Of a stretch of 58,501 bases of DNA, positions 1 through 58,501 are shown one piece after another. The stretch spans positions 1 to 58,501 of the forward strand of contig CAKRRJ010000003.1 in the NCBI GenBank assembly GCA_934394615.1. Reading direction: 5' to 3'. The stretch is from an uncultured Lachnospiraceae bacterium (GTDB lineage Bacteria; Bacillota; Clostridia; Lachnospirales; Lachnospiraceae). The notes beneath the pieces are model-generated. The model was not told the origin of the DNA. It made no database searches and was given only the letters and a program-made list of their open reading frames with translations. The first letter of the stretch is position 1. Every line of letters starts with the position of its first letter. The translations under genes were made by a program, and so were the position numbers.

Positions 1-99
1 ATGGTAAAAGGAGCAGCCGGACAGGCCATGCAGAACATGAACCTGCTGTTCGGACTGCCGGAGAATACAGGACTCAAGCAGGTGCCGGTATTCCCGTAG
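1..99 (+). CDS. argC: N-acetyl-gamma-glutamyl-phosphate reductase, C-terminal end (partial)
   Basis: The window opens inside a gene; the last 32 codons and a TAG stop are present. The visible peptide contains [17 protein letters not shown], the conserved C-terminal signature of ArgC, where the enzyme closes over NADP and substrate. ArgC reduces N-acetylglutamyl phosphate to the semialdehyde, the third step of arginine synthesis. The identity is supported by argJ, argB and argD downstream. The ATG at position 1 is an internal methionine, not a start. Only the tail can be judged, so the integrity of the gene is unknown. Confidence 0.9.
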
Positions 100-149
100 G
101 GAAAAAATGGATGCTGTGACGGAAGAATGAGCGGAAAAGGCTCGGGCAC

Positions 150-282
150 GTTACCGTTCACGCGTTGCGCAAACAGCAACGGATTTTGCCGATGCTTCGC
201 ATTCCAAATCGGCAAAATCTGCTACCATCACTGTATCGTACGGCATTTTCAGTTCAGAAAATGCCTACCCGTGTACAGTAAC
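150..282 (-). mobile_element. 133-bp MITE-like element, copy 1
   Basis: Read on the minus strand this is a 133-bp element beginning GTTACTGTACACGGG and ending CGCGTGAACGGTAAC, which form imperfect terminal inverted repeats. Inside are three hairpins: GGCATTTTC/GAAAATGCC, GATTTTGCCGAT/ATCGGCAAAATC and CGTTGC/GCAACG. It differs from copy 2 (9726-9858) at 4 positions. The flanks are tcgggcac (142-149) and tcaggaac (283-290), a decayed 8-bp duplication with 6 of 8 bases matching. It sits between argC and the GNAT gene. A short open frame runs through it, but it has no coding look. It is judged non-autonomous, since no transposase fits in 133 bp. Confidence 0.88.
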
Positions 283-356
283 TCAGGAACAGCAGCTACG
301 AGAAAGCAGAGGTTTCGGGAACAAAGCGAGTTCCTGACCGGGAAAGGAAGCAGCAC

Positions 357-821
357 ATGGCAGGAACCATGAGTATTATAGTCCGGGAGATGACCCCGGC
401 AGATTATGACAAGGTATATGAGCTCTGGATGAGCATTCAGGGCTTTGGAATCCGTTCCATCGATGATTCCAGAGAGGGCGTGGAGCGGTTCTTAAAACGC
501 AATCCCACCACCAGTGTGGTGGCAGAGCAGAACGGCCGCATTGTCGGCGCCATCCTGTGCGGACATGATGGAAGAACCGGATTCTTCTACCATGTGTGTG
601 TGGCGTCCGACTACCGGCATCACGGTGTGGGACACCGCATGGTGCATTTTGCCATGAAGGCGCTTCAGGCAGAGGGCATCAACAAGGTGAGCCTCATCGC
701 CTTCAAATCCAACGAGGTCGGCAACGAGTTCTGGCACAATGTCGGCTGGGTGGAGCGCAGTGATGTAAACTATTATGATTTTGTATTAAATGAAGAGAAC
801 ATTACCAATTTTAATAAATAA
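357..821 (+). CDS. GNAT family N-acetyltransferase in the arginine cluster
   Basis: A 154-residue single-domain GCN5-related acetyltransferase. The acetyl-CoA pyrophosphate loop is visible as RHHGVG (about residues 87-92) after the beta4 strand FFYHVCV, and the C-terminal NEFWHNVGW matches the GNAT motif B region. The first ATG is preceded by GGAAAGGAAG; a second ATG 12 nt on is possible. Its place between argC and argJ suggests a link to acetylated arginine intermediates, for instance glutamate or ornithine acetylation. Because ArgJ is usually bifunctional this may be an accessory N-acetylglutamate synthase, but the substrate cannot be read from sequence. Confidence 0.85.
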   Translation: MAGTMSIIVREMTPADYDKVYELWMSIQGFGIRSIDDSREGVERFLKRNPTTSVVAEQNGRIVGAILCGHDGRTGFFYHVCVASDYRHHGVGHRMVHFAMKALQAEGINKVSLIAFKSNEVGNEFWHNVGWVERSDVNYYDFVLNEENITNFNK

Positions 822-833
822 GAGGAAAACAGT

Positions 834-2060
834 ATGTATACAGTCATTGAGGGCGGCGTAACCGCAGCAGCAGGATTCCAGACCGCATCCACAGCAGCAG
901 GAATCAAATACAAAAACAGAAAAGACATGGCGATGATCTACAGTGAGAAGCCGTGTAAGGCAGCTGGTACCTTTACCACCAACATCGTAAAGGCAGCTCC
1001 GGTCAAATGGGACCAGAAGATTGTAAAAGAGTCTGAGTACGCACAGGCTGTTGTCATCAACGCGGGCATCGCAAACGCATGTACCGGCGCTGAGGGCATG
1101 GGCTACTGCGCAGAGACCGCACAGGCAGCTTCCGCGGCACTGAACGTTCCGGAGAGTGCAGTCCTGGTGGCATCCACCGGTGTTATCGGCATGCAGCTTC
1201 CGATGGACAAGTTAAAAGCAGGCATCGCAGTTATGGCTCCGGAGCTTTCCGGCACCATCGAGAGCGGCACCGAGGCAGCAAAATCCATCATGACCACCGA
1301 TACCAGGAAGAAAGAAGTTGCTGTTCAGTTTGAAATCGGCGGCAAGACCGTAACCGTAGGCGGCATGTGCAAGGGTTCCGGCATGATCCATCCGAACATG
1401 TGTACCATGCTTTCCTTTGTTACCACCGATATTGCCATCTCCAAAGAGCTTCTGCAGGAAGCACTGAGCGCAGATGTCAAAGATACCTACAACATGATCT
1501 CCGTAGACGGTGATACTTCCACCAACGATACTTGCCTGGTTCTGGCAAACGGCATGGCAGGCAACGCAGAGATTACCGAGAAGAACGCGGATTACGAAGA
1601 GTTCTGTAAGGCATTAAACTATGTCAATGAGACTCTGGCAAAGAAAATGGCAGGAGACGGAGAGGGCTGTACTGCCCTGTTCGAGGTAAAGGTCATCGGC
1701 GCGGAGAGCAAGGAGCAGGCTGTGACTCTTTCCAAGTCCATCATCACTTCCAGTCTGACCAAGGCAGCCATCTTCGGACATGACGCAAACTGGGGGCGTA
1801 TCCTCTGCGCGATGGGTTACTCCGGAGCACAGTTCGACCCGGAGAAGGTAGACCTGTTCTTTGAGAGCGCGGCAGGCAGCATGCAGATCATCAAGGATGG
1901 CGTGGCACTGGATTACAGTGAGGAGCAGGCAACCAAGATCCTCTCCGAGCCGGAGGTAACCGCCATTGCCGATGTGAAGATGGGTGACGCGACCGCAACC
2001 GCATGGGGCTGCGATCTGACATTCGATTACGTAAAGATTAACGCAGATTACCGTTCTTAA
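834..2060 (+). CDS. argJ: Bifunctional ornithine acetyltransferase / N-acetylglutamate synthase
   Basis: 408 residues, normal length for ArgJ. The enzyme recycles the acetyl group from N-acetylornithine to glutamate. It is made as a precursor that cleaves itself ahead of a nucleophilic threonine; here the site reads KGSGMIHPNMCTML with Thr191 as the expected nucleophile. The residue before it is Cys instead of the more common Ala. Further family signatures are the N-terminal AAGFQTASTAAGIK and the C-terminal DANWGRILCAMGYSGA. It starts at an ATG with GAGGAAA upstream, 12 nt after the GNAT gene, so the two are probably co-transcribed. Confidence 0.96.
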   Translation: MYTVIEGGVTAAAGFQTASTAAGIKYKNRKDMAMIYSEKPCKAAGTFTTNIVKAAPVKWDQKIVKESEYAQAVVINAGIANACTGAEGMGYCAETAQAASAALNVPESAVLVASTGVIGMQLPMDKLKAGIAVMAPELSGTIESGTEAAKSIMTTDTRKKEVAVQFEIGGKTVTVGGMCKGSGMIHPNMCTMLSFVTTDIAISKELLQEALSADVKDTYNMISVDGDTSTNDTCLVLANGMAGNAEITEKNADYEEFCKALNYVNETLAKKMAGDGEGCTALFEVKVIGAESKEQAVTLSKSIITSSLTKAAIFGHDANWGRILCAMGYSGAQFDPEKVDLFFESAAGSMQIIKDGVALDYSEEQATKILSEPEVTAIADVKMGDATATAWGCDLTFDYVKINADYRS

Positions 2061-2090
2061 TCCGTGTGAGTCAGAGCAGACAGGATGGAG

Positions 2091-2117
2091 AAAGCCGCTG
2101 TTTCCAGACAGCGGTTT
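2091..2117 (+). other. Hairpin between argJ and argB
   Basis: GCCGCTGT and ACAGCGGT pair around a six-base loop in the 129-nt argJ-argB gap. It is followed only by a short TTTCC, so it is a weak terminator at best and could be an mRNA stability or processing element within the operon. Confidence 0.45.
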
Positions 2118-2189
2118 CCTGAATTGAAACATATAGAGCAAGGTACGGACTGCGTCTGAGTTTGCACAGCCCGGGGAGAGGAGACGATT

Positions 2190-3095
2190 ATGAAAAGTTC
2201 AGAAATTACCGAGTTACAGAAAGCAGAGGTCCTCATCGAGGCCCTTCCATATATTCAGCGTTTCAACCGTAAGATCATCGTTGTCAAATACGGCGGAAGC
2301 GCCATGGTAGATGAGCAGTTAAAGCATCAGGTTATCCAGGATGTGGTACTGCTTAAGCTGGTTGGATTCAAACCGATCATCGTACACGGCGGCGGCAAGG
2401 AAATCAGCCGCTGGGTGAACAAGGTAGGCATGGAGCCGCACTTTGTGAACGGCCTGCGCGTGACCGATGAGCCGACCATGGAGATCGCTGAGATGGTACT
2501 GAATAAGGTTAATAAGAGCCTGGTACAGCTGGTCAATGAGCTGGGCGTGAAGGCAGTCGGTATCAGCGGCAAGGACGGCATGCTGCTCCGCTGTGAGAAA
2601 AAGCTTTCCAAGGGCGAGGACATCGGATTTGTAGGCGAGATCACCAAGGTAGACCCGCAGATCATTTACGATCTGTTAGAGAATGATTTCCTTCCGATCA
2701 TCTGCCCGATCGGTTCCGACGAGCATTACGCAAGCTACAACATCAACGCTGATGATGCTGCCTGCGCCATTGCCCGTGCCGTAAACGCAGAGAAACTGGC
2801 ATTCCTGACCGATGTAGAAGGTGTTTACCGCGACTTTGAAGATAAGAGTTCCTTAATCTCCGAGATGACGGTCAAAGAGGCACAGAACTTTGTAGACAGC
2901 GGAAGCCTGGGCGGCGGCATGCTGCCAAAGCTGCAGAACTGCATCGACGCAATTCAGAACGGCGTATCCCGCGTACATATCCTGGATGGCCGTATCGCGC
3001 ACTGCCTGCTTCTGGAGATCTTTACCAACCGTGGTATCGGTACTGCCATCTATAAAGATGGAGACGCGCGGTACTTCCATGAGGATGTAAAGTAG
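2190..3095 (+). CDS. argB: Acetylglutamate kinase
   Basis: 301 residues of the amino acid kinase fold. ArgB phosphorylates N-acetylglutamate and is commonly the arginine-feedback step. Nucleotide and substrate signatures visible are VKYGGSAM (from about residue 32), IVHGGGKEI (about 64-72), the NAG-binding segment FVNGLRVTD, and the C-terminal ATP site [11 protein letters not shown]. The N-terminal helix of about 20 residues before the kinase fold is typical of the hexameric, arginine-sensitive type (inference). GGGGAGAGGAG precedes the ATG. It lies in the arg operon between argJ and argD. Confidence 0.96.
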
Positions 3096-3171
3096 AAATA
3101 AAGGATGTGGCTGCCTTCCAGCAGCAGGAGAAAATGCCTGCGGTGACAGGGTAAGAAAAGAGGAAAAACAA

Positions 3172-4368
3172 ATGGAAAAACAGCAGTACATTGACCGTGC
3201 AGAGCACGTATTATACAAGACCTACAACCGCTTTCCGGTGGTTTTCGACCACGGCGAGGGCGTAAAGCTGTACGACACAGACGGACAGGAATACCTGGAT
3301 TTTGGCGCAGGCATCGCTGTTATGGGACTGGGCTACAGCTGTGACGAAGTGAAAAACGCAGTGAAAGAGCAGATGGAGAAGCTTCCGCACATCTCCAACC
3401 TGTTCTACAATGAGCCGGCCATCAATGCCGGTGAGAAACTTCTGGCGGTGTCCCAGATGGACAAGGTATTCTTCACCAACAGTGGTACCGAGGCTATTGA
3501 GGGCGCGTTAAAGATCGCGAAGCGCTATGCTTACAATAAGGGCATGGCACCGGATTACGAGATCATTGCCATGAAGCATTCCTTCCACGGCAGAAGCCTG
3601 GGAGCCCTTTCCTTAACCGGAAATGACCACTACCAGGAGCCGTTCGCTCCACTGATTCCGAATATCAAATTCGCGGAGTTTAATAATCTGGACAGCGTAA
3701 AGGTACTGTTCTCCGATAAGACCTGCGCCGTTATCATGGAGACCATCCAGGGTGAGGGCGGCATTTACCCGGCTACCGAGGAGTTTATCAAAGGCGTGCG
3801 TGCCCTCTGCGATGAGCACGATGCCCTTCTGATGTTAGATGAGATCCAGTGCGGCATGGGCCGCAGCGGCGAGATGTTCGCATGGCAGGGCTACGGCGTG
3901 AAGCCGGATGTCATGACCAGCGCAAAGGCCCTGGGCAACGGTGTTCCGATCGGCGCGTTCCTGGCCTGCGGCAAGGCAGCAACCGCTATGGTACCGGGGG
4001 ACCACGGAACCACCTACGGCGGCAACCCGTTGGTATGCGCGGCAGCCAACGCAGTTCTGGATGTATTCAAAGAGAAAAATATTGTCGGCCACGTCAAAGA
4101 GGTTGGCGCATATCTCTATGAGAAACTGGAAGGGCTGGTGGCAGAGTATGACTGCGTTATCGCCCACCGCGGCAAAGGCCTCATTCAGGGCCTGGAATTC
4201 AATTCCGCAGTTGGCCCGGTTGTCACCAACGCTCTGTTAGAGCAGCATCTGGTACTCATCAGTGCCGGTGCCAACATCATCCGTTTTGTTCCGCCGCTTG
4301 TCATTGAGAAGGCAGATGTGGATGAGATGGTTGTGAGACTGAAGGCAGCGATTGAAGCTGTGAAATAG
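3172..4368 (+). CDS. argD: Acetylornithine aminotransferase
   Basis: 398 residues of the class III PLP-dependent aminotransferase family. It converts N-acetylglutamate semialdehyde plus glutamate to N-acetylornithine. The PLP-phosphate motif NSGTEAIEGALK, the aspartate motif LMLDEIQCGMGRSG and the Schiff-base lysine in TSAKALGNGVPIGA (about Lys252) are all present. GTTYGGNPLVCAAA completes the signature. It starts 76 nt after argB with a GAGGAAA site. The operon ends with the terminator at 4399-4451. No argF or argG is in the window. Confidence 0.95.
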   Translation: MEKQQYIDRAEHVLYKTYNRFPVVFDHGEGVKLYDTDGQEYLDFGAGIAVMGLGYSCDEVKNAVKEQMEKLPHISNLFYNEPAINAGEKLLAVSQMDKVFFTNSGTEAIEGALKIAKRYAYNKGMAPDYEIIAMKHSFHGRSLGALSLTGNDHYQEPFAPLIPNIKFAEFNNLDSVKVLFSDKTCAVIMETIQGEGGIYPATEEFIKGVRALCDEHDALLMLDEIQCGMGRSGEMFAWQGYGVKPDVMTSAKALGNGVPIGAFLACGKAATAMVPGDHGTTYGGNPLVCAAANAVLDVFKEKNIVGHVKEVGAYLYEKLEGLVAEYDCVIAHRGKGLIQGLEFNSAVGPVVTNALLEQHLVLISAGANIIRFVPPLVIEKADVDEMVVRLKAAIEAVK

Positions 4369-4398
4369 GAGATCCTATAAAGAGATACAAACATGAAG

Positions 4399-4451
4399 CC
4401 AGTGATTTTGAGACGGTATAGATATTCCGGTCTCAGAACCACTGGTTTTTT
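4399..4451 (+). terminator. Intrinsic terminator of the arg operon
   Basis: A long stem (CCAGTG...CACTGG, extended inward by TGAGAC and GTCTCA with small bulges) ends in TTTTTT at 4446-4451, about 30 nt after the argD stop. Confidence 0.85.
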
Positions 4452-4500
4452 AGCCTGGACGATTCTTATTGTCGGGCTGATCTGGCTTTATTGCTGTGAA

Positions 4501-4530
4501 TTGACAGGGTGAGCGTACAATCGATATAAT
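4501..4530 (+). promoter_or_regulatory. Sigma-A promoter of the D-hydroxyacid dehydrogenase gene
   Basis: TTGACA (4501-4506) and TATAAT (4525-4530), both consensus, are 18 bp apart. A perfect 8-bp hairpin (GTCACCGT / ACGGTGAC, 4547-4574) follows in the leader, upstream of the AAGGAGG site. Confidence 0.85.
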
Positions 4531-4600
4531 CAGGAAAAGGAATAGAGTCACCGTTTACAGACAATGACGGTGACAGAATGAAGCGAAGGAGGAGACGATT

Positions 4601-5587
4601 TTGAAGATTGCAGCATTTGAAGTGCGTCCGGATGAAAAAGCATCGTTCGCCCGCTGGGCAAAGGCGTATGACGCAGAGGTCGTGGAGTACAGCGAGGTTC
4701 CGTCTCTGGAAAATACGAATCTGGTGGCCGGATATGAGGGCGTTACCATGCTCGGCCAGGGAAAAATTGACCGGGAGCTTTTAATGGAGTATCAAAAGCT
4801 TGGTGTAAAGTGCATTTCTACCAGAACCATCGGCAGTGACCATATTGATCTGAAAACTGCAAAGGAGCTAGGTATTCTGGTCTGCAACGCAAATTACGCG
4901 CCGGACAGCGTGGCGGATTTCACAATCATGATGATGCTGATGTGTCTGCGTCAGTATAAACAGGCGTTTTGGCGCGGCTATGTCAACGATTTCTCGCTGG
5001 CAGGCCTTCAGGGCAGGAATCTGAGCGCTATGACAGTCGGCGTTATGGGAACCGGGCGTATTGGTCAGCGGGTCATTCATGATTTACAGGGTTTTGGCTG
5101 TCGGATTCTGGCTTATGACGTATATCAGAATGCAGAGACGGCGAAGATGGCTGAATATGTGAATCTGGATACGCTGTATAAAGAGAGTGATATCATCACT
5201 CTTCATATGCCGCTGCTTCCATCCACCCATCACATGATCAACCATGAGAGCATCGAAAAAATGAAAAAAGGCGTGATCCTGGTGAACTGTGCCCGCGGCG
5301 GCCTGACGGATACCGAGGCTCTGATCGATGGAATTGAGTCCATGCAGATCGGCGCTCTGGGTATGGATACCGCGGAGGGCGAGGAAGGCATCATCCACTG
5401 CGACCGCAGAAGCGATATCATCGCGAACCGAAACTGGTTCTATCTCCATCAGTTCCGCAATGTCATCATGACCCAGCATATGGCATTCTACACTGAACAG
5501 GCGGTAGACAGCATGGTACAGTGCGGTATTGAGGGAATTGTGAAAATGGCAGAAGAGGGAACATATGCCACAATGCTGAATCGGTAA
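4601..5587 (+). CDS. D-lactate dehydrogenase-type 2-hydroxyacid dehydrogenase
   Basis: 328 residues of the D-isomer-specific 2-hydroxyacid dehydrogenase family, closest in appearance to D-lactate dehydrogenases. The NAD Rossmann motif GTGRIG is at about 150-155; the expected catalytic Arg232 (in NCARGG), acidic residue near 259 (DTAEGEEG) and His293 (TQHMAFYT) are in place. The start is TTG, chosen because GAAGGAGGAG lies 8 nt upstream and no ATG follows closely. It is transcribed alone from the promoter at 4501-4530 and ends at the bidirectional terminator at 5601-5645. Likely role: pyruvate to D-lactate during fermentation. A VanH-like role is less likely, as no ligase gene is nearby. Confidence 0.88.
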   Translation: MKIAAFEVRPDEKASFARWAKAYDAEVVEYSEVPSLENTNLVAGYEGVTMLGQGKIDRELLMEYQKLGVKCISTRTIGSDHIDLKTAKELGILVCNANYAPDSVADFTIMMMLMCLRQYKQAFWRGYVNDFSLAGLQGRNLSAMTVGVMGTGRIGQRVIHDLQGFGCRILAYDVYQNAETAKMAEYVNLDTLYKESDIITLHMPLLPSTHHMINHESIEKMKKGVILVNCARGGLTDTEALIDGIESMQIGALGMDTAEGEEGIIHCDRRSDIIANRNWFYLHQFRNVIMTQHMAFYTEQAVDSMVQCGIEGIVKMAEEGTYATMLNR

Positions 5588-5600
5588 ACAGTATGAAAAG

Positions 5601-5645
5601 AAAAGATCCAGAGTCAGAGAACATATCTGGTTCCGGATCTTTTTA
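5601..5645. terminator. Bidirectional terminator between convergent genes
   Basis: AAAGATCC and GGATCTTT enclose a secondary AGA/TCT pairing, with A-tract and T-tract on the two sides. It sits between the stop of the dehydrogenase gene (plus) and the stop of mscL (minus), so it can serve both. Confidence 0.75.
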
Positions 5646-5666
5646 TTTACGTTTTGTGGAGCTGAG

Positions 5667-6149
5667 CTATTTGTCAGCGAGTGCGGCTGCAGCCTCTTTC
5701 TGGATCTCATCGGAGAGAATGGAGGTGCAGTGCGGGCAGCGGGTTGCTGCGATGGCAATCTTGGTTTTGCAGTACGGACACTCTTTCTCGGTCGGTTCTG
5801 CAGGCGGTGCCGGTTTCTTGTACAGCTTGTTTAACTGGCGGATGACAAGGAACACAACAAATGCCATAATCAGGAAATTGATCAACTGGGTAATGAACAG
5901 GCCGTAGGCGACAACGGAAGTCTGCTCTTTTGCGGCCTCCAGGGTTGCATAGTGCTCACCGTTTAAAGCAATGAACATGTTGCTGAAGTCAATCTTTCCG
6001 GTGATGAGGCTTAATGCCGGCATGACAATATTTTCAACCAGCGAGGTGATCAGGCCATTGAACGCGCCGCCGATGATAACAGCGACTGCCATGTCGATCA
6101 TGTTGCCTTTCAATGCAAATGCCTTGAATTCTTCCAGGATCTTTTCCAT
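5667..6149 (-). CDS. mscL: Large-conductance mechanosensitive channel with C-terminal zinc ribbon
   Basis: 160 residues. The N-terminal half is classical MscL: amphipathic start [25 protein letters not shown]1 about 16-42 and TM2 about 80-104. MscL opens under membrane tension to release solutes in hypo-osmotic shock. Instead of the usual short cytoplasmic helix, the C-terminus carries two CxxC pairs (C124/C127 and C138/C141) that look like a zinc ribbon. GGGGATT precedes the ATG. The gene has its own promoter (6182-6210) and diverges from the MATE gene. Confidence 0.94.
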
Positions 6150-6181
6150 AGGTAATCCCCCTTATGTAATTGATTAAAATA

Positions 6182-6210
6182 GGTATAGGATTTGTGGCGG
6201 AAAATGTCAA
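6182..6210 (-). promoter_or_regulatory. Sigma-A promoter of mscL
   Basis: On the minus strand TTGACA (6210-6205) and TATACC (6187-6182) are separated by 17 bp. Confidence 0.75.
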
Positions 6211-6238
6211 GATTGAGGAAACATAGTCCTATATATGC

Positions 6239-6268
6239 TTGACTGGGATATGAAAAAAATACTACAAT
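6239..6268 (+). promoter_or_regulatory. Sigma-A promoter of the first MATE gene
   Basis: TTGACT (6239-6244) and TACAAT (6263-6268) with an 18-bp spacer; the start codon follows 35 nt later. It is arranged back to back with the mscL promoter. Confidence 0.75.
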
Positions 6269-6303
6269 AAAAAGGATGTTACTTAGAAAAAAGGAGAAAA
6301 AAC

Positions 6304-7662
6304 GTGAAAACAAACACAGATTTATTTGAGAAAGCTCCAGTGCCAAAGGCCGTGGCGACAATGGCAGTCCCAACCATGATTTCCATGCTTGTGGTGGTCA
6401 TTTATAACATGGCGGATACCTTTTTTATCGGGCAGACAAAAGACCCGATGCAGGTAGCCGCGGTTTCCCTGGCAACTCCGGTATTTATGATTTTTATGGC
6501 GCTGGGCCATTTGTTTGGAATTGGCGGAAGTTCAGCGATTTCAAGAGCGCTGGGAGAACGAAGGAAAGACCGGGCCTGGCACATCAGTTCCTTCTGCTGT
6601 TATGGATTACTGGGACTTGGCATCACAGTGGCAGTGTGTTCCGTACTTGGTATGAATCAGATTCTTCACCTGATCGGCGCCAGTGAGAATACCATTGGAT
6701 TTGCAAGGCAGTATCTGACAATCATTGCGGTTGGCGCGCCGACCATTATGTTTTCAACCGCGTTTGCGAATATCCTTCGTGGAGAGGGCGCGTCAAGAGA
6801 GTCCATGATCGGAAATCTGCTGGGAACGGTTGTAAATATCATTCTGGATCCGGTTATGATTCTGGTTCTTGGGTGGGGTGTGTCCGGAGCGGCACTTGCC
6901 ACCATCATCGGAAATATCGCGGCATGCCTGTTTTACATTTCCTACTATGTGCGCGGAAAATCCATATTGTCCATTCATTTGAAAGATTTCAAAATGGGAG
7001 ATGGAATTGCGGCAGCAGTAGCGTCTATTGGTATTCCGGCTTCTTTGAATAACATTCTGATGAGTTTCGCGAACATCATTCTGAATCAGGCGCTGGTTGG
7101 CTATGGAGATACGCCGGTTGCAGCCATGGGTGTAGCGCTGAAATCCAACATGCTGGTGGTTCTGCTGCAGATTGGACTTTGTACGGGAATCCAGCCGTTA
7201 ATCGGTTACAATTACGGAGCGAAAAACAAGAAACGTCTGATGCAGGTATTCAAATTTACCGGTGTGGTATCGGTCATGATGGGCGTGCTTCTGACCCTGT
7301 TTATGATCATTGCCAGAAAGACCATGATCCAGGTTTTCATCGACGACGCAGAGGTTGTGGCATATGGTATCCGGATGGTGGTTGCGCTGCAGCTTTCCGC
7401 TCCGTTTATCGGAAGCCTGTTCCTGTGTATTAATACGATCCAGGGCATGGGTAAGGCCCTTCCTTCCCTAATCCTTACAGTCTGTCGTCAGGGACTGATT
7501 TTTATTCCGCTGATCTTTCTCTTAAATTCCATGTTCGGCCTGGATGGTGTCATTTATGCCCAGCCGACAGCGGATTATCTGTCGATTCTGGTGGGTATTG
7601 TAATTTGTGCGCATTTGTTTCGGTCTATGGAGCATCGGGAAAATGAAAATAGCTTGACCTAA
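6304..7662 (+). CDS. MATE family efflux transporter
   Basis: 452 residues with twelve hydrophobic segments and the MATE signatures ADTFFIGQ near the N-terminus and GIGGSSAISRALGERR after TM2. Members export cationic drugs or metabolites in exchange for Na+ or H+. The start is GTG with AAAGGAG about 8 nt upstream. It has its own promoter at 6239-6268. The substrate cannot be predicted. A second, distinct MATE gene lies at 11934-13325. Confidence 0.92.
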   Translation: MKTNTDLFEKAPVPKAVATMAVPTMISMLVVVIYNMADTFFIGQTKDPMQVAAVSLATPVFMIFMALGHLFGIGGSSAISRALGERRKDRAWHISSFCCYGLLGLGITVAVCSVLGMNQILHLIGASENTIGFARQYLTIIAVGAPTIMFSTAFANILRGEGASRESMIGNLLGTVVNIILDPVMILVLGWGVSGAALATIIGNIAACLFYISYYVRGKSILSIHLKDFKMGDGIAAAVASIGIPASLNNILMSFANIILNQALVGYGDTPVAAMGVALKSNMLVVLLQIGLCTGIQPLIGYNYGAKNKKRLMQVFKFTGVVSVMMGVLLTLFMIIARKTMIQVFIDDAEVVAYGIRMVVALQLSAPFIGSLFLCINTIQGMGKALPSLILTVCRQGLIFIPLIFLLNSMFGLDGVIYAQPTADYLSILVGIVICAHLFRSMEHRENENSLT

Positions 7663-7684
7663 AGTTAAGTTTATGTGCTATGCT
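7654..7684 (+). promoter_or_regulatory. Weak promoter candidate for the RibD-like remnant
   Basis: TTGACC (7654-7659) and TATGCT (7679-7684) overlap the end of the MATE gene. The 19-bp spacing is longer than ideal. Confidence 0.35.
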
Positions 7685-7755
7685 AACCTCAGATACAGAA
7701 AGAAATGGTCCAGTGCGCAGATAAATGGTGTGCCGGACCGCAAGGAGGAATTAGC

Positions 7756-8058
7756 ATGAAGAAACCATACATCATCTGTCATATGATGACTTCCGTAGAT
7801 GGCCGTATCGACTGCGCCATGACGGAGCAGCTGCCGGGTGTGCAGGAATATTACGACACTCTGGATTCCCTGAACGTGCCGACCCGCGTGAGCGGAAAGG
7901 TGACTGTGGTTCTGGAAATGTGTGAGCCGGGAGAGTTTCGCGCAGAGAAGAGTGAGCCGCTTGGAAAAGAAGCGTTTTATAAAGCAGCGGATGCAGCGGG
8001 ATATGAGATCGTAACCGATACGAAGGGAACTCTGATAAATACAAAGCAAAGAAAATGA
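7756..8058 (+). pseudogene. Truncated RibD C-terminal / dihydrofolate reductase-family gene
   Basis: 100 codons from an ATG with a perfect AAGGAGG site. The peptide opens with PYIICHMMTSVDGRIDCAMTE, the N-terminal signature of the RibD C-terminal (DHFR-like) family, whose members are usually around 200-240 residues. The frame stays good to DTKGTL, where the family continues into the core fold, but here it runs into INTKQRK and a stop, and then a hairpin. About the last half or more of the domain is missing, so a functional reductase is unlikely. A short functional product cannot be excluded because the translation signals are intact. Confidence 0.7.
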
Positions 8059-8082
8059 AAGCCGGTCCCTGGGACTGGCTTT
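8058..8082 (+). terminator. Hairpin ending the RibD-like remnant
   Basis: AAAGCC-G-GTCC pairs with GGAC-T-GGCTTT around a 3-nt loop, followed by TTCTCC. It overlaps the remnant's stop codon. The T-run is short, so efficiency is uncertain. Confidence 0.55.
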
Positions 8083-8095
8083 CTCCATTTCCCTA

Positions 8096-8104
8096 TGCTA
8101 TAAT
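8096..8104 (+). promoter_or_regulatory. Extended -10 promoter of the cyclohydrolase-folD pair
   Basis: TGCTATAAT is a consensus extended -10 element; no good -35 box is seen. It lies between the remnant's hairpin and the downstream AAAGGGAGG site. Confidence 0.65.
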
Positions 8105-8151
8105 GGGCGGAAAGATGCAGAAACGTGTCGAGGGAAAGGGAGGATCCTGTG

Positions 8152-8808
8152 ATGATAGAAAAACAGATGATTGGTGAATGGACCGACGCGCTGGCGTCGA
8201 AAGCACCGGTACCGGGCGGCGGCGGCGCATCCGCGTTAGGCGGAGCCTTAGCGGCAGCTCTGGGGCAGATGGTGGCAAATTTAACCGTTGGAAAGAAAAA
8301 ATATGCGGATGTAGAGGAAACGATGCAGCAGATTCTTCAGAAACTGGAAGAACTCCAAAAAGAACTTCTGGCTCTGGCAGATGAAGACGCGAGAGTGTTT
8401 GCGCCTCTCGCGGCAGCTTACAGCCTGCCATCTTCCACGGAAGAAGAAAAGCGGGAAAAGGAACGTGTTATGGAAGAAAATCTTCTGGCAGCGAGCCTGG
8501 TTCCGCTTCAGATGATGGAAAAAACGTTCGTCGTACTGGATATTCTGTCATTTTTAGGGGAGAAAGGAAGCCGCATGGCGGTATCGGATGTTGGTGTTGC
8601 GGTTCAGTTTGCCCGCGCAGCTTTAAACGGAGCTGTTATGAATGTTTATATCAACACGAAATCCATGAAGGACCGGGATAAGGCAGAGGAGCTGAATGAG
8701 AAAGCAGACGCATTGATCGAGGACGGAACCAGACTGGCAGACCGGATCTATCAGAATGTAGTGGATCAGCTTGTCTGGCGCGGCAAGAGATGGACTGGAA
8801 CAATCTAG
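8152..8808 (+). CDS. fchA: Cyclodeaminase/cyclohydrolase family protein (probable methenyl-THF cyclohydrolase)
   Basis: 218 residues matching the formimidoyl-THF cyclodeaminase C-terminal domain family. APVPGGGGASALGGALAAALG is the folate-binding signature and VSDVGVAVQFARAALNGAVMNVYIN the second conserved block. Stand-alone members in acetogens and methylotrophs (Fch) hydrolyse methenyl-THF to formyl-THF, while the fused domain in animals is a cyclodeaminase. The ATG is 8 nt after AAAGGGAGG; an upstream in-frame GTG is less likely. It is directly followed by folD, whose own cyclohydrolase residues are replaced, which favours the cyclohydrolase role. No histidine-utilisation genes are nearby. 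Confidence 0.82.
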   Translation: MIEKQMIGEWTDALASKAPVPGGGGASALGGALAAALGQMVANLTVGKKKYADVEETMQQILQKLEELQKELLALADEDARVFAPLAAAYSLPSSTEEEKREKERVMEENLLAASLVPLQMMEKTFVVLDILSFLGEKGSRMAVSDVGVAVQFARAALNGAVMNVYINTKSMKDRDKAEELNEKADALIEDGTRLADRIYQNVVDQLVWRGKRWTGTI

Positions 8809-8865
8809 GCAGTTTACACCATGTGTGAAGCGTAATGAAATGCAGAGGAAACAGGGAGGACCGGC

Positions 8866-9702
8866 ATGAGAGTATTAAAGGGCGCAGAGGTTTCTGCAAA
8901 AATAAAGGAAGAGGTGCAGGTAGCACTTGCAAAACGAAATGGAGAGGCTCCGAAACTGGCCATCATCCGGGTGGGAGAGAATCCGGATGATATGTCTTAT
9001 GAGCGCGGTGCCACCAAAAAGATGGAGAATTTTGGCCTGCGTGTACAGTCTTATGTGTACCCGGCAGAGATCACGGACGCAGAATTCAAGGCAGAGTTTA
9101 AAAAGATCAATGAGGATCCGGATGTGACCGGAATTCTGATGCTGCGTCCGCTGCCGAAGCAGATCTGTGAGAAAGATATAGAAGGCATGATCAATCCGGC
9201 GAAGGATCTGGATGGTATTTCCCCGGTCAACATCGCGAAAGTATTTGCGGGTGACAACAGCGGTTTTGCGCCGTGCACGGCGGAGGCAGTTGTTGAGGTC
9301 TTAAAGGCGGCTGAAATCCCGATGACCGGAAAACGCGTGACAATCGTGGGACGCAGCATGGTAGTCGGAAAACCGCTGTCTATGTTAATGGTAAAAGAGA
9401 ATGCGACGGTTACCATTTGCCACACAAAAACCAAAGACCTGCCGGGAACCTGCCGGAATGCGGAGATTCTGGTGGCAGCAGCGGGACGCGCGAAGATGCT
9501 GAACGCGGATCATGTGGGAGACGACGCGGTGGTGATTGATGTCGGCATCAATGTGGATGAGAACGGAAAGCTCTGCGGCGATGTGGATTACGATGCAATT
9601 CAGGAAAAAGCTCAGGCAGCGACTCCGGTACCGGGCGGTGTCGGAGCGGTGACGACGGCAGTGCTGGCAAAACATCTGGTGCAGGCAGCAGGATTGCTGT
9701 AG
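8866..9702 (+). CDS. folD: Methylene-THF dehydrogenase, FolD family, divergent at the cyclohydrolase residues
   Basis: 278 residues, normal FolD length. The NADP-binding GRSMVVGKPLSMLM, KDLDGISPVN and the C-terminal TPVPGGVGAVTTAVL are conserved. In bifunctional FolD a Tyr-x3-Lys pair and a Gln in the QLPLP loop drive the cyclohydrolase step. Here the first site reads SYERGATKK, with Tyr45 kept but Ala49 in the lysine position, and the loop reads MLRPLP without the Gln. Dehydrogenase activity can survive such changes; the hydrolysis of methenyl-THF probably falls to the gene just upstream. ACAGGGAGG precedes the ATG. A MITE-like element begins 24 nt after the stop. Confidence 0.92.
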   Translation: MRVLKGAEVSAKIKEEVQVALAKRNGEAPKLAIIRVGENPDDMSYERGATKKMENFGLRVQSYVYPAEITDAEFKAEFKKINEDPDVTGILMLRPLPKQICEKDIEGMINPAKDLDGISPVNIAKVFAGDNSGFAPCTAEAVVEVLKAAEIPMTGKRVTIVGRSMVVGKPLSMLMVKENATVTICHTKTKDLPGTCRNAEILVAAAGRAKMLNADHVGDDAVVIDVGINVDENGKLCGDVDYDAIQEKAQAATPVPGGVGAVTTAVLAKHLVQAAGLL

Positions 9703-9725
9703 GAAGAGGCAGCAGGAAGAATTTT

Positions 9726-9858
9726 GTTACTGTACACGGGTAGGCATTTTCTGAACTGAAAATGCCGTATGATACAGTGATGGCAGCAGATTTTGCCGAT
9801 TTGGAATGCAAAGCATCGGCAAAATCCGTTGCTGTTTGCGCAACGCGTGAACAGTAAC
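9726..9858 (+). mobile_element. 133-bp MITE-like element, copy 2
   Basis: Ends GTTACTGT and ACAGTAAC are perfectly complementary, and the inverted repeats extend to 15 bp with two mismatches. The flanks are agaatttt at 9718-9725 and agaatttt at 9859-9866, a perfect 8-bp target duplication. Internal hairpins are GGCATTTTC/GAAAATGCC, GATTTTGCCGAT/ATCGGCAAAATC and CGTTGC/GCAACG. It differs from copy 3 at 6 of 133 positions and from copy 1 at 4. It lies in the folD-flavoprotein gap. Confidence 0.93.
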
Positions 9859-9892
9859 AGAATTTTCGGAACGGGAAATCTGGAAAATATGG

Positions 9893-9919
9893 TTCCGGGC
9901 AGATTGCGGCTGCCCGGAA
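9893..9919 (+). other. Perfect 10-bp hairpin upstream of the flavoprotein gene
   Basis: TTCCGGGCAG and CTGCCCGGAA pair around ATTGCGG. No T-tract follows, so it is not a standard terminator. Confidence 0.5.
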
Positions 9920-9977
9920 TGCGAAATCTGTCATATCTGGAAAAACAGACAGGAAATCAGCGAAAGGGGATATTTAC

Positions 9978-10607
9978 ATGGCAAAAGTATTACTGATCAA
10001 TGGAAGCGGAAATGAGCACGGATGCACGTTCACCGCTCTGAGCGAGGCAGCAAAGGCATTGCAGGAGGAAGGCGTGGAGACTGAGATCATCCAGCTTGGA
10101 AAAGGTCCGGTCCGCGACTGTATCGGCTGCGGCGCATGCGGAAAACTGGGAAAATGTGCATTTGATGAAGATCAGGTCAATGAAGTGGCAGCGAAGGCAA
10201 AGGAAGCGGATGGTTTCATTTTCGGAAGCCCAGTCTACTACGCGCATCCGAGCGGAAGAGTGCTCTCTTTCCTGGACCGTCTGTTTTATTCCGCAGGCAG
10301 CGCGTTTGCGTACAAGCCTGGTGCGGCAGTGCTCTCCGCGAGACGAGGCGGAATGACGGCATCCTTTGATGTACTGAATAAATATTTTGGCATCAGCAAC
10401 ATGGTAACGGTCGGTTCCCAGTACTGGAATATGGTGCACGGCAACAAGCCGGAGGAAGTGCTTCAGGATCTGGAGGGACTGCAGACCATGCGCACCCTGG
10501 GCCGCAATATGGCCTGGGTGATCCGGTGTATTGAGGCAGGAAAAGCAGCCGGCATCACCGCACCGGCCGGAAGAGAGGAACGGGCAAGAACCAACTTTAT
10601 CCGATAA
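9978..10607 (+). CDS. NAD(P)H-dependent flavin oxidoreductase, flavodoxin-fold family
   Basis: 209 residues. The N-terminus VLLINGSGNEHGCTFTAL is the FMN-phosphate loop of the NADPH-dependent FMN reductase / iron-sulfur flavoprotein family, and FIFGSPVYYAHPSGRVLSFLDR contains the second FMN contact (SPVYY). A CIGCGACGKLGKC cluster (from about residue 48) resembles the cysteine motif of iron-sulfur flavoproteins, though spacing does not prove a cluster. AAAGGGGAT precedes the ATG. Its electron acceptor is unknown. The neighbouring GNAT gene follows at 50 nt. Confidence 0.85.
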   Translation: MAKVLLINGSGNEHGCTFTALSEAAKALQEEGVETEIIQLGKGPVRDCIGCGACGKLGKCAFDEDQVNEVAAKAKEADGFIFGSPVYYAHPSGRVLSFLDRLFYSAGSAFAYKPGAAVLSARRGGMTASFDVLNKYFGISNMVTVGSQYWNMVHGNKPEEVLQDLEGLQTMRTLGRNMAWVIRCIEAGKAAGITAPAGREERARTNFIR

Positions 10608-10657
10608 GTCAGAATGTTGCCGGGAAAATGGGCCAGAGGCGAGAAACAGGAGGAACT

Positions 10658-11146
10658 ATGGAAATCAGAAAAGCAAACATGCAGGATCTGCCGGAAATCT
10701 TAAAACTTTACGCGGAAGCACGAACATTCATGCAGGAGACAGGAAATGGAACCCAGTGGGGAACATCCTATCCGCCCAAAGAACAGGTGGAGGCGGATAT
10801 CCTGGCAGGAAAAAGCTATGTGTGTGAGGCAGATGGTGTGCTGGCCGGAGTGTTCTATTTTTCTGAAGGACCGGATCCGGATTACGCGAAGATTTATGAG
10901 GGAAGCTGGATTGGAAATGGTCCGTACCATGTTATGCACCGCGTGGCAGCTCCGGGGCGTGTAAAGGGGGCTGGTTCTTTCTGCATCCGCTGGTGTGTGG
11001 AGTACAGCGGTAGAAATCTCCGGATCGATACCCACAGAAACAACCTTCCGATGCAGCATGTGCTGGAAAAAAACGGGTTTACCCGGTGCGGAATCATCTA
11101 TCTGGCAGACGGGGATGAACGGATTGCGTTTGAGATCCGTCCATGA
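10658..11146 (+). CDS. GNAT family N-acetyltransferase
   Basis: 162 residues starting at an ATG with AGGAGG. MEIRKANMQDLPEILKLYAEAR is a typical GNAT beta1-alpha1, and the C-terminal NNLPMQHVLEKNGFTRCGIIY is the conserved motif B, as in uncharacterised Lachnospiraceae and Lactobacillales acetyltransferases. The usual R/QxxGxG/A loop is replaced by APGRVKGAGSFCIRWCVEY, a variant seen in this subgroup. Substrate unknown. It probably shares a transcript with the flavoprotein gene. Confidence 0.82.
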   Translation: MEIRKANMQDLPEILKLYAEARTFMQETGNGTQWGTSYPPKEQVEADILAGKSYVCEADGVLAGVFYFSEGPDPDYAKIYEGSWIGNGPYHVMHRVAAPGRVKGAGSFCIRWCVEYSGRNLRIDTHRNNLPMQHVLEKNGFTRCGIIYLADGDERIAFEIRP

Positions 11147-11180
11147 TCTTTGTTTCAGGAAATACAGGAACAGACAGGCA

Positions 11181-11197
11181 TACGGGAGCCATCCCGT
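11181..11197 (+). other. Short perfect hairpin after the GNAT gene
   Basis: TACGGGA and TCCCGTA pair around GCCA. It lacks a T-tract. A second hairpin (GCTGCCGC/GCGGCAGC, within 11294-11323) lies just ahead of the next gene's ribosome binding site. The rest of the 198-nt gap shows nothing I can name. Confidence 0.4.
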
Positions 11198-11344
11198 AAA
11201 TAGAAAAATTGTGCATGATTTTGTCGGAACCGGTAGCTTTCTGGGGATAAACATGCTAAGATGGAAACACGGTATCGATGCAGAGATACTGGAGGCTGCC
11301 GCTTATGAGGCGCGGCGGCAGCAACTGGAGAGGAGGCTGCAATT

Positions 11345-11947
11345 ATGAGTAAAGTCATTACCATAAGCCGTGAGTTTGGAAGCGGCGGGCGCGAAATAGG
11401 ATTTCGCCTGGCAGAAAAGCTTGGCATCCCGTTTTACGATAAAGAAATCATTTCCATGGCAGCGGAGGACAGCAATATTTCCGAGGATGTATTCCACCGT
11501 CATGATGAGGTAATTGGAAACAAAGAACGGATCGATCACGATTATGTGTCGGTAAATCCGTTTTCCTTATACGAGGTTCCGGTATCGGATCAGGTGTTTA
11601 TGGCGCAGTCCCAGATCATCAAGAAGCTGGCACAGGAAGGTCCGTGTGTGATCATTGGCCGCTGTTCCGACATTCTGGTGGAGGACGGCTTCCATGTATT
11701 TATCTGTGCGGGCATGAAAAAGCGCGTAGAGCGCATGCTGGCGCTGGAGCCGCAGGAGAGTCCGAAAAAAATGGAGAGCCGTATGCGTCAGATCGATCAG
11801 AAGCGCCGTGACTACTACCAGTATTACAGTGGAAACGAGTGGGGCAACCCGAGAAACTATCACCTGAGCTTAAACAGCGGAAAGCTTGGTGTTGAGAAAT
11901 GTGTTGATATCATCGCGGAGAGTCTGAAATTGTATGAACAGCAGTAA
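11345..11947 (+). CDS. Cytidylate kinase-like family protein
   Basis: 200 residues of the cytidylate kinase-like family. VITISREFGSGGREIGFRLAEKLGIPFYDKEII is the family hallmark: a nucleotide-loop relative in which the usual GKS/T lysine is absent and GSGGREIG is found. CVIIGRCSDILV and the C-terminal KRRDYYQYYSGNEWGNPRNYHLSLNS are further signatures. The biological substrate of this family is unsettled. GAGGAGGCTGC lies upstream of the ATG. It overlaps the following MATE gene by 14 nt, so translation is probably coupled. A larger relative is at 37582-38619. Confidence 0.85.
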   Translation: MSKVITISREFGSGGREIGFRLAEKLGIPFYDKEIISMAAEDSNISEDVFHRHDEVIGNKERIDHDYVSVNPFSLYEVPVSDQVFMAQSQIIKKLAQEGPCVIIGRCSDILVEDGFHVFICAGMKKRVERMLALEPQESPKKMESRMRQIDQKRRDYYQYYSGNEWGNPRNYHLSLNSGKLGVEKCVDIIAESLKLYEQQ

Positions 11948-13325
11948 TCAGGACTCTGGAAAACAGAATAACACGGATTCAAAGAAGAATCAGGCACTTG
12001 CGGTCAGCATGACAGAAGGATCTCTCTGGAAGAACATCTTTCTGTTCAGCTGCCCGCTGATTTTTTCCCAGCTTCTGGAAGTCCTGTTTAATCTAAGCGA
12101 TGTGGCTGTCGTGGGCCGCTTCGCGGATTACCGTGCGCTGGGATCGGTTGGTTCTACAAGCCTTCTGGTAACGCTGTTTACCGGATTTCTCATTGGCATG
12201 GGCAGCGGCGTAAATGTCCGGGTTGCACATGGCCTTGGAGCCGGAAACCAGAAGGAGACAGAGGACACGATCCATTCTTCTTTCCTGATCTGTCTTTTTA
12301 CGGGACTGCTTATCTGTATCATCGGCTTGACCAGTTCCAGGGCATTTCTGACACTTCTTCACACGAAAGATGAGCTGATGGAGGGCGCGGTCAACTATCT
12401 GAGAATCTATTCTCTGGGTATGCCGGCACTGGGACTTTACAATTTCGGCAACGGTGTTATGAGTGCCAGAGGCGATACCAAACGGCCGCTGGTTTATCTG
12501 TTTATGGCCGGGGTGCTGAATGTGATCATGAACCTGATCTTTGTTATTGGTTTTCACATGGCGGCAGAAGGCGTTGCGATTGCCAGTGTCATGGCGCAGT
12601 ATGTATCGGCAGGGCTGGTTTTGCACCATCTGTGGAGCCGGAGAGATGTCTGCCGTCTGGATCTTCGCAAACTTCGTTTTCATAAGACAGCCGGACAGGC
12701 GGTTCTGATGCTTGGCATTCCGGGAGGACTTCAGCAGGCAATTTTCGCGATCGCCAATCTGTTTGTGCAGGCAGGGGTCAATTCTTTCGATGCAGTCACG
12801 GTTTCCGGCAATGCAGCGGCAGCCAACACAGATCCGCTGGTTTACAATTCCATGTTTGCGTTCTATACAGCCTGCGCAAGCTTTATGAGCCGGAACCTGG
12901 GTGCCGGGAAAAAAGACAGGGTACTGAAAAGTTATTTCATCTGTCTGACGTATGCGTTTGCGGCCGGAGCGCTTCTTGGCGGCTTATTTCTGGTGTTTGG
13001 CCAGCAGTTTTTATCCCTCTTCGCGACAGAACCGGCAGTTATTGAGGCAGGTAAGGAGCGGCTTTATATCATGTCGTTTTCCTATGCTGTTTCAGCATTT
13101 ATGGATGGCTCCATCGCGGCATCCCGCGGAATCGGAAAGAGCATTCCGCCGACGGTTATCGTCATTCTGGGATCCTGTGTGTTCCGCGTGATCTGGGTAT
13201 TTACGATCTTCGCCCACTTCCATACGCTGACATCCCTGTATCTGCTGTACATCTTCTCCTGGACTATCACAGGAGCGGCAGAGGTGGCGTACTTCTGGAG
13301 GAGCTACCGGAAGCTGGCCGCGTAA
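11934..13325 (+). CDS. MATE family efflux transporter
   Basis: 463 residues. After a polar, Asn/Ser-rich N-terminal tail of about 25 residues come twelve predicted membrane segments with the MATE signatures LFNLSDVAVVGRFA, GSGVNVRVAHGLGAG and MSRNLGAG. The start ATG lies inside the end of the kinase-like gene. It shares little beyond family motifs with the MATE at 6304-7662. Substrate unknown. Downstream is the palindromic island at 13341-13881. Confidence 0.92.
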   Translation: MNSSNQDSGKQNNTDSKKNQALAVSMTEGSLWKNIFLFSCPLIFSQLLEVLFNLSDVAVVGRFADYRALGSVGSTSLLVTLFTGFLIGMGSGVNVRVAHGLGAGNQKETEDTIHSSFLICLFTGLLICIIGLTSSRAFLTLLHTKDELMEGAVNYLRIYSLGMPALGLYNFGNGVMSARGDTKRPLVYLFMAGVLNVIMNLIFVIGFHMAAEGVAIASVMAQYVSAGLVLHHLWSRRDVCRLDLRKLRFHKTAGQAVLMLGIPGGLQQAIFAIANLFVQAGVNSFDAVTVSGNAAAANTDPLVYNSMFAFYTACASFMSRNLGAGKKDRVLKSYFICLTYAFAAGALLGGLFLVFGQQFLSLFATEPAVIEAGKERLYIMSFSYAVSAFMDGSIAASRGIGKSIPPTVIVILGSCVFRVIWVFTIFAHFHTLTSLYLLYIFSWTITGAAEVAYFWRSYRKLAA

Positions 13326-13356
13326 AAATTTGATTTACAAAATCTAGTAAAGGTCC

Positions 13357-13557
13357 GAAGTTCCGGGACCGTCATACAGAACCGCAGACACTAAGTGGAA
13401 TTTTGTACTTCGTGTACTCCGCCGCTTATTGCCAACCCTGCGAACCAAACTCGTTCGCGTTGCTCACTCAAACAGGGTTCTCCGGGTTGGCGCTATGCTC
13501 GTACACGAAGAAAATTCCAATGTGTCTGCTTGTTCTGCATGACGGTCCCGGAACTTC
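13357..13557. repeat. Long imperfect palindrome A (201 bp)
   Basis: The arms begin GAAGTTCCGGGACCGTCAT on both strands, continue through CAGACAC and TTGGAATTTT or TGGAATTTT to CTTCGTGTAC. The centre has smaller nested hairpins (GCCAACCC/GGGTTGGC and GCGAAC/GTTCGC). Confidence 0.8.
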
Positions 13558-13591
13558 TATGTTACTGGCTTTTCTACGATAATAAATAACG

Positions 13592-13666
13592 CAGCCAGAA
13601 AGGTATTAGTGGAAGTTGAAAATTTTGGCTTTTATCAATATCGTTCTGGCTGTTTTTATTTTTTGT
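13592..13666 (+). terminator. Terminator-like hairpin between the palindromes
   Basis: CAGCCAGAA (13592-13600) pairs with TTCTGGCTG (13644-13652) and is followed by a T-rich run. It could end the MATE transcript, though the loop is long (43 nt). Confidence 0.5.
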
Positions 13667-13684
13667 AGTGGAGCCAATAAAGTA

Positions 13685-13865
13685 GAAGCCGGTCGGGGCG
13701 GTATCCTGCGTAGCATAAATATAGGTGTGATGTGTCCGGCTCTGTCGCGACTGACGTTTGAGGGGGACGAACGATAAGTCCGTCCATCCGCAAACGGCTG
13801 TCAGCGCAGCTGTCCGAACACAACACCTATATTTTGCGCAGCGGGATACCGCCCCGATCGGCTTC
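13685..13865. repeat. Long imperfect palindrome B (181 bp)
   Basis: The arms begin GAAGCCGGTCGGGGCGGTAT (right arm reversed: one mismatch, GAAGCCGATCGGGGCGGTAT) and share ATATAGGTGT further in. The centre carries GGACGAA-type and TCCGTCC segments that can pair. It lies right after the LysR stop on the minus strand. Confidence 0.8.
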
Positions 13866-13903
13866 GGACCTTTATTAGTTTCGTCTTATAATTGCAATTT
13901 TCC

Positions 13904-14803
13904 TCAGAAATTCTCAAAATCAATCCCCTTTACATAGTTTATAAAGTTCGCGGCCAGATGGTTCTGCAGTTCCGCCGGGTGGTAGACCATCCAGGTTTTC
14001 CGGGTGAATGCGGTTCCGTCTTTGTTGATCATGGGAACGTAATAAAGTTCCGGATCGTTGCGGAAAAACCGGCTGTCGGAGATGATGCCGTATCCGAGAT
14101 CGTGCCGGATCATGGCCAGACAGGTGTCGCCGTGGTTGACCTTCATGCGGATGTTGGGCTTTTTGTCGTAGTGCTGGTACCACCAGGTGTTTGTTGCCTG
14201 GACGATAGAAGGCTCCTTGACGTAATCAATCTGCGGAAGGTCCGGCAGGTGTTCCAGGTCGATCGGTGTGTGGCTGACAAGATAGATCTGGTCTTCTGAG
14301 AGCTGAACTTTTTCCAGGGCAGAGGGCACGGTGCCGCGGGCAAAGCCAATCTGAATGGAGCGGTCTTCTGCCAGATGGATGACCTGGTTGCTGAGCGCCG
14401 TGGTGATCATGATCTTCACATCCGGGTACTGTCTGGAGTAATCCTGAATCAGGGCGGGCAGCACAAAACGGGTATAGCTGTTTGGCGCGCCGATCAGGAG
14501 CGTACCAATCTGACCATTCGAGACATTTTCCAGGTTATGCTGAACCTCTTCGATTGCCTCAAAGATAGAGCGGGCACGTTCAGCCACGTACTCGCCTTCC
14601 GGGGTGAAAATCACGCCTTTTGACGTACGGATGAAAAGTGTGGTATTCAGTTCCTGCTCGATCATTTGCAGGCGTTTGCTTAAGGCCGGCTGCGTGATAA
14701 AGAGCAGGTTTGCTGTTTTCGATATGCTTTTTGTATTGTATAGGGAAGCGATGATCTTCCAGTCCTGGTCTCTCATAGAATTCTTTATAACAGTCAGAAA
14801 CAT
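13904..14803 (-). CDS. LysR family transcriptional regulator
   Basis: About 299 residues from the chosen ATG. A winged helix-turn-helix with SISKTANLLFITQPALSKRLQMIEQELNTTLF is followed by the co-inducer-binding domain (NGQIGTLLIGAPN onwards). The start is uncertain: in-frame ATGs lie at 14842, 14803 and 14776, and none has a strong ribosome site. LTTR N-termini favour 14776 or 14803, and a -10 box at 14868-14863 fits the two downstream starts better. It diverges from the sugar-acid cluster, with a T-N11-A palindrome between them, so it likely controls that cluster in response to a sugar-acid intermediate. Confidence 0.88.
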   Translation of the reverse strand: MFLTVIKNSMRDQDWKIIASLYNTKSISKTANLLFITQPALSKRLQMIEQELNTTLFIRTSKGVIFTPEGEYVAERARSIFEAIEEVQHNLENVSNGQIGTLLIGAPNSYTRFVLPALIQDYSRQYPDVKIMITTALSNQVIHLAEDRSIQIGFARGTVPSALEKVQLSEDQIYLVSHTPIDLEHLPDLPQIDYVKEPSIVQATNTWWYQHYDKKPNIRMKVNHGDTCLAMIRHDLGYGIISDSRFFRNDPELYYVPMINKDGTAFTRKTWMVYHPAELQNHLAANFINYVKGIDFENF

Positions 14804-14862
14804 TTCTGTTTCCGTTCTGTCCTTTCTTTTTCTGGTATGCATGACATTTTGAAGTTGCTCTC

Positions 14863-14868
14863 ATTATA
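14863..14868 (-). promoter_or_regulatory. -10 box of the LysR gene
   Basis: TATAAT on the minus strand; the -35 region at 17 bp is poor, which suits an activator- or self-regulated promoter. Confidence 0.45.
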
Positions 14869-14900
14869 TCACGAATTTGCTTGTTATAAATTTATCAAAT

Positions 14901-14915
14901 ATTCCATTTTGGAAT
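14901..14915. promoter_or_regulatory. LysR-type operator candidate
   Basis: ATTCCATTTTGGAAT is a perfect 6-bp inverted repeat with the T-N11-A form of LTTR sites. It lies in the divergent gap between regulator and target genes. A second overlapping inverted repeat (AATTGC ... GCAATT, about 14913-14940) follows. Confidence 0.6.
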
Positions 14916-15019
14916 TGCGGACCTATGAAGAATGGCAATTTCAAAAATCCTCCAGTCTGCGTTAAAGTAAAGGCAGAGCAGAACATGTTTCTGGAAAGAA
15001 CTGAAACGAGGTGAAAATT

Positions 15020-15676
15020 ATGGCTGTGATCGCGCTTGCAAGTGTGACATTAAATGCGGTGAACCCAATGACGGATTTCCTGCGGGAGAGGGATCCATCG
15101 CTCAAGGTGAGAAACTATCTGGACAGTTACCTGCTGGAAAAGGTGGGAAAAGAAGACGGCGTAAACGATGCATCGGTAAAGAGGATGTTTGATCTGGTGG
15201 CGACGGCAGCAGATGACGGAGCGGATGCCATTCTTATTACCTGCACGATTTTTTCCCCGTATGCGGAAGTTTTTTCAAAAGTCCTTTCCAAACCGGTTGT
15301 GAGTCCGGATCAGGCGATGCTGGATGCTGTGGCAGCAAAGAATGGAAAAACAGCAATCATCTGTACCTTCATCGGAACGGTAGAAATTACCAGAAAAATG
15401 TATCAGAGCCGCTGCCGCGCAGCCGGAGTACCGGACGATGTGGATCTGTATGTGGCAGATGGCGCGCTGGATGCGCTCAATGAAGGCGACTGGGATACTT
15501 TCCATGAGCGGATCCGTAAGAAAGTCCGCGAACTGGATGCGGAGTATGACAATATCGTACTCGCCCAGATTTCCATGGCCGGAGCCGCAAGAGGCATGGA
15601 GCTGCAGCATGCAGCGCTGTTTTGCAGTCCGGAGAGTGCGTACCAGACGGTGCGCAGTCTGCTGGAGCATAGATGA
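15020..15676 (+). CDS. Aspartate/glutamate racemase family protein
   Basis: 218 residues of the Asp/Glu/hydantoin racemase superfamily. The two catalytic-type cysteines are visible: Cys75 in ILITCTIFSPY and Cys202 in ALFCSPESAY. The ATG lies 7 nt after GAGGTG; a GTG nine bases upstream overlaps that site and is unlikely. It is the first gene of a cluster with a class II aldolase and a DUF1537 kinase, under a divergent LysR gene. Its substrate is unknown. Context suggests a role on a four-carbon hydroxy-acid instead of cell-wall glutamate, but this is inference. Confidence 0.82.
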   Translation: MAVIALASVTLNAVNPMTDFLRERDPSLKVRNYLDSYLLEKVGKEDGVNDASVKRMFDLVATAADDGADAILITCTIFSPYAEVFSKVLSKPVVSPDQAMLDAVAAKNGKTAIICTFIGTVEITRKMYQSRCRAAGVPDDVDLYVADGALDALNEGDWDTFHERIRKKVRELDAEYDNIVLAQISMAGAARGMELQHAALFCSPESAYQTVRSLLEHR

Positions 15677-15785
15677 CACAGAAGACAGCCGGGATGAAAA
15701 TGACTGCTCAGGTACTTTCAAAGAGGTAAATATCAGAGAAAGGACATTGTGAGTCAGAGAATGATTGCGGAAATGGAGAGATAAC

Positions 15786-16427
15786 ATGAATAAGACGAAG
15801 CAGGAAATCATAAAAACAGGAAAATGGATCATGGAAAAGCAGCTGACCTGGGGGACATCCGGCAATCTGAGTGCCCGGGATGAAGCCGGCGTCTATATCA
15901 CAGCCAGCGGAACTGTTCTCGGTGAGCTGACAGAGGACGATATCATCCTCTGTAACCTGGATGGAACCGTACTGGAGGGAGAGAAGAAGCCGTCGAAGGA
16001 GACAGGTATGCATCTGGAGATTTACCGGAAGTGCCCGGATGTAAACGGCGTCCTTCACGCATCTCCGTTTTACAGCACCTTCTGTGCCTGCATGGACCTG
16101 GAACTGAAAACCAATCTGTTTATTGAATCGATGTACTACGGCGCGTCCCTGAAGAAAATTCCTTACTATCACGCAGGCAGCCGGGAACTGGCGGAGGCCG
16201 TGCGGGAGGTCTGCGATCAGACGCACCTGATTCTGATGGAGCACCATGGAATTCTGCTGTACGACAAAAATCTGGCGGAGTGCCGGACTGGACTGGATGT
16301 GATGGAGCAGGCCTTTCAGATGAATGTGATGGCGCAGATGGGAAATCTCCCTTTAAAAGAAGTGGAGCCGGAAACCGTAGCAGAATTTCTGAAAGGCGGT
16401 TATTATAAGAAACGTACGTGGAGGTAG
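15786..16427 (+). CDS. Class II aldolase/adducin family protein (OtnC-like 3-oxo-tetronate 4-phosphate decarboxylase)
   Basis: 213 residues, typical for the L-fuculose-phosphate aldolase family. KQLTWGTSGNLSARD is the substrate-phosphate loop, and KETGMHLEIYRKCPDV holds the catalytic acid (Glu72). The usual zinc HxH reads LHASPFY, so the first His (His91) is kept but the second position is Ser93; the later His in MEHHGILLY is present. GGAGAG precedes the ATG. Next to a DUF1537 kinase, the best guess is decarboxylation of a 3-oxo-tetronate 4-phosphate to dihydroxyacetone phosphate. Loss of one zinc ligand leaves activity uncertain. Confidence 0.8.
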   Translation: MNKTKQEIIKTGKWIMEKQLTWGTSGNLSARDEAGVYITASGTVLGELTEDDIILCNLDGTVLEGEKKPSKETGMHLEIYRKCPDVNGVLHASPFYSTFCACMDLELKTNLFIESMYYGASLKKIPYYHAGSRELAEAVREVCDQTHLILMEHHGILLYDKNLAECRTGLDVMEQAFQMNVMAQMGNLPLKEVEPETVAEFLKGGYYKKRTWR

Positions 16428-16429
16428 TT

Positions 16430-17680
16430 ATGGGAACAATCTTTTTGGGGGTTGTGGCAGATGATTTTACTGGCGCGTCGGACGCGGCATCTTTTCTGAA
16501 TGCGGCGGGTGTTCAGACTGTTCTGGTTAACGGAATACCAAAGCAGGAGATTTTGCTGCCGGAAGGAACCGGGGCGCTGGTTGTGGCACTGAAAAGCCGT
16601 ACAGCTCCGGTGGAGGAAGCTGTACAGGAAAGCCTGGAGGCCTTTGCGTGGCTGAAACAAATGGGAGCCGGCCAGCTCTACCTGAAATACTGTTCCACGT
16701 TCGATTTCACAGAGCACGGCAATATCGGCCCGGTGGTGGATGCGGTGATGGAGCGGTACGGGTATGAGCGGACCGTTCTGTGTCCGTCGCTGCCGGTCAA
16801 CGGACGCACGGTCAAACATGGCATTTTGTATGTGAATGGGGTGAAGCTGGAGAAAAGCTCCATGAAAGACCATCCGCTGACACCCATGAGAAAATCACGG
16901 ATTTCTGATCTGATGGAAGGGCAGGGAAAGTACCCAAGTGTGGAGCTTGGCGAAATGTATGAAATGCCGCCGATGCCAGAAATGGGACGCTGCTATCTGG
17001 TTCCGGATTATTATGAGGAAGAACAGGGAGACCAGATTGCGGAAGCGTTCGGTGATCTGCCGTTTTTGACCGGAGGTTCCGGCCTGGCAGGGGCGTTGGG
17101 GCACCGGTATGTAAGAATGCATGGGAAGGACAAAAGCGGAACATGTGGGAAGCAGGCAGAATGCGCTGTATCAGAGGGGAAAACCCTGCTTCTGGCCGGA
17201 AGCTGTTCCGCAATGACCCTGCAGCAGATAACCCGGTACCAGCAGGGCGGTCATCCATCGTCCCGGATCATTCCGGCTGAATTGCTGGCCGGAAGCCAGA
17301 GCCTGGATACTTTCTGGAATTGGGCAGACAGCCGGGAGTCAGGAGCTTTAATCTATAGTTCCGCAGAGCCGGAAGATATGAAAAAAAGCCAGGAACTTGG
17401 CCGGGATCGGGTGGCAGCAGCCATTGAAACCCTGCTGGCAGGTCTGGCAAAACGGGCAGTGGAACATGGTTATACCAGAATCATCGTGGCTGGAGGAGAG
17501 ACATCCGGTGCCGTGACAAAAGCGCTTGGGTACGACACCTTCCTGATCGGTCCGAGTGTCGCGCCGGGAGTTCCGGTCATGAGCCCGCTTGCCGCCCCGG
17601 AAATCCGCCTGGTCCTGAAATCAGGAAATTTCGGGCAGGTAGATTTCTTTGAGCGGGCAGTCGCTTTTTGCAGCAGATAA
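16430..17680 (+). CDS. Four-carbon acid sugar kinase, DUF1537 family (OtnK-like)
   Basis: 416 residues. VVADDFTGASDAASFL (from about residue 8) is the sugar-binding signature of the DUF1537 family, and the C-terminal IIVAGGETSGAVTKALG is the ATP-binding glycine-rich loop. OtnK enzymes phosphorylate 3-oxo-tetronates in catabolism of erythronate, threonate and similar acids. It follows the aldolase by 2 nt, with the GGAGG site overlapping that gene's end. A dehydrogenase and isomerase normally found in such pathways are absent here. Confidence 0.87.
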   Translation: MGTIFLGVVADDFTGASDAASFLNAAGVQTVLVNGIPKQEILLPEGTGALVVALKSRTAPVEEAVQESLEAFAWLKQMGAGQLYLKYCSTFDFTEHGNIGPVVDAVMERYGYERTVLCPSLPVNGRTVKHGILYVNGVKLEKSSMKDHPLTPMRKSRISDLMEGQGKYPSVELGEMYEMPPMPEMGRCYLVPDYYEEEQGDQIAEAFGDLPFLTGGSGLAGALGHRYVRMHGKDKSGTCGKQAECAVSEGKTLLLAGSCSAMTLQQITRYQQGGHPSSRIIPAELLAGSQSLDTFWNWADSRESGALIYSSAEPEDMKKSQELGRDRVAAAIETLLAGLAKRAVEHGYTRIIVAGGETSGAVTKALGYDTFLIGPSVAPGVPVMSPLAAPEIRLVLKSGNFGQVDFFERAVAFCSR

Positions 17681-17699
17681 GAATTGTAGCTGCTCCTGA

Positions 17700-18227
17700 G
17701 AGAGCATTTTCACTGGAACAAACAATTTTGTATCCGATTCGATTATGAAATCGAGACTGAGTGAATATTTCGGTTTTACCCAGCGGGAAGTAGAACAGAT
17801 TCTGAGAGATTCCGGCTATCAGAAGGAAGCGGAACGCATTCGAATGTGGTACGACGGGTATCATTTTGGTGAGTTTGATATGTACTGCCCGTGGGATGTG
17901 CTCAATTATGTGTATGATCTTCAGGAACAGGAAGAGATGAGCCAGCCGGTCAGTTACTGGAGAAATACCAGTGATAATTCAGTGATCCGCTCTTTTCTTG
18001 ATCATAAGCAGAATCTGATTACAGCAAAGCTGGAAACTTTGCTGGGCGGCGGTTATATTATTCAGGAGATTGCAGAAACCAGAGCGAAACTTGAGCAGGA
18101 ATGTGACGCGGCATTATCGCAGATTGAGAACCGTGGATATGCAGAAGAGTTTCTGGAAAGTGGAAATGCAGTTTTATGTTATGGAATTGCGTTTTATAAA
18201 AAAGAATGTCTTGTAAAGAGAGTATAG
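17700..18227 (+). pseudogene. Decayed AAA-ATPase-like / PD-(D/E)XK nuclease remnant
   Basis: An open frame from the codon after a TGA at 17697 reads ESIFTGTNNF ... RLSEYFGFT and continues with MWYDGYHFGEFDMYCPWDVLNY and WRNTSDNSVIR, the middle of the AAA-ATPase-like family common in Lachnospiraceae. After LETLLGGGYI the sequence jumps to a C-terminal nuclease-domain tail (NRGYAEEFLESG...CYGIAFYKKECLV). The ATPase N-terminus with its Walker motifs is missing, and a block of likely more than 100 residues is deleted internally. It is probably non-functional. A start at the ATG at 17745 would give 160 residues, but no ribosome site is evident. Confidence 0.78.
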
Positions 18228-18238
18228 TGAAAGAAAAG

Positions 18239-18280
18239 GAATGGAAGCTGAGAAAATCCACTGGCTTCCATTCTTTTTTT
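18239..18280 (+). terminator. Intrinsic terminator after the ATPase remnant
   Basis: AATGGAAGC pairs with GCTTCCATT and is followed by CTTTTTTT. It is well formed even though the gene before it has decayed. Confidence 0.85.
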
Positions 18281-18339
18281 GCATATGGAGGCAGCCTTCC
18301 TTTTTCAGTGTTTGCCTGAAAAATAACATATTCCTTTCA

Positions 18340-18368
18340 TGGAAAATCCTGTCGTCTTATGTTATACT
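18340..18368 (+). promoter_or_regulatory. Promoter candidate of the zinc-ribbon membrane protein gene
   Basis: TATACT at 18363-18368 is a good -10 box; TGGAAA at 18340-18345 is a weak -35 box at 17 bp. Confidence 0.45.
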
Positions 18369-18419
18369 AGGTAACAAATCCTTTTTTAGAGTAGCGATTT
18401 CGGTAAGGAGGTGCCGATT

Positions 18420-19538
18420 ATGATGCAGAGGATCTGCCCTGTATGCGACCAGGTTATGAAGCATGCCCACTATTGCAGTGTCTGCAGGTCGTGGGTGAAG
18501 GAACCGGTTTATATGAACGTGACATACTATCTGAATGAGCGTCATCCGAAGAATGAGGCGCACTGCAGCTATCATAACGGTGCAAAAGAGCCGGAGAAAC
18601 ACGCACATTCCGCAAAACAGGCACAGAAAGCGGGAAAATCCGGGGCGTGGGAGGCAAAAGCTGGCGCAAAGCCAGATACCAAAACGTTCCAGACAAAGCA
18701 AAAAAAACAGAACTGGAACCAGCAGGCGAGTCCCAAAACGTCAGCAGATTCATGGGAGCAGGTTGAAAAAACGAAAGTTGGAAAAAACACCAGAAAATCG
18801 AACCCGAAACCAAAACTGCTTCTTTTGTATATAGCGATCATCATCATAATTTGGATCGCAAAGCTGATCGGCGGTCTTGGCAGCATGCTTTTTGGCATGT
18901 TCCGCAGCGGAGGCCTGGATGACCTGACACAGATCGTTCAGGAGGCAGACGACGGCGCGGCGCGGGAGCTGACCGACGAGGAAGCGATTGCTTACGGTGG
19001 TCCGTGCACCGACGAGAACCATTTTTCTGTCACCATGGATGCGCTGGAGCAGCCGTTTCAGGAACTGCTGGATGCAGGTGCGGTTTCCGTAGAGTCCCAG
19101 ACCGCGTATTCCTATAATATGCTTTATCCGGACGATACGACCTGGTTTTCCACTTCGGAAATTTATTATATGGATACCGACCAGTTTGGAATCAATGCCC
19201 AGATTGAGTTTGACTCCGATACGGCAACCAGGGAGCTTCACCAGATCTATCTGGAAATGCCGGACCGCGGCACGCTGTCAGACCTGACAAAGCAGGTCCT
19301 TCTGATGTTAAAGAATCATGGCGCGTGGACTGCGGAACAGGAGGACCCCCTGGCGGCGGAAAAGCTGGATTACCTGTGCAATGAGCTTCTCGATCACGAA
19401 AAAGACGGTGAGGAGCATTTCTGGCAGGGAGCCGGGCTCTATCTGGATTCCGCATCCACGGGATATGGAAACTGCAGCGTTTATATTTACCCGAATACAG
19501 ACGAAACGGATTTCAGCACTGGCTCGGAATCGTTTTAG
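18420..19538 (+). CDS. Zinc-ribbon, single-pass membrane protein of unknown function
   Basis: 372 residues. The N-terminus has two CxxC pairs (C6/C9, C19/C22), a zinc-ribbon arrangement. A long, basic, Lys/Gln/Ser-rich and probably disordered linker (about 50-130) leads to one strongly hydrophobic segment (about 133-158, LLLLYIAIIIIIWIAKLIGG), and then an acidic, Asp/Glu-rich domain of about 210 residues that should face outside. I do not recognise the C-terminal domain. The ATG sits 8 nt after AAGGAGG. It may sense or bind something across the membrane; no function is claimed. metF follows after 38 nt. Confidence 0.75.
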   Translation: MMQRICPVCDQVMKHAHYCSVCRSWVKEPVYMNVTYYLNERHPKNEAHCSYHNGAKEPEKHAHSAKQAQKAGKSGAWEAKAGAKPDTKTFQTKQKKQNWNQQASPKTSADSWEQVEKTKVGKNTRKSNPKPKLLLLYIAIIIIIWIAKLIGGLGSMLFGMFRSGGLDDLTQIVQEADDGAARELTDEEAIAYGGPCTDENHFSVTMDALEQPFQELLDAGAVSVESQTAYSYNMLYPDDTTWFSTSEIYYMDTDQFGINAQIEFDSDTATRELHQIYLEMPDRGTLSDLTKQVLLMLKNHGAWTAEQEDPLAAEKLDYLCNELLDHEKDGEEHFWQGAGLYLDSASTGYGNCSVYIYPNTDETDFSTGSESF

Positions 19539-19576
19539 ACTAAGTATAAAAATCAATAAAGAGAGGACAGATACCA

Positions 19577-20434
19577 ATGAAGATCAGAGATATTCTTGCA
19601 AAAAATGAACCGACACTTTCCTTTGAGGTGTTCCCGCCGAAAACAGAGGATAAATACGAGTCTGTGGAGAAAGCAGCAGCCGAAATCACCAAGTTAAATC
19701 CGGCATTCATGAGCGTTACCTACGGAGCAGGCGGCGGAACCAGCCAGTACACCGTAGACATTGCGGCATCCTTAAAGGCAAAAGGCGTAACCCCGCTGGC
19801 GCATCTGACCTGCGTTTCCTCTACCCGTGAGAAAGTTCATTCCGTGCTGGATCAGTTAAAGGCGGAGGGTATTGAGAATGTGCTCGCCCTGCGCGGCGAC
19901 ATCCCGAAGGACGGAAAGGTAGAGAACGATTACCGTTACGCCTCCGAGCTGATCGCGGAGATCAAGGCTTCCGGCGATTTCTGCATCGGAGCGGCGTGCT
20001 ATCCGGAGGGGCATGTGGAGTCTGTCAACAAGACGGAAGATATCCAGCACCTCAAAGAAAAGGTCGAGGCTGGCTGTGATTTCGTGACAACCCAGATGTT
20101 CTTCGACAACAACATCTTATACAACTACCTCTACCGTGTGCGTGAGAAAGGCATTACCGTTCCGGTTATCGCGGGCATTATGCCGGTCACCAATGTGGCT
20201 CAGATCAAACGCATCTGCTCCATGTCCGGAACATATCTTCCGGCGCGCTTTAAGGCAATCGTGGACCGCTTCGGCGACAATCCGGCAGCCATGAAACAGG
20301 CGGGTATTGCTTACGCAACGGAGCAGATCATTGACCTGATCGCAAACCATGTAAACGGCATTCATGTGTATTCCATGAATAAGCCGGATGTGGCAGCACA
20401 GATCAAGAACAGCCTTTCCGAAATCATCCGGTAA
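19577..20434 (+). CDS. metF: Methylenetetrahydrofolate reductase
   Basis: 285 residues. LSFEVFPPKTEDK at the N-terminus is the MTHFR signature, followed by PAFMSVTYGAGGGT and the FAD-binding stretch LALRGDIPKDG and FCIGAACYPEGHVE. MetF reduces methylene-THF to methyl-THF, the methyl donor for MetH encoded just downstream. GAGAGGACAG precedes the ATG. The cluster metF - activation protein - metH forms a methionine-synthesis unit. No S-box or cobalamin riboswitch was recognised upstream. Confidence 0.95.
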   Translation: MKIRDILAKNEPTLSFEVFPPKTEDKYESVEKAAAEITKLNPAFMSVTYGAGGGTSQYTVDIAASLKAKGVTPLAHLTCVSSTREKVHSVLDQLKAEGIENVLALRGDIPKDGKVENDYRYASELIAEIKASGDFCIGAACYPEGHVESVNKTEDIQHLKEKVEAGCDFVTTQMFFDNNILYNYLYRVREKGITVPVIAGIMPVTNVAQIKRICSMSGTYLPARFKAIVDRFGDNPAAMKQAGIAYATEQIIDLIANHVNGIHVYSMNKPDVAAQIKNSLSEIIR

Positions 20435-20475
20435 GAACATAGGCTGAAGAAAACGATTGCGGAGAGAAAACGATC

Positions 20476-21129
20476 ATGGGAGAAACATTTCACTGGAACG
20501 ACCGGGAACTGCTCCGCTATCTGGGATGTAAGGGCGGCGCGGCACCGGATGCGAATATTGAGGAGCTGATCGGTGAGTGCAAGCGGGAACTGGAGCAGGC
20601 GGCATCGCCGCGCGTGATCTGGCGGGAGTATCCGCTCGCGATCTGCGATCATGTCATCGACATGACCTGTCTGCAGACACAGAGCAGGAGCCTGGAACGC
20701 AACTTAAAGGACTGTGAGCAGGTGCTGCTCTTTGCGGCTACGCTTGGCAGCCAGGTGGACGTGCTCCTGCACCGCTATGGCATGATCCAGATGAGCAAGG
20801 CGGTTGTGATGCAGGCGGCATCCGTCGCCATGCTGGAGACGTTCTGCGACGAGAAAAACCAGCAGTTAAAAGAGGAATATGAGAAGCAGGGGTGGTATCT
20901 GCGCCCGCGCTTCAGCCCGGGATACGGGGATTTTCCGCTGGAGTGCCAGCGGCAGATCGCCCCGGCGCTGGAGCTGGGCAAGCGCATCGGCGTGACGCTG
21001 ACGGACAGCCTGCTCATGGCACCGTCCAAATCGGTTACGGCGGTGATTGGATTAAGCCGGCTGCCGCGCAACTGCACGGTGCAGGGATGTGAGGCCTGCG
21101 CAAAGCGCGACTGCGCTTACCGCCGGTAA
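20476..21129 (+). CDS. Vitamin B12-dependent methionine synthase activation-domain protein
   Basis: 217 residues corresponding to the C-terminal reactivation domain of large MetH, encoded here as a separate protein. The segment RPRFSPGYGDFPLECQRQI matches the AdoMet-binding RxxPGYG region, and the C-terminus ends in a cysteine-rich CTVQGCEACAKRDC tail. Such stand-alone proteins rescue oxidised cob(II)alamin in MetH by reductive methylation. It is located between metF and metH, whose product lacks this domain. Confidence 0.9.
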   Translation: MGETFHWNDRELLRYLGCKGGAAPDANIEELIGECKRELEQAASPRVIWREYPLAICDHVIDMTCLQTQSRSLERNLKDCEQVLLFAATLGSQVDVLLHRYGMIQMSKAVVMQAASVAMLETFCDEKNQQLKEEYEKQGWYLRPRFSPGYGDFPLECQRQIAPALELGKRIGVTLTDSLLMAPSKSVTAVIGLSRLPRNCTVQGCEACAKRDCAYRR

Positions 21130-21197
21130 TGGATGCGCCGCATTCGTGCAGCACATGAAATGCAACCATAAATTTACACGAAGGAGTGGCAACGATC

Positions 21198-23636
21198 ATG
21201 GATATATTACAGGAATTACAGAATCGGATCATATTCTGCGATGGAGGAATGGGAAGCCTGTTACAGGAAGCCGGCTTAAAGCCGGGAGAACTGCCGGGCA
21301 CCTGGAACATCACCCATCCGGAAGAACTGGTCCGCATTCACAGATCCTATCTGGAGGCAGGGGCGGATATCGTGACCACAAACACCTTCGGCGTGGATCG
21401 TTTAAAATATAATGAAACGACGGAGTTCCAGCTGGAACCGGTCATTCAGGCAGCGGTGGCAAACGCGAAGGAAGCCATCCGCCAGAGCGGAAAGCAGGCC
21501 TGGATCGGCCTGGATATGGGACCGACCGGAAAGCTGTTAAAACCGATGGGAGACCTGGCGTTTGAGGATGCCTGCTCCATTTACCGGGAAATTGTGGAGA
21601 TCGGCGCAAAGGCAGGAGCGGATTTTGTTCTCATCGAGACCATGAGTGACAGCTACGAGACCAAGGCAGCTGTGCTTGCGGCGAAAGAGGGCTGTGACCT
21701 TCCGGTTTTTGTAACGGTAACCTTTGACGAGCGCGGCAAACTTTTAACCGGAGGCAGTCCGGCGTCCATCGTGGCAATGTTAGAGGGACTGGGTGTCGAT
21801 GTACTCGGCATGAACTGCGGACTTGGCCCGGTGCAGATGAAAGAAATCTTAAAAGACATCCTGGAGGTTTCATCTCTTCCGGTCATGATCAACCCGAACG
21901 CGGGACTTCCGAGAAGCGAGAACGGAAAGACTGTCTACGATATCGACGCGGCACATTTCGCAAAAACCGTGGAAGAGATTGTGGATATGGGTGCGCGGAT
22001 CGTGGGAGGCTGCTGCGGTACGACACCGGAGCACATCCGCATGGTGGCGGAGCGCTGCCGTGACAAAAAGCCGGTTCCGGTCACAAAGAAGAACCGCACG
22101 GTCATTTCCTCGTTTTCCCAGGCAGTAGAGATCGGAAAGAATCCGGTTATCATCGGTGAGCGCATCAACCCGACCGGAAAATCCAAGTTTAAACAGGCGC
22201 TGCGTGACCACAACCTGGAGTACATCCTCCGGGAAGGCGTGACCCAGCAGGATCACGGCGCGCATGTGCTCGATGTGAACGTGGGACTGCCGGAGATCGA
22301 TGAGCCGGCCATGATGGAAGAAGTGGTCCGTGAGCTGCAGAGCATCATCGACCTTCCGCTCCAGCTCGACACGACCGACGCGGAGGCCATGGAGCGCGCG
22401 ATGCGTGTATACAACGGAAAGCCGCTCATCAACTCCGTAAACGGAAAACAGGAATCCATGCGCACTGTATTCCCTCTGGTCAAGAAATACGGCGGCGTAG
22501 TGGTAGCACTGGCACTCGATGAGGGCGGCATCCCGGAGACGGCAGAGGGCCGTATCGAGGTGGCAAAGAAAATCTACAGGACAGCTGCGGAGTATGGCAT
22601 CGGTCCGGAGAACATCATCATCGATGCGCTCTGCCTTACGGTAAGCTCCGACAGCCAGGGCGCGATCACCACACTGGAGACGCTGCGCCGCGTGCGCGAT
22701 GAGCTTCACGGAAAGACGATCCTTGGCGTGTCCAACATTTCCTTCGGACTGCCGCAGCGAGAGATCATCAATGCGGCATTTTTCACCATGGCAATGCAGA
22801 ACGGACTGAGCGCGGCGATCATCAACCCGAACTCTGAGGCGATGATGCGTGCTTACTACAGCTTCCGGGCGCTCATGAACCTGGACCCGCAGTGCAGTGA
22901 ATACATTTCTGTCTACAGCGGACAGGTCGCAAGCCTTGGACAGAGCGCGGTCACCGGAGCATCCGGACAGGCAGGCGCAGTGGGCACCACAGCGCAGGCA
23001 GCAGGAGCGCCAGACGCGCAGCAGCTTCACACCAGCATTGTGAAAGGCTTAAAAGACCAGGCGGTTCATGCGGCGAAAGAACTGCTGCAGACCCAGGATG
23101 CCCTGGATGTCATCAACAGCCAGATCATCCCGGCCCTCGATGTGGTCGGAAAAGGCTTTGAGAAGGGAACCATGTTCCTGCCGCAGCTCCTTATGAGCGC
23201 GGAGGCGGCAAAGGGCGCGTTCGAGGTCATCAAGGAGAAGATGGACGCGAGCGGGCAGAAGCAGGAGAAGAAGGGAACCATCATCCTGGCAACGGTAAAA
23301 GGCGACATTCACGATATCGGAAAGAACATCGTAAAAGTTCTGCTGGAAAACTACAGCTACGACGTACTGGACCTTGGCAAGGATGTGCCTCCGGAGCTGA
23401 TCGTGGAGACCACGGTGGAAAAACAGATCCAGCTTGTCGGACTTTCCGCGCTGATGACGACTACCGTTCCGAGCATGGAAGAAACCATTAAGCAGCTGCG
23501 CAAGGCAGCACCGTGGGCGAAGGTCATGGTCGGCGGAGCAGTGCTGACACAGGAATACGCCGACACTATGGGCGCAGACCAGTACTGCCGCGATGCAATG
23601 GCATCCGTGAACTACGCGGAGCAGGTGTTTGGATAA
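21198..23636 (+). CDS. metH: Cobalamin-dependent methionine synthase lacking the activation domain
   Basis: 812 residues. Domain order: homocysteine-binding barrel (about 1-290; zinc cysteines in GMNCGLGP and GGCCGTTPEH), pterin-binding barrel (about 305-560; VIIGERINPTGK and VLDVNVGLPE), B12 cap helices and the B12-binding domain with GDIHDIGKNIVK, whose His is the cobalt ligand. An Ala/Gly/Ser/Gln-rich linker of about 45 residues joins the pterin and cap domains and is unusual in composition. The activation domain is supplied by the preceding gene. The ATG is chosen over an upstream GTG that overlaps the AAGGAG site. Confidence 0.94.
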   Translation: MDILQELQNRIIFCDGGMGSLLQEAGLKPGELPGTWNITHPEELVRIHRSYLEAGADIVTTNTFGVDRLKYNETTEFQLEPVIQAAVANAKEAIRQSGKQAWIGLDMGPTGKLLKPMGDLAFEDACSIYREIVEIGAKAGADFVLIETMSDSYETKAAVLAAKEGCDLPVFVTVTFDERGKLLTGGSPASIVAMLEGLGVDVLGMNCGLGPVQMKEILKDILEVSSLPVMINPNAGLPRSENGKTVYDIDAAHFAKTVEEIVDMGARIVGGCCGTTPEHIRMVAERCRDKKPVPVTKKNRTVISSFSQAVEIGKNPVIIGERINPTGKSKFKQALRDHNLEYILREGVTQQDHGAHVLDVNVGLPEIDEPAMMEEVVRELQSIIDLPLQLDTTDAEAMERAMRVYNGKPLINSVNGKQESMRTVFPLVKKYGGVVVALALDEGGIPETAEGRIEVAKKIYRTAAEYGIGPENIIIDALCLTVSSDSQGAITTLETLRRVRDELHGKTILGVSNISFGLPQREIINAAFFTMAMQNGLSAAIINPNSEAMMRAYYSFRALMNLDPQCSEYISVYSGQVASLGQSAVTGASGQAGAVGTTAQAAGAPDAQQLHTSIVKGLKDQAVHAAKELLQTQDALDVINSQIIPALDVVGKGFEKGTMFLPQLLMSAEAAKGAFEVIKEKMDASGQKQEKKGTIILATVKGDIHDIGKNIVKVLLENYSYDVLDLGKDVPPELIVETTVEKQIQLVGLSALMTTTVPSMEETIKQLRKAAPWAKVMVGGAVLTQEYADTMGADQYCRDAMASVNYAEQVFG

Positions 23637-23756
23637 CGCGCTTACAAAATAGTAAGAAATTTTTAAAAGAATAGAAATGGCAATTTGTGCCTCTCTGGAT
23701 TACACTAATATACATCGGACTGAAAACAAAAGAAAGACAGAGAGGAGAATACAGAC

Positions 23757-24719
23757 ATGCTGTTTCAGAATAAAAAGACAGGAAAAAGGCTGGCTGCGCT
23801 GGCGCTCTGCGGATTGTTCGCGCTGCAGACACCGGCAGTCACCGCAATGGCTGCAGAGACTTTAACGGTGAGCAGCCAGGGGTTTTACCGGAGTGACGGG
23901 ACAAAGCTGGAAGGAGCGGTGGCCAAGGGCGTTACGATTTCCAAATACCAGAACCAGGCAGGCCCGATCGACTGGGATGCCATGAAAGCGGACGGTGTAA
24001 CCTTTGCCATGATCCGTGTTGGTTACTTAGATGATCTGGACCCGTATTTTAAGGAAAATATGGAGGGAGCCATCAGCCACGGCATCCGTGTGGGCGTGTT
24101 CCTCTATACCATGGCGCTCGACGACGACACTGCGCGCCGGGAAGCACAGTTTGTTCTGGAGCAGATCAAGGGATATCCGGTTTCCTACCCGGTGGCTTAC
24201 GATGTGGAGTCCAAATATCTGCTGGATAACGGCAAGACTCCGCAGGAGCTGGCAAACCACGCGAATATTTTCTGTAAGGCCATTGCGGACGCGGGATACC
24301 GCCCGATCCTCTATGGAAATAATCAGTGGCTTACAAATTATATCGATATTTCCCAGGTTCCGTACGATATCTGGTATGCGCGCTACGGAACAAACGGCGA
24401 TTTCCAGAACCGTAAGATCTGGCAGTTCACGGAGACGGGTTCTGTTGCCGGAATTACCGGAAATGTCTGCATTGAGGCTTCTTATTACGATTATCCGGAA
24501 CTTGCAGGCGGCAATACCGGAGGCGGAACCTACACGGTTGGCAGTTCTGAGAGCGGAGGACCTGGCGTGAACCTGCCATCGTCCGGCGCGACCCAGGCAG
24601 TTCCGGCCGCAGGACAGTCCTCTTCGGACAGCCAGTCCGGACCGGCAGTGACGGCAGACTCCCCTGCCCAGTACGGCCAGTCGGACGACCAGCTGACAAA
24701 GGGACCGGGTGAGTCATAA
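23757..24719 (+). CDS. Secreted glycoside hydrolase family 25 lysozyme-like protein
   Basis: 320 residues: a signal peptide (about 1-33, cut near AMAA), a GH25 domain (about 50-240), and a Ser/Gly/Gln-rich tail that looks disordered. GH25 muramidases cleave peptidoglycan. The DxE pair is present as YDVES (Asp149 and Glu151). At the family's conserved N-terminal Asp (usually KGIDVS), this protein has KGVTIS with Thr60, so catalysis may be changed. GAGAGGAGAAT precedes the ATG; the gene ends at a strong terminator. The C-terminal tail carries no recognisable anchor. Confidence 0.85.
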   Translation: MLFQNKKTGKRLAALALCGLFALQTPAVTAMAAETLTVSSQGFYRSDGTKLEGAVAKGVTISKYQNQAGPIDWDAMKADGVTFAMIRVGYLDDLDPYFKENMEGAISHGIRVGVFLYTMALDDDTARREAQFVLEQIKGYPVSYPVAYDVESKYLLDNGKTPQELANHANIFCKAIADAGYRPILYGNNQWLTNYIDISQVPYDIWYARYGTNGDFQNRKIWQFTETGSVAGITGNVCIEASYYDYPELAGGNTGGGTYTVGSSESGGPGVNLPSSGATQAVPAAGQSSSDSQSGPAVTADSPAQYGQSDDQLTKGPGES

Positions 24720-24731
24720 AAAACAGATTGA

Positions 24732-24779
24732 AAAAGGCGGCAGTCGGGCTTTATTTTACGACAGCCGTCTTTTTTTTAT
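24732..24779 (+). terminator. Intrinsic terminator after the GH25 gene
   Basis: A GGCGGC-AGTCG / CGACA-GCCGTC type stem followed by eight T residues. Confidence 0.82.
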
Positions 24780-24805
24780 AAGGTGAAATCCAGTAAAAAT
24801 ACCGC

Positions 24806-24834
24806 TTGTATTTAAACACCTCTTTCGGTAGAAT
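24806..24834 (+). promoter_or_regulatory. Sigma-A promoter of the ComEA-like gene
   Basis: TTGTAT (24806-24811), 17 bp, TAGAAT (24829-24834). Confidence 0.65.
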
Positions 24835-24880
24835 AGAGCTAGGCTGAATCAGGGATTCTCTTTGGAAACGGAGAGAAAAC

Positions 24881-25681
24881 ATGAAAAATAAGAAAACTGC
24901 TGTTTTAAAGTGGGCTGCACTGGCAGTCTTTTTGTTGCTTGCCGGGTGCTTTTACAGCTGTGGAGGCAGGAAAAATCCGCAGATGACGCTGTCCGGTCAG
25001 AACGGACGCGGCTTTGCGGCGGAGACCGCGCCGCGAAAAACGCTAGAACAGGGCGGCAATGCAGGACAAAGCAACGCCGGACGGAGAGAGTCTGGACAAA
25101 GCGGTGCCGGACAGGAGCCGGAGATCGGGGAAACGCGGGATGCCGCAGAGATTTCCGAACCGCCAAATGGCGCGGAAACTTCGGAATCTGTGCAGGCAGC
25201 AGAGGCGGAGTCATCCGCAGAGGCGCTCTGTTATGTCTATGTGTGCGGCGAGGTGCAGAACCCGGGCGTTTACCAGCTTGCGGAGGGCGCACGGATTTTT
25301 GAGGCAGTTTCGCTTGCGGGCGGTTTTACGGCAGAGGCGGCGCAAAACTGGCTGAACCTGGCAGATATGGTCAGCGACGGCATGAAGCTGGAAGTTCCGT
25401 CAAAAACGCAGGTGACGGAAGAAACCTGGCTGAAACGTGCTTCGGAAAACAACGGAAACAGGAGCGCGCAGGCGGAAGGCAGCAGCACAGTCCGGGTGAA
25501 CATCAACACCGCGTCAAAGGAGGAACTGATGACCTTAAAAGGCATCGGCGCTTCCAGGGCGGACGATATCATCCGGTACCGGGAAGAAAACGGCGGCTTT
25601 CCGGCAATTGAGGATATCATGAAGGTGCCGGGCATCAAGAATGCGGCATTTCAGAAAATAAAAGAAAACATTACAGTATAG
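24881..25681 (+). CDS. ComEA-like DNA-binding lipoprotein
   Basis: 266 residues. The N-terminus is a lipoprotein signal with lipobox LLAGC (Cys23). A low-complexity Glu/Ser/Ala linker follows, then an SLBB-type domain (about 115-175; YVYVCGEVQNPGVYQL) and a helix-hairpin-helix domain (about 203-266; VNINTASKEELMTLKGIGASRADDIIRYRE), the same order as ComEA. ComEA binds incoming DNA at the cell surface in natural transformation. Membrane anchoring by a lipid in place of a TM helix is a variation. No comEC is in the window. It precedes the response regulator by 15 nt. Confidence 0.85.
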   Translation: MKNKKTAVLKWAALAVFLLLAGCFYSCGGRKNPQMTLSGQNGRGFAAETAPRKTLEQGGNAGQSNAGRRESGQSGAGQEPEIGETRDAAEISEPPNGAETSESVQAAEAESSAEALCYVYVCGEVQNPGVYQLAEGARIFEAVSLAGGFTAEAAQNWLNLADMVSDGMKLEVPSKTQVTEETWLKRASENNGNRSAQAEGSSTVRVNINTASKEELMTLKGIGASRADDIIRYREENGGFPAIEDIMKVPGIKNAAFQKIKENITV

Positions 25682-25696
25682 GGAATAGGTGAGAAC

Positions 25697-26395
25697 ATGG
25701 CAAAGATTCTGGTGGTTGATGATGAAAAACTAATTGTGAAGGGCATCCGCTTCAGTCTGGAACAGGACGGTATGGAAGTGGACTGCGCATATGACGGAGA
25801 AGAGGCGATCAATCTCGCAAAGCAGACGGAGTACGATGTGGTGCTTCTGGATGTGATGCTTCCGAAGTTTGACGGATTTGAGGTCTGTCAGGCAATCCGG
25901 GAGTTTTCCGAGATGCCCATCATCATGCTGACTGCCAAGGGCGGGGATATGGATAAGATCCTTGGCCTGGAATACGGCGCCGATGATTACGTCACCAAAC
26001 CCTTTAACATCCTGGAAGTAAAAGCACGCATTAAGGCAATTATGCGCAGAAACTCCAAAAAATCTGGAAAGGCGAAAGACGCCGAAAACAAGATGATCAC
26101 GGCAGGAGACTTAAAGCTTGACCGCGAGGGCCGCCGCGTCTTTATCGGAGAAAAAGAGATCAACCTGACAGCGAAGGAGTTCGATCTTCTGGAGCTTCTG
26201 GTCTGCAATCCAAACAAAGTGTACTCCAGGGAGAGCCTTTTAACCTTTGTGTGGGGCAACAAAGCTTCCGAGTCGGGCGATGTGCGTACCGTGGACGTTC
26301 ATGTAAGACGCCTGCGTGAAAAAATCGAGCCGAGCCCGAGTGATCCGAAGTATGTGCATACCAAATGGGGAGTCGGCTACTATTTCCGCGCGTAA
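25697..26395 (+). CDS. OmpR/PhoB family response regulator without an adjacent kinase gene
   Basis: 232 residues: receiver domain with the acidic pocket (VVDDE), phospho-acceptor Asp52 (VVLLDVMLP), switch Thr in MLTAKG and Lys101 (YVTKPF), then a winged-helix DNA-binding domain (about 130-232; LTAKEFDLLELL and RTVDVHVRRLREKI). It resembles WalR/VicR. No histidine kinase gene lies beside it; the next gene encodes an acyltransferase. GGTGAGAAC is upstream of the ATG. Target genes are unknown; co-transcription with comEA-like or the acyltransferase gene is likely from the short gaps (15 and 17 nt). Confidence 0.93.
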   Translation: MAKILVVDDEKLIVKGIRFSLEQDGMEVDCAYDGEEAINLAKQTEYDVVLLDVMLPKFDGFEVCQAIREFSEMPIIMLTAKGGDMDKILGLEYGADDYVTKPFNILEVKARIKAIMRRNSKKSGKAKDAENKMITAGDLKLDREGRRVFIGEKEINLTAKEFDLLELLVCNPNKVYSRESLLTFVWGNKASESGDVRTVDVHVRRLREKIEPSPSDPKYVHTKWGVGYYFRA

Positions 26396-26412
26396 GACAG
26401 GAGTGAGACATC

Positions 26413-27879
26413 ATGGGACAGAACGGATGGAAAAACCGGTGGAGACGGCTGGACAACACCGCCAAGATCTTTCCGGTTATTGCAAATGAAAATGTGAGCC
26501 AGGTATTCCGGATCTCGGTTACATTAAAAGAACCGGTGGATCCGGAGATCCTTGGCAGGGCACTGGAAGACATCCTGCCGGAGATCCGGAATTTCCGGGT
26601 AAAGCTCCGGCGCGGGCTTTTCTGGTATTATTTTGAGGAGAACGACCGTATCCCGCAGGTGAAGCGGGAGAATACCTATCCATGCCGCTTTATCGACCCG
26701 CATGGAAACCAGCGCTTTTTGTTCCGCGTAACCTATTACGAAAAGCGGATCAACCTGGAGGTGTTCCATGCCCTGACAGACGGGCTTGGCGCTGTGAACT
26801 TCTTAAAATGCCTGACAAGGCAGTATTTAAGGCTTGCGAGCGGCGCATCGGAATTTATGACGCAGGACGATGAAAACGCCAGAAAACAGGAAGTCTTCCA
26901 TGTTCAGGACAGTTACCTCGAGCACGGCGATGACGGAAAGCCGCGCAGCTACAGTTCGCGCCCGGCATACCAGTTAGAAGGGCATTATCTGCCGCTTGGA
27001 ACGGGGCAGGTCCTGCATGGGTATGTTCCGGTCAGCGGACTCAAAGCGGTGTGTAAGCAGCATGGCGTGAGCATCACCAAATACCTGGCGGCGGCGCTTA
27101 TCTGGTCGATCTGGCAGGAATATTTAGATGGCCGGAGCAGCAGGCGCGCGGTCGTGCTGAATCTGCCGATCAACCTGCGGGCGTTTTTTGGGTCCGATAC
27201 CATGGCAAACTTTTTTGCCGTTACCATGATCGGCTGGCTGTTCCGCAATCCGGACATTCCGTTCGATGTGCTCCTGCAGAAGGTGAGCAGCCAGATGGAC
27301 CGGAAGATCGACAAAGACAAACTTGCCGAGAGCATTGCATACAATGTTTCAAACGAGAAAAAATGGTATCTGCGGGCAATCCCGCTGTTTATCAAATCCC
27401 CGGCACTTTCCCTTGTGTTCCGCTTAAAGGATCGCGCCTACACCATGACGCTCTCCAATATCGGACCGATCGCGGTGGAGCCGGAGTATCAGGACCTGAT
27501 CGAGCGGTTCCATTTAATGATCGGCGTGTCCCGGCGCCAGCCGGTGAAATGCGCGGTATGCGCCTACAAAGACGAGATGGTTATTACGTTCACCTCCGTC
27601 TTTGCGGACAGCCGTCTGCAGAAACGCTTCTTTGGAAAGCTGAAGGCCGATGGCGTGCCGGTGCGGTTTGAGGGAAATGAACTTTCCGCCGCGAAAAAAC
27701 GGGATATGTACCCGAGAGTCCGCAAGGTGCTGATTCCGTGCGGAGGCGCGGAAGCGAAGGCAACCCGCGTGGCAAAAAAGGTCGGGAACACCGGCGTGGG
27801 CGCGGCAAAGGAGATTCGCGACTATGTGAGCGGGCGCAGAAGCTGGAAAGAAGAATTAAAACGCCGCCTGCATATTTAA
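26413..27879 (+). CDS. HxxxD-type acyltransferase / condensation-domain-like protein
   Basis: 488 residues of the alcohol acetyltransferase / condensation-like fold. The catalytic HxxxDG motif is FHALTDG (His119, Asp123). Further on, a DFGWG-like structural motif is not obvious. An Arg/Lys-rich C-terminus (RRSWKEELKRRLHI) may contact membrane or acidic partner. It probably transfers an acyl group to an alcohol or amine; donor and acceptor are unknown. An alpha/beta hydrolase gene follows, so an acylation/deacylation pair is possible. The ATG follows GGAGTGAGAC. Confidence 0.78.
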   Translation: MGQNGWKNRWRRLDNTAKIFPVIANENVSQVFRISVTLKEPVDPEILGRALEDILPEIRNFRVKLRRGLFWYYFEENDRIPQVKRENTYPCRFIDPHGNQRFLFRVTYYEKRINLEVFHALTDGLGAVNFLKCLTRQYLRLASGASEFMTQDDENARKQEVFHVQDSYLEHGDDGKPRSYSSRPAYQLEGHYLPLGTGQVLHGYVPVSGLKAVCKQHGVSITKYLAAALIWSIWQEYLDGRSSRRAVVLNLPINLRAFFGSDTMANFFAVTMIGWLFRNPDIPFDVLLQKVSSQMDRKIDKDKLAESIAYNVSNEKKWYLRAIPLFIKSPALSLVFRLKDRAYTMTLSNIGPIAVEPEYQDLIERFHLMIGVSRRQPVKCAVCAYKDEMVITFTSVFADSRLQKRFFGKLKADGVPVRFEGNELSAAKKRDMYPRVRKVLIPCGGAEAKATRVAKKVGNTGVGAAKEIRDYVSGRRSWKEELKRRLHI

Positions 27880-27921
27880 ATAGAAAAACAAACAGACAGA
27901 ACTCAGACGGAGGAAGAAGGC

Positions 27922-28908
27922 TTGAAGAACAGAGAAGTGAGTCTGCGCGGAAAACTGGTGCGGGATATGATGAAAAACATGATGGATTCCGCCATGGGAC
28001 ATAAGATCCAGACCGGGGAATACCGGATGGATCCGAAGGAACCAGCGTGGATCTGCCCGCCGGATTACGAGTACGAGATCGTTGATATGGGGCATTTTAA
28101 GATGGAGTACCTGCGGCCCGACGGTGTGTGCACCGGCAGGGTCATTCTGCAGCTGCACGGCGGCGGCTATATTGGTCCGATGAAGAATATTTACCGGGAT
28201 TTCGCCATACAGTATTCCCGGAGGAGTTTTGGCGGCGATGTGCTGACGATCGATTACCGGGTCGCGCCGGAGCATCCGTACCCGGCAGCGCTTGAAGACG
28301 CGGTGGCTGCTTACCAGTGGCTGATCGGTGAGAAGGATTACAAGGCGGGGAACATCATCGTTGCGGGTGACTCCGCAGGAGGCGGACTGGCCCTGGCGCT
28401 CATTATGTACCTGCGCGACCACGGTATGGAGCTTCCGGCCGGTATCATCGCCATGTCTCCGTGGACGGACTTAACGAACAGCGGCGCTTCCTACCAGACC
28501 AATTTCGACCGGGATCCGCAGTTTGGCGGAACGACAGATAACATGCTGTTTGGAAGTACCTATATTGGAGACGCGGATCCGAAAGACCCGTACATTTCTC
28601 CGCTGTTTGGAAGTTTTGAGCGCTTTCCGCCCATCCTGTTCCAGGTCGGAAGTGAGGAAGTGCTGTTAGATGACACGCTTCGGGCAGCAGATAAGGTCCG
28701 GAAAGCGCATGGAAAGCTCCGGGTCACGGTTTATGAGGGCATGTTCCATGTGTTTCAGATGGCATTCCGGCTGATTCCGGAGAGCCGTGAGGCGTGGGAG
28801 GAAGTGAGCCGTTTTCTGGAAGTGATTTACCGCATTGAGCGGAAAAAAGAAGGAAAGACCGTCAAGCGGGTAAAATCCGGACGGGAGAGAAGCAGGAGAG
28901 ACCAATGA
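27922..28908 (+). CDS. Alpha/beta hydrolase, hormone-sensitive-lipase-type esterase
   Basis: 328 residues. The oxyanion-hole motif LHGGGY (His79-Gly82) and nucleophile elbow AGDSAGG (Ser151) define the HSL/acetyl-esterase group; the remaining triad is likely Asp in the [14 protein letters not shown] block and His in GMFHVFQ. The start is TTG, with GGAGG about 9 nt upstream and no nearby ATG before the conserved region. It follows the acyltransferase gene by 42 nt and overlaps rlmH by 4 nt (ATGA), so it is part of the same operon. Probable cytoplasmic carboxylesterase; no signal peptide. Confidence 0.87.
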
Positions 28909-29384
28909 AGATCACACTGGTTACCGTAGGAAAGATCAAGGAAAAATTTTATACGGATGCGATCGCGGAGTACGCGAAGCGGCTGAGCCGTTACTGTAAG
29001 CTGGAGATCCTCCAGGTGGCAGATGAAAAGACACCGGATAAGGCCAGCGAGGCAGAAGAGGCGCAGATCAAGGAAAAAGAAGGAAAACGCATTCTGGAGC
29101 AGATTAAGGACGGCGCGTTTGTGATTGCCCTCGCGATCGATGGAAAAATGCTGGATTCCGTGGAACTCGCGGAAAAAATCGATAAGCTTGGCATTGGCGG
29201 CATCAGCCAGGTCGTATTTGTGATCGGCGGTTCGCTGGGACTTTCCAAAGCAGTTCTGGATCGCGCGGATTACAAACTGAGCTTTTCCAGAATGACATTT
29301 CCGCATCAGCTTATGCGGGTCATTCTGCTGGAACAGATCTACCGCAGTTACCGGATCATCCACAAAGAACCGTATCATAAATAA
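28905..29384 (+). CDS. rlmH: 23S rRNA (pseudouridine1915-N3)-methyltransferase
   Basis: 159 residues, standard RlmH size. The SPOUT-fold knot is seen in [20 protein letters not shown] and in [28 protein letters not shown], and the C-terminal HKEPYHK is invariant in the family. It methylates pseudouridine 1915 in helix 69 of 23S rRNA. It is joined to the esterase gene by an ATGA overlap. The family is usually near-universal and not functionally tied to its neighbours. Confidence 0.95.
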
Positions 29385-29415
29385 GTAAACAAACTCAAAA
29401 AGGAGGGATTTTCAT

Positions 29416-30147
29416 ATGAAAAACTGGAAGAAAAAAGCAGCGCTTGTGCTGGTGGCAGGCCTTCTGTCAGCGGCGGGAGCAGTGACTGCGCTTGCGGCAT
29501 CCAAAACAAGACTGGAGCGGGTTACCGGCGCTTACTGGGGGGATGACGGCACCACGGCAAACTGGGACGAGGTGGAGGACGCGAATCAGTACGAGATCCG
29601 TCTTTACCGCGATGAAAGCCAGGTAACCAGTGTCAAGACGAAAAAAGAGTATTATGACCTGGAGAGCAAGATGACAAAAGAGGGCAACTACACCTTTAAA
29701 GTACGTGCCCTGGCAAAATCCAGCTCCAAAGAATTTACCGATGGTTACTGGTCAGAGGAATCCGATGAGAGCTACATTTCTCCGGAATTCGCGGAGAAAG
29801 TGAAAAATGGCGGAACCGCATCCAGCGGCGGCCCGGCCGGCGGACAGGCTGTGACGGGTTCCGGCGCGTCCGTTGTCGGACAGGCAAAATGGATCCAGGA
29901 AGAAGGTACAGGCCGCTGGTGGTATCAGAATGCGGATGGAAGCTATCCGGCAAATGGCTGGTGGCAGGATCCGGCAACCGGAACCTGGTATTTCTTTGAT
30001 GCGCAGGGCTACATGCAGACTGGCTGGATCGATTGGAACGGAAGCCGCTATTACTGCACAGAGAGCGGCGCAATGGCAGTCGGCGAGTACACGATCGACG
30101 GAAATTTATGTCGGTTTGATGCTTCTGGCGTGTTACTGCAACAGTAA
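29416..30147 (+). CDS. Secreted cell-wall-binding repeat protein
   Basis: 243 residues. A signal peptide (about 1-28, cut near ALA) is followed by a beta-rich region resembling a fibronectin type III fold (about 30-125; VTGAYWGDDGTTANWDEVEDANQYEIRL), a Gly/Ser linker, and C-terminal repeats of choline-binding type (about 155-243), with aromatic motifs GWWQDPATGTWYFFDAQG and GWIDWNGSRYYC. Such repeats bind teichoic-acid choline or other wall polymers. No enzymatic domain is seen. The gene ends just before the terminator that overlaps the spoIIIAA start. Confidence 0.85.
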   Translation: MKNWKKKAALVLVAGLLSAAGAVTALAASKTRLERVTGAYWGDDGTTANWDEVEDANQYEIRLYRDESQVTSVKTKKEYYDLESKMTKEGNYTFKVRALAKSSSKEFTDGYWSEESDESYISPEFAEKVKNGGTASSGGPAGGQAVTGSGASVVGQAKWIQEEGTGRWWYQNADGSYPANGWWQDPATGTWYFFDAQGYMQTGWIDWNGSRYYCTESGAMAVGEYTIDGNLCRFDASGVLLQQ

Positions 30148-30153
30148 AAGAAC

Positions 30154-30184
30154 GAATAAAACACACCCTTTCCCTCATATATAT
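30154..30184 (+). promoter_or_regulatory. Probable sigma-E promoter of the spoIIIA operon
   Basis: GAATAAA (30154-30160) and CATATATAT (30176-30184) resemble sigma-E boxes (ATA-rich -35, CATACAnT -10) and are 15 bp apart. The expected start near 30190-30191 lies just at the ribosome binding site, leaving a leader of about 17 nt. It straddles the 5' arm and loop of the terminator hairpin. Confidence 0.6.
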
Positions 30185-30208
30185 TATGCAGGGGAGGGGT
30201 GTTTTTTT
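30163..30208 (+). terminator. Terminator whose 3' arm is the spoIIIAA ribosome binding site
   Basis: ACACCC-TTT-CCC-T (30163-30175) pairs with A-GGG-GAG-GGGTGT (30190-30202), including G-T wobbles, and is followed by a T-run to 30208. The 3' arm is the GGGGAGGGG ribosome site and the T-run runs into the TTG start codon. Transcripts reading through from upstream would be stopped or have the site masked. Confidence 0.75.
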
Positions 30209-31172
30209 GGATAAGCGGGAGGAACTCATCAAAATCTTTTCCAAAGATATCCGGGTGATCTTACGGCAGGTCATGGTGGATTTCGACCAGGTGCAGGAGA
30301 TCCGCCTGCGGGTCCACGCGCCGCTTCTGATGATCTGCAACAACCGGGAGTATTACATAACGCCGGATGGAACGCTGAGTATGCGGGCGGAGGAGGCCTA
30401 TCTGGTGACGAGGGAGGCGCTTCGGGAGACGCTTGACTACATGAGCAGCTATTCGCTCTATGCCTTTGAGGAGGAGATCCGCCAGGGATTCATTACGATC
30501 CAGGGCGGACACCGCATCGGAATTGCGGGAAAGACGATCACCGACGGGCACGGGATCCGCAGCATGAAGTTTATTTCGTTTATCAATGTGCGGCTTTCCC
30601 ACCAGGTGAAGGGCTGCGCGGCAGCGGTCATCCCGTATCTGTACGAGCATGACATGATCCTGCATACGCTCATCATCTCACCGCCGCGCTGCGGGAAGAC
30701 AACGCTTCTTCGCGATATCATCCGGCAGGTGTCGAATGGGAGCGGGGAACACCCGGGACTCACGGTCGGCGTGATTGATGAGCGGTCGGAGATCGGGGCC
30801 TGTTACCAGGGGGTGCCGCAGAATGAGCTGGGAATCCGGACGGATATTCTGGACTGCTGCCCGAAAGCGCAGGGGATGATGATGCTGATCCGCACCATGT
30901 CGCCCCAGGTCATCGCGGTGGACGAGATCGGGAGCCGGGAAGACATGGAGGCGATCGAGTATGTGATGAACTGCGGCTGCAAGCTGGTTGCCACCGTTCA
31001 CGGAAGTTCGATCGAGGACATCAAGCAAAAGCCGGTTCTCCGGAAGATGGTCCTGGAAAAATGGTTTGAGCGCTATGTAATCTTAAATAACCGGGGGAGA
31101 ACCGGAAACATCGGGGAGATCTATGATTCCCGGGGATGCCGGCTGTACCCGATCGGAGGTGAATGCCTTTGA
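30207..31172 (+). CDS. spoIIIAA: Stage III sporulation protein AA (ATPase)
   Basis: 321 residues from a TTG start that lies 6-7 nt after GGGGAGGGG; an ATG at 30186 is upstream of the ribosome site and is rejected. It is a secretion-ATPase relative: Walker A SPPRCGKTT (about 158-166) and Walker B VIAVDEIG, plus GCKLVATVHG. It powers the SpoIIIA-SpoIIQ channel between mother cell and forespore. First gene of a complete eight-gene operon. Its stop codon overlaps the TTG start of spoIIIAB. Confidence 0.95.
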   Translation: MDKREELIKIFSKDIRVILRQVMVDFDQVQEIRLRVHAPLLMICNNREYYITPDGTLSMRAEEAYLVTREALRETLDYMSSYSLYAFEEEIRQGFITIQGGHRIGIAGKTITDGHGIRSMKFISFINVRLSHQVKGCAAAVIPYLYEHDMILHTLIISPPRCGKTTLLRDIIRQVSNGSGEHPGLTVGVIDERSEIGACYQGVPQNELGIRTDILDCCPKAQGMMMLIRTMSPQVIAVDEIGSREDMEAIEYVMNCGCKLVATVHGSSIEDIKQKPVLRKMVLEKWFERYVILNNRGRTGNIGEIYDSRGCRLYPIGGECL

Positions 31173-31702
31173 GCATACAGGGATGGATGAAGTTGTCCGG
31201 CGCGGCATGCATTGTGCTTGGCGCGGCTGGGACCGGAATTTGGTTCGCGGCGCGCTACCGGCAGCGCATTGCGGAGCTGGAACAGCTCAAGCAGATGGTA
31301 TTTTTGCTGAAAGGGCAGATCCTCTACGCGAATGCCCCGCTTTCGGAAGCCATGGAAACCGTGGGACGGCGGATGGACGGGGCACTTGGAACCCTGTTTC
31401 TGGAGACTGCAGCGAGCATTGAGAAGAGGCCCGGAGAGCCATTTTTGAACATCTGGCGGGAAGGGGCTTCGCGTCTGGATGGAAAGACGGCTCTCTCAAA
31501 ATCGGACAGGCAGACCCTGACGGCACTTGGCGAGCATCTTGGTTTTCTGGACCGGGAGACGCAGGAGCGGACCCTGCTTCTTTATCTGGAGCAGGTGGAT
31601 ACGGAGCTGCAGGCACTCCGGGAACACCGGCAGGAGCGCTGCAGGCTCTACACCAGCCTTGGGATTATGGGCGGCCTGTTTCTGGCTGTCATCCTGGTTT
31701 GA
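31169..31702 (+). CDS. spoIIIAB: Stage III sporulation protein AB
   Basis: 177 residues. One N-terminal membrane segment (LSGAACIVLGAAGTGIWFAARY) leads to a helical cytoplasmic domain related to type II secretion GspF, and ends with another hydrophobic stretch (LGIMGGLFLAVILV). The TTG start overlaps the spoIIIAA stop and is 8 nt from GGAGG; an ATG six bases upstream is too close to that site. Role: a platform component of the SpoIIIA channel. Confidence 0.92.
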   Translation: MSIQGWMKLSGAACIVLGAAGTGIWFAARYRQRIAELEQLKQMVFLLKGQILYANAPLSEAMETVGRRMDGALGTLFLETAASIEKRPGEPFLNIWREGASRLDGKTALSKSDRQTLTALGEHLGFLDRETQERTLLLYLEQVDTELQALREHRQERCRLYTSLGIMGGLFLAVILV

Positions 31703-31717
31703 CGGGAGGGCGCGCGT

Positions 31718-31912
31718 ATGGGAGTGAATCTGATCTTCCGCATTGCCGCGGTGGGCATTCTGGTGTCGGTGATCTGTCAGGTACTGCGGCACAGCGGGCG
31801 GGAGGAACAGGCGTTTCTGACAAGCCTTGCCGGTCTTGTGCTCGTTTTGTTCTGGCTTGTGCCTTATATTTACGAACTCTTTGAAACCATGAAAAATCTG
31901 TTTGCGTTATAG
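31718..31912 (+). CDS. spoIIIAC: Stage III sporulation protein AC
   Basis: 64 residues with two membrane segments (LIFRIAAVGILVSVICQVL and LAGLVLVLFWLVPYIYELF), the standard size and layout of SpoIIIAC. GACGGGAGGG precedes the ATG. Located between spoIIIAB and spoIIIAD. It is an inner ring membrane component of the mother-cell channel. Confidence 0.94.
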   Translation: MGVNLIFRIAAVGILVSVICQVLRHSGREEQAFLTSLAGLVLVLFWLVPYIYELFETMKNLFAL

Positions 31913-31920
31913 GGGATGCC

Positions 31921-32307
31921 ATGACGGTAGTAACGGTTGGAATCATAGGGATCGCGTCCGTACTTTTTGCAGTCCAGATGAAGGGACTGAAAGGGGAATA
32001 CGGACTGTATCTGGTCCTGGCCGCGGCCTGTGTGATTTTCTTTTACGGCGCGTTGCGCCTAAAAGGAATCCTGGAAGGCATGCGGAAAATCCAGGAACTG
32101 ATCCGCATCGATCCGGTATATTTAAATACCCTGTTAAAAATGACCGGAATCACCTACATTGCGGAGTTTTCTTCCGGAATCTGCAAAGATGCCGGATACG
32201 GCGCGCTCGGAACACAGATCGAGATTTTTGGAAAGCTGTCAATCCTGGCGGTGAGTCTCCCGGTCATCCTGGCGCTTCTGGATACGCTGCAGGGGCTTCT
32301 GGCATGA
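31921..32307 (+). CDS. spoIIIAD: Stage III sporulation protein AD
   Basis: 128 residues with three to four membrane segments; related to SpoIIIAC (MTVVTVGIIGIASVLFAVQMK and the closing LSILAVSLPVILALLDTLQGLL). It begins 8 nt after spoIIIAC and its stop overlaps the start of spoIIIAE in ATGA, so translation is coupled. Confidence 0.94.
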   Translation: MTVVTVGIIGIASVLFAVQMKGLKGEYGLYLVLAAACVIFFYGALRLKGILEGMRKIQELIRIDPVYLNTLLKMTGITYIAEFSSGICKDAGYGALGTQIEIFGKLSILAVSLPVILALLDTLQGLLA

Positions 32308-33527
32308 GGCGGGCGGCTGCTTGTATGATGTTCTTGTTTCTGCTTTTTATGCCCGTTTCCGTGCCGGCTTACGCGGCACAGACGCCTTTGTGCTTTGCGT
32401 ATCCGGGAGGCATTGCAGGAGTCTCTTCCGATGCCGGACAGACTGGGGAGGAAGCTGCCCTGTTTCCGGTGGATGAGCTGGACGGTCTTGGGGATATTGA
32501 GGTGTATCTGCGGGAAACGCTTTCTGTTCCTGCCGCGCATTTCTCGTTTCAGGATCTGATGCGGGCACTGGCTGCCGGAAATCTGGATGAGGCGGCAGCG
32601 CTTTGCCTGGAAGTGCTAAAGCAGGGCATTTTCGGGGAACTGCGCGGAAAAAACCGCATGGTGGGAAAGCTGGTGGCGCTGGGGCTGTTTGGTGCGCTGT
32701 TTGCCGGATTTTCCGAGGTGTTTTCCGGCGGTCCCATGGCGGAGACAGGATTTTTTCTGACATATCTGATGGCGTTTTCCGTTCTGGCAGCGGCGTTTGG
32801 AGAGAGCGCGCAGGCGGCTGCCCGGGTACTGGAGCAGCAGGTGCAGTTTATGAAAGTTCTGCTTCCTTCTTATTTTGCGGCGGTCGTCTGGTCGGGAGCA
32901 GGACTTGTCTCGGCGGCATGGTATGAGGCTGCATTGTTTCTGATCGCCGGAGTGCAGCGTTTTTATGTGGGGCTTCTGCTTCCGCTGGTGCGGATCTATT
33001 TTCTGTCGGTGATGGCGGGTTCCATGGTGCGGGAGGATATGCTCTCACGCATGATGGATCTGCTGAAAACCGGAATCTGCTGGGGAAGCCGTTCTCTGAT
33101 TGGTCTTGTGCTCGGGTTTCAGATGATTCAGGGGATGGTGCTTCCCTATGCGGACTCCGTGAAGAACGCCGGGATGCAGCGCCTTTTGCAGGCAATTCCG
33201 GGAATTGGGGATGGGGCAGGCACGGTGGCAAAGCTGATGCTTGGATCCGGCGTGCTGATCAAAAACACCATCGGCGCGGCGGCAGTCGTGATCCTGTTTC
33301 TGCTTTCTGTTTTGCCGCTTGCAAGGCTTCTGATCCTGTATCTTCTGTACCGGGGTGTGGCGGCAGTGCTGCAGCCTGTGGCAGATAAGCGGCTGGTGGC
33401 CTGCATCAGCGGTGTCGCGGAAGCACAGAAAATGCTTCTTACCGTGGCAGCAACCGGCTTTCTTCTGTTTGCGGTCACGATCGCGCTGGTGTGCCAGGGA
33501 ACCAATGCGGTATATCTGGCTTCGTAA
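32304..33527 (+). CDS. spoIIIAE: Stage III sporulation protein AE
   Basis: 407 residues: signal peptide (about 1-25, cut near AYA), a soluble region (about 25-110) and about seven membrane segments, the usual SpoIIIAE form. The long open frame to the 5' side is only a shadow through spoIIIAD; the ATGA overlap at 32304 sets the start. SpoIIIAE is the largest membrane protein of the channel and is needed for forespore sigma-G activity. Confidence 0.94.
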   Translation: MRRAAACMMFLFLLFMPVSVPAYAAQTPLCFAYPGGIAGVSSDAGQTGEEAALFPVDELDGLGDIEVYLRETLSVPAAHFSFQDLMRALAAGNLDEAAALCLEVLKQGIFGELRGKNRMVGKLVALGLFGALFAGFSEVFSGGPMAETGFFLTYLMAFSVLAAAFGESAQAAARVLEQQVQFMKVLLPSYFAAVVWSGAGLVSAAWYEAALFLIAGVQRFYVGLLLPLVRIYFLSVMAGSMVREDMLSRMMDLLKTGICWGSRSLIGLVLGFQMIQGMVLPYADSVKNAGMQRLLQAIPGIGDGAGTVAKLMLGSGVLIKNTIGAAAVVILFLLSVLPLARLLILYLLYRGVAAVLQPVADKRLVACISGVAEAQKMLLTVAATGFLLFAVTIALVCQGTNAVYLAS

Positions 33528-33550
33528 ATGAAGCGCGGCGGAGAGGGGGC

Positions 33551-34159
33551 ATGGAAAAAAACATGATGGCGGCAGTCTATGAATGGATCCGCGGCCTGAC
33601 GGCATTTTTCCTGTTTCTGTCTGTCATGGAAAATCTGCTTCCGGGAAAGAAATATGGAAAATACATCCGTCTGTTTGCCGGCATGGTCCTGATTCTGGTC
33701 GCCCTGCAGCCGTTTCGCGGCGCGGCGGACTTAGAGGAGGTGCTGGCGCGAAGCTATGAGGGGCTTGTGATCCGCGGGGAGGCAGACGAGCTGCGGGAAA
33801 ATCTTGGCCAGACACAGAAACAGCGCCTGAGACAGATTTTTTCTCAGTATGAAAGCGCGGCAGCGCAGGATGTGGAGCGTCTGGCACAGGGCTGCGGCGT
33901 GCAGGCAGAGCACTGCCAGGTTTTTCTGGAAGACCGGGAGGACAGCCCGGAGTTTGGACATGTGACAAAGATTGCTGTCCGGCTGGAGGCCGGGAGCAGC
34001 GAAGAAGACCGGAGAAAGCTGGAGCAGAAGATTCGGGAGTATTATGGTCTGGAGGATGGATATGTGGAAATTGAAATTGCCGGAGGGGAAAGACCGGTGG
34101 ATCGTGCTTCTGACGGTTGGAGTGATTCTGTGCATTCTGGCGTTTCCGGCGGGGAGTAA
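33551..34159 (+). CDS. spoIIIAF: Stage III sporulation protein AF
   Basis: 202 residues from an ATG after GGAGAGGGGG. Two N-terminal membrane segments (IRGLTAFFLFLSVMENLL and IRLFAGMVLILVALQPF) precede a ring-building-motif domain (about 90-190). Its end overlaps spoIIIAG by 98 nt, so the last 30 or so residues are encoded in two frames. It is a channel component; the C-terminal Gly/Ser tail looks unstructured. Confidence 0.92.
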   Translation: MEKNMMAAVYEWIRGLTAFFLFLSVMENLLPGKKYGKYIRLFAGMVLILVALQPFRGAADLEEVLARSYEGLVIRGEADELRENLGQTQKQRLRQIFSQYESAAAQDVERLAQGCGVQAEHCQVFLEDREDSPEFGHVTKIAVRLEAGSSEEDRRKLEQKIREYYGLEDGYVEIEIAGGERPVDRASDGWSDSVHSGVSGGE

Positions 34160-34634
34160 GAGCGGCAAGGGGACGTTTCCCGGCTCCGGAGTTATGGAGA
34201 ATGCGGACAGCGTGCGGACGGTGGAGGGAAAGGCAGCCTCCGACTACGAGAAAGAGCTGGAGGAACGGGTGCGGGAGATCCTGCGCGGCGTCTCGGGCGT
34301 AGGCGAGGTGGATGTGATGATCGTGCTGCGTTCCTCTGCGGAAAAGATTATTCAGGTCGATAACACGACATCCCGGTCCGTCACGACCGAAAACGGGAGC
34401 GGAAGCACCCGGTCGGTGGAAAATCTGGACCAGGCGCACACCGCAGTGCTGACAGGAAGCGGGAGCGGGCAGGAACCGGTTGTCGCAAAAGAAGTCTATC
34501 CGGAACTCTCCGGCATCATCATCAGCGCGACAGGCGGAGGGAGCGCCGCCGTGCAGGCGGAGATTTCCGAGGCCATGGAGGCATTATTCGGGCTTCCGGC
34601 GAATAGAATAAGAGTGTTAAAGCGGGTGGAGTAA
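34062..34634 (+). CDS. spoIIIAG: Stage III sporulation protein AG
   Basis: 190 residues. One membrane segment (WIVLLTVGVILCILAFPAG) then a ring-building-motif domain with the family's SGVGEVDVMIVL and the C-terminal LFGLPANRIRVLKR. SpoIIIAG forms the large oligomeric ring of the channel. The ATG is chosen because GGAGG lies 6 nt upstream. This site is inside spoIIIAF, giving a 98-nt overlap. A second in-frame ATG is 6 nt earlier. Confidence 0.93.
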   Translation: MWKLKLPEGKDRWIVLLTVGVILCILAFPAGSKSGKGTFPGSGVMENADSVRTVEGKAASDYEKELEERVREILRGVSGVGEVDVMIVLRSSAEKIIQVDNTTSRSVTTENGSGSTRSVENLDQAHTAVLTGSGSGQEPVVAKEVYPELSGIIISATGGGSAAVQAEISEAMEALFGLPANRIRVLKRVE

Positions 34635-34649
34635 AAAAGGAGCGTCGGT

Positions 34650-35432
34650 ATGAAGCTGAAACGGGAAGGAACGCAACAACGGGATATCAATATGAAGAAA
34701 CTGTTTCGAAGAAACCAGATCATCATTACGGCCCTGGCGGTTATGATCGCGGCTGCCGGATACCTGAATTACGCGGGCAAGCGGGAACTGGAGGCCAGCA
34801 CGGGAGATGGCATCTATCAGGCGGGCACGTTTGATATTTCGGAGGAAGATCTTCTGGCGGAAAACCAGAAGAGCAGTTATGATGCTTCCGGACTGATCGA
34901 GGAGGCGCAGCCGCAGGCAGAGGGGAGTGAACTCCAGGCGGAGGCACTGCAGGATGACGGGCTTTCCGGAGCCGGACAGGGAACGGAACTTGCGGAGATC
35001 GACAGCTGGGACGAGGGTGAGGAGAGCGGCATGGAAAATCCGGGCGAGGCAGTGCTCACGAGCGGTCTTACTGTCTCGGATTACATAGCGAACGTGCAGC
35101 TGAACCGGGAACAGATCCGGGCGAGAAATAAGGAAACGTTAAATTCCATCATCAGCAGTACCACGATCGATGAGGCGGCCAAGCAGGAGGCCATCCAAAA
35201 CATGATTACGATGACGGCAGTTGCGGAGAAAGAAAACGCGGCGGAGACACTGCTGCAGGCGCGCGGCTTTGCGGATCCGGTTGTGAGTCTCACGGATGGA
35301 AAGGTGGATGTGGTCATCAACGCGCCGTCCATCACCGACCAGCAGCGGGCGCAGATCGAGGATATCGTGAAGCGCAAAACCGAGGTCGGAGCAGAGAACA
35401 TCATCATCACCCTGTTAAATCTGGAAGACTGA
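34650..35432 (+). CDS. spoIIIAH: Stage III sporulation protein AH
   Basis: 260 residues. A membrane segment (about 24-41; IIITALAVMIAAAGYLNYAG) is followed by an acidic, disordered linker and a C-terminal YscJ/FliF-like domain (about 145-260) ending NIIITLLNLED. SpoIIIAH binds SpoIIQ across the intermembrane space and engulfs with it. AAAAGGAGCG precedes the ATG. It closes the spoIIIA operon. Confidence 0.94.
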   Translation: MKLKREGTQQRDINMKKLFRRNQIIITALAVMIAAAGYLNYAGKRELEASTGDGIYQAGTFDISEEDLLAENQKSSYDASGLIEEAQPQAEGSELQAEALQDDGLSGAGQGTELAEIDSWDEGEESGMENPGEAVLTSGLTVSDYIANVQLNREQIRARNKETLNSIISSTTIDEAAKQEAIQNMITMTAVAEKENAAETLLQARGFADPVVSLTDGKVDVVINAPSITDQQRAQIEDIVKRKTEVGAENIIITLLNLED

Positions 35433-35442
35433 ACAAATCCCC

Positions 35443-35471
35443 TTTCCAAATCAGAACAGATTTGTTATACT
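35443..35471 (+). promoter_or_regulatory. Sigma-A promoter of asp23
   Basis: TTTCCA (35443-35448), 17 bp, TATACT (35466-35471), just after the spoIIIAH stop. Confidence 0.6.
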
Positions 35472-35506
35472 ATAAGAAATGAATTCTGATCTGAGGAGGG
35501 AATACT

Positions 35507-35890
35507 GTGGCAGAGTTAGAAGGAAGAAATACCCATAAATTATATGAAAAAGAGATGATGGGCGAGGTCCGCATCGCAGATGAAGTCGTAGCCATCATTG
35601 CAGGACTGGCAGCAACAGAGGTGGAAGGCGTGGATTCCATGGCTGGAAACATCACAAACGAGCTGGTTGGAAAACTTGGCATGAAGAACCTGTCCAAGGG
35701 CGTTAAGGTAGATGTGACCGAAGAGCATGTTTCGGTAGACCTGTCCTTAAACATCAAGTACGGCTACAACATCCCGGATGTGAGCGAGCGCGTACAGGAC
35801 CGCGTAAAATCCGCAATCGAGAACATGACCGGCCTGACCGTGCTGGATGTGAATATCCGCATCGCTGGCGTGAACATCAACGAGCAGTAA
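35507..35890 (+). CDS. Asp23/Gls24 family envelope stress response protein
   Basis: 127 residues of the Asp23 family (IADEVVAIIAGLAATEVEGVDSMAGN and VDLSLNIKYGYNIPDVSERVQDRVKSAIENMTGLTV). These proteins line the cytoplasmic face of the membrane in related cocci; in Clostridia the gene usually sits upstream of nusB. The start is GTG with GAGGAGGG 8 nt upstream. It has its own promoter and terminator. Here a three-gene block separates it from nusB. Confidence 0.93.
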   Translation: MAELEGRNTHKLYEKEMMGEVRIADEVVAIIAGLAATEVEGVDSMAGNITNELVGKLGMKNLSKGVKVDVTEEHVSVDLSLNIKYGYNIPDVSERVQDRVKSAIENMTGLTVLDVNIRIAGVNINEQ

Positions 35891-35926
35891 AAAACAACTG
35901 TATAGCATGCAGGTGGCAGAACAGGA

Positions 35927-35997
35927 GAGGCTGTCGCAGACCTGGACCCGGAAAACGATCCGTATACCGGGGCCAGATTTGCGGCAGCCTCTTTTTT
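35927..35997 (+). terminator. Terminator of asp23
   Basis: GAGGCTG-x-CGCA ... CTGG pairs with CCAG ... GCG-x-CAGCCTC and is followed by CTTTTTT. Confidence 0.82.
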
Positions 35998-36000
35998 ATA

Positions 36001-36056
36001 TGATAGGAAATTGCGTCCTATCATACAAAAAGCGAGAATGTGCCAAGGCACATTCT
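36001..36056 (+). repeat. Two further hairpins behind the asp23 terminator
   Basis: TGATAGGA/TCCTATCA (36001-36023, loop AATTGCG) and AGAATGTGCC/GGCACATTCT (36035-36056). With the terminator they form three stem-loops in 130 nt. Their role is unknown; they may be an intergenic repeat unit. Confidence 0.6.
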
Positions 36057-36156
36057 TTCTTATGTTATTTCGATTGGATTGGAGGGTCCAATTCGTTAAA
36101 AAGTTGTAAAGAAGTATGATAATAAAATATCGATGGTTACATTTTCAGAAGAAAGG

Positions 36157-36165
36157 TGCTATAAT
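36157..36165 (+). promoter_or_regulatory. Extended -10 promoter of the antiporter gene
   Basis: TGCTATAAT is a consensus extended -10. Transcription would begin near 36172, which excludes a start codon at 36133 and supports the ATG at 36226. Confidence 0.6.
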
Positions 36166-36225
36166 CCATGGATGTTTCCGAAAAAGAACAATCGGAACGT
36201 TACAAAACGAGAGGAGGAATTGATG

Positions 36226-37566
36226 ATGAATCTTGCATTTTGTATTCCATTTGCGGGACTTCTGCTCTGCATCGCGGTGCTGCCGCTGGTGAAGGCAGAA
36301 TGGTGGGAAGCACATCAGCCGCATGCGGTCGTATTCTGGTCGCTGCTGTTTGTGCTTCCTTTTGCTTTTGTATATGGTCCGGGACAGGCATTTGAGAAGG
36401 TACTCGAATGCATTGTGGATGATTATCTGACCTTTATCATCCTGCTGTTCGGGCTTTTCTGTGTTTCCGGCAATATTACCCTGGAGGGCGACCTGGCGGG
36501 TTCTCCGCGCATCAATGTGGGCCTTCTGCTCATAGGAACCATGCTTTCCAGCTGGATCGGCACGACCGGCGCGAGCATGCTGATGGTGCGCCCCATCATT
36601 AAAATGAATGCCTGGAGAAAGCGGAGAAGCCACATTATGGTGTTCTTTATTTTCCTGATCTCCAACATTGGAGGCTGCCTGACCCCGATTGGTGATCCGC
36701 CTCTGCTCATGGGCTTTATGCGCGGCGTCCCGTTTTTCTGGAGCCTGCATCTTCTTCCGGTACTGCTCTTTAACGTCATGATTTTGCTGACGGTCTTTTA
36801 TTTCCTGGACCGCCGGGCGTACCGTAAGGATATCGCGAATGGCCTGAAACCGGATATCAGCAAGCCGGGTACTGAGGTACATATCCTGGGACTCCACAAC
36901 CTCATTTTTCTCGCCATGATTGTGGCAGCGGTTATTTTGAGCGGAACGCTTCCGGGTATGGCAGCATTCCAGGACGCAGAGGGAGCTGTGCGCGGTATCC
37001 ATCTGTTTGGCGAAGTGACCTTAACTTACCCGGCACTCATTGAGGTTGCGATCATCCTGGCAGCAGCATTTCTTTCTTTTAAGACCACAAGTCCGGAGAT
37101 CCGCAGAAAGAACCACTTCACCTGGGGCGCCATCCACGAGGTTGCCGTGCTGTTTGTTGGTATCTTCATTACCATGCAGCCTGCGCTCATGATCTTAAAG
37201 GCAAACGGCGCGAGCCTTGGACTCAACAAGCCATTTGAGATGTTCTGGGCAACCGGATGCCTGTCGAGTTTTCTGGACAACACGCCGACGTATCTGGTAT
37301 TTCTCACAACGGCCGGAGCGCTGGGCTTTACCGAGGGCATGCCAACGATTCTCGGCACTGTACCGGTGGCCATGCTGGAGGCAATCTCCTGCGGAGCGGT
37401 ATTTATGGGCGCAAACACCTACATCGGCAACGCGCCGAACTTTATGGTAAAATCCATCTCCGACGAGAATGGTATCCGGATGCCGTCATTTTTCGGCTAT
37501 CTGCTCTGGTCACTCACATTTCTGGTTCCGGTATTTCTTCTGGACATGCTGGTATTCTTTTTGTAA
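36226..37566 (+). CDS. Sodium:proton antiporter / arsenite-citrate-type ion transporter family
   Basis: 446 residues with about 11-12 membrane segments. The conserved ISNIGGCLTPIGDPPLLMGF and the second half LSSFLDNTPTYLVFL are signatures of the NhaD/ion-transporter superfamily. It most likely exchanges Na+ for H+; an anion substrate cannot be ruled out. GAGGAGG lies 8 nt before the ATG; a second ATG immediately upstream is possible. It begins the accessory block between asp23 and nusB and is followed at 15 nt by the kinase-like gene. Confidence 0.87.
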   Translation: MNLAFCIPFAGLLLCIAVLPLVKAEWWEAHQPHAVVFWSLLFVLPFAFVYGPGQAFEKVLECIVDDYLTFIILLFGLFCVSGNITLEGDLAGSPRINVGLLLIGTMLSSWIGTTGASMLMVRPIIKMNAWRKRRSHIMVFFIFLISNIGGCLTPIGDPPLLMGFMRGVPFFWSLHLLPVLLFNVMILLTVFYFLDRRAYRKDIANGLKPDISKPGTEVHILGLHNLIFLAMIVAAVILSGTLPGMAAFQDAEGAVRGIHLFGEVTLTYPALIEVAIILAAAFLSFKTTSPEIRRKNHFTWGAIHEVAVLFVGIFITMQPALMILKANGASLGLNKPFEMFWATGCLSSFLDNTPTYLVFLTTAGALGFTEGMPTILGTVPVAMLEAISCGAVFMGANTYIGNAPNFMVKSISDENGIRMPSFFGYLLWSLTFLVPVFLLDMLVFFL

Positions 37567-37581
37567 AGGGGGAAACAGACT

Positions 37582-38619
37582 ATGGAATATACACAGGAAA
37601 GTCTCCGCGAGCTTGCGGAGCGCATCTACGATCTGGATGCGGAAGTTTATACTTGTCTGGGGTCCTCTCTGGGCCGTGTGTTTAACCGCGACCGGGAGCG
37701 CTGCGTAACGGAGCTGATGCAGCTGATGATGGAGCGTGACAGCGGTCACCAGCTCCGGAGTGAGCTTGCGCTGATCAGCAACATGGCGCGGACCATCCCG
37801 GACAAGGAGAGCCGTTCCATGATCATGCGGGAGTACACGAATATCCTGCAGGAGGTCATTGCGCTGCCGACGAGCTTTGGCGGCGGCGATGTTATAGACC
37901 AGAATATGGCAAAGTTAAATGCCCTCAACCTGGAAAAACGTTTCGCCGGAAATGACCATCTCATCATCTGCATCAGCCGGACTTACGGCTGTGCCGGAAA
38001 TGAAATCGGGTTTACGCTGGCAGACCGTCTGCACATCAACTACTATGACGCGGAAATTTTCTCTGCCGTGTTAAAGCGTCTGGAGGCGGAGAAAGACGAT
38101 GTGGAAGATAAGGCTGGTTATCCGGGAAGGGCAGTTGATAAGGCAAACCAGGAATCCGCCTTCGCGAAGCCTCAGAAGATGACGTTAAAGGCCTGGGCCT
38201 CCGAGTTCAGCCGTTATCACGGCCTGAGCAAGCGCGATGCCGTATTCTTCAACCAGAGTGACCTGATCTGTGAGATGGCAAGGCGTGAGGATTTTATTGT
38301 GATGGGACGCTGCGCAGGTGCTATCCTGACCAACAATCACATCCCGCACATCAGCATTTTTATCACGGCTCCGTTTGAACAGCGCCTGCGCCGCACCATG
38401 CAGGTACACCCGGATTTAAGTGAGAAGAAGGCAAAGCACCTGTTAAAGCAGCTGGACCGCCAGCACCAGGATTATTACCGGTTCTTTACCGGGAAAAAAT
38501 GGGGCAAGGCCGACAACTACGACCTGTGCTTAAATAGCGCGGCATACGGCATTGATGGTTCCGTGGACTTTATCCTGCGCATGCTGGACCGGGATGACCT
38601 GGTGAAGAAACCGCAATAA
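37582..38619 (+). CDS. Cytidylate kinase-like protein with an extra N-terminal helical domain
   Basis: 345 residues. Residues about 1-120 form a helical domain I do not recognise. From about 127 the cytidylate kinase-like family domain begins (LIICISRTYGCAGNEIGFTLADRLHINYYD), with FIVMGRCAGAIL and the C-terminal QHQDYYRFFTGKKWGKADNYDLCLNS. The nucleotide loop GCAGNEIG lacks the classical lysine, as in the relative at 11345-11947. GGGGGAAAC precedes the ATG; it is likely co-transcribed with the antiporter gene. Substrate unknown. Confidence 0.85.
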   Translation: MEYTQESLRELAERIYDLDAEVYTCLGSSLGRVFNRDRERCVTELMQLMMERDSGHQLRSELALISNMARTIPDKESRSMIMREYTNILQEVIALPTSFGGGDVIDQNMAKLNALNLEKRFAGNDHLIICISRTYGCAGNEIGFTLADRLHINYYDAEIFSAVLKRLEAEKDDVEDKAGYPGRAVDKANQESAFAKPQKMTLKAWASEFSRYHGLSKRDAVFFNQSDLICEMARREDFIVMGRCAGAILTNNHIPHISIFITAPFEQRLRRTMQVHPDLSEKKAKHLLKQLDRQHQDYYRFFTGKKWGKADNYDLCLNSAAYGIDGSVDFILRMLDRDDLVKKPQ

Positions 38620-38689
38620 AGGAAAACGGAAACCGAAAGCTGCGGGAACTTTGTGCTGGCCGGATGCCGGAATGCCCAGGGTGAGCGTG

Positions 38690-39121
38690 TTACCGGCTGT
38701 GGAACAGCACGATTCCTCCGATGGCGATGAGCGCGCCGATGGCTTTGCGCCACTCAAACGGCACTTTCTCGACCCCGAACAGGCCAAACAGCTCTATGGC
38801 ATAAGCGACAACGATCTGTGTCACCACGATGAAGAGCGTGGCTTTCGCCGGACCCAGCCCGTCCATGCTGCGGATGACCGTGTAGGTGATGAATGCGCCG
38901 AGAATGCCGCCGCAGGCCATATACCAGGGCCGGACGGAGAGAAGGGAAGATACCGGAGTCCGCTCTGATGCGATCCACAAAGCAAGGCAGATGAAAAATG
39001 CCGTGAGCTGGACGAAGCCTGCGGAAAGCCAGATGCCGGTCTGCTTTGTCAGGCCGGTGTTGAGCACGCCCTGGATGCTCATAAGCGCACCGGAAATGAG
39101 TGCAATAAGAAATCCAAACAT
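38690..39121 (-). CDS. DMT family transporter (YdcZ-type)
   Basis: 143 residues with five predicted membrane segments, beginning MFGFLIALISGALMSIQGVLNTGL, the family's N-terminal signature. YdcZ-type proteins are half-size members of the drug/metabolite transporter superfamily. The ATG lies 6 nt after AGGAGG. It runs against its neighbours and its leader (39133-39202) can form a pseudoknot. Substrate unknown. Confidence 0.82.
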   Translation of the reverse strand: MFGFLIALISGALMSIQGVLNTGLTKQTGIWLSAGFVQLTAFFICLALWIASERTPVSSLLSVRPWYMACGGILGAFITYTVIRSMDGLGPAKATLFIVVTQIVVAYAIELFGLFGVEKVPFEWRKAIGALIAIGGIVLFHSR

Positions 39122-39132
39122 AGAAACCTCCT

Positions 39133-39202
39133 TGAAAATAGTTTTCAGGACAGGGATTGATAGAAACTGCCGTATGGGATAGGATGTCCTGCGCGGCAGT
39201 TT
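39133..39202 (-). promoter_or_regulatory. Candidate pseudoknot leader of the DMT transporter gene
   Basis: On the minus strand a 9-bp stem (AAACTGCCG/CGGCAGTTT, 39202-39194 with 39172-39164) has CAGGACA in its loop (39191-39185). This is a perfect 7-nt complement to TGTCCTG downstream (39152-39146). The last two bases of that segment also belong to a rival hairpin, TGAAAA/TTTTCA (39147-39133), next to the AGGAGG site. This looks like a switchable cis-regulatory RNA, but I could not assign it to a known class. Confidence 0.45.
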
Positions 39203-39223
39203 TTCATTCCATCGAAAACGGCG

Positions 39224-39252
39224 TTGTGAAACTGAAAAAAGTGTGGTATGAT
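39224..39252 (+). promoter_or_regulatory. Sigma-A promoter of the nusB operon
   Basis: TTGTGA (39224-39229), 17 bp, TATGAT (39247-39252). Confidence 0.75.
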
Positions 39253-39325
39253 AATGCGTAAGATTGAATAACTGTGCGGTAGGTCTGTGAAAGTACTGAA
39301 CAGTTGCACCAGGAGGAAAAGATAC

Positions 39326-39781
39326 ATGACCAGAAGAGAAATGCGCGAGCATTGTTTTAAGATCCTGTTCGGAGTAGAGTTCTACCCGACAGAAGAGATA
39401 AAAGACCAGGTGGAGCAGTACTTCAATGCTCCGCAGGAGGACGACATCGCAGACAACGGAACGGAGGAAGTCATCCACAGTGTGGATATGAAAGAGGTTG
39501 ACCGTACCTTCCTCACCGACCGCGTGGAGGGAATCGCCGGAAAGATCCCGGAACTGGATACCCGCATCGACGAGGTGGCACAGGGCTGGAAGACCAGCCG
39601 TATGGGAAAGGTGGAGCTCACCATCCTGCGCCAGGCGCTCTATGAGATGTTATACGACAGCGAGGTACCGGCAAAGGTAGCCATCAACGAGGCAGTAAAC
39701 CTTGCGAAGAAGTTTGGCGGAAAGGATTCACCGGCATTTATCAACGGTGTTCTGGCGAAACTGGTAACAGAAGAGGCATAA
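39326..39781 (+). CDS. nusB: Transcription antitermination factor NusB
   Basis: 151 residues, all-helical NusB family. MTRREMREHCFKILFGVEF is the conserved RNA-binding N-terminus, and TILRQALYEMLYDSEVPAKVAINEAVNLAKKFGGKDSPAFINGVL is the family core. With NusE it binds boxA in rRNA leaders. AGGAGG is 9 nt before the ATG. First gene of the long conserved operon running to spo0A; it is followed by xseA within 1 nt. Confidence 0.96.
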   Translation: MTRREMREHCFKILFGVEFYPTEEIKDQVEQYFNAPQEDDIADNGTEEVIHSVDMKEVDRTFLTDRVEGIAGKIPELDTRIDEVAQGWKTSRMGKVELTILRQALYEMLYDSEVPAKVAINEAVNLAKKFGGKDSPAFINGVLAKLVTEEA

Positions 39782-39782
39782 T

Positions 39783-41006
39783 ATGGCCAGCGTCTATTCT
39801 GTTTCCCAGGTTAATTCCTATATTAAAAATATGTTTGCCCAGGATTTTGCCCTGAACCGCATCGCGGTGCGGGGCGAGGTCTCAAACTGCAAGTACCATA
39901 CATCAGGACATATTTATTTTACGCTGAAGGATGGGACCGGAACTCTGGCTGCAGTGATGTTTGCAAGCCAGAGGAAAGGTCTCTCTTTTCAGTTACAGGA
40001 GGGACAGCAGGTTGTGGTGAGCGGCGCGGTCGATGTGTATGAGCGGGACGGGAAATATCAGCTCTATGCAAGAAAAATCGAGCAGGAAGGCCGCGGGGAC
40101 TTATACGAGCGCTTTTTAAGGCTCCGGGAGGAGCTTGAGGATATGGGCATGTTTGCCCCGGAGTATAAGCAGCCCATTCCGCGTTACGCGCGGACCGTTG
40201 GCGTGGTAACGGCACCGACCGGGGCGGCCATTCGCGATATCATGAACATCACCGCGAGAAGGAATCCGTACACCCAGCTTGTGTTGTATCCGGCCCTGGT
40301 GCAGGGCGCAGGGGCAGCAGCCACGATCGCGGCAGGCATTCATACCCTGGACCAGATGGGGCTGGATGTGCTGATCGTGGGGCGCGGAGGCGGCTCCATC
40401 GAAGATCTCTGGGCGTTCAATGAGGAAATCGTGGCGCGCGCGATCTTTGACTGCAGCACGCCGGTCATCTCGGCAGTCGGGCATGAGACGGACGTAACGA
40501 TCGCGGATTATGTGGCAGACCTTCGTGCGCCGACCCCTTCGGCGGCAGCAGAGCTTGCCGTGTTCGATTACCGGCAGTTTGAGACGGCAAGGCTTTCTTA
40601 CCAGGCAGCGCTCGTTCAGGTAATGGAGCGGAAAACGGAACAGTACCGCTACCGCACGGAGCAGTACCGGCTTCAGTTAAAGCTGCACGACCCGGAACGA
40701 AAGCTGCGTGAGCAGAGACAGCACCTTTTGGATACAGAAGACCGGATGACGCGTGCGATGGAGCAGAAACTCACAATGCTGCGTCATCGCCTGGCGCTGG
40801 TGAGCGGACGGATGCACGGCCTTTCCCCGCTCGCAAAGATCAGCGGCGGATATGGCTTTGTGACAGATGAGACCGGAGCAAAACTTTTGAGCGCGGGACA
40901 GGCAGTGCCGGGATCCGAGATCACGGTTCGTGTCTCGGACGGAAAGATCCGGGCGCAGGTGCTTGAAGCCGAGCAGTACGAGGAAGATCCGGGTAGTGCG
41001 GAATGA
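39783..41006 (+). CDS. xseA: Exodeoxyribonuclease VII large subunit
   Basis: 407 residues. N-terminal OB fold (about 1-100; VSQVNSYIKNMFAQDF and VRGEVSNCKYHTSGHIYFTLKD), then the catalytic domain with the typical GVVTAPTGAAIRDI and VGRGGGSIEDLWAFNEE and GHETDVTIADYVADLRAPTPSAAAE, and a coiled-coil C-terminus. With XseB it degrades single-stranded DNA. It starts 1 nt after nusB. Confidence 0.96.
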   Translation: MASVYSVSQVNSYIKNMFAQDFALNRIAVRGEVSNCKYHTSGHIYFTLKDGTGTLAAVMFASQRKGLSFQLQEGQQVVVSGAVDVYERDGKYQLYARKIEQEGRGDLYERFLRLREELEDMGMFAPEYKQPIPRYARTVGVVTAPTGAAIRDIMNITARRNPYTQLVLYPALVQGAGAAATIAAGIHTLDQMGLDVLIVGRGGGSIEDLWAFNEEIVARAIFDCSTPVISAVGHETDVTIADYVADLRAPTPSAAAELAVFDYRQFETARLSYQAALVQVMERKTEQYRYRTEQYRLQLKLHDPERKLREQRQHLLDTEDRMTRAMEQKLTMLRHRLALVSGRMHGLSPLAKISGGYGFVTDETGAKLLSAGQAVPGSEITVRVSDGKIRAQVLEAEQYEEDPGSAE

Positions 41007-41040
41007 AACGTGGATATGCGGATGATTATGAGGGACAGAT

Positions 41041-41244
41041 ATGGAAAAGACGATTGAACAGACGTTTGCGGAGCTCGATGAGCTTGTGGAGAAGCTGGAA
41101 TCTTCCGACACGACACTGGAAGAATCCTTTGCCTGCTATGAGGCAGGCATGAAGCTTGTGAAGGCCTGCAGCGACAGGATCGATAAAGTAGAAAAGCAGA
41201 TGATCATTCTGCAGGGAGGTGCAGCAGAGGATGGAGATGCATGA
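41041..41244 (+). CDS. xseB: Exodeoxyribonuclease VII small subunit
   Basis: 67 residues, family-size. TFAELDELVEKLESSDTTLEESFACYEAGMKLVKAC is the XseB signature. It partners XseA. Its end overlaps ispA by 14 nt, implying translational coupling. Confidence 0.95.
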   Translation: MEKTIEQTFAELDELVEKLESSDTTLEESFACYEAGMKLVKACSDRIDKVEKQMIILQGGAAEDGDA

Positions 41245-42118
41245 GGAACTGAAAAAGAGGACCGGAGAGGTAGAAGCAGTGATTGAGCGCTACCTTCCGG
41301 AAGAAGAAGGACACCAGAAGACCATTTTTGAGGCAATGAACTACAGCGTGCGTGCCGGCGGAAAACGCCTGCGCCCGATGCTGATTGAGGAGACATACCG
41401 TCTGTTTGGCGGAACGGAAGAGGCAGTGGAGCCATTTATGGCAGCGATGGAGATGATCCATACCTCCTCCCTGATCCACGACGACCTGCCCTGCATGGAC
41501 AACGATGAACTCCGGCGCGGCCTTCCGACTACCTGGAAAAAGTTCGGTTACGATATGGCAGTGCTTGCGGGCGATGCCCTGATGATCTACGCGTTCGAGA
41601 CAGCAGCGAAGGCGTTTGCCATGACTGCATACCCGGACCGTGTGGCAAAATCCATAAAGGTTCTGGCAGAAAAGACCGGCATTTACGGCATGATCGGCGG
41701 CCAGGTCGTTGATGTGGAACTGACCGGAAAGTCGATCCCGCAGGATAAGCTGGATTTTATCTACCGCCTGAAAACAGGAGCTTTGCTTGAGGCTTCCATG
41801 ATGATCGGAGCCATTCTTGGCGGTGCGGATGAAGCTGCGGTGAAGCAGGTAGAACAGATTGCTTCCGCGGTTGGTCTGGCATTCCAGATCCAGGACGATA
41901 TTCTGGATGTGACCAGCACAAGCGAAATGCTTGGAAAACCAGTTTTAAGTGACGAGAAAAACCAGAAGACAACCTATGTGACTCTGGTAGGACTGGATAC
42001 GGCGCGGCAGGATGTCGCGGAGATTTCCGCCCGCGCGGCAGCGCTCTTGAAAGAGCTTCCAGGAGAAAATGCGTTCCTGGAGAATCTGATCACCATGCTG
42101 GTAGAACGGAAAAAATAG
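41231..42118 (+). CDS. ispA: Polyprenyl synthetase (farnesyl diphosphate synthase)
   Basis: 295 residues. The first aspartate-rich motif is HDDLPCMDND and the second is QIQDDILD; GGKRLRPM and GDALMIYAF are also in place. It builds geranyl/farnesyl diphosphate, feeding isoprenoid and undecaprenyl pathways with dxs downstream. The start ATG is inside xseB; a second ATG six bases on is possible. Confidence 0.95.
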   Translation: MEMHEELKKRTGEVEAVIERYLPEEEGHQKTIFEAMNYSVRAGGKRLRPMLIEETYRLFGGTEEAVEPFMAAMEMIHTSSLIHDDLPCMDNDELRRGLPTTWKKFGYDMAVLAGDALMIYAFETAAKAFAMTAYPDRVAKSIKVLAEKTGIYGMIGGQVVDVELTGKSIPQDKLDFIYRLKTGALLEASMMIGAILGGADEAAVKQVEQIASAVGLAFQIQDDILDVTSTSEMLGKPVLSDEKNQKTTYVTLVGLDTARQDVAEISARAAALLKELPGENAFLENLITMLVERKK

Positions 42119-42134
42119 GGGAGTTGCAAAAGCT

Positions 42135-44087
42135 ATGATTTTGGAACACATCGAAGGTCCATGGGACGTGAAAAATTTAAGCCAGGAAGAACTGAAGACC
42201 CTGGCTGCGGAAATCCGCCAGTTCCTGATCGAAAAGATCAGTGTGACCGGCGGCCATCTGGCTTCCAATCTTGGCGTTGTGGAGCTGACGATCGCATTGT
42301 ATCTCGCGTTCGACCTGCCGAAGGATAAAGTGATCTGGGATGTCGGACACCAGTCTTACACCCATAAGATCTTAAGCGGACGCCGCGAAATGTTCGATGA
42401 GCTGCGCCAGTATGGCGGCATGAGCGGTTTTCCGAAACGCAAGGAGAGTCCGTACGACTCGTTTGATACCGGACACAGCTCCACGTCCATTTCTGCGGGA
42501 CTTGGCATCGCGCAGGGGCGGGATCTGCTTGGGGAGGACTACGCGGTTATTTCCGTGATCGGAGACGGTGCCCTGACCGGCGGCATGGCGTATGAAGCGC
42601 TGAACAATGCCGCGCATCTGAAAAAAAACTTTATCATTGTCTTAAACGACAACAACATGTCCATCTCGGAAAATGTGGGAGGCATGTCGAAATACTTAAG
42701 CGGCCTGCGTTCGGGCGCGGGCTACAACGAATTAAAACGCCAGGTTTCTGAGACACTGCTCCGGATCCCGGTAGTCGGCTCCAGCCTGGTCGAAAAGATC
42801 AGCCGGACAAAAGACAGCATCAAACAGCTAGTCATTCCTGGAATGCTGTTTGAGAATATGGGTGTGACGTATCTTGGCCCGGTGGATGGACACGACATCA
42901 AAGCACTGGTCAAGACGCTGAAAGAGGCACGCCGGATGAACCATGCGGTGCTGGTGCATGTGCTCACGAAAAAGGGAAAGGGTTATGCGCCCGCGGAGAA
43001 AAATCCGTCCCGCTTCCATGGCATCGATCCGTTCGACATCGCAACCGGAAAATCCCTGAAAGAGAAGGTCTATCCGACCTACACAGATGTATTTTCCAAG
43101 GAAATCTGCCAGCTGGCGGAGACGGAAGAACGTCTGGTTGCCGTAACGGCAGCCATGCCGGATGGAACCGGTCTCAAAGCGTTCTCCAAACGCTATCCGG
43201 ACCGTTTCTTTGATGTGGGCATCGCGGAGCAGCATGCGGTAACTTCCGCGGCGGGCATGGCAGCAGCCGGATTGAAACCGGTCGTTGCGGTGTATTCCTC
43301 CTTTTTGCAGAGAGGATTTGACCAGGTGCTGCATGATGTCTGCATCCAGAACCTTCCGGTGGTCTTTGCGTTAGACCGCGCCGGACTGGTTGGAAGCGAT
43401 GGTGAGACACACCAGGGTATTTTTGATCTGTCATATTTAAGCTGCATCCCGAACATGAGCATCATGGCGCCCAAAAATCTGTGGGAGTTAAGACAGGAGC
43501 TGGAGTTCGCTGTCTGCCATTACAACGGTCCTATCGCGATCCGCTACCCGCGCGGACAGGCGTACCGTGGCTTAAAGGAGTTCGATGCCCCGGTGGAGTA
43601 CGGAAAAGGCGAGATGCTTTACGAGGGAAGCCGCATTGCCCTGCTTGCCGTCGGCAGCATGGTGAGTACAGCCGAGCATGTGCGTGAAAAACTGAAGGCA
43701 GCGGGATTTTCCTGCACCCTGGCGAACGGCCGCTTTATCAAGCCGGTGGATTATGATCTGGCAGACCGTCTGGCGAAGACACATGAGCTTCTGGTGGTTA
43801 TGGAAGAGAATGTGCTGCAGGGCGGCTACGGGCTTTCTGTGAAAGCCTATGTGCAGGAACATCATCCGGAGGTACAGGTCCTCACGATCGCGCTTCCGGA
43901 CGCATATGTGGAGCACGGCAATGTATCGGTGCTGAGGGAAGAACTCGGAATCGACAGCGACTCGATCATCCGCACCATGCGAAATGCCTGGAAACCGCTG
44001 GATGATGCCATGAACGAGGCTGATTCTGCCGGAAAGAGTTCCGGGGAAGCTCCGGTGAGCGGAAATGAAGTTACTGTACACAGGTAG
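42135..44087 (+). CDS. dxs: 1-deoxy-D-xylulose-5-phosphate synthase
   Basis: 650 residues. The thiamine-diphosphate signature GDGALTGGMAYEALNNA, the HQSYTHKIL and GHSSTSISAGLG blocks and the C-terminal transketolase domain with FALDRAGLVGSDGETHQG are intact. Dxs condenses pyruvate and glyceraldehyde 3-phosphate at the start of the non-mevalonate pathway. The last five codons and the stop are provided by the MITE-like element (44070-44202). Without the insertion, the frame would end in a TGA overlapping the next gene's ATG. The tail follows the last conserved helix, so activity should be kept. Confidence 0.96.
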   Translation: MILEHIEGPWDVKNLSQEELKTLAAEIRQFLIEKISVTGGHLASNLGVVELTIALYLAFDLPKDKVIWDVGHQSYTHKILSGRREMFDELRQYGGMSGFPKRKESPYDSFDTGHSSTSISAGLGIAQGRDLLGEDYAVISVIGDGALTGGMAYEALNNAAHLKKNFIIVLNDNNMSISENVGGMSKYLSGLRSGAGYNELKRQVSETLLRIPVVGSSLVEKISRTKDSIKQLVIPGMLFENMGVTYLGPVDGHDIKALVKTLKEARRMNHAVLVHVLTKKGKGYAPAEKNPSRFHGIDPFDIATGKSLKEKVYPTYTDVFSKEICQLAETEERLVAVTAAMPDGTGLKAFSKRYPDRFFDVGIAEQHAVTSAAGMAAAGLKPVVAVYSSFLQRGFDQVLHDVCIQNLPVVFALDRAGLVGSDGETHQGIFDLSYLSCIPNMSIMAPKNLWELRQELEFAVCHYNGPIAIRYPRGQAYRGLKEFDAPVEYGKGEMLYEGSRIALLAVGSMVSTAEHVREKLKAAGFSCTLANGRFIKPVDYDLADRLAKTHELLVVMEENVLQGGYGLSVKAYVQEHHPEVQVLTIALPDAYVEHGNVSVLREELGIDSDSIIRTMRNAWKPLDDAMNEADSAGKSSGEAPVSGNEVTVHR

Positions 44088-44202
44088 GTATTTTCTGAAC
44101 TGAAAATGCCGTGCGATACAGTGATGGCAGCAGATTTTGCCGATTTGGAATGCGAAGCATCGGCAAAATGCGTTGCTGTTTGCGCAACGCGTGAACAGTA
44201 AC
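44070..44202 (+). mobile_element. 133-bp MITE-like element, copy 3, inserted at the end of dxs
   Basis: Ends GTTACTGT and ACAGTAAC are perfect complements. The flanks gaaatgaa (44062-44069) and gaaatgaa (44203-44210) are a perfect 8-bp duplication. Six differences from copy 2; one of them (GGT for GGC in the first hairpin) keeps a G-U pair, and one extends the third hairpin to GCGTTGC/GCAACGC. Deleting the element plus one flank restores a dxs frame ending ...NEEQKEENE with a TGA that overlaps the tlyA ATG. Confidence 0.95.
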
Positions 44203-44230
44203 GAAATGAAGAACAGAAAGAGGAAAATGA

Positions 44231-45040
44231 ATGAAAGAAAGACTGGATATCCTGATCGTAAATAAAGGTCTTGCGGCTTCCAGAGAGAAGGCGAAAGCCA
44301 TTATCATGTCAGGAATCGTTTATGTAGACGGACAGAAAGAAGACAAGGCGGGCTCCATGTTCGATGAGACCGCAAATATTGAAGTGCGCGGCGCAACCTT
44401 AAAATATGTGAGCCGCGGCGGTTTAAAGCTGGAAAAGGCTATGACCCATTTCGGCGTGGAATTAAAAGACAAGGTATGTATGGATGTGGGATCCTCCACC
44501 GGCGGTTTTACCGACTGCATGCTGCAGAACGGCGCTGTAAAGGTGTATGCGGTCGATGTCGGACACGGCCAGCTGGACTGGAAGCTGCGCAACGACCCGC
44601 GTGTGGTCTGCATGGAAAAGACCAACATCCGCTATGTGACACCGGAGGATATTGCGGACCGGATCAATTTTTCTTCCATCGACGTTTCCTTTATCTCTCT
44701 GACCAAGGTGCTCGGACCGGTCAAGGCGCTGTTAGCCGACGACGGACAGATCGTGTGCCTGATCAAGCCGCAGTTTGAGGCAGGCCGGGAGAAAGTAGGA
44801 AAGAAAGGCGTTGTGCGCGAGAAGAGCACACATCTGGAAGTCATTGAAAAAGTCATTGAGTTTGCGGTGAGCATTGGCTTTGAAATCTTAAATCTGGAGT
44901 ACTCCCCGATCAAGGGACCGGAGGGCAATATTGAGTACCTTCTGTATCTTCAGAATCATACCGACGGACAGACTTATCCGGAGTACAGCGTGGACGCGAA
45001 AGCGATCGTGGACGCGGCACATGGAGAACTGGATAAGTAA
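44231..45040 (+). CDS. tlyA: TlyA family rRNA (cytidine-2'-O)-methyltransferase
   Basis: 269 residues. An S4 RNA-binding domain (about 3-62; RLDILIVNKGLAASREKAKAIIMSG) precedes an FtsJ-like methyltransferase domain with the AdoMet loop DVGSSTGGFTD (about 85-95). TlyA methylates 16S and 23S rRNA cytidines in other bacteria; the older hemolysin name is doubtful. GAAAGAGGAAAATGA is upstream of the ATG. It follows dxs in the usual clostridial order, now spaced by the inserted element. Confidence 0.93.
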   Translation: MKERLDILIVNKGLAASREKAKAIIMSGIVYVDGQKEDKAGSMFDETANIEVRGATLKYVSRGGLKLEKAMTHFGVELKDKVCMDVGSSTGGFTDCMLQNGAVKVYAVDVGHGQLDWKLRNDPRVVCMEKTNIRYVTPEDIADRINFSSIDVSFISLTKVLGPVKALLADDGQIVCLIKPQFEAGREKVGKKGVVREKSTHLEVIEKVIEFAVSIGFEILNLEYSPIKGPEGNIEYLLYLQNHTDGQTYPEYSVDAKAIVDAAHGELDK

Positions 45041-45051
45041 CAGGAGAGAAT

Positions 45052-45879
45052 ATGAAACATTTTTACCTGATTGCCAATCCGTCCAAGCCGGGCGCTCTGG
45101 ATGTGGCAGAAAAGATCGAGACAGAATTAAAGCGCTGCGGAGCCACCTGCATGCACACGCGGGGCTATACGAGAGCGGACCAGATCCCGGCAGATACGGA
45201 ATGCGTGATCACACTTGGCGGTGACGGAACGCTCATCCAGGCCTCCCGCGACCTGGTGGACCTGGAGCTTCCCATGATGGGAATCAATATGGGACATCTC
45301 GGCTATCTGACCCAGGTGTCCCGCGAGGAATCGCTGGATCCGGTGTTCGATGCCCTGTTAAACGACGCGTTTACGCTGGAAAAGCGCATGATGCTGGAGG
45401 GAAGTGTTATGGGGGCGACAAAGAGCGTGAAGGGCATTGCCTTAAACGAGATTGTTCTGACCAGACAGGATGTCCTGCAGATGCTGCATTTTCAGGTATA
45501 TTTAAACGATGTGTTTTTTAACGAGTATATGGCAGACGGCATCATTGCGGCAACCCCGACCGGTTCCACAGCGTACAACCTCTCCGCGGGAGGTCCGATC
45601 GTGGCGCCGGGAGCGCAGCTTATGGTGTTAACACCGATCTGCTCCCATTCCCTGAACGCGAGAAGCATTGTGCTTTCCCCGGAGGACCGCATCAGCATCC
45701 GTCTGGTGAGCTGGGCAGGCGGCAAGTCCTATTCGGCAGTCTTCGATGGAGACCAGGTATTTCCGCTTCGCTACGGAGAACGCCTGGAAATCTGCAGGGC
45801 ACCGAAATACACAACGCTCATTCAGCTGAAAAACGTATCATTCCTTGAAAACATCAGACAGAAAATGGACCGTATTTAG
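45052..45879 (+). CDS. nadK: NAD kinase
   Basis: 275 residues. The diacylglycerol-kinase-like GGDGT motif is at 56-60 (ITLGGDGTLIQASRDL), with INMGHLGYLTQ and the NE/D motif LNEIVLTR and ATPTGSTAYNLSAGGPIV further on. It phosphorylates NAD to NADP. GGAGAGAAT is before the ATG, 11 nt after tlyA. It belongs to the nusB-recN operon. Confidence 0.96.
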   Translation: MKHFYLIANPSKPGALDVAEKIETELKRCGATCMHTRGYTRADQIPADTECVITLGGDGTLIQASRDLVDLELPMMGINMGHLGYLTQVSREESLDPVFDALLNDAFTLEKRMMLEGSVMGATKSVKGIALNEIVLTRQDVLQMLHFQVYLNDVFFNEYMADGIIAATPTGSTAYNLSAGGPIVAPGAQLMVLTPICSHSLNARSIVLSPEDRISIRLVSWAGGKSYSAVFDGDQVFPLRYGERLEICRAPKYTTLIQLKNVSFLENIRQKMDRI

Positions 45880-45904
45880 TAATGATGAAACCGGAGGTTG
45901 ACCC

Positions 45905-46357
45905 ATGAAACTGGAACGTCACAGCAAGATTGTGGAACTGATTGGAAAATATGAGATCGAGACCCAGGAGGAGCTGGCGGAGCGCCTGAACCAGGAGGGA
46001 TATAAGGTGACCCAGGCGACCGTTTCCCGCGATATCCGGGAACTGAAGCTGACAAAGGTGCAGTCTGACAGCGGACGGCAGCGCTATATGGTCATGCAGA
46101 GCCAGACCGCGTTCAGCGATAAATATATCCGCATTTTAAAAGACGGGTATGTCTCCATGGATATGGCACAGAATATCCTTGTGATCAAGACCGTATCCGG
46201 CATGGCCATGGCAGTGGCAGCAGCACTGGACGAGATCCATTTCCATGAGATCGTGGGCTGCATTGCGGGCGATGACACCATCATGTGCGCGGTGCGAAGC
46301 GTGGACGACACCATCCTGCTCATGGATAAACTCAAAAAACTGATTCTTGCCCGTTAA
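45905..46357 (+). CDS. argR: Arginine repressor
   Basis: 150 residues. N-terminal winged helix with EELAERLNQEGYKVTQATVSRDIRELKLTK (recognition helix TQATVSRDI), C-terminal hexamerisation and arginine-binding domain with GCIAGDDTIMCAV. ArgR represses arginine synthesis genes when arginine is bound; the arg operon at the start of the window is the probable target, though its promoter lies outside. GGAGGT is 6-7 nt before the ATG. Location upstream of recN is typical of Firmicutes. Confidence 0.95.
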   Translation: MKLERHSKIVELIGKYEIETQEELAERLNQEGYKVTQATVSRDIRELKLTKVQSDSGRQRYMVMQSQTAFSDKYIRILKDGYVSMDMAQNILVIKTVSGMAMAVAAALDEIHFHEIVGCIAGDDTIMCAVRSVDDTILLMDKLKKLILAR

Positions 46358-46372
46358 GAAGGGGGTGCTGCA

Positions 46373-48037
46373 ATGCTTTTGGAACTGCATGTAAAAAATC
46401 TGGCGCTGATCGAGGCGGCAGATGTGGAACTGGAGGATGGACTGAATATCCTGACCGGTGAGACCGGAGCCGGAAAGTCCATCATGATCGGTTCCGTCAA
46501 CCTGGCGCTTGGACAGAAAGCGTCAAAGGAAATGATCCGAAACGGCGCGGAATATGCCTATGTGGAACTGGTCTTTTCGGTCAGTCCGGAGAAAGAAGAG
46601 GCGCTGCGCACGCTGGATGTTACGCCCGATGAAAACGGCATCCTCATCATCAGCCGCAAGATCATGGCGGCGCGGAGCTTAAGCCGCATCAACGATGAGA
46701 CCGTCACGGCGGCAAGGCTCAAACAGGTTACTTCTCTTTTGATCGATATTCACGGACAGCATGAACATCAGTCTCTGCTTCATGCCTCCAAACATCTGGA
46801 AATTCTGGATACCTACGCAAAATCCCGAACCCTGAACCTGAAATCACAGACAGCATCCCTCTATGCGCAGTATACCCGGCTGGAAAAGCAGTTAAACCAG
46901 CTTGTGACAGATGCCGAGAGCCGCAGGAGGGAAGCGGATTTTCTGCGCTTTGAGATTGAGGAGATCGAGAATGCGGATGTGAAGGAAGGCGAGGAGGAAA
47001 CGCTTGCCGCAGCTTACCGCAAATACGCGAACGCAAGAAGAATCATTGGAAATCTGTCTGCGGCTTACCGGGAAGTGAATGCGGAGCCGGTGGGAAACGC
47101 GCTGCATGAAGTCTGCGAGGTGGCAGAGTTCGATCCGGAATTGAAAGCCATTCAGGATCAGCTCTATGACGCGGAGGCGGTGTTAAGCGATGCGCACCAT
47201 GCCATTGGGGAATACTTAGAACAGCTGGATTTTGATGAAGAAGCATTCCAGCAGACACAGGAGCGCCTGGACCTGATCCGGAATCTTCAGGCAAAATATG
47301 GCAGAAGCACAGAGATGATCCGGAAAGCGCTGGAAAAAAAGCGCGCGCGTCTGGAACAGCTCGAGCACTTCGATGAATACCGTGCCAGACTGGAACAGGA
47401 ATATAAAAAGGCAGAAGGAGCGCTTGAGGCGGCATGTATGGAGCTTTCCGCGGCCCGCAGGGAAGAAGCAAAAATGCTGACGGAAAAGATCCGGGAAGGG
47501 CTTGTGGACCTCAATTTCCTGGATGTCCGCTTCTCGATGGAGTTTCAGCGCCTGCCGCACTATACGGCGGATGGCTTTGACGCGGCGGAATTTGTGATTT
47601 CCACAAACCCAGGTGAGCCGGAGCGTCCATTAGGACAGGTCGCATCCGGCGGTGAGCTTTCCCGCATTATGCTGGCGATCAAAACGGTACTTGCCGACAG
47701 TGATGACATTCCAACGCTGATCTTCGATGAGATTGACACGGGCATCAGCGGCCGGACCGCGCAGAAAGTCGCTGAAAAACTGGCTGTCATTTCCAGAAAC
47801 CACCAGGTCATCTGCATCACGCACCTGCCGCAGATCGCATCCATGGCAGACTGTCATTTTGAGATCGCAAAGTCCACCGACGGAGCGAGCACAAAAACAA
47901 AGATCGTGCGCTTGAGAGACGAGGCGGTCACGACAGAGCTTGCAAGACTGCTTGGCGGTGCCCAGATTACGGAAGCAGTGCTTCAGAACGCGCGGGAAAT
48001 GAAAGAACTGGCCAGACAGACAAAAATGCACAGCTAA
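46373..48037 (+). CDS. recN: DNA repair protein RecN
   Basis: 554 residues of an SMC-like ATPase. Walker A is TGETGAGKSIM (Lys35), the signature motif ASGGELSRIMLAIK and Walker B IFDEIDTGISG lie near the C-terminus, and a coiled coil (about 155-360) separates them. RecN acts early at double-strand breaks. AGAAGGGGGTG precedes the ATG, 15 nt after argR. It ends at the terminator at 48078-48104. Confidence 0.96.
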   Translation: MLLELHVKNLALIEAADVELEDGLNILTGETGAGKSIMIGSVNLALGQKASKEMIRNGAEYAYVELVFSVSPEKEEALRTLDVTPDENGILIISRKIMAARSLSRINDETVTAARLKQVTSLLIDIHGQHEHQSLLHASKHLEILDTYAKSRTLNLKSQTASLYAQYTRLEKQLNQLVTDAESRRREADFLRFEIEEIENADVKEGEEETLAAAYRKYANARRIIGNLSAAYREVNAEPVGNALHEVCEVAEFDPELKAIQDQLYDAEAVLSDAHHAIGEYLEQLDFDEEAFQQTQERLDLIRNLQAKYGRSTEMIRKALEKKRARLEQLEHFDEYRARLEQEYKKAEGALEAACMELSAARREEAKMLTEKIREGLVDLNFLDVRFSMEFQRLPHYTADGFDAAEFVISTNPGEPERPLGQVASGGELSRIMLAIKTVLADSDDIPTLIFDEIDTGISGRTAQKVAEKLAVISRNHQVICITHLPQIASMADCHFEIAKSTDGASTKTKIVRLRDEAVTTELARLLGGAQITEAVLQNAREMKELARQTKMHS

Positions 48038-48077
48038 AAAATAACAGTGTGATTTTCGAATCCGGCACACATACTAG

Positions 48078-48104
48078 AAAGGAGCTAAAAAAGCTCCTTT
48101 TTTG
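48078..48104 (+). terminator. Terminator after recN
   Basis: AAAGGAGCT / AGCTCCTTT with a loop of A residues and a T-run. It separates the nusB-recN operon from spoIVB. Confidence 0.85.
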
Positions 48105-48179
48105 TTACCTTTCTTGAGCCGGCAAGCGTGTGGCAAACGGCGCGCAGAACGGCATTTTCACAAACAGGAGGAATGCGGG

Positions 48180-49469
48180 ATGAGAAAAAAACACAGGTCA
48201 GGAAAGCGTTTTTACCAGATCCTTACAGCGGTATTCTGGGTCAGCCTTGCGCTGACGGCTGGATATGGCTGGTATTATACGGAGCATCATATCCCGAAAA
48301 ATCTGAGCATCGTGGAGGGGCAGGAGGAGTCCTTTTCGCTGGAACTGCCGCTTTACACGACACTTGAGAAAGAGAGTGAAGAGGTAGTGCTGCGCGGAAG
48401 TTCCGGCATCCCGGAGGATGAGATCCGCATTCAGCCAGACAGCTCCTTTTCTCTGTACGCGAAGGAGAATGGAAGTTTTCGCCTGGGTCTTAAGCTGTTT
48501 GGCACCATTCCGTTAAAAGAGATCCAGGTGGATGTGGTGGACGCGCATTACGCGGTTCCCTGCGGCATGCCGGTCGGCATTTATTTAAAGTCTCGCGGTG
48601 TTATGGTGGTTGGCACGGGCCGGGTGACGGATGAGAGCGGCCAGGAAGTGGAACCGGCTTACGGCGTTTTACAGTCCGGGGATTACATTGAGGCGATTAA
48701 TGGAGAACCCCTAAGCGACAAGGAAGCCCTCATCACAAACTTAAACCGCATGGGGGAGAGCGAAGCGCTTTTGCGGGTGCGGCGGGAGGGAAAGGAACTG
48801 GAACTTTCTGTCAGCACAGTGAAAACGGAGGACGGGAGCCGGAAGCTTGGGGCCTGGGTGCGGGATGATACCCAGGGAATCGGGACCATGACCTACATGG
48901 AGGCAGATGGGAGCTTCGGGGCACTGGGACATGGCATCAGTGACAGTGATACGGGCCGTGTGGTGGAAATCGAAGACGGCGCGCTGTACGAAACCGAGAT
49001 TCTTGGGATTGAGAAGGGAAGCGCCGGAAATCCCGGTGTTATGGCAGGCGTGATCTATTATGGTCCCGGATCGCGCCTTGGGAGCGTGGAGAAAAATATC
49101 GACTGCGGCATTTTCGGAACGGCAGAGAAAGCATTCTGCGATACGGTGAGGCAGCAGGCCGTGGAGGTCGGATACCGACAGGACGTGAAGAAAGGCACCG
49201 CATGGATTCGCAGCTATGTTTCCGGCGAGCCGTGTGATTACGAGATCGAGATCCAGCGGGTAGATTACAGCCCGGCGCGGGAGAACAAGAGCCTCGTCTT
49301 TCAGGTAAAGGATCCGGAGCTTTTGCGCCTCACCGGCGGCATTGTGCAGGGCATGAGCGGCAGTCCGATCCTTCAGGATGGAAAACTCATCGGGGCAGTC
49401 ACCCACGTTTTCGTCCAGGATTCGAGCAGAGGATATGGGATCTTTGTGGAGGATATGATGAAAAAATAA
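48180..49469 (+). CDS. spoIVB: SpoIVB peptidase (S55 family)
   Basis: 429 residues. An N-terminal membrane anchor (about 15-36; LTAVFWVSLALTAGYGWYY) is followed by a PDZ domain (about 125-215; YGVLQSGDYIEAINGEPLSD) and the S55 peptidase with His in ALGHGISDSD and Ser in VQGMSGSPILQDG. In Bacillus it is made in the forespore and triggers pro-sigma-K processing. AGGAGG is 8 nt from the ATG; the upstream in-frame region overlaps the recN terminator and is not coding. Confidence 0.94.
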   Translation: MRKKHRSGKRFYQILTAVFWVSLALTAGYGWYYTEHHIPKNLSIVEGQEESFSLELPLYTTLEKESEEVVLRGSSGIPEDEIRIQPDSSFSLYAKENGSFRLGLKLFGTIPLKEIQVDVVDAHYAVPCGMPVGIYLKSRGVMVVGTGRVTDESGQEVEPAYGVLQSGDYIEAINGEPLSDKEALITNLNRMGESEALLRVRREGKELELSVSTVKTEDGSRKLGAWVRDDTQGIGTMTYMEADGSFGALGHGISDSDTGRVVEIEDGALYETEILGIEKGSAGNPGVMAGVIYYGPGSRLGSVEKNIDCGIFGTAEKAFCDTVRQQAVEVGYRQDVKKGTAWIRSYVSGEPCDYEIEIQRVDYSPARENKSLVFQVKDPELLRLTGGIVQGMSGSPILQDGKLIGAVTHVFVQDSSRGYGIFVEDMMKK

Positions 49470-49625
49470 TAAAAAACGCATTTTTTTTCAAATTCCGCGT
49501 GATATTTCATCCATTCCATTCGTTTTTATAGTAGAAAGCCGGATGAGGGCGGCGGCTTTTGGCAGGGGATACGGCAGGCAGGGCTTTTGTCTGCGAAAAG
49601 CGTCGAACCATGCGTGCGGTCCCGG

Positions 49626-49655
49626 TTGCTGCCCTGAGACGACGGCTAGTATAAT
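49626..49655 (+). promoter_or_regulatory. Promoter candidate of spo0A
   Basis: TTGCTG (49626-49631), 18 bp, TATAAT (49650-49655). Two near-consensus 0A boxes flank it (cGTCGAA about 49600 and TGTCGGA about 49694; consensus TGTCGAA), which would allow self-control. The 252-nt spoIVB-spo0A gap holds no gene. Confidence 0.6.
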
Positions 49656-49721
49656 ACAATTTATGCAGCAGTCCGGCAGATTTGCGGTATTGTGTCGGAA
49701 TAGAAACAGGAGGAATGGATC

Positions 49722-50531
49722 ATGGCTGAATTAAAGATTGTGATTGCAGAAGATAATCCGCTTATGCTGGAGTTACTTGCCAATATACTGGAGGCGGAGG
49801 ATGGATTCCATGTAGTTGGAAGAGCAGACAATGGAGAAGATGCCTATCGACTGGTCATGGAGGAAAAACCGGACATTGTACTGCTGGATGTGATCATGCC
49901 GAAAATGGACGGCATTACGGTACTGGAAAAGATCAGAATGTCTGAGGGAAAGAACATGCCGGCAGTCATTATGGTGACTGCAGCGGGGAATGAGACGGTA
50001 GCATCCGCTGCGTTCCGGAACGGAGCAAGCTACTATATTTTAAAACCGTTCAACCGTGAGGTACTTCTGGATAAGATCCACCTGGTCGCGAATGAGCGCT
50101 GCCGGATGAAAACAGCTTCGGTCGTGCGGGAAAAACCGGCGGAGAACTACTACAACAAGACGGATTACATACGCCAGAACCTGGAAGATGATGTGACACA
50201 GCTTCTTCACGAGATCGGCATTCCGGCGCATATCAAGGGATACCAGTATCTGCGGGATGCTATCACGATTTCGGTGGAAGAGAAAGAAATGCTGGTTTCT
50301 GTCACAAAGGTACTGTATCCCGCTATTGCAAAGAAGCATAATACGACAGCGAGCCGTGTCGAACGCGCGATCCGGCATGCCATTGAGGTGGCGTGGAGCA
50401 GGGGACAGCTGGAGATGATCCACGAAATCTTTGGCTATACCGTGAACAGCGGAAAAGGAAAACCGACCAATTCCGAATTTATCGCGCTGATCACTGACAA
50501 GATCCGGCTGGATTACAAGCGGGCACTCTGA
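49722..50531 (+). CDS. spo0A: Sporulation master regulator Spo0A
   Basis: 269 residues. Receiver domain with phospho-acceptor Asp56 ([14 protein letters not shown]) and Lys in ILKPFNRE, and a C-terminal effector domain (about 150-269) with [22 protein letters not shown], the helix that contacts 0A boxes. Phosphorylated Spo0A starts sporulation. AGGAGGAATGG is before the ATG. It directly follows spoIVB, the order seen across spore formers. Confidence 0.96.
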
Positions 50532-50670
50532 TCATTCTGACAATCCGATATAAAATCTAAATTTACTGACAAATTCATAAAGATTTTACTTCCTAAAACG
50601 GTATAAATCATGTATACTGATAAGTAAGACAGTCAGCTCGGGGGCAGACTGGTGCAGAGGAGGGGTTCGT

Positions 50671-52116
50671 ATGAAGAACATATTATTTGTCGCATCAGAA
50701 GCAGTTCCGTTTATCAAGACAGGCGGGCTTGCAGATGTGGTTGGTTCTTTGCCAAAGTGTTTTGACAAGGAGTATTTTGATGTCAGGGTTATGATACCAA
50801 AATATCTGTGCATCCCGGAAAAATGGCGCAATGAGATGACTTATATCGATCATTTCTATATGGATTATCTGGGACAGAGCCGTTATGTAGGCATCATGCA
50901 GTACATTTATGACGGAATCACCTTTTATTTTATTGACAATGAGTCTTATTTTTGCGGCCCGAAGCCGTATGGAGACTGGCTGTATGACCTGGAAAAGTTC
51001 TCTTTCTTCTGCAACGCGGCATTGTCCGCGCTTCCGGTCATTGGTTTCAAACCGGATGTCGTACACTGTCACGACTGGCAGACCGGCCTGATTCCGGTAT
51101 ACTTAAAAGACCGTTTCCGCGGCGGAGAGTTCTTCGCGAACATGAAGTCTGTCATGACGATCCACAACTTAAAATTTCAGGGTGTGTGGGATGTCAAGAC
51201 GATCCAGCGTTTCTCCATGCTTCCGGATTATTACTTCACGCCGGATAAGCTGGAGGCTTACAAAGACGGCAATATGTTAAAAGGCGGCATCGTCTTTGCG
51301 GATGCCATCACTACCGTGAGCCAGACTTACGCGGAGGAAATTAAAATGCCGTTCTATGGCGAGGGACTCGATGGCCTGATGCGCGCGCGCTCCGGCGACC
51401 TGCGCGGCATCGTGAACGGTATCGACTACGAGGAGTTCAATCCGGAAACCGACAAGCTCATCGCGCAGCCGTACAATGCGAAGAATTTCCGCAAGGAAAA
51501 AGGAAAGAATAAGAAACAGCTCCAGGCAGAGCTTGGACTTCCGGTCGATGAAAAGAAATTCATGGTCGGCATCGTTTCCAGACTGACAGACCAGAAAGGC
51601 CTTGACCTGGTACAGTGCGTCATGGATGAACTTTGCAGCGATGACATGCAGCTGGTTGTTCTTGGTACCGGAGACGAAAAGTACGAGAATATGTTCCGCC
51701 ATTACGACTGGAAATATCATGACCGGGTATCTGCCCAGATCTATTATTCCAACGAGATGTCACACAAGATTTACGCAGGCTGCGACGCCTTTCTTATGCC
51801 GTCGCTGTTTGAGCCGTGCGGCTTAAGCCAGCTTATGGCGCTGCGCTACGGCACTGTGCCGATCGTGCGTGAGACCGGTGGATTAAAAGATACGGTAGAA
51901 CCATACAATGAATACGAGAGCCGAGGAACCGGCTTCTCCTTCTCAAACTACAATGCCCACGAGATGTTAGATACGGTCCGTTACGCGAAGTATGTTTACT
52001 ATAGCAAGAAACGCGAATGGAACAAGATCATCGACCGGGCCATGGCAGCAGATTTCTCCTGGCAGCAGTCCGCTGGAAAGTACCAGGAGCTTTATGACTG
52101 GCTGATCGGATACTAA
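50671..52116 (+). CDS. glgA: Glycogen synthase (ADP-glucose starch synthase)
   Basis: 481 residues of the GT5 family. The ADP-glucose-binding KTGGLADVVGSLPK is at the N-terminus (KTGGL), and the C-terminal half has SRLTDQKGLDLV and MPSLFEPCGLSQLMALRYGTVPIVRETGGL. It extends alpha-1,4-glucans. GAGGAGGGG precedes the ATG; a TATACT at about 50612 may be its -10 box, but the -35 is weak. No other glg genes are in the window. Confidence 0.95.
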   Translation: MKNILFVASEAVPFIKTGGLADVVGSLPKCFDKEYFDVRVMIPKYLCIPEKWRNEMTYIDHFYMDYLGQSRYVGIMQYIYDGITFYFIDNESYFCGPKPYGDWLYDLEKFSFFCNAALSALPVIGFKPDVVHCHDWQTGLIPVYLKDRFRGGEFFANMKSVMTIHNLKFQGVWDVKTIQRFSMLPDYYFTPDKLEAYKDGNMLKGGIVFADAITTVSQTYAEEIKMPFYGEGLDGLMRARSGDLRGIVNGIDYEEFNPETDKLIAQPYNAKNFRKEKGKNKKQLQAELGLPVDEKKFMVGIVSRLTDQKGLDLVQCVMDELCSDDMQLVVLGTGDEKYENMFRHYDWKYHDRVSAQIYYSNEMSHKIYAGCDAFLMPSLFEPCGLSQLMALRYGTVPIVRETGGLKDTVEPYNEYESRGTGFSFSNYNAHEMLDTVRYAKYVYYSKKREWNKIIDRAMAADFSWQQSAGKYQELYDWLIGY

Positions 52117-52217
52117 TGCCTGCCTGGCTGTCTGGTGGAGAAAACCGGAGACGGCAAAAAAGACTGCGGTTCACGGACAGAAAATGTCAAAACAGCAGCA
52201 GAAAGCAGGATTACAAC

Positions 52218-52676
52218 ATGGGATTTTGGGATAACATACTGGGCAACGAAGTACTTATCAGTGCCGTTGTGGGCTGGACCGTTGCCCAGGTTTTAAAGAC
52301 ACTGACCGATTTCGGACTGAACAAAAGTTTTACACCGGAACGGCTTGTGGGATCCGGCGGCATGCCGAGTTCTCACTCCGCGACGGTCTGCGGGCTTACC
52401 ACGGCATCAGCACTCTGTTATGGTGCAGATTCGTTCCAGTTTGCCATCAGCTTTGTGCTGGCAGCAGTGGTTATGTACGACGCCATCGGTGTGCGGCAGG
52501 AGACTGGAAAGCAGGCGAAGCTGTTAAACCTGATCATGGAGCAGGACTGGTTCAACTTAAATGACCAGGACATCCAGCAGCGTCTCAAGGAATTTGTCGG
52601 CCACACGCCGCTTCAGGTAGCAGCAGGTGCCGCGCTTGGCATTATCCTGGCATTTGTGGTTCACCAGTTCTATTAA
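52218..52676 (+). CDS. DUF212 family membrane protein (acid phosphatase/vanadium haloperoxidase-related)
   Basis: 152 residues with three to four membrane segments. GSGGMPSSHSATVCGL is a PAP2-like motif, and YDAIGVRQETGKQAKLLN is the DUF212/YuiD signature. The enzymatic activity of this family is not established. The ATG lies after AGCAGGATTACAAC. It follows glgA by about 100 nt and precedes rpsO. Confidence 0.87.
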   Translation: MGFWDNILGNEVLISAVVGWTVAQVLKTLTDFGLNKSFTPERLVGSGGMPSSHSATVCGLTTASALCYGADSFQFAISFVLAAVVMYDAIGVRQETGKQAKLLNLIMEQDWFNLNDQDIQQRLKEFVGHTPLQVAAGAALGIILAFVVHQFY

Positions 52677-52726
52677 TGGAAGACCAGGAACGCGGAAAAA
52701 AACAAAGAAAAGACAACGAAAACACG

Positions 52727-52755
52727 TTGACAGCAAAAAACGGATATGCTATCAT
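52727..52755 (+). promoter_or_regulatory. Strong sigma-A promoter of rpsO
   Basis: TTGACA (52727-52732), 17 bp, TATCAT (52750-52755), with TGC directly before the -10 (extended -10). Confidence 0.85.
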
Positions 52756-52761
52756 ATTCTG

Positions 52762-52851
52762 GTATGAGTTAGCGCCGGGACCCAGTCATCTGGATACTCC
52801 AACCAACGACCTGGTTTACGGTGAGTTTAATATTTTAAGGAGGAAATCAAC
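52762..52851 (+). promoter_or_regulatory. rpsO leader, probable ribosomal protein S15 autoregulatory RNA
   Basis: The 5' leader has AGCGCCGGGACC and later AACGACCTGGTTTACGGTGAG-like segments split by pairing stretches, close to the Firmicute rpsO leader type in which S15 binds its own mRNA. Assignment is by resemblance and position only. Confidence 0.55.
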
Positions 52852-53118
52852 ATGATTTCAAAGGAAAAGAAAGCAGCAATCATCGCTGAGTACGGCAGAA
52901 AAGAAGGAGACACTGGTTCACCGGAGGTTCAGATTGCAATTCTTACTGCAAGAATCGCAGAGCTGACCGAGCACTTAAAGAGCAACCAGAAGGATCATCA
53001 TTCCAGACGTGGTCTGTTAAAGATGGTAGGTCAGAGACGTGGTCTTCTTGACTACTTAAAGAAAACCGACCTGGAAGGCTATCGTGCTCTGATTGAAAAG
53101 TTAGGCATCAGAAAGTAA
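52852..53118 (+). CDS. rpsO: 30S ribosomal protein S15
   Basis: 88 residues, standard S15. The conserved [44 protein letters not shown] is intact. S15 binds 16S rRNA early in 30S assembly. AAGGAGG is 8 nt before the ATG. It is paired with pnp, from which a readable terminator separates it. Confidence 0.97.
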
Positions 53119-53129
53119 TTAGGACGTTA

Positions 53130-53161
53130 GGGTGGAGAGGTCATCTCCACCCTTTTGTTTT
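53130..53161 (+). terminator. Attenuator-type terminator between rpsO and pnp
   Basis: GGGTGGAGA/TCTCCACCC with a 5-nt loop, then TTTTGTTTTG. The interrupted T-run suggests partial read-through into pnp. Confidence 0.8.
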
Positions 53162-53189
53162 GTTCAGAAAAAGAAAAAGGAGACGACTC

Positions 53190-55298
53190 ATGTACAAAAG
53201 TTTTAGTATGGAACTTGCTGGAAGAACTCTGACTGTCGATGTAGGCAGAGTCGCAAAGCAGGCAAACGGCGCAGCATTCATGCATTACGGCGACACCACC
53301 GTATTATCTACCGCAACTGCATCCGACAAGCCGAGAGACGGCATTGATTTCTTCCCGTTAAGTGTAGAATATGAAGAAAAGTTATACTCCGTAGGAAAAA
53401 TTCCGGGAGGTTTCAATAAGAGAGAGGGAAAAGCATCTGAGAACGCGATCCTGACTTCCCGCGTCATCGACCGCCCGATGCGCCCGCTGTTCCCGAAGGA
53501 CTACCGCAACGATGTAACCTTAAACAACATGGTTATGAGCGTGGACCCGGAGTGCCGTCCAGAGTTAGTTGCCATGCTGGGTGCTGCAATCGCAACCTGC
53601 ATTTCCGATATTCCGTTTGACGGACCGTGCGCAATGACCCAGATTGGCCTGATTGACGGCGAGTTCGTTATCAACCCGTCCCAGGCTCAGTGGAAGCAGG
53701 GTGACTTAAACTTAACCGTAGCTTCTACCAGAGAGAAAGTCATCATGATCGAGGCTGGCGCAAACGAGATCCCGGAAGCTAAGATGATCGAGGCAATCTA
53801 TAAGGCTCATGAAGTGAACCAGGAGATCATCAAGTTCATCGACACTATCGTGGCAGAGTGCGGTAAGGCAAAACACAGCTACGAGAGCTGCGCGATTCCG
53901 GAAGAGCTGTTTGCAGCCATCAAGGAGATTGTAACTCCAGAGCAGATGGAAGAGGCTGTCTTTACCGATGACAAGCAGACCCGTGAGGAGAACATCCGCC
54001 AGATCACCGAGAAGCTCGAGGAGGCTTTCGCAGATAACGAGGAGTGGCTGGCAGTTCTTGGTGAGGCTGTTTACCAGTATCAGAAGAAGACCGTCCGCAA
54101 GATGATCTTAAAAGACCACAAGAGACCGGATGGCCGTGAGATCACCCAGATCCGTCCGCTGGCAGCAGAAGTTGACCTGATTCCGCGTGTACACGGCTCT
54201 GCTATGTTCACCCGCGGACAGACCCAGATCTGTAACGTATGTACCCTGGCTCCGCTGTCTGAGCAGCAGAAGTTAGATGGTCTGGATGAGAACGAAGTAT
54301 CCAAGCGCTACATGCATCACTATAACTTCCCGTCCTACTCTGTAGGCGAGACCAAGCCGTCCAGAGGACCGGGACGCCGTGAGATTGGTCATGGCGCACT
54401 GGCTGAGCGTGCCCTGGTTCCGGTACTGCCGTCCGAGGAAGAGTTCCCGTACGCAATCCGTACCGTATCTGAGACTTTCGAGTCTAACGGTTCCACCTCC
54501 ATGGCATCCACCTGTGCATCCTGCATGTCCTTAATGGCAGCAGGCGTGCCGATCAAGAAGATGGTAGCAGGTATTTCCTGTGGTCTTGTTACCGGTGATT
54601 CCGACGACGATTTCGTTCTTCTGACCGATATCCAGGGTCTTGAGGACTTCTTTGGCGATATGGACTTTAAGGTAACCGGTACTACCGACGGTATCACCGC
54701 AATCCAGATGGATATCAAGATCCACGGCCTGACCAGACCGATCGTAGAAGGCGCGATCGCAAGATGCCGTGAGGCAAGACTTTTCATCATGGATACCTGC
54801 ATGAAGCCGGCAATCTCTGAGCCGAGAAAAGAAGTTGGCAAGTATGCTCCGAAGATCGACCAGATCAGCATCGACCCGCAGAAGATCGGTGATGTAGTCG
54901 GCAAGCAGGGCTGCGTGATCAACAAGATCATTGAGGAGACCGGCGTGAAGATTGACATTTCCGAGGAAGGCAACGTAGCAATCTGCGGCACCGACAAAGA
55001 GATGATCGAGAAAGCAAAGAGCATCATCAAGAACATCGTAACCGACATTGAGCCAGGCCAGATCATTACCGGTAAGGTTGTCCGCATTATGCCGTTCGGT
55101 GCTTTCGTAGAGCTGAAGCCGAAGAAAGACGGTATGATCCACATCTCCAGACTCTCCGACAAGCGTGTTGAGAAAGTAGAAGATGTTGTCAATATCGGCG
55201 ATATGGTAACGGTAAAAGTCCTTGATGTAGATAAGATGGGTAAGATCAGCCTGAGCATGAAGCCGGGTGACCTTGCGAAAAAGGAAAGTGAAAACTAA
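53190..55298 (+). CDS. pnp: Polyribonucleotide nucleotidyltransferase (PNPase)
   Basis: 702 residues. Two RNase PH domains (about 10-215 and 310-545; GDTTVLSTATASDKPRDG and RTVSETFESNGSTSMASTCASCMSLMAAGVP), a KH domain (about 550-615; IGKQGCVINKIIEETG-type GxxG as VVGKQGCV) and an S1 domain (about 620-690; GQIITGKVVRIMPFGAFVELKPKKDGMIHISRLSDKRV). It degrades RNA 3' to 5' with phosphate. AAAGGAGACGA precedes the ATG; an upstream GTG/ATG frame is not used. Confidence 0.96.
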   Translation: MYKSFSMELAGRTLTVDVGRVAKQANGAAFMHYGDTTVLSTATASDKPRDGIDFFPLSVEYEEKLYSVGKIPGGFNKREGKASENAILTSRVIDRPMRPLFPKDYRNDVTLNNMVMSVDPECRPELVAMLGAAIATCISDIPFDGPCAMTQIGLIDGEFVINPSQAQWKQGDLNLTVASTREKVIMIEAGANEIPEAKMIEAIYKAHEVNQEIIKFIDTIVAECGKAKHSYESCAIPEELFAAIKEIVTPEQMEEAVFTDDKQTREENIRQITEKLEEAFADNEEWLAVLGEAVYQYQKKTVRKMILKDHKRPDGREITQIRPLAAEVDLIPRVHGSAMFTRGQTQICNVCTLAPLSEQQKLDGLDENEVSKRYMHHYNFPSYSVGETKPSRGPGRREIGHGALAERALVPVLPSEEEFPYAIRTVSETFESNGSTSMASTCASCMSLMAAGVPIKKMVAGISCGLVTGDSDDDFVLLTDIQGLEDFFGDMDFKVTGTTDGITAIQMDIKIHGLTRPIVEGAIARCREARLFIMDTCMKPAISEPRKEVGKYAPKIDQISIDPQKIGDVVGKQGCVINKIIEETGVKIDISEEGNVAICGTDKEMIEKAKSIIKNIVTDIEPGQIITGKVVRIMPFGAFVELKPKKDGMIHISRLSDKRVEKVEDVVNIGDMVTVKVLDVDKMGKISLSMKPGDLAKKESEN

Positions 55299-55301
55299 AC
55301 T

Positions 55302-56825
55302 ATGAACTGTAAAAGATATTTTACAGGTGCTCTGGCTGCCTTTATGGTGGCCAGTAGTGCTTTTATGGCTTATGCGGACGGACCAGTTTCTGGTACCGAT
55401 CCGGCAGGACTGACTTCGGCTCCGGGTGAGTATGTGGGCACCGGGGCTGAGAATGCAGAAAGCGCCACGGAGAATGCGCCGGCCGCTGCAGAAACGCAGG
55501 CAGAAGGTCCGCAGACAATCGCGGCAGGCACGCAGGAGCAGGGCAGTACATCCCAGACTGTAACAGCCGGGACAACGAACCCAAGTCCGGTATCCCAGAC
55601 GGAGGCAGCTGACACTTCTGCTTTCGGAAACACAGTAACTGCGGGCAGCAGTACTGTTACCGCAGGGAGCAGCACCATAACAGCCGGAGGAAACACTTCT
55701 TCCGGCAGCCAGACAGTTTCCGCGGGAACCCAGGCAGCAGGACCGGCGGCCGGACTTTCCTCCGGCACACTCACTGCGGGAAGCGGTCAGGCTCTTTCGG
55801 GCATGACGGGTCCGTCTGGTGTGGCAATTCCGGCCGTGATCGGCGCGGGAGACATTTCCTTTGCCGGACAACTGACAGATCCGATTGTGAAGGTGACGGA
55901 GAAATACAGCTACGATCAGATGTGCAGCGACATCAACAGCCTGAAGGCCCGCTACGGAAACCATCTGCAGGTGAACACCATTGGCAGCACCGTAGATGGA
56001 AGAATCCTGTATGAGATGGTGATCGGCAACCAGAACGCGTCAAAGCATGTTCTGATCCACGCAGGCATTCATGCGCGCGAGTATATGACGCCGCTCCTTG
56101 TCATGAAGCAGGCAGAGCATCTGTTGAGCTTCTATGACAGCGGAAACTATCAGGGACGCAGTCTGAACGACATCCTGAGCGGTGTGGCAATCCACATTGT
56201 TCCGATGGTAAATCCGGATGGCATTACCATCAGCCAGTTTGGCGTTTCCGCTCTGAGATCTTCTGACCTTCGCCAGGTTGTAAACCAGTGCTATGCGCAG
56301 GACAAGGCAGACGGACGCACCAGCCAGTCCTTTGACCGTTATCTTACCTTATGGAAAGCAAACGGACGCGGTGTGGACTTAAACCAGAATTTCCCGGCAC
56401 TGTGGGATTCCATCACGACCGGACCGTCCCATGCATCCTACGCAAACTACAAGGGAACCAGCGCCCTTTCTGAGCCGGAGAGCCAGGCGCTCGCAAATCT
56501 TGCAAATTCCAGAACCTGGGCAGCCACCATCAGCTACCACAGCATGGGCAATCTGGTTTACTGGGATTTTGCCGGAAACAAAGTGGCAGAGCAGTCCAAG
56601 GCACTTGCGAATCTGGTGACGGGACTCAATGGTTACCGTACCAACGGAAGCAGCGGAAAAGGCGGCTTTAAGGACTATGTCCAGACCAAAGACAATCCGA
56701 TCCCAAGCCTTACCATTGAGGTGGGAAGTGTTTCCTGTCCGATGCCGGTGAGCGAGTTCGGCAATGTCTGGAACAGCAACCAGGCAGTTTTAGCGGCTGT
56801 GGCTGCTTATGTAGCAGATCATTAA
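55302..56825 (+). CDS. Secreted M14 family zinc carboxypeptidase
   Basis: 507 residues: a signal peptide (about 1-25, cut near AYA), a long Thr/Ser/Ala/Gly linker (about 26-190) with repeated TAGSST, QTVTAGT and QTVSAGT units, and an M14 peptidase domain (about 195-507). Zinc ligands are His257 and Glu260 in HAREYMTP and a later His in SYHSMGN; DLNQNFP and the catalytic Glu in TIEVGS are present. It starts 3 nt after pnp without a close ribosome site and is probably coupled to pnp translation. Peptidoglycan stem peptides or dietary peptides are possible substrates (inference). Confidence 0.88.
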   Translation: MNCKRYFTGALAAFMVASSAFMAYADGPVSGTDPAGLTSAPGEYVGTGAENAESATENAPAAAETQAEGPQTIAAGTQEQGSTSQTVTAGTTNPSPVSQTEAADTSAFGNTVTAGSSTVTAGSSTITAGGNTSSGSQTVSAGTQAAGPAAGLSSGTLTAGSGQALSGMTGPSGVAIPAVIGAGDISFAGQLTDPIVKVTEKYSYDQMCSDINSLKARYGNHLQVNTIGSTVDGRILYEMVIGNQNASKHVLIHAGIHAREYMTPLLVMKQAEHLLSFYDSGNYQGRSLNDILSGVAIHIVPMVNPDGITISQFGVSALRSSDLRQVVNQCYAQDKADGRTSQSFDRYLTLWKANGRGVDLNQNFPALWDSITTGPSHASYANYKGTSALSEPESQALANLANSRTWAATISYHSMGNLVYWDFAGNKVAEQSKALANLVTGLNGYRTNGSSGKGGFKDYVQTKDNPIPSLTIEVGSVSCPMPVSEFGNVWNSNQAVLAAVAAYVADH

Positions 56826-56850
56826 CAAAAACTGAACAAAATTCGTTGAG

Positions 56851-56885
56851 AATGCCTGCCGCAGAGGATGCGACAGGCATTTTTG
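56851..56885 (+). terminator. Intrinsic terminator after the M14 peptidase gene
   Basis: AATGCCTG-x-CGC and GCG-x-CAGGCATT form a stem followed by TTTTT. Confidence 0.85.
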
Positions 56886-56925
56886 CATACTTTTTACCCA
56901 AAATTTACCTAAATTTTAAAATCTG

Positions 56926-56955
56926 TTGAAAATGGAAGAAGTGGTATGGTATGAT
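56926..56955 (+). promoter_or_regulatory. Sigma-A promoter of the Na/Pi cotransporter gene
   Basis: TTGAAA (56926-56931), 18 bp, TATGAT (56950-56955). Confidence 0.7.
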
Positions 56956-57017
56956 TAATTTGTTTGCGGACTGAAGAGAATAAGAGAAAATAAAGTACGC
57001 GAGACGAGGAGGAGAGT

Positions 57018-58501
57018 ATGTCAATCAGCGACATTTCAAACGGGTTTGGCTTTCTTGGCGGTCTCGGCATGTTCCTTTACGGCATGAGCATCATGGCGGA
57101 CGGCATGCAGAAGACAGCAGGAAGCAAAATGAGCAGTTTCCTTGGAATGCTCACGAATAACCGCTTTCTGGCAGTGGCCCTGGGTGCGTTAATCACGGCG
57201 ATCATCCAGTCCAGTGGTGCGACAACGGTTATGGTAGTTGGTTTTGTAAGTGCGGGTGTCTTAAATCTGTCCCAGGCAGTCGGCGTGATCATGGGTGCCA
57301 ACATCGGTACCACTATCACGGCATGGATCGTATCCATGAGCCAGCTGGGCGATGCATTTGAAATTATGAAGCCGAGCTTTTACGCACCGGCCATCATTGG
57401 CATTGGCGCGCTGCTTCTGGTATTTACAAAGAGTCAGAAGAAAAAGACCATTGGTGAGATCCTGATCGGTCTCGGACTGCTGTTCATTGGTCTGGATTTT
57501 ATGTCCGGATCCATCAACCCCTATACAGATGCCCCGATCTTCGCGAAGGCATTTGAAGTGTTAGGAGGCAACCCGATTCTGGGTATGATCATCGGTGCAG
57601 TCGTTACCGCGCTTTTACAGAGTTCCTCTGCATCGGTTGGTATTTTGCAGACCCTTGCCATGAATGGCATCGTAACGACCAACGCGGCAATCTATATTAC
57701 ACTGGGCCAGAACATCGGTTCCTGTGTTACGGCTATGCTTTCCAGTATGGGCGGCTCCCGCACGGCAAAGCGCGCGGCGGTCATGCACCTGACATTCAAT
57801 GTCATTGGTGCCATTGTGTTCGGAACGCTTGGATTTATCTTTTTCAGCCTGCGTCCGGCGTTTGCGGCATCCAATATCAACGCGGTACAGATTTCTATTT
57901 TCCACACGATCTTTAACCTGTCTATGACCACGCTGCTGTTCCCGTTTGCGGATGTGCTGGTCAAGATTTCCGGCATGGTTGTGAAAGAAAAAGAAGAGAG
58001 CGAGCCGGTGGTCGAGGATGCGGAAACCGCTGCCACCCTCAAACATCTGGATGAGCGTATCTTTGAGTCTCCGGCCTTTGCGGTGGAGACGGCAGCCCTT
58101 GAGGTTGTTCATATGGGCCAGATTACTTATGAGAATGTGGTTCGTGCCATTGATGCGGTTCTGACGGTAAACTCCGATGAGGTGGAGACGGTATTCAAGA
58201 CCGAGCAGACCATCAATAATATGGAAAAGATGCTGACCGAGTACCTGATTAAGGTGGACAACCTGTCCCTGACTGAAAAGCAGAAGAAGGTTGTGAACAA
58301 CCTGTTCTACAGCGTCAGCGATATCGAACGCATCGGCGACCATGCGGAAAACCTGGCAGAACAGGCACAGTACATGGTAGAGCACGGACTTCAGTTCTCC
58401 ACTACCGGTGCGGATGACTTAAAGTCCATCAGCGACAGTGTGTTAAAATCCTTCCAGTATGCCATTGACGCAAGACAGAACGGCAACATGGAGGCAGTGC
58501 G
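57018..58501 (+). CDS. Na/Pi cotransporter family protein, partial at window end
   Basis: At least 494 codons; the gene runs off the window. Two inverted-repeat membrane halves carry the duplicated QSSGATTVM and QSSSASVGIL motifs of the NptA/PNaS family, about eight membrane segments in all. A cytoplasmic PhoU-like helical domain begins at about residue 345 (FKTEQTINNMEKMLTEYLIKV, YSVSDIERIGDHAENLAE). It imports phosphate with Na+, or regulates such transport. GAGGAGGAGAGT precedes the ATG. The end of the PhoU domain is not seen. Confidence 0.93.
   Translation, partial: MSISDISNGFGFLGGLGMFLYGMSIMADGMQKTAGSKMSSFLGMLTNNRFLAVALGALITAIIQSSGATTVMVVGFVSAGVLNLSQAVGVIMGANIGTTITAWIVSMSQLGDAFEIMKPSFYAPAIIGIGALLLVFTKSQKKKTIGEILIGLGLLFIGLDFMSGSINPYTDAPIFAKAFEVLGGNPILGMIIGAVVTALLQSSSASVGILQTLAMNGIVTTNAAIYITLGQNIGSCVTAMLSSMGGSRTAKRAAVMHLTFNVIGAIVFGTLGFIFFSLRPAFAASNINAVQISIFHTIFNLSMTTLLFPFADVLVKISGMVVKEKEESEPVVEDAETAATLKHLDERIFESPAFAVETAALEVVHMGQITYENVVRAIDAVLTVNSDEVETVFKTEQTINNMEKMLTEYLIKVDNLSLTEKQKKVVNNLFYSVSDIERIGDHAENLAEQAQYMVEHGLQFSTTGADDLKSISDSVLKSFQYAIDARQNGNMEAV

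Follow-up and report, generated by a model that had tools for sequence, protein, structure and literature searches.

The ends are usually considered the sole parts of a typical MITE that matter. The bacterial MITEs ERIC, Correia/NEMIS and RUP belong to a known class of short, folding repeats that have terminal repeats and duplicate their target and, as described, are ∼100-200 bp long, lack a transposase gene, carry terminal inverted repeats, lie mainly between genes and give highly base-paired transcripts (PMC2229807). A family of 133-bp elements, three copies of which lie in the window considered here (the whole 58,501-nucleotide stretch of contig CAKRRJ010000003.1 from an uncultured Lachnospiraceae bacterium), is similar to them in these respects. 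However, ERIC, Correia/NEMIS and RUP are described as having TA at their ends (PMC2229807), whereas the element, with ends GTTAC...GTAAC, is flanked by an 8-bp duplication without fixed sequence, in which no fixed TA is found. Repeats other than CIR are said there to form a stem by pairing of the 5′-end with the 3′-end, unlike the element, whose end-to-end pairing does not covary (PMC2229807). The CIR of Caulobacter and Brucella share with it independent arms and a linker in place of a single closing stem, but comprise two arms and no terminal repeats, whereas the element possesses three hairpins, terminal repeats and 8-bp duplications (PMC2229807). Like pneumococcal BOX, it is a modular folded repeat associated with target duplication on insertion; as described, however, the number of BOX modules varies and the terminal repeats of both BOX and RUP are hybridised together, whereas the aligned copies of the element have a fixed order of three hairpins and a left end that is unpaired in the covarying fold (PMC3049150). 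No publication describing the family was found in a search of titles, abstract openings and full text, most subscription papers being beyond its reach. Going by their descriptions, the features that separate the family from ERIC, RUP and Correia are its 8-bp duplications and the absence of covarying end-to-end pairing, and what is new relative to the known class is a strongly covarying three-hairpin fold whose end-to-end stem does not covary.

Within the window, copy 1 (150..282, minus strand), copy 2 (9726..9858, plus strand) and copy 3 (44070..44202, plus strand) are each 133 bp long; a covariance model built from 47 copies (R1) scores the first two at 155.1 and 156.1 bits, respectively, and a repeat finder independently returned the three copies as the longest repeats of the window. 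Their coordinates had been given correctly in an earlier sequence-only reading, whose claims of 4 to about 8 differences between copies, 15-bp imperfect inverted ends and 8-bp flanking repeats also hold: the aligned copies differ pairwise at 4, 6 and 6 positions, 12 or 13 of the 15 end bases agree as an inverted repeat, and the flanks match at 8/8 positions for copy 2 (agaatttt, 9718..9725 on the left and 9859..9866 on the right) and copy 3 (gaaatgaa, 44062..44069 and 44203..44210) and at 6/8 for copy 1 (gttcctga/gtgcccga; 283..290 to the left in element orientation and 142..149 to the right). With 0.47 occurrences expected, the motif GTTACTGT is present seven times in the window, and five of these lie at element ends. 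In six-frame translations of the three copies the longest frame is at most 44 residues, and Rfam gave no match in the window, copy 2 appearing only far below the gathering threshold. By Pfam, copy 1 is placed before an acetyltransferase gene followed by argJ, copy 2 has a tetrahydrofolate dehydrogenase/cyclohydrolase gene and an FMN reductase gene as its neighbours, and copy 3 has dxs and an FtsJ/S4-domain RNA methyltransferase gene. Elsewhere in the window, a long imperfect inverted repeat lies between genes at 13670-13880 (arms of at least 34 nt, spacing 113 nt), for which neither an Rfam match nor BLAST relatives among the indexed loci were found.

Evidence for mobility was sought in the flanks of the unique copies, 114 in number, that the two alignments described below contain. 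Both ends are recognisable in 96 of them, judged by the six terminal bases on each side, and the 18 others were dropped before counting. The 8-bp flanks match at six or more positions in 76 of these 96 copies, at seven or more in 67 and at all eight in 43, whereas shuffled flank partners reach six or more in 1.0% of cases; in an earlier set of near-full copies a duplication had been detected in 42/60. When repeat lengths of 4 to 12 were tried, perfect direct repeats peaked at 8, with three cases at 7 and one at 9. The absence of a duplication at 6/8 in the remaining 20/96 copies is presumably due to age. The 76 copies with duplications have listed lengths of 132-148 bp, 50 being exactly 133 bp, and exhibit a weak, asymmetric target preference (G at -11 in 37/76, A at -7 in 45/76) with no mirror image on the right side, an asymmetry which suggests that the two ends of the element are not equivalent.

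The insertion of copy 3 can be read directly from the gene that it interrupts. This copy lies inside the 3′ end of dxs (42135..44087, plus strand), the last codons of which now fall within the element, so that the final five residues and stop codon of Dxs as it stands are read from copy 3. Removal in silico of the copy and one duplication yields a dxs of 652 codons ending EQKEENE, the stop of which overlaps the start codon of the next gene. A query spanning both genes of the dxs-methyltransferase junction matched in 385/397 genomes, and R1 found no element at this junction in any of the 30 relatives fetched; counted from the last residue of Dxs in the alignment, the spacing is -48 to 177 bases in 29 of these loci (the thirtieth Dxs alignment ended early) and 89 bases in B. 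catenula. One further locus, L085, was considered as a shared dxs junction with the element and ruled out, its neighbouring genes being different. The comparison of occupied with empty sites proposed in the sequence-only reading was thus run across related genomes at one of the three window sites, that of copy 3, and all 30 were empty. With matching flanks at 76/96 copies, the rebuilt empty site in dxs and 30/30 empty orthologous loci, the 133-bp element family is mobile, and its description as a non-autonomous, MITE-like transposon with 8-bp duplications is upheld. Retrotransposition by target-primed reverse transcription was rejected, since the eight truncated copies examined in G001 keep the left end and the length of the duplication is fixed.

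A search for the 133-bp repeat in other Lachnospiraceae, which had also been recommended, detected relatives in a small number of genomes. In both Brotaphodocola catenula and Clostridium fessum (G001 and G002) BLAST gave at least 40 matches per genome, these being the best 40 of 107 and 146 first-look candidates, respectively. Over 299 Lachnospiraceae genomes a BLAST match was found in five, two of them weak, and in the carriers' genera 1/8 and 2/24 genomes had a match. R1, run with stricter filters and with at most 8 candidates scored per genome, matched in 12/397 genomes with match lengths of 116 to 148 bp. A 20-base core pattern was detected at 33 loci in genome contigs, 29 of them in B. 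catenula and C. fessum, the remaining four being in unrelated genomes and looking like chance. Genome G409 has 193 exact 12-base ends, where the reversed pattern occurs 2 times, and G002 has 92, where it occurs 0 times; the counts of ends are lower bounds as the pattern excluded one base further in.

No element was found in the plasmids searched, and the core and left-end patterns had no match in the viral collection. Five viral matches to a tandem-junction pattern look like an unrelated hairpin, and of 30 viral matches to a 15-base end pattern R1 supported none convincingly, the lowest E being 0.017 for a match at a contig end. In INPHARED, one and eight unverified faecal scaffolds matched, possibly representing bacterial DNA, and two further queries gave no match. 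Three unverified faecal scaffolds labelled ‘Bacteriophage sp.’ (MT837311, MT838276 and MT839053; L244, L249 and L250) carry element subfamilies with perfect 8-bp duplications; these copies are either true phage insertions or bacterial DNA.

Several partial and tandem forms were also observed. Insertions of 27-32 bp resembling hairpin 3 alone (see below), flanked by duplications that match at 6 to 8 of 8 bases, are present at six loci (L171:152-178, L271:1252-1278, L260:4239-4270, L266:4232-4262, L261:4283-4310 and L159:1643-1672), and may have arisen either by use of the inner terminal-repeat copy as an end or by loss of hairpins 1 and 2 between direct repeats. In C. fessum, 50-bp derivatives with nearly the same deletion occupy different sites (L020:6441-6490 and L072:769-818), each with a perfect 8-bp duplication; L027:1869-1929 and L004:5561-5639 were grouped with this observation, which hints that very short forms can move. 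Tandem arrangements, in which an element is followed by a short spacer repeating the flank and by a second, often partial, element, occur at L001:1-180, L098:1440-1630, L030:6850-7010 and L172:1020-1170. Eight partial copies in G001 (L129-L136) retain the left end and have lost most of the right half, one of them possibly retaining the last bases; among the G001 matches listed (the best 40 of 107), no copy consisting of the right half only was found away from a contig edge.

On either strand, the predicted folding of the three window copies is much more stable than that of shuffled sequence (z -5.5 to -7.8). For a plain MAFFT alignment of the 47 copies, RNAalifold predicts three tandem hairpins comprising 31 pairs, of which 15 show double-sided changes against 8.6 in shuffles; over its 46 distinct rows 98.1% of cells pair, and double-change cells number 100, where shuffles give 32 and slid versions no more than 27. 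In a wider alignment, which comprises 105 matches with 95 distinct rows, was fitted to the structure model and has a few weak or antisense matches among its rows, all 31 pairs show double changes, and the 591 double-change cells compare with 144 in shuffles and no more than 130 when slid; in both alignments related copies are not independent. Hairpins 1 and 2, both covarying, span 9743..9766 and 9789..9826 in copy 2 (plus strand), 242..265 and 182..219 in copy 1 (minus strand) and 44087..44110 and 44133..44170 in copy 3 (plus strand). In hairpin 3 (9828..9858 in copy 2, 150..180 in copy 1 and 44172..44202 in copy 3, on the same strands), the partner of the right terminal repeat is an inner copy of that repeat. 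When subfamilies were viewed by eye, a sequence like GATTTTAAATG was seen in the internal loop of hairpin 2 (GATTTGGAATG at window 9798-9808), together with a small extra hairpin that follows it in the window's group and precedes it in others.

The stem joining the two ends behaves differently from these hairpins. Folding predictions show it for copy 2 and, on the other strand, for all three copies, and it is pairable in 90.5% of cells, both ends being conserved, but its covariation is no higher than that of shuffles, 113/500 of which reach the same value. Of the proposed arrangement of three hairpins inside a closing stem, the strongly covarying hairpins therefore stand and the closing stem as a conserved structure does not: the covarying form is a free left end followed by hairpins 1 and 2 and then a right-end hairpin. 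Among close copies, 18/1798 stem places are off consensus compared with 84/2059 at other positions (three groups of close copies were large enough, representing 29 of the 47 copies), and this slower change of the stems implies either that spreading copies are constrained by the fold or that the fold is maintained in situ.

Both the covariation and the slower stem change support the earlier proposal that a folded form matters, and that this form is + strand RNA or single-stranded DNA is suggested only. A strand-symmetric stem caller applied to 24 representatives, some of which are related and some of whose stems extend past the hairpins, gave 20 G-T against 5 A-C in + strand stems. Over 26 subfamily consensuses the ratio is 26 to 7 (p 0.0013), divided into 19/5 in hairpin 3 and 7/2 elsewhere, and in hairpin 3 the G-T pairs are found at the same places in several subfamilies. 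The + strand is also the more stable RNA in 16/20 representatives (p 0.012). Among the private changes of close copies, G-T is not clearly in excess (7 vs 4, p 0.55). Folding z-scores relative to shuffles are alike on the two strands (mean -7.00 and -7.36, p 0.31), so the palindromes may have DNA-level causes.

Palindromes are prone to template-switch correction, and template switching between the arms of a quasi-palindrome could keep the DNA matched with no selection, making the covariation a mutational effect. The equal z-scores and the private changes agree with such a process, whereas the excess of G-T over A-C in + strand stems (20 vs 5 and 26 vs 7), and its recurrence at the same places of hairpin 3 in several subfamilies, argue against it, and we regard it as unlikely. 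Strong covariation might also be expected of a non-mobile host cis-regulatory or structured RNA repeat, whose copies would derive from duplicated operon leaders or other transcribed pieces, and the placement of the element lends itself to the same reading. With ORFs called by length only, 2/97 copies with enough flank lie inside an ORF, and copy ends overlap a neighbouring ORF at the left in 14 cases and at the right in 13, as copy 3 does with dxs; the genes flanking the other 95 are co-directional in 67 cases, divergent in 19 and convergent in 9, and in the 67 co-directional cases the element is oriented along the genes in 43 and opposite to them in 24 (p 0.027). A non-mobile repeat is nevertheless very hard to reconcile with precise 8-bp duplications, with a dxs interruption that leaves a sensible empty site, with 30/30 empty orthologous sites and with the patchy presence of the family (12/397 genomes; 1/8 and 2/24 in carriers' genera), and is accordingly given very little credence. 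Transcription terminators spread by recombination would explain the stable hairpins, but a terminator scan of 9600-10000 gave one site, outside copy 2, and the duplications and empty sites again speak against this explanation, which is considered extremely improbable.

The origin of the element from a recognised insertion sequence has likewise to be weighed. An 8-bp duplication corresponds to a staggered cut, as made by DDE transposases, and IS66 members make 8-bp duplications and begin GTAA; some element subfamilies begin GTAAC. IS66 genes (PF03050) are common, occurring in 105/299 genomes of the family, among them carriers such as G173, G216, G284 and G292. However, PF03050 had no match in G001 or G002, the two best-studied hosts, and the three clear IS66 ends read among 30 loci (GTAACCGTCAAATA, GTAAGTAGGAAATA and GTAAGCGTCAAATA, two weaker pairs being set aside) differ from the element after GTAA, the element end motif being found as a single match at one of the 30 loci (L118). 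Derivation from IS66 is therefore improbable, and the suggestion that the parent might be an IS66 relative is not borne out. For IS256 (PF00872, Transposase_mut), there was no match in G001, G002, G114, G409 or G216 and a match in 7/12 carriers, six of them over the cut-off; IS256 loci were covered by the general end finder only, which gave nothing convincing. PF01610 (ISL3) matched in only 2/12 carriers, neither of them a best-studied host, and PF01609 (DDE_Tnp_1, IS4-like) in 9/12. An end search at the PF01609 and PF01610 loci found, for the 27 PF01609 loci, single end-like matches in several and no pair of element ends around the gene, an unrelated IS excepted; the PF01610 loci likewise yielded no element with such ends. 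This is the case in G233, where transposase genes at L264 and L304 with element ends on both sides belong to a different IS with ends CCAATGTCATT; at L264:4281-5623 and 6716-6850 this DDE_Tnp_1 IS is seen inserted in two element copies.

When paired ends lying up to 6 kb apart and having 8-bp duplications were sought, no credible autonomous copy emerged from 243 bacterial loci (1.24 Mb, partly overlapping), so the proposed check for a full IS sharing the element ends found none in the loci searched. Five end pairs more than 200 bp apart were examined as long parents and rejected, each having weak ends or being nested in known copies, and end pairs spanning 187 and 197 bp, whose duplications are perfect, resemble longer members or composites. 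Given the absence of those families from carriers, at the scopes stated above, the autonomous parent is probably not an IS66, IS256 or ISL3 element, while draft assemblies and IS families beyond PF03050, PF00872, PF01610 and PF01609, such as IS6, IS1595, IS1 and ISAs1, leave room for an ordinary mobilising enzyme.

The element is thus very probably a member of a structured, MITE-like superfamily of Lachnospiraceae that is moved by a DDE-type transposase acting in trans with an 8-base stagger and that keeps a three-hairpin body. It is proposed that the transposase, supplied in trans, would cut and join the ends of the consensus GTTACTGTTCAC and would cut the target with an 8-base stagger, the latter generating the duplications that are observed. 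The body is a conserved string of three hairpins in which, as the covariation shows, the right end pairs with the inner terminal-repeat copy and the left end is free. The fold has most likely been kept because copies possessing it were amplified better or were better tolerated when transcribed inside operons. That the fold is itself a working part of transposition, with the + strand, either RNA or single-stranded DNA, recognised by an undescribed DDE-type transposase, is a doubtful extension of this model. If it were true, the transposase would tell a free left end from a hairpin right end, the element would be a structure-dependent one that nonetheless makes 8-bp duplications, and the mobilising enzyme would lie outside the known IS families.

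The body of the element covaries like a structured RNA over many subfamilies, while the duplications show DNA transposition, and the family thereby makes testable the old question of why bacterial MITEs fold so strongly. For its hosts, the element sits between operon genes, where it may affect transcripts, and in the genome of the window it has altered the end of Dxs. Its copies could also act as strain markers.
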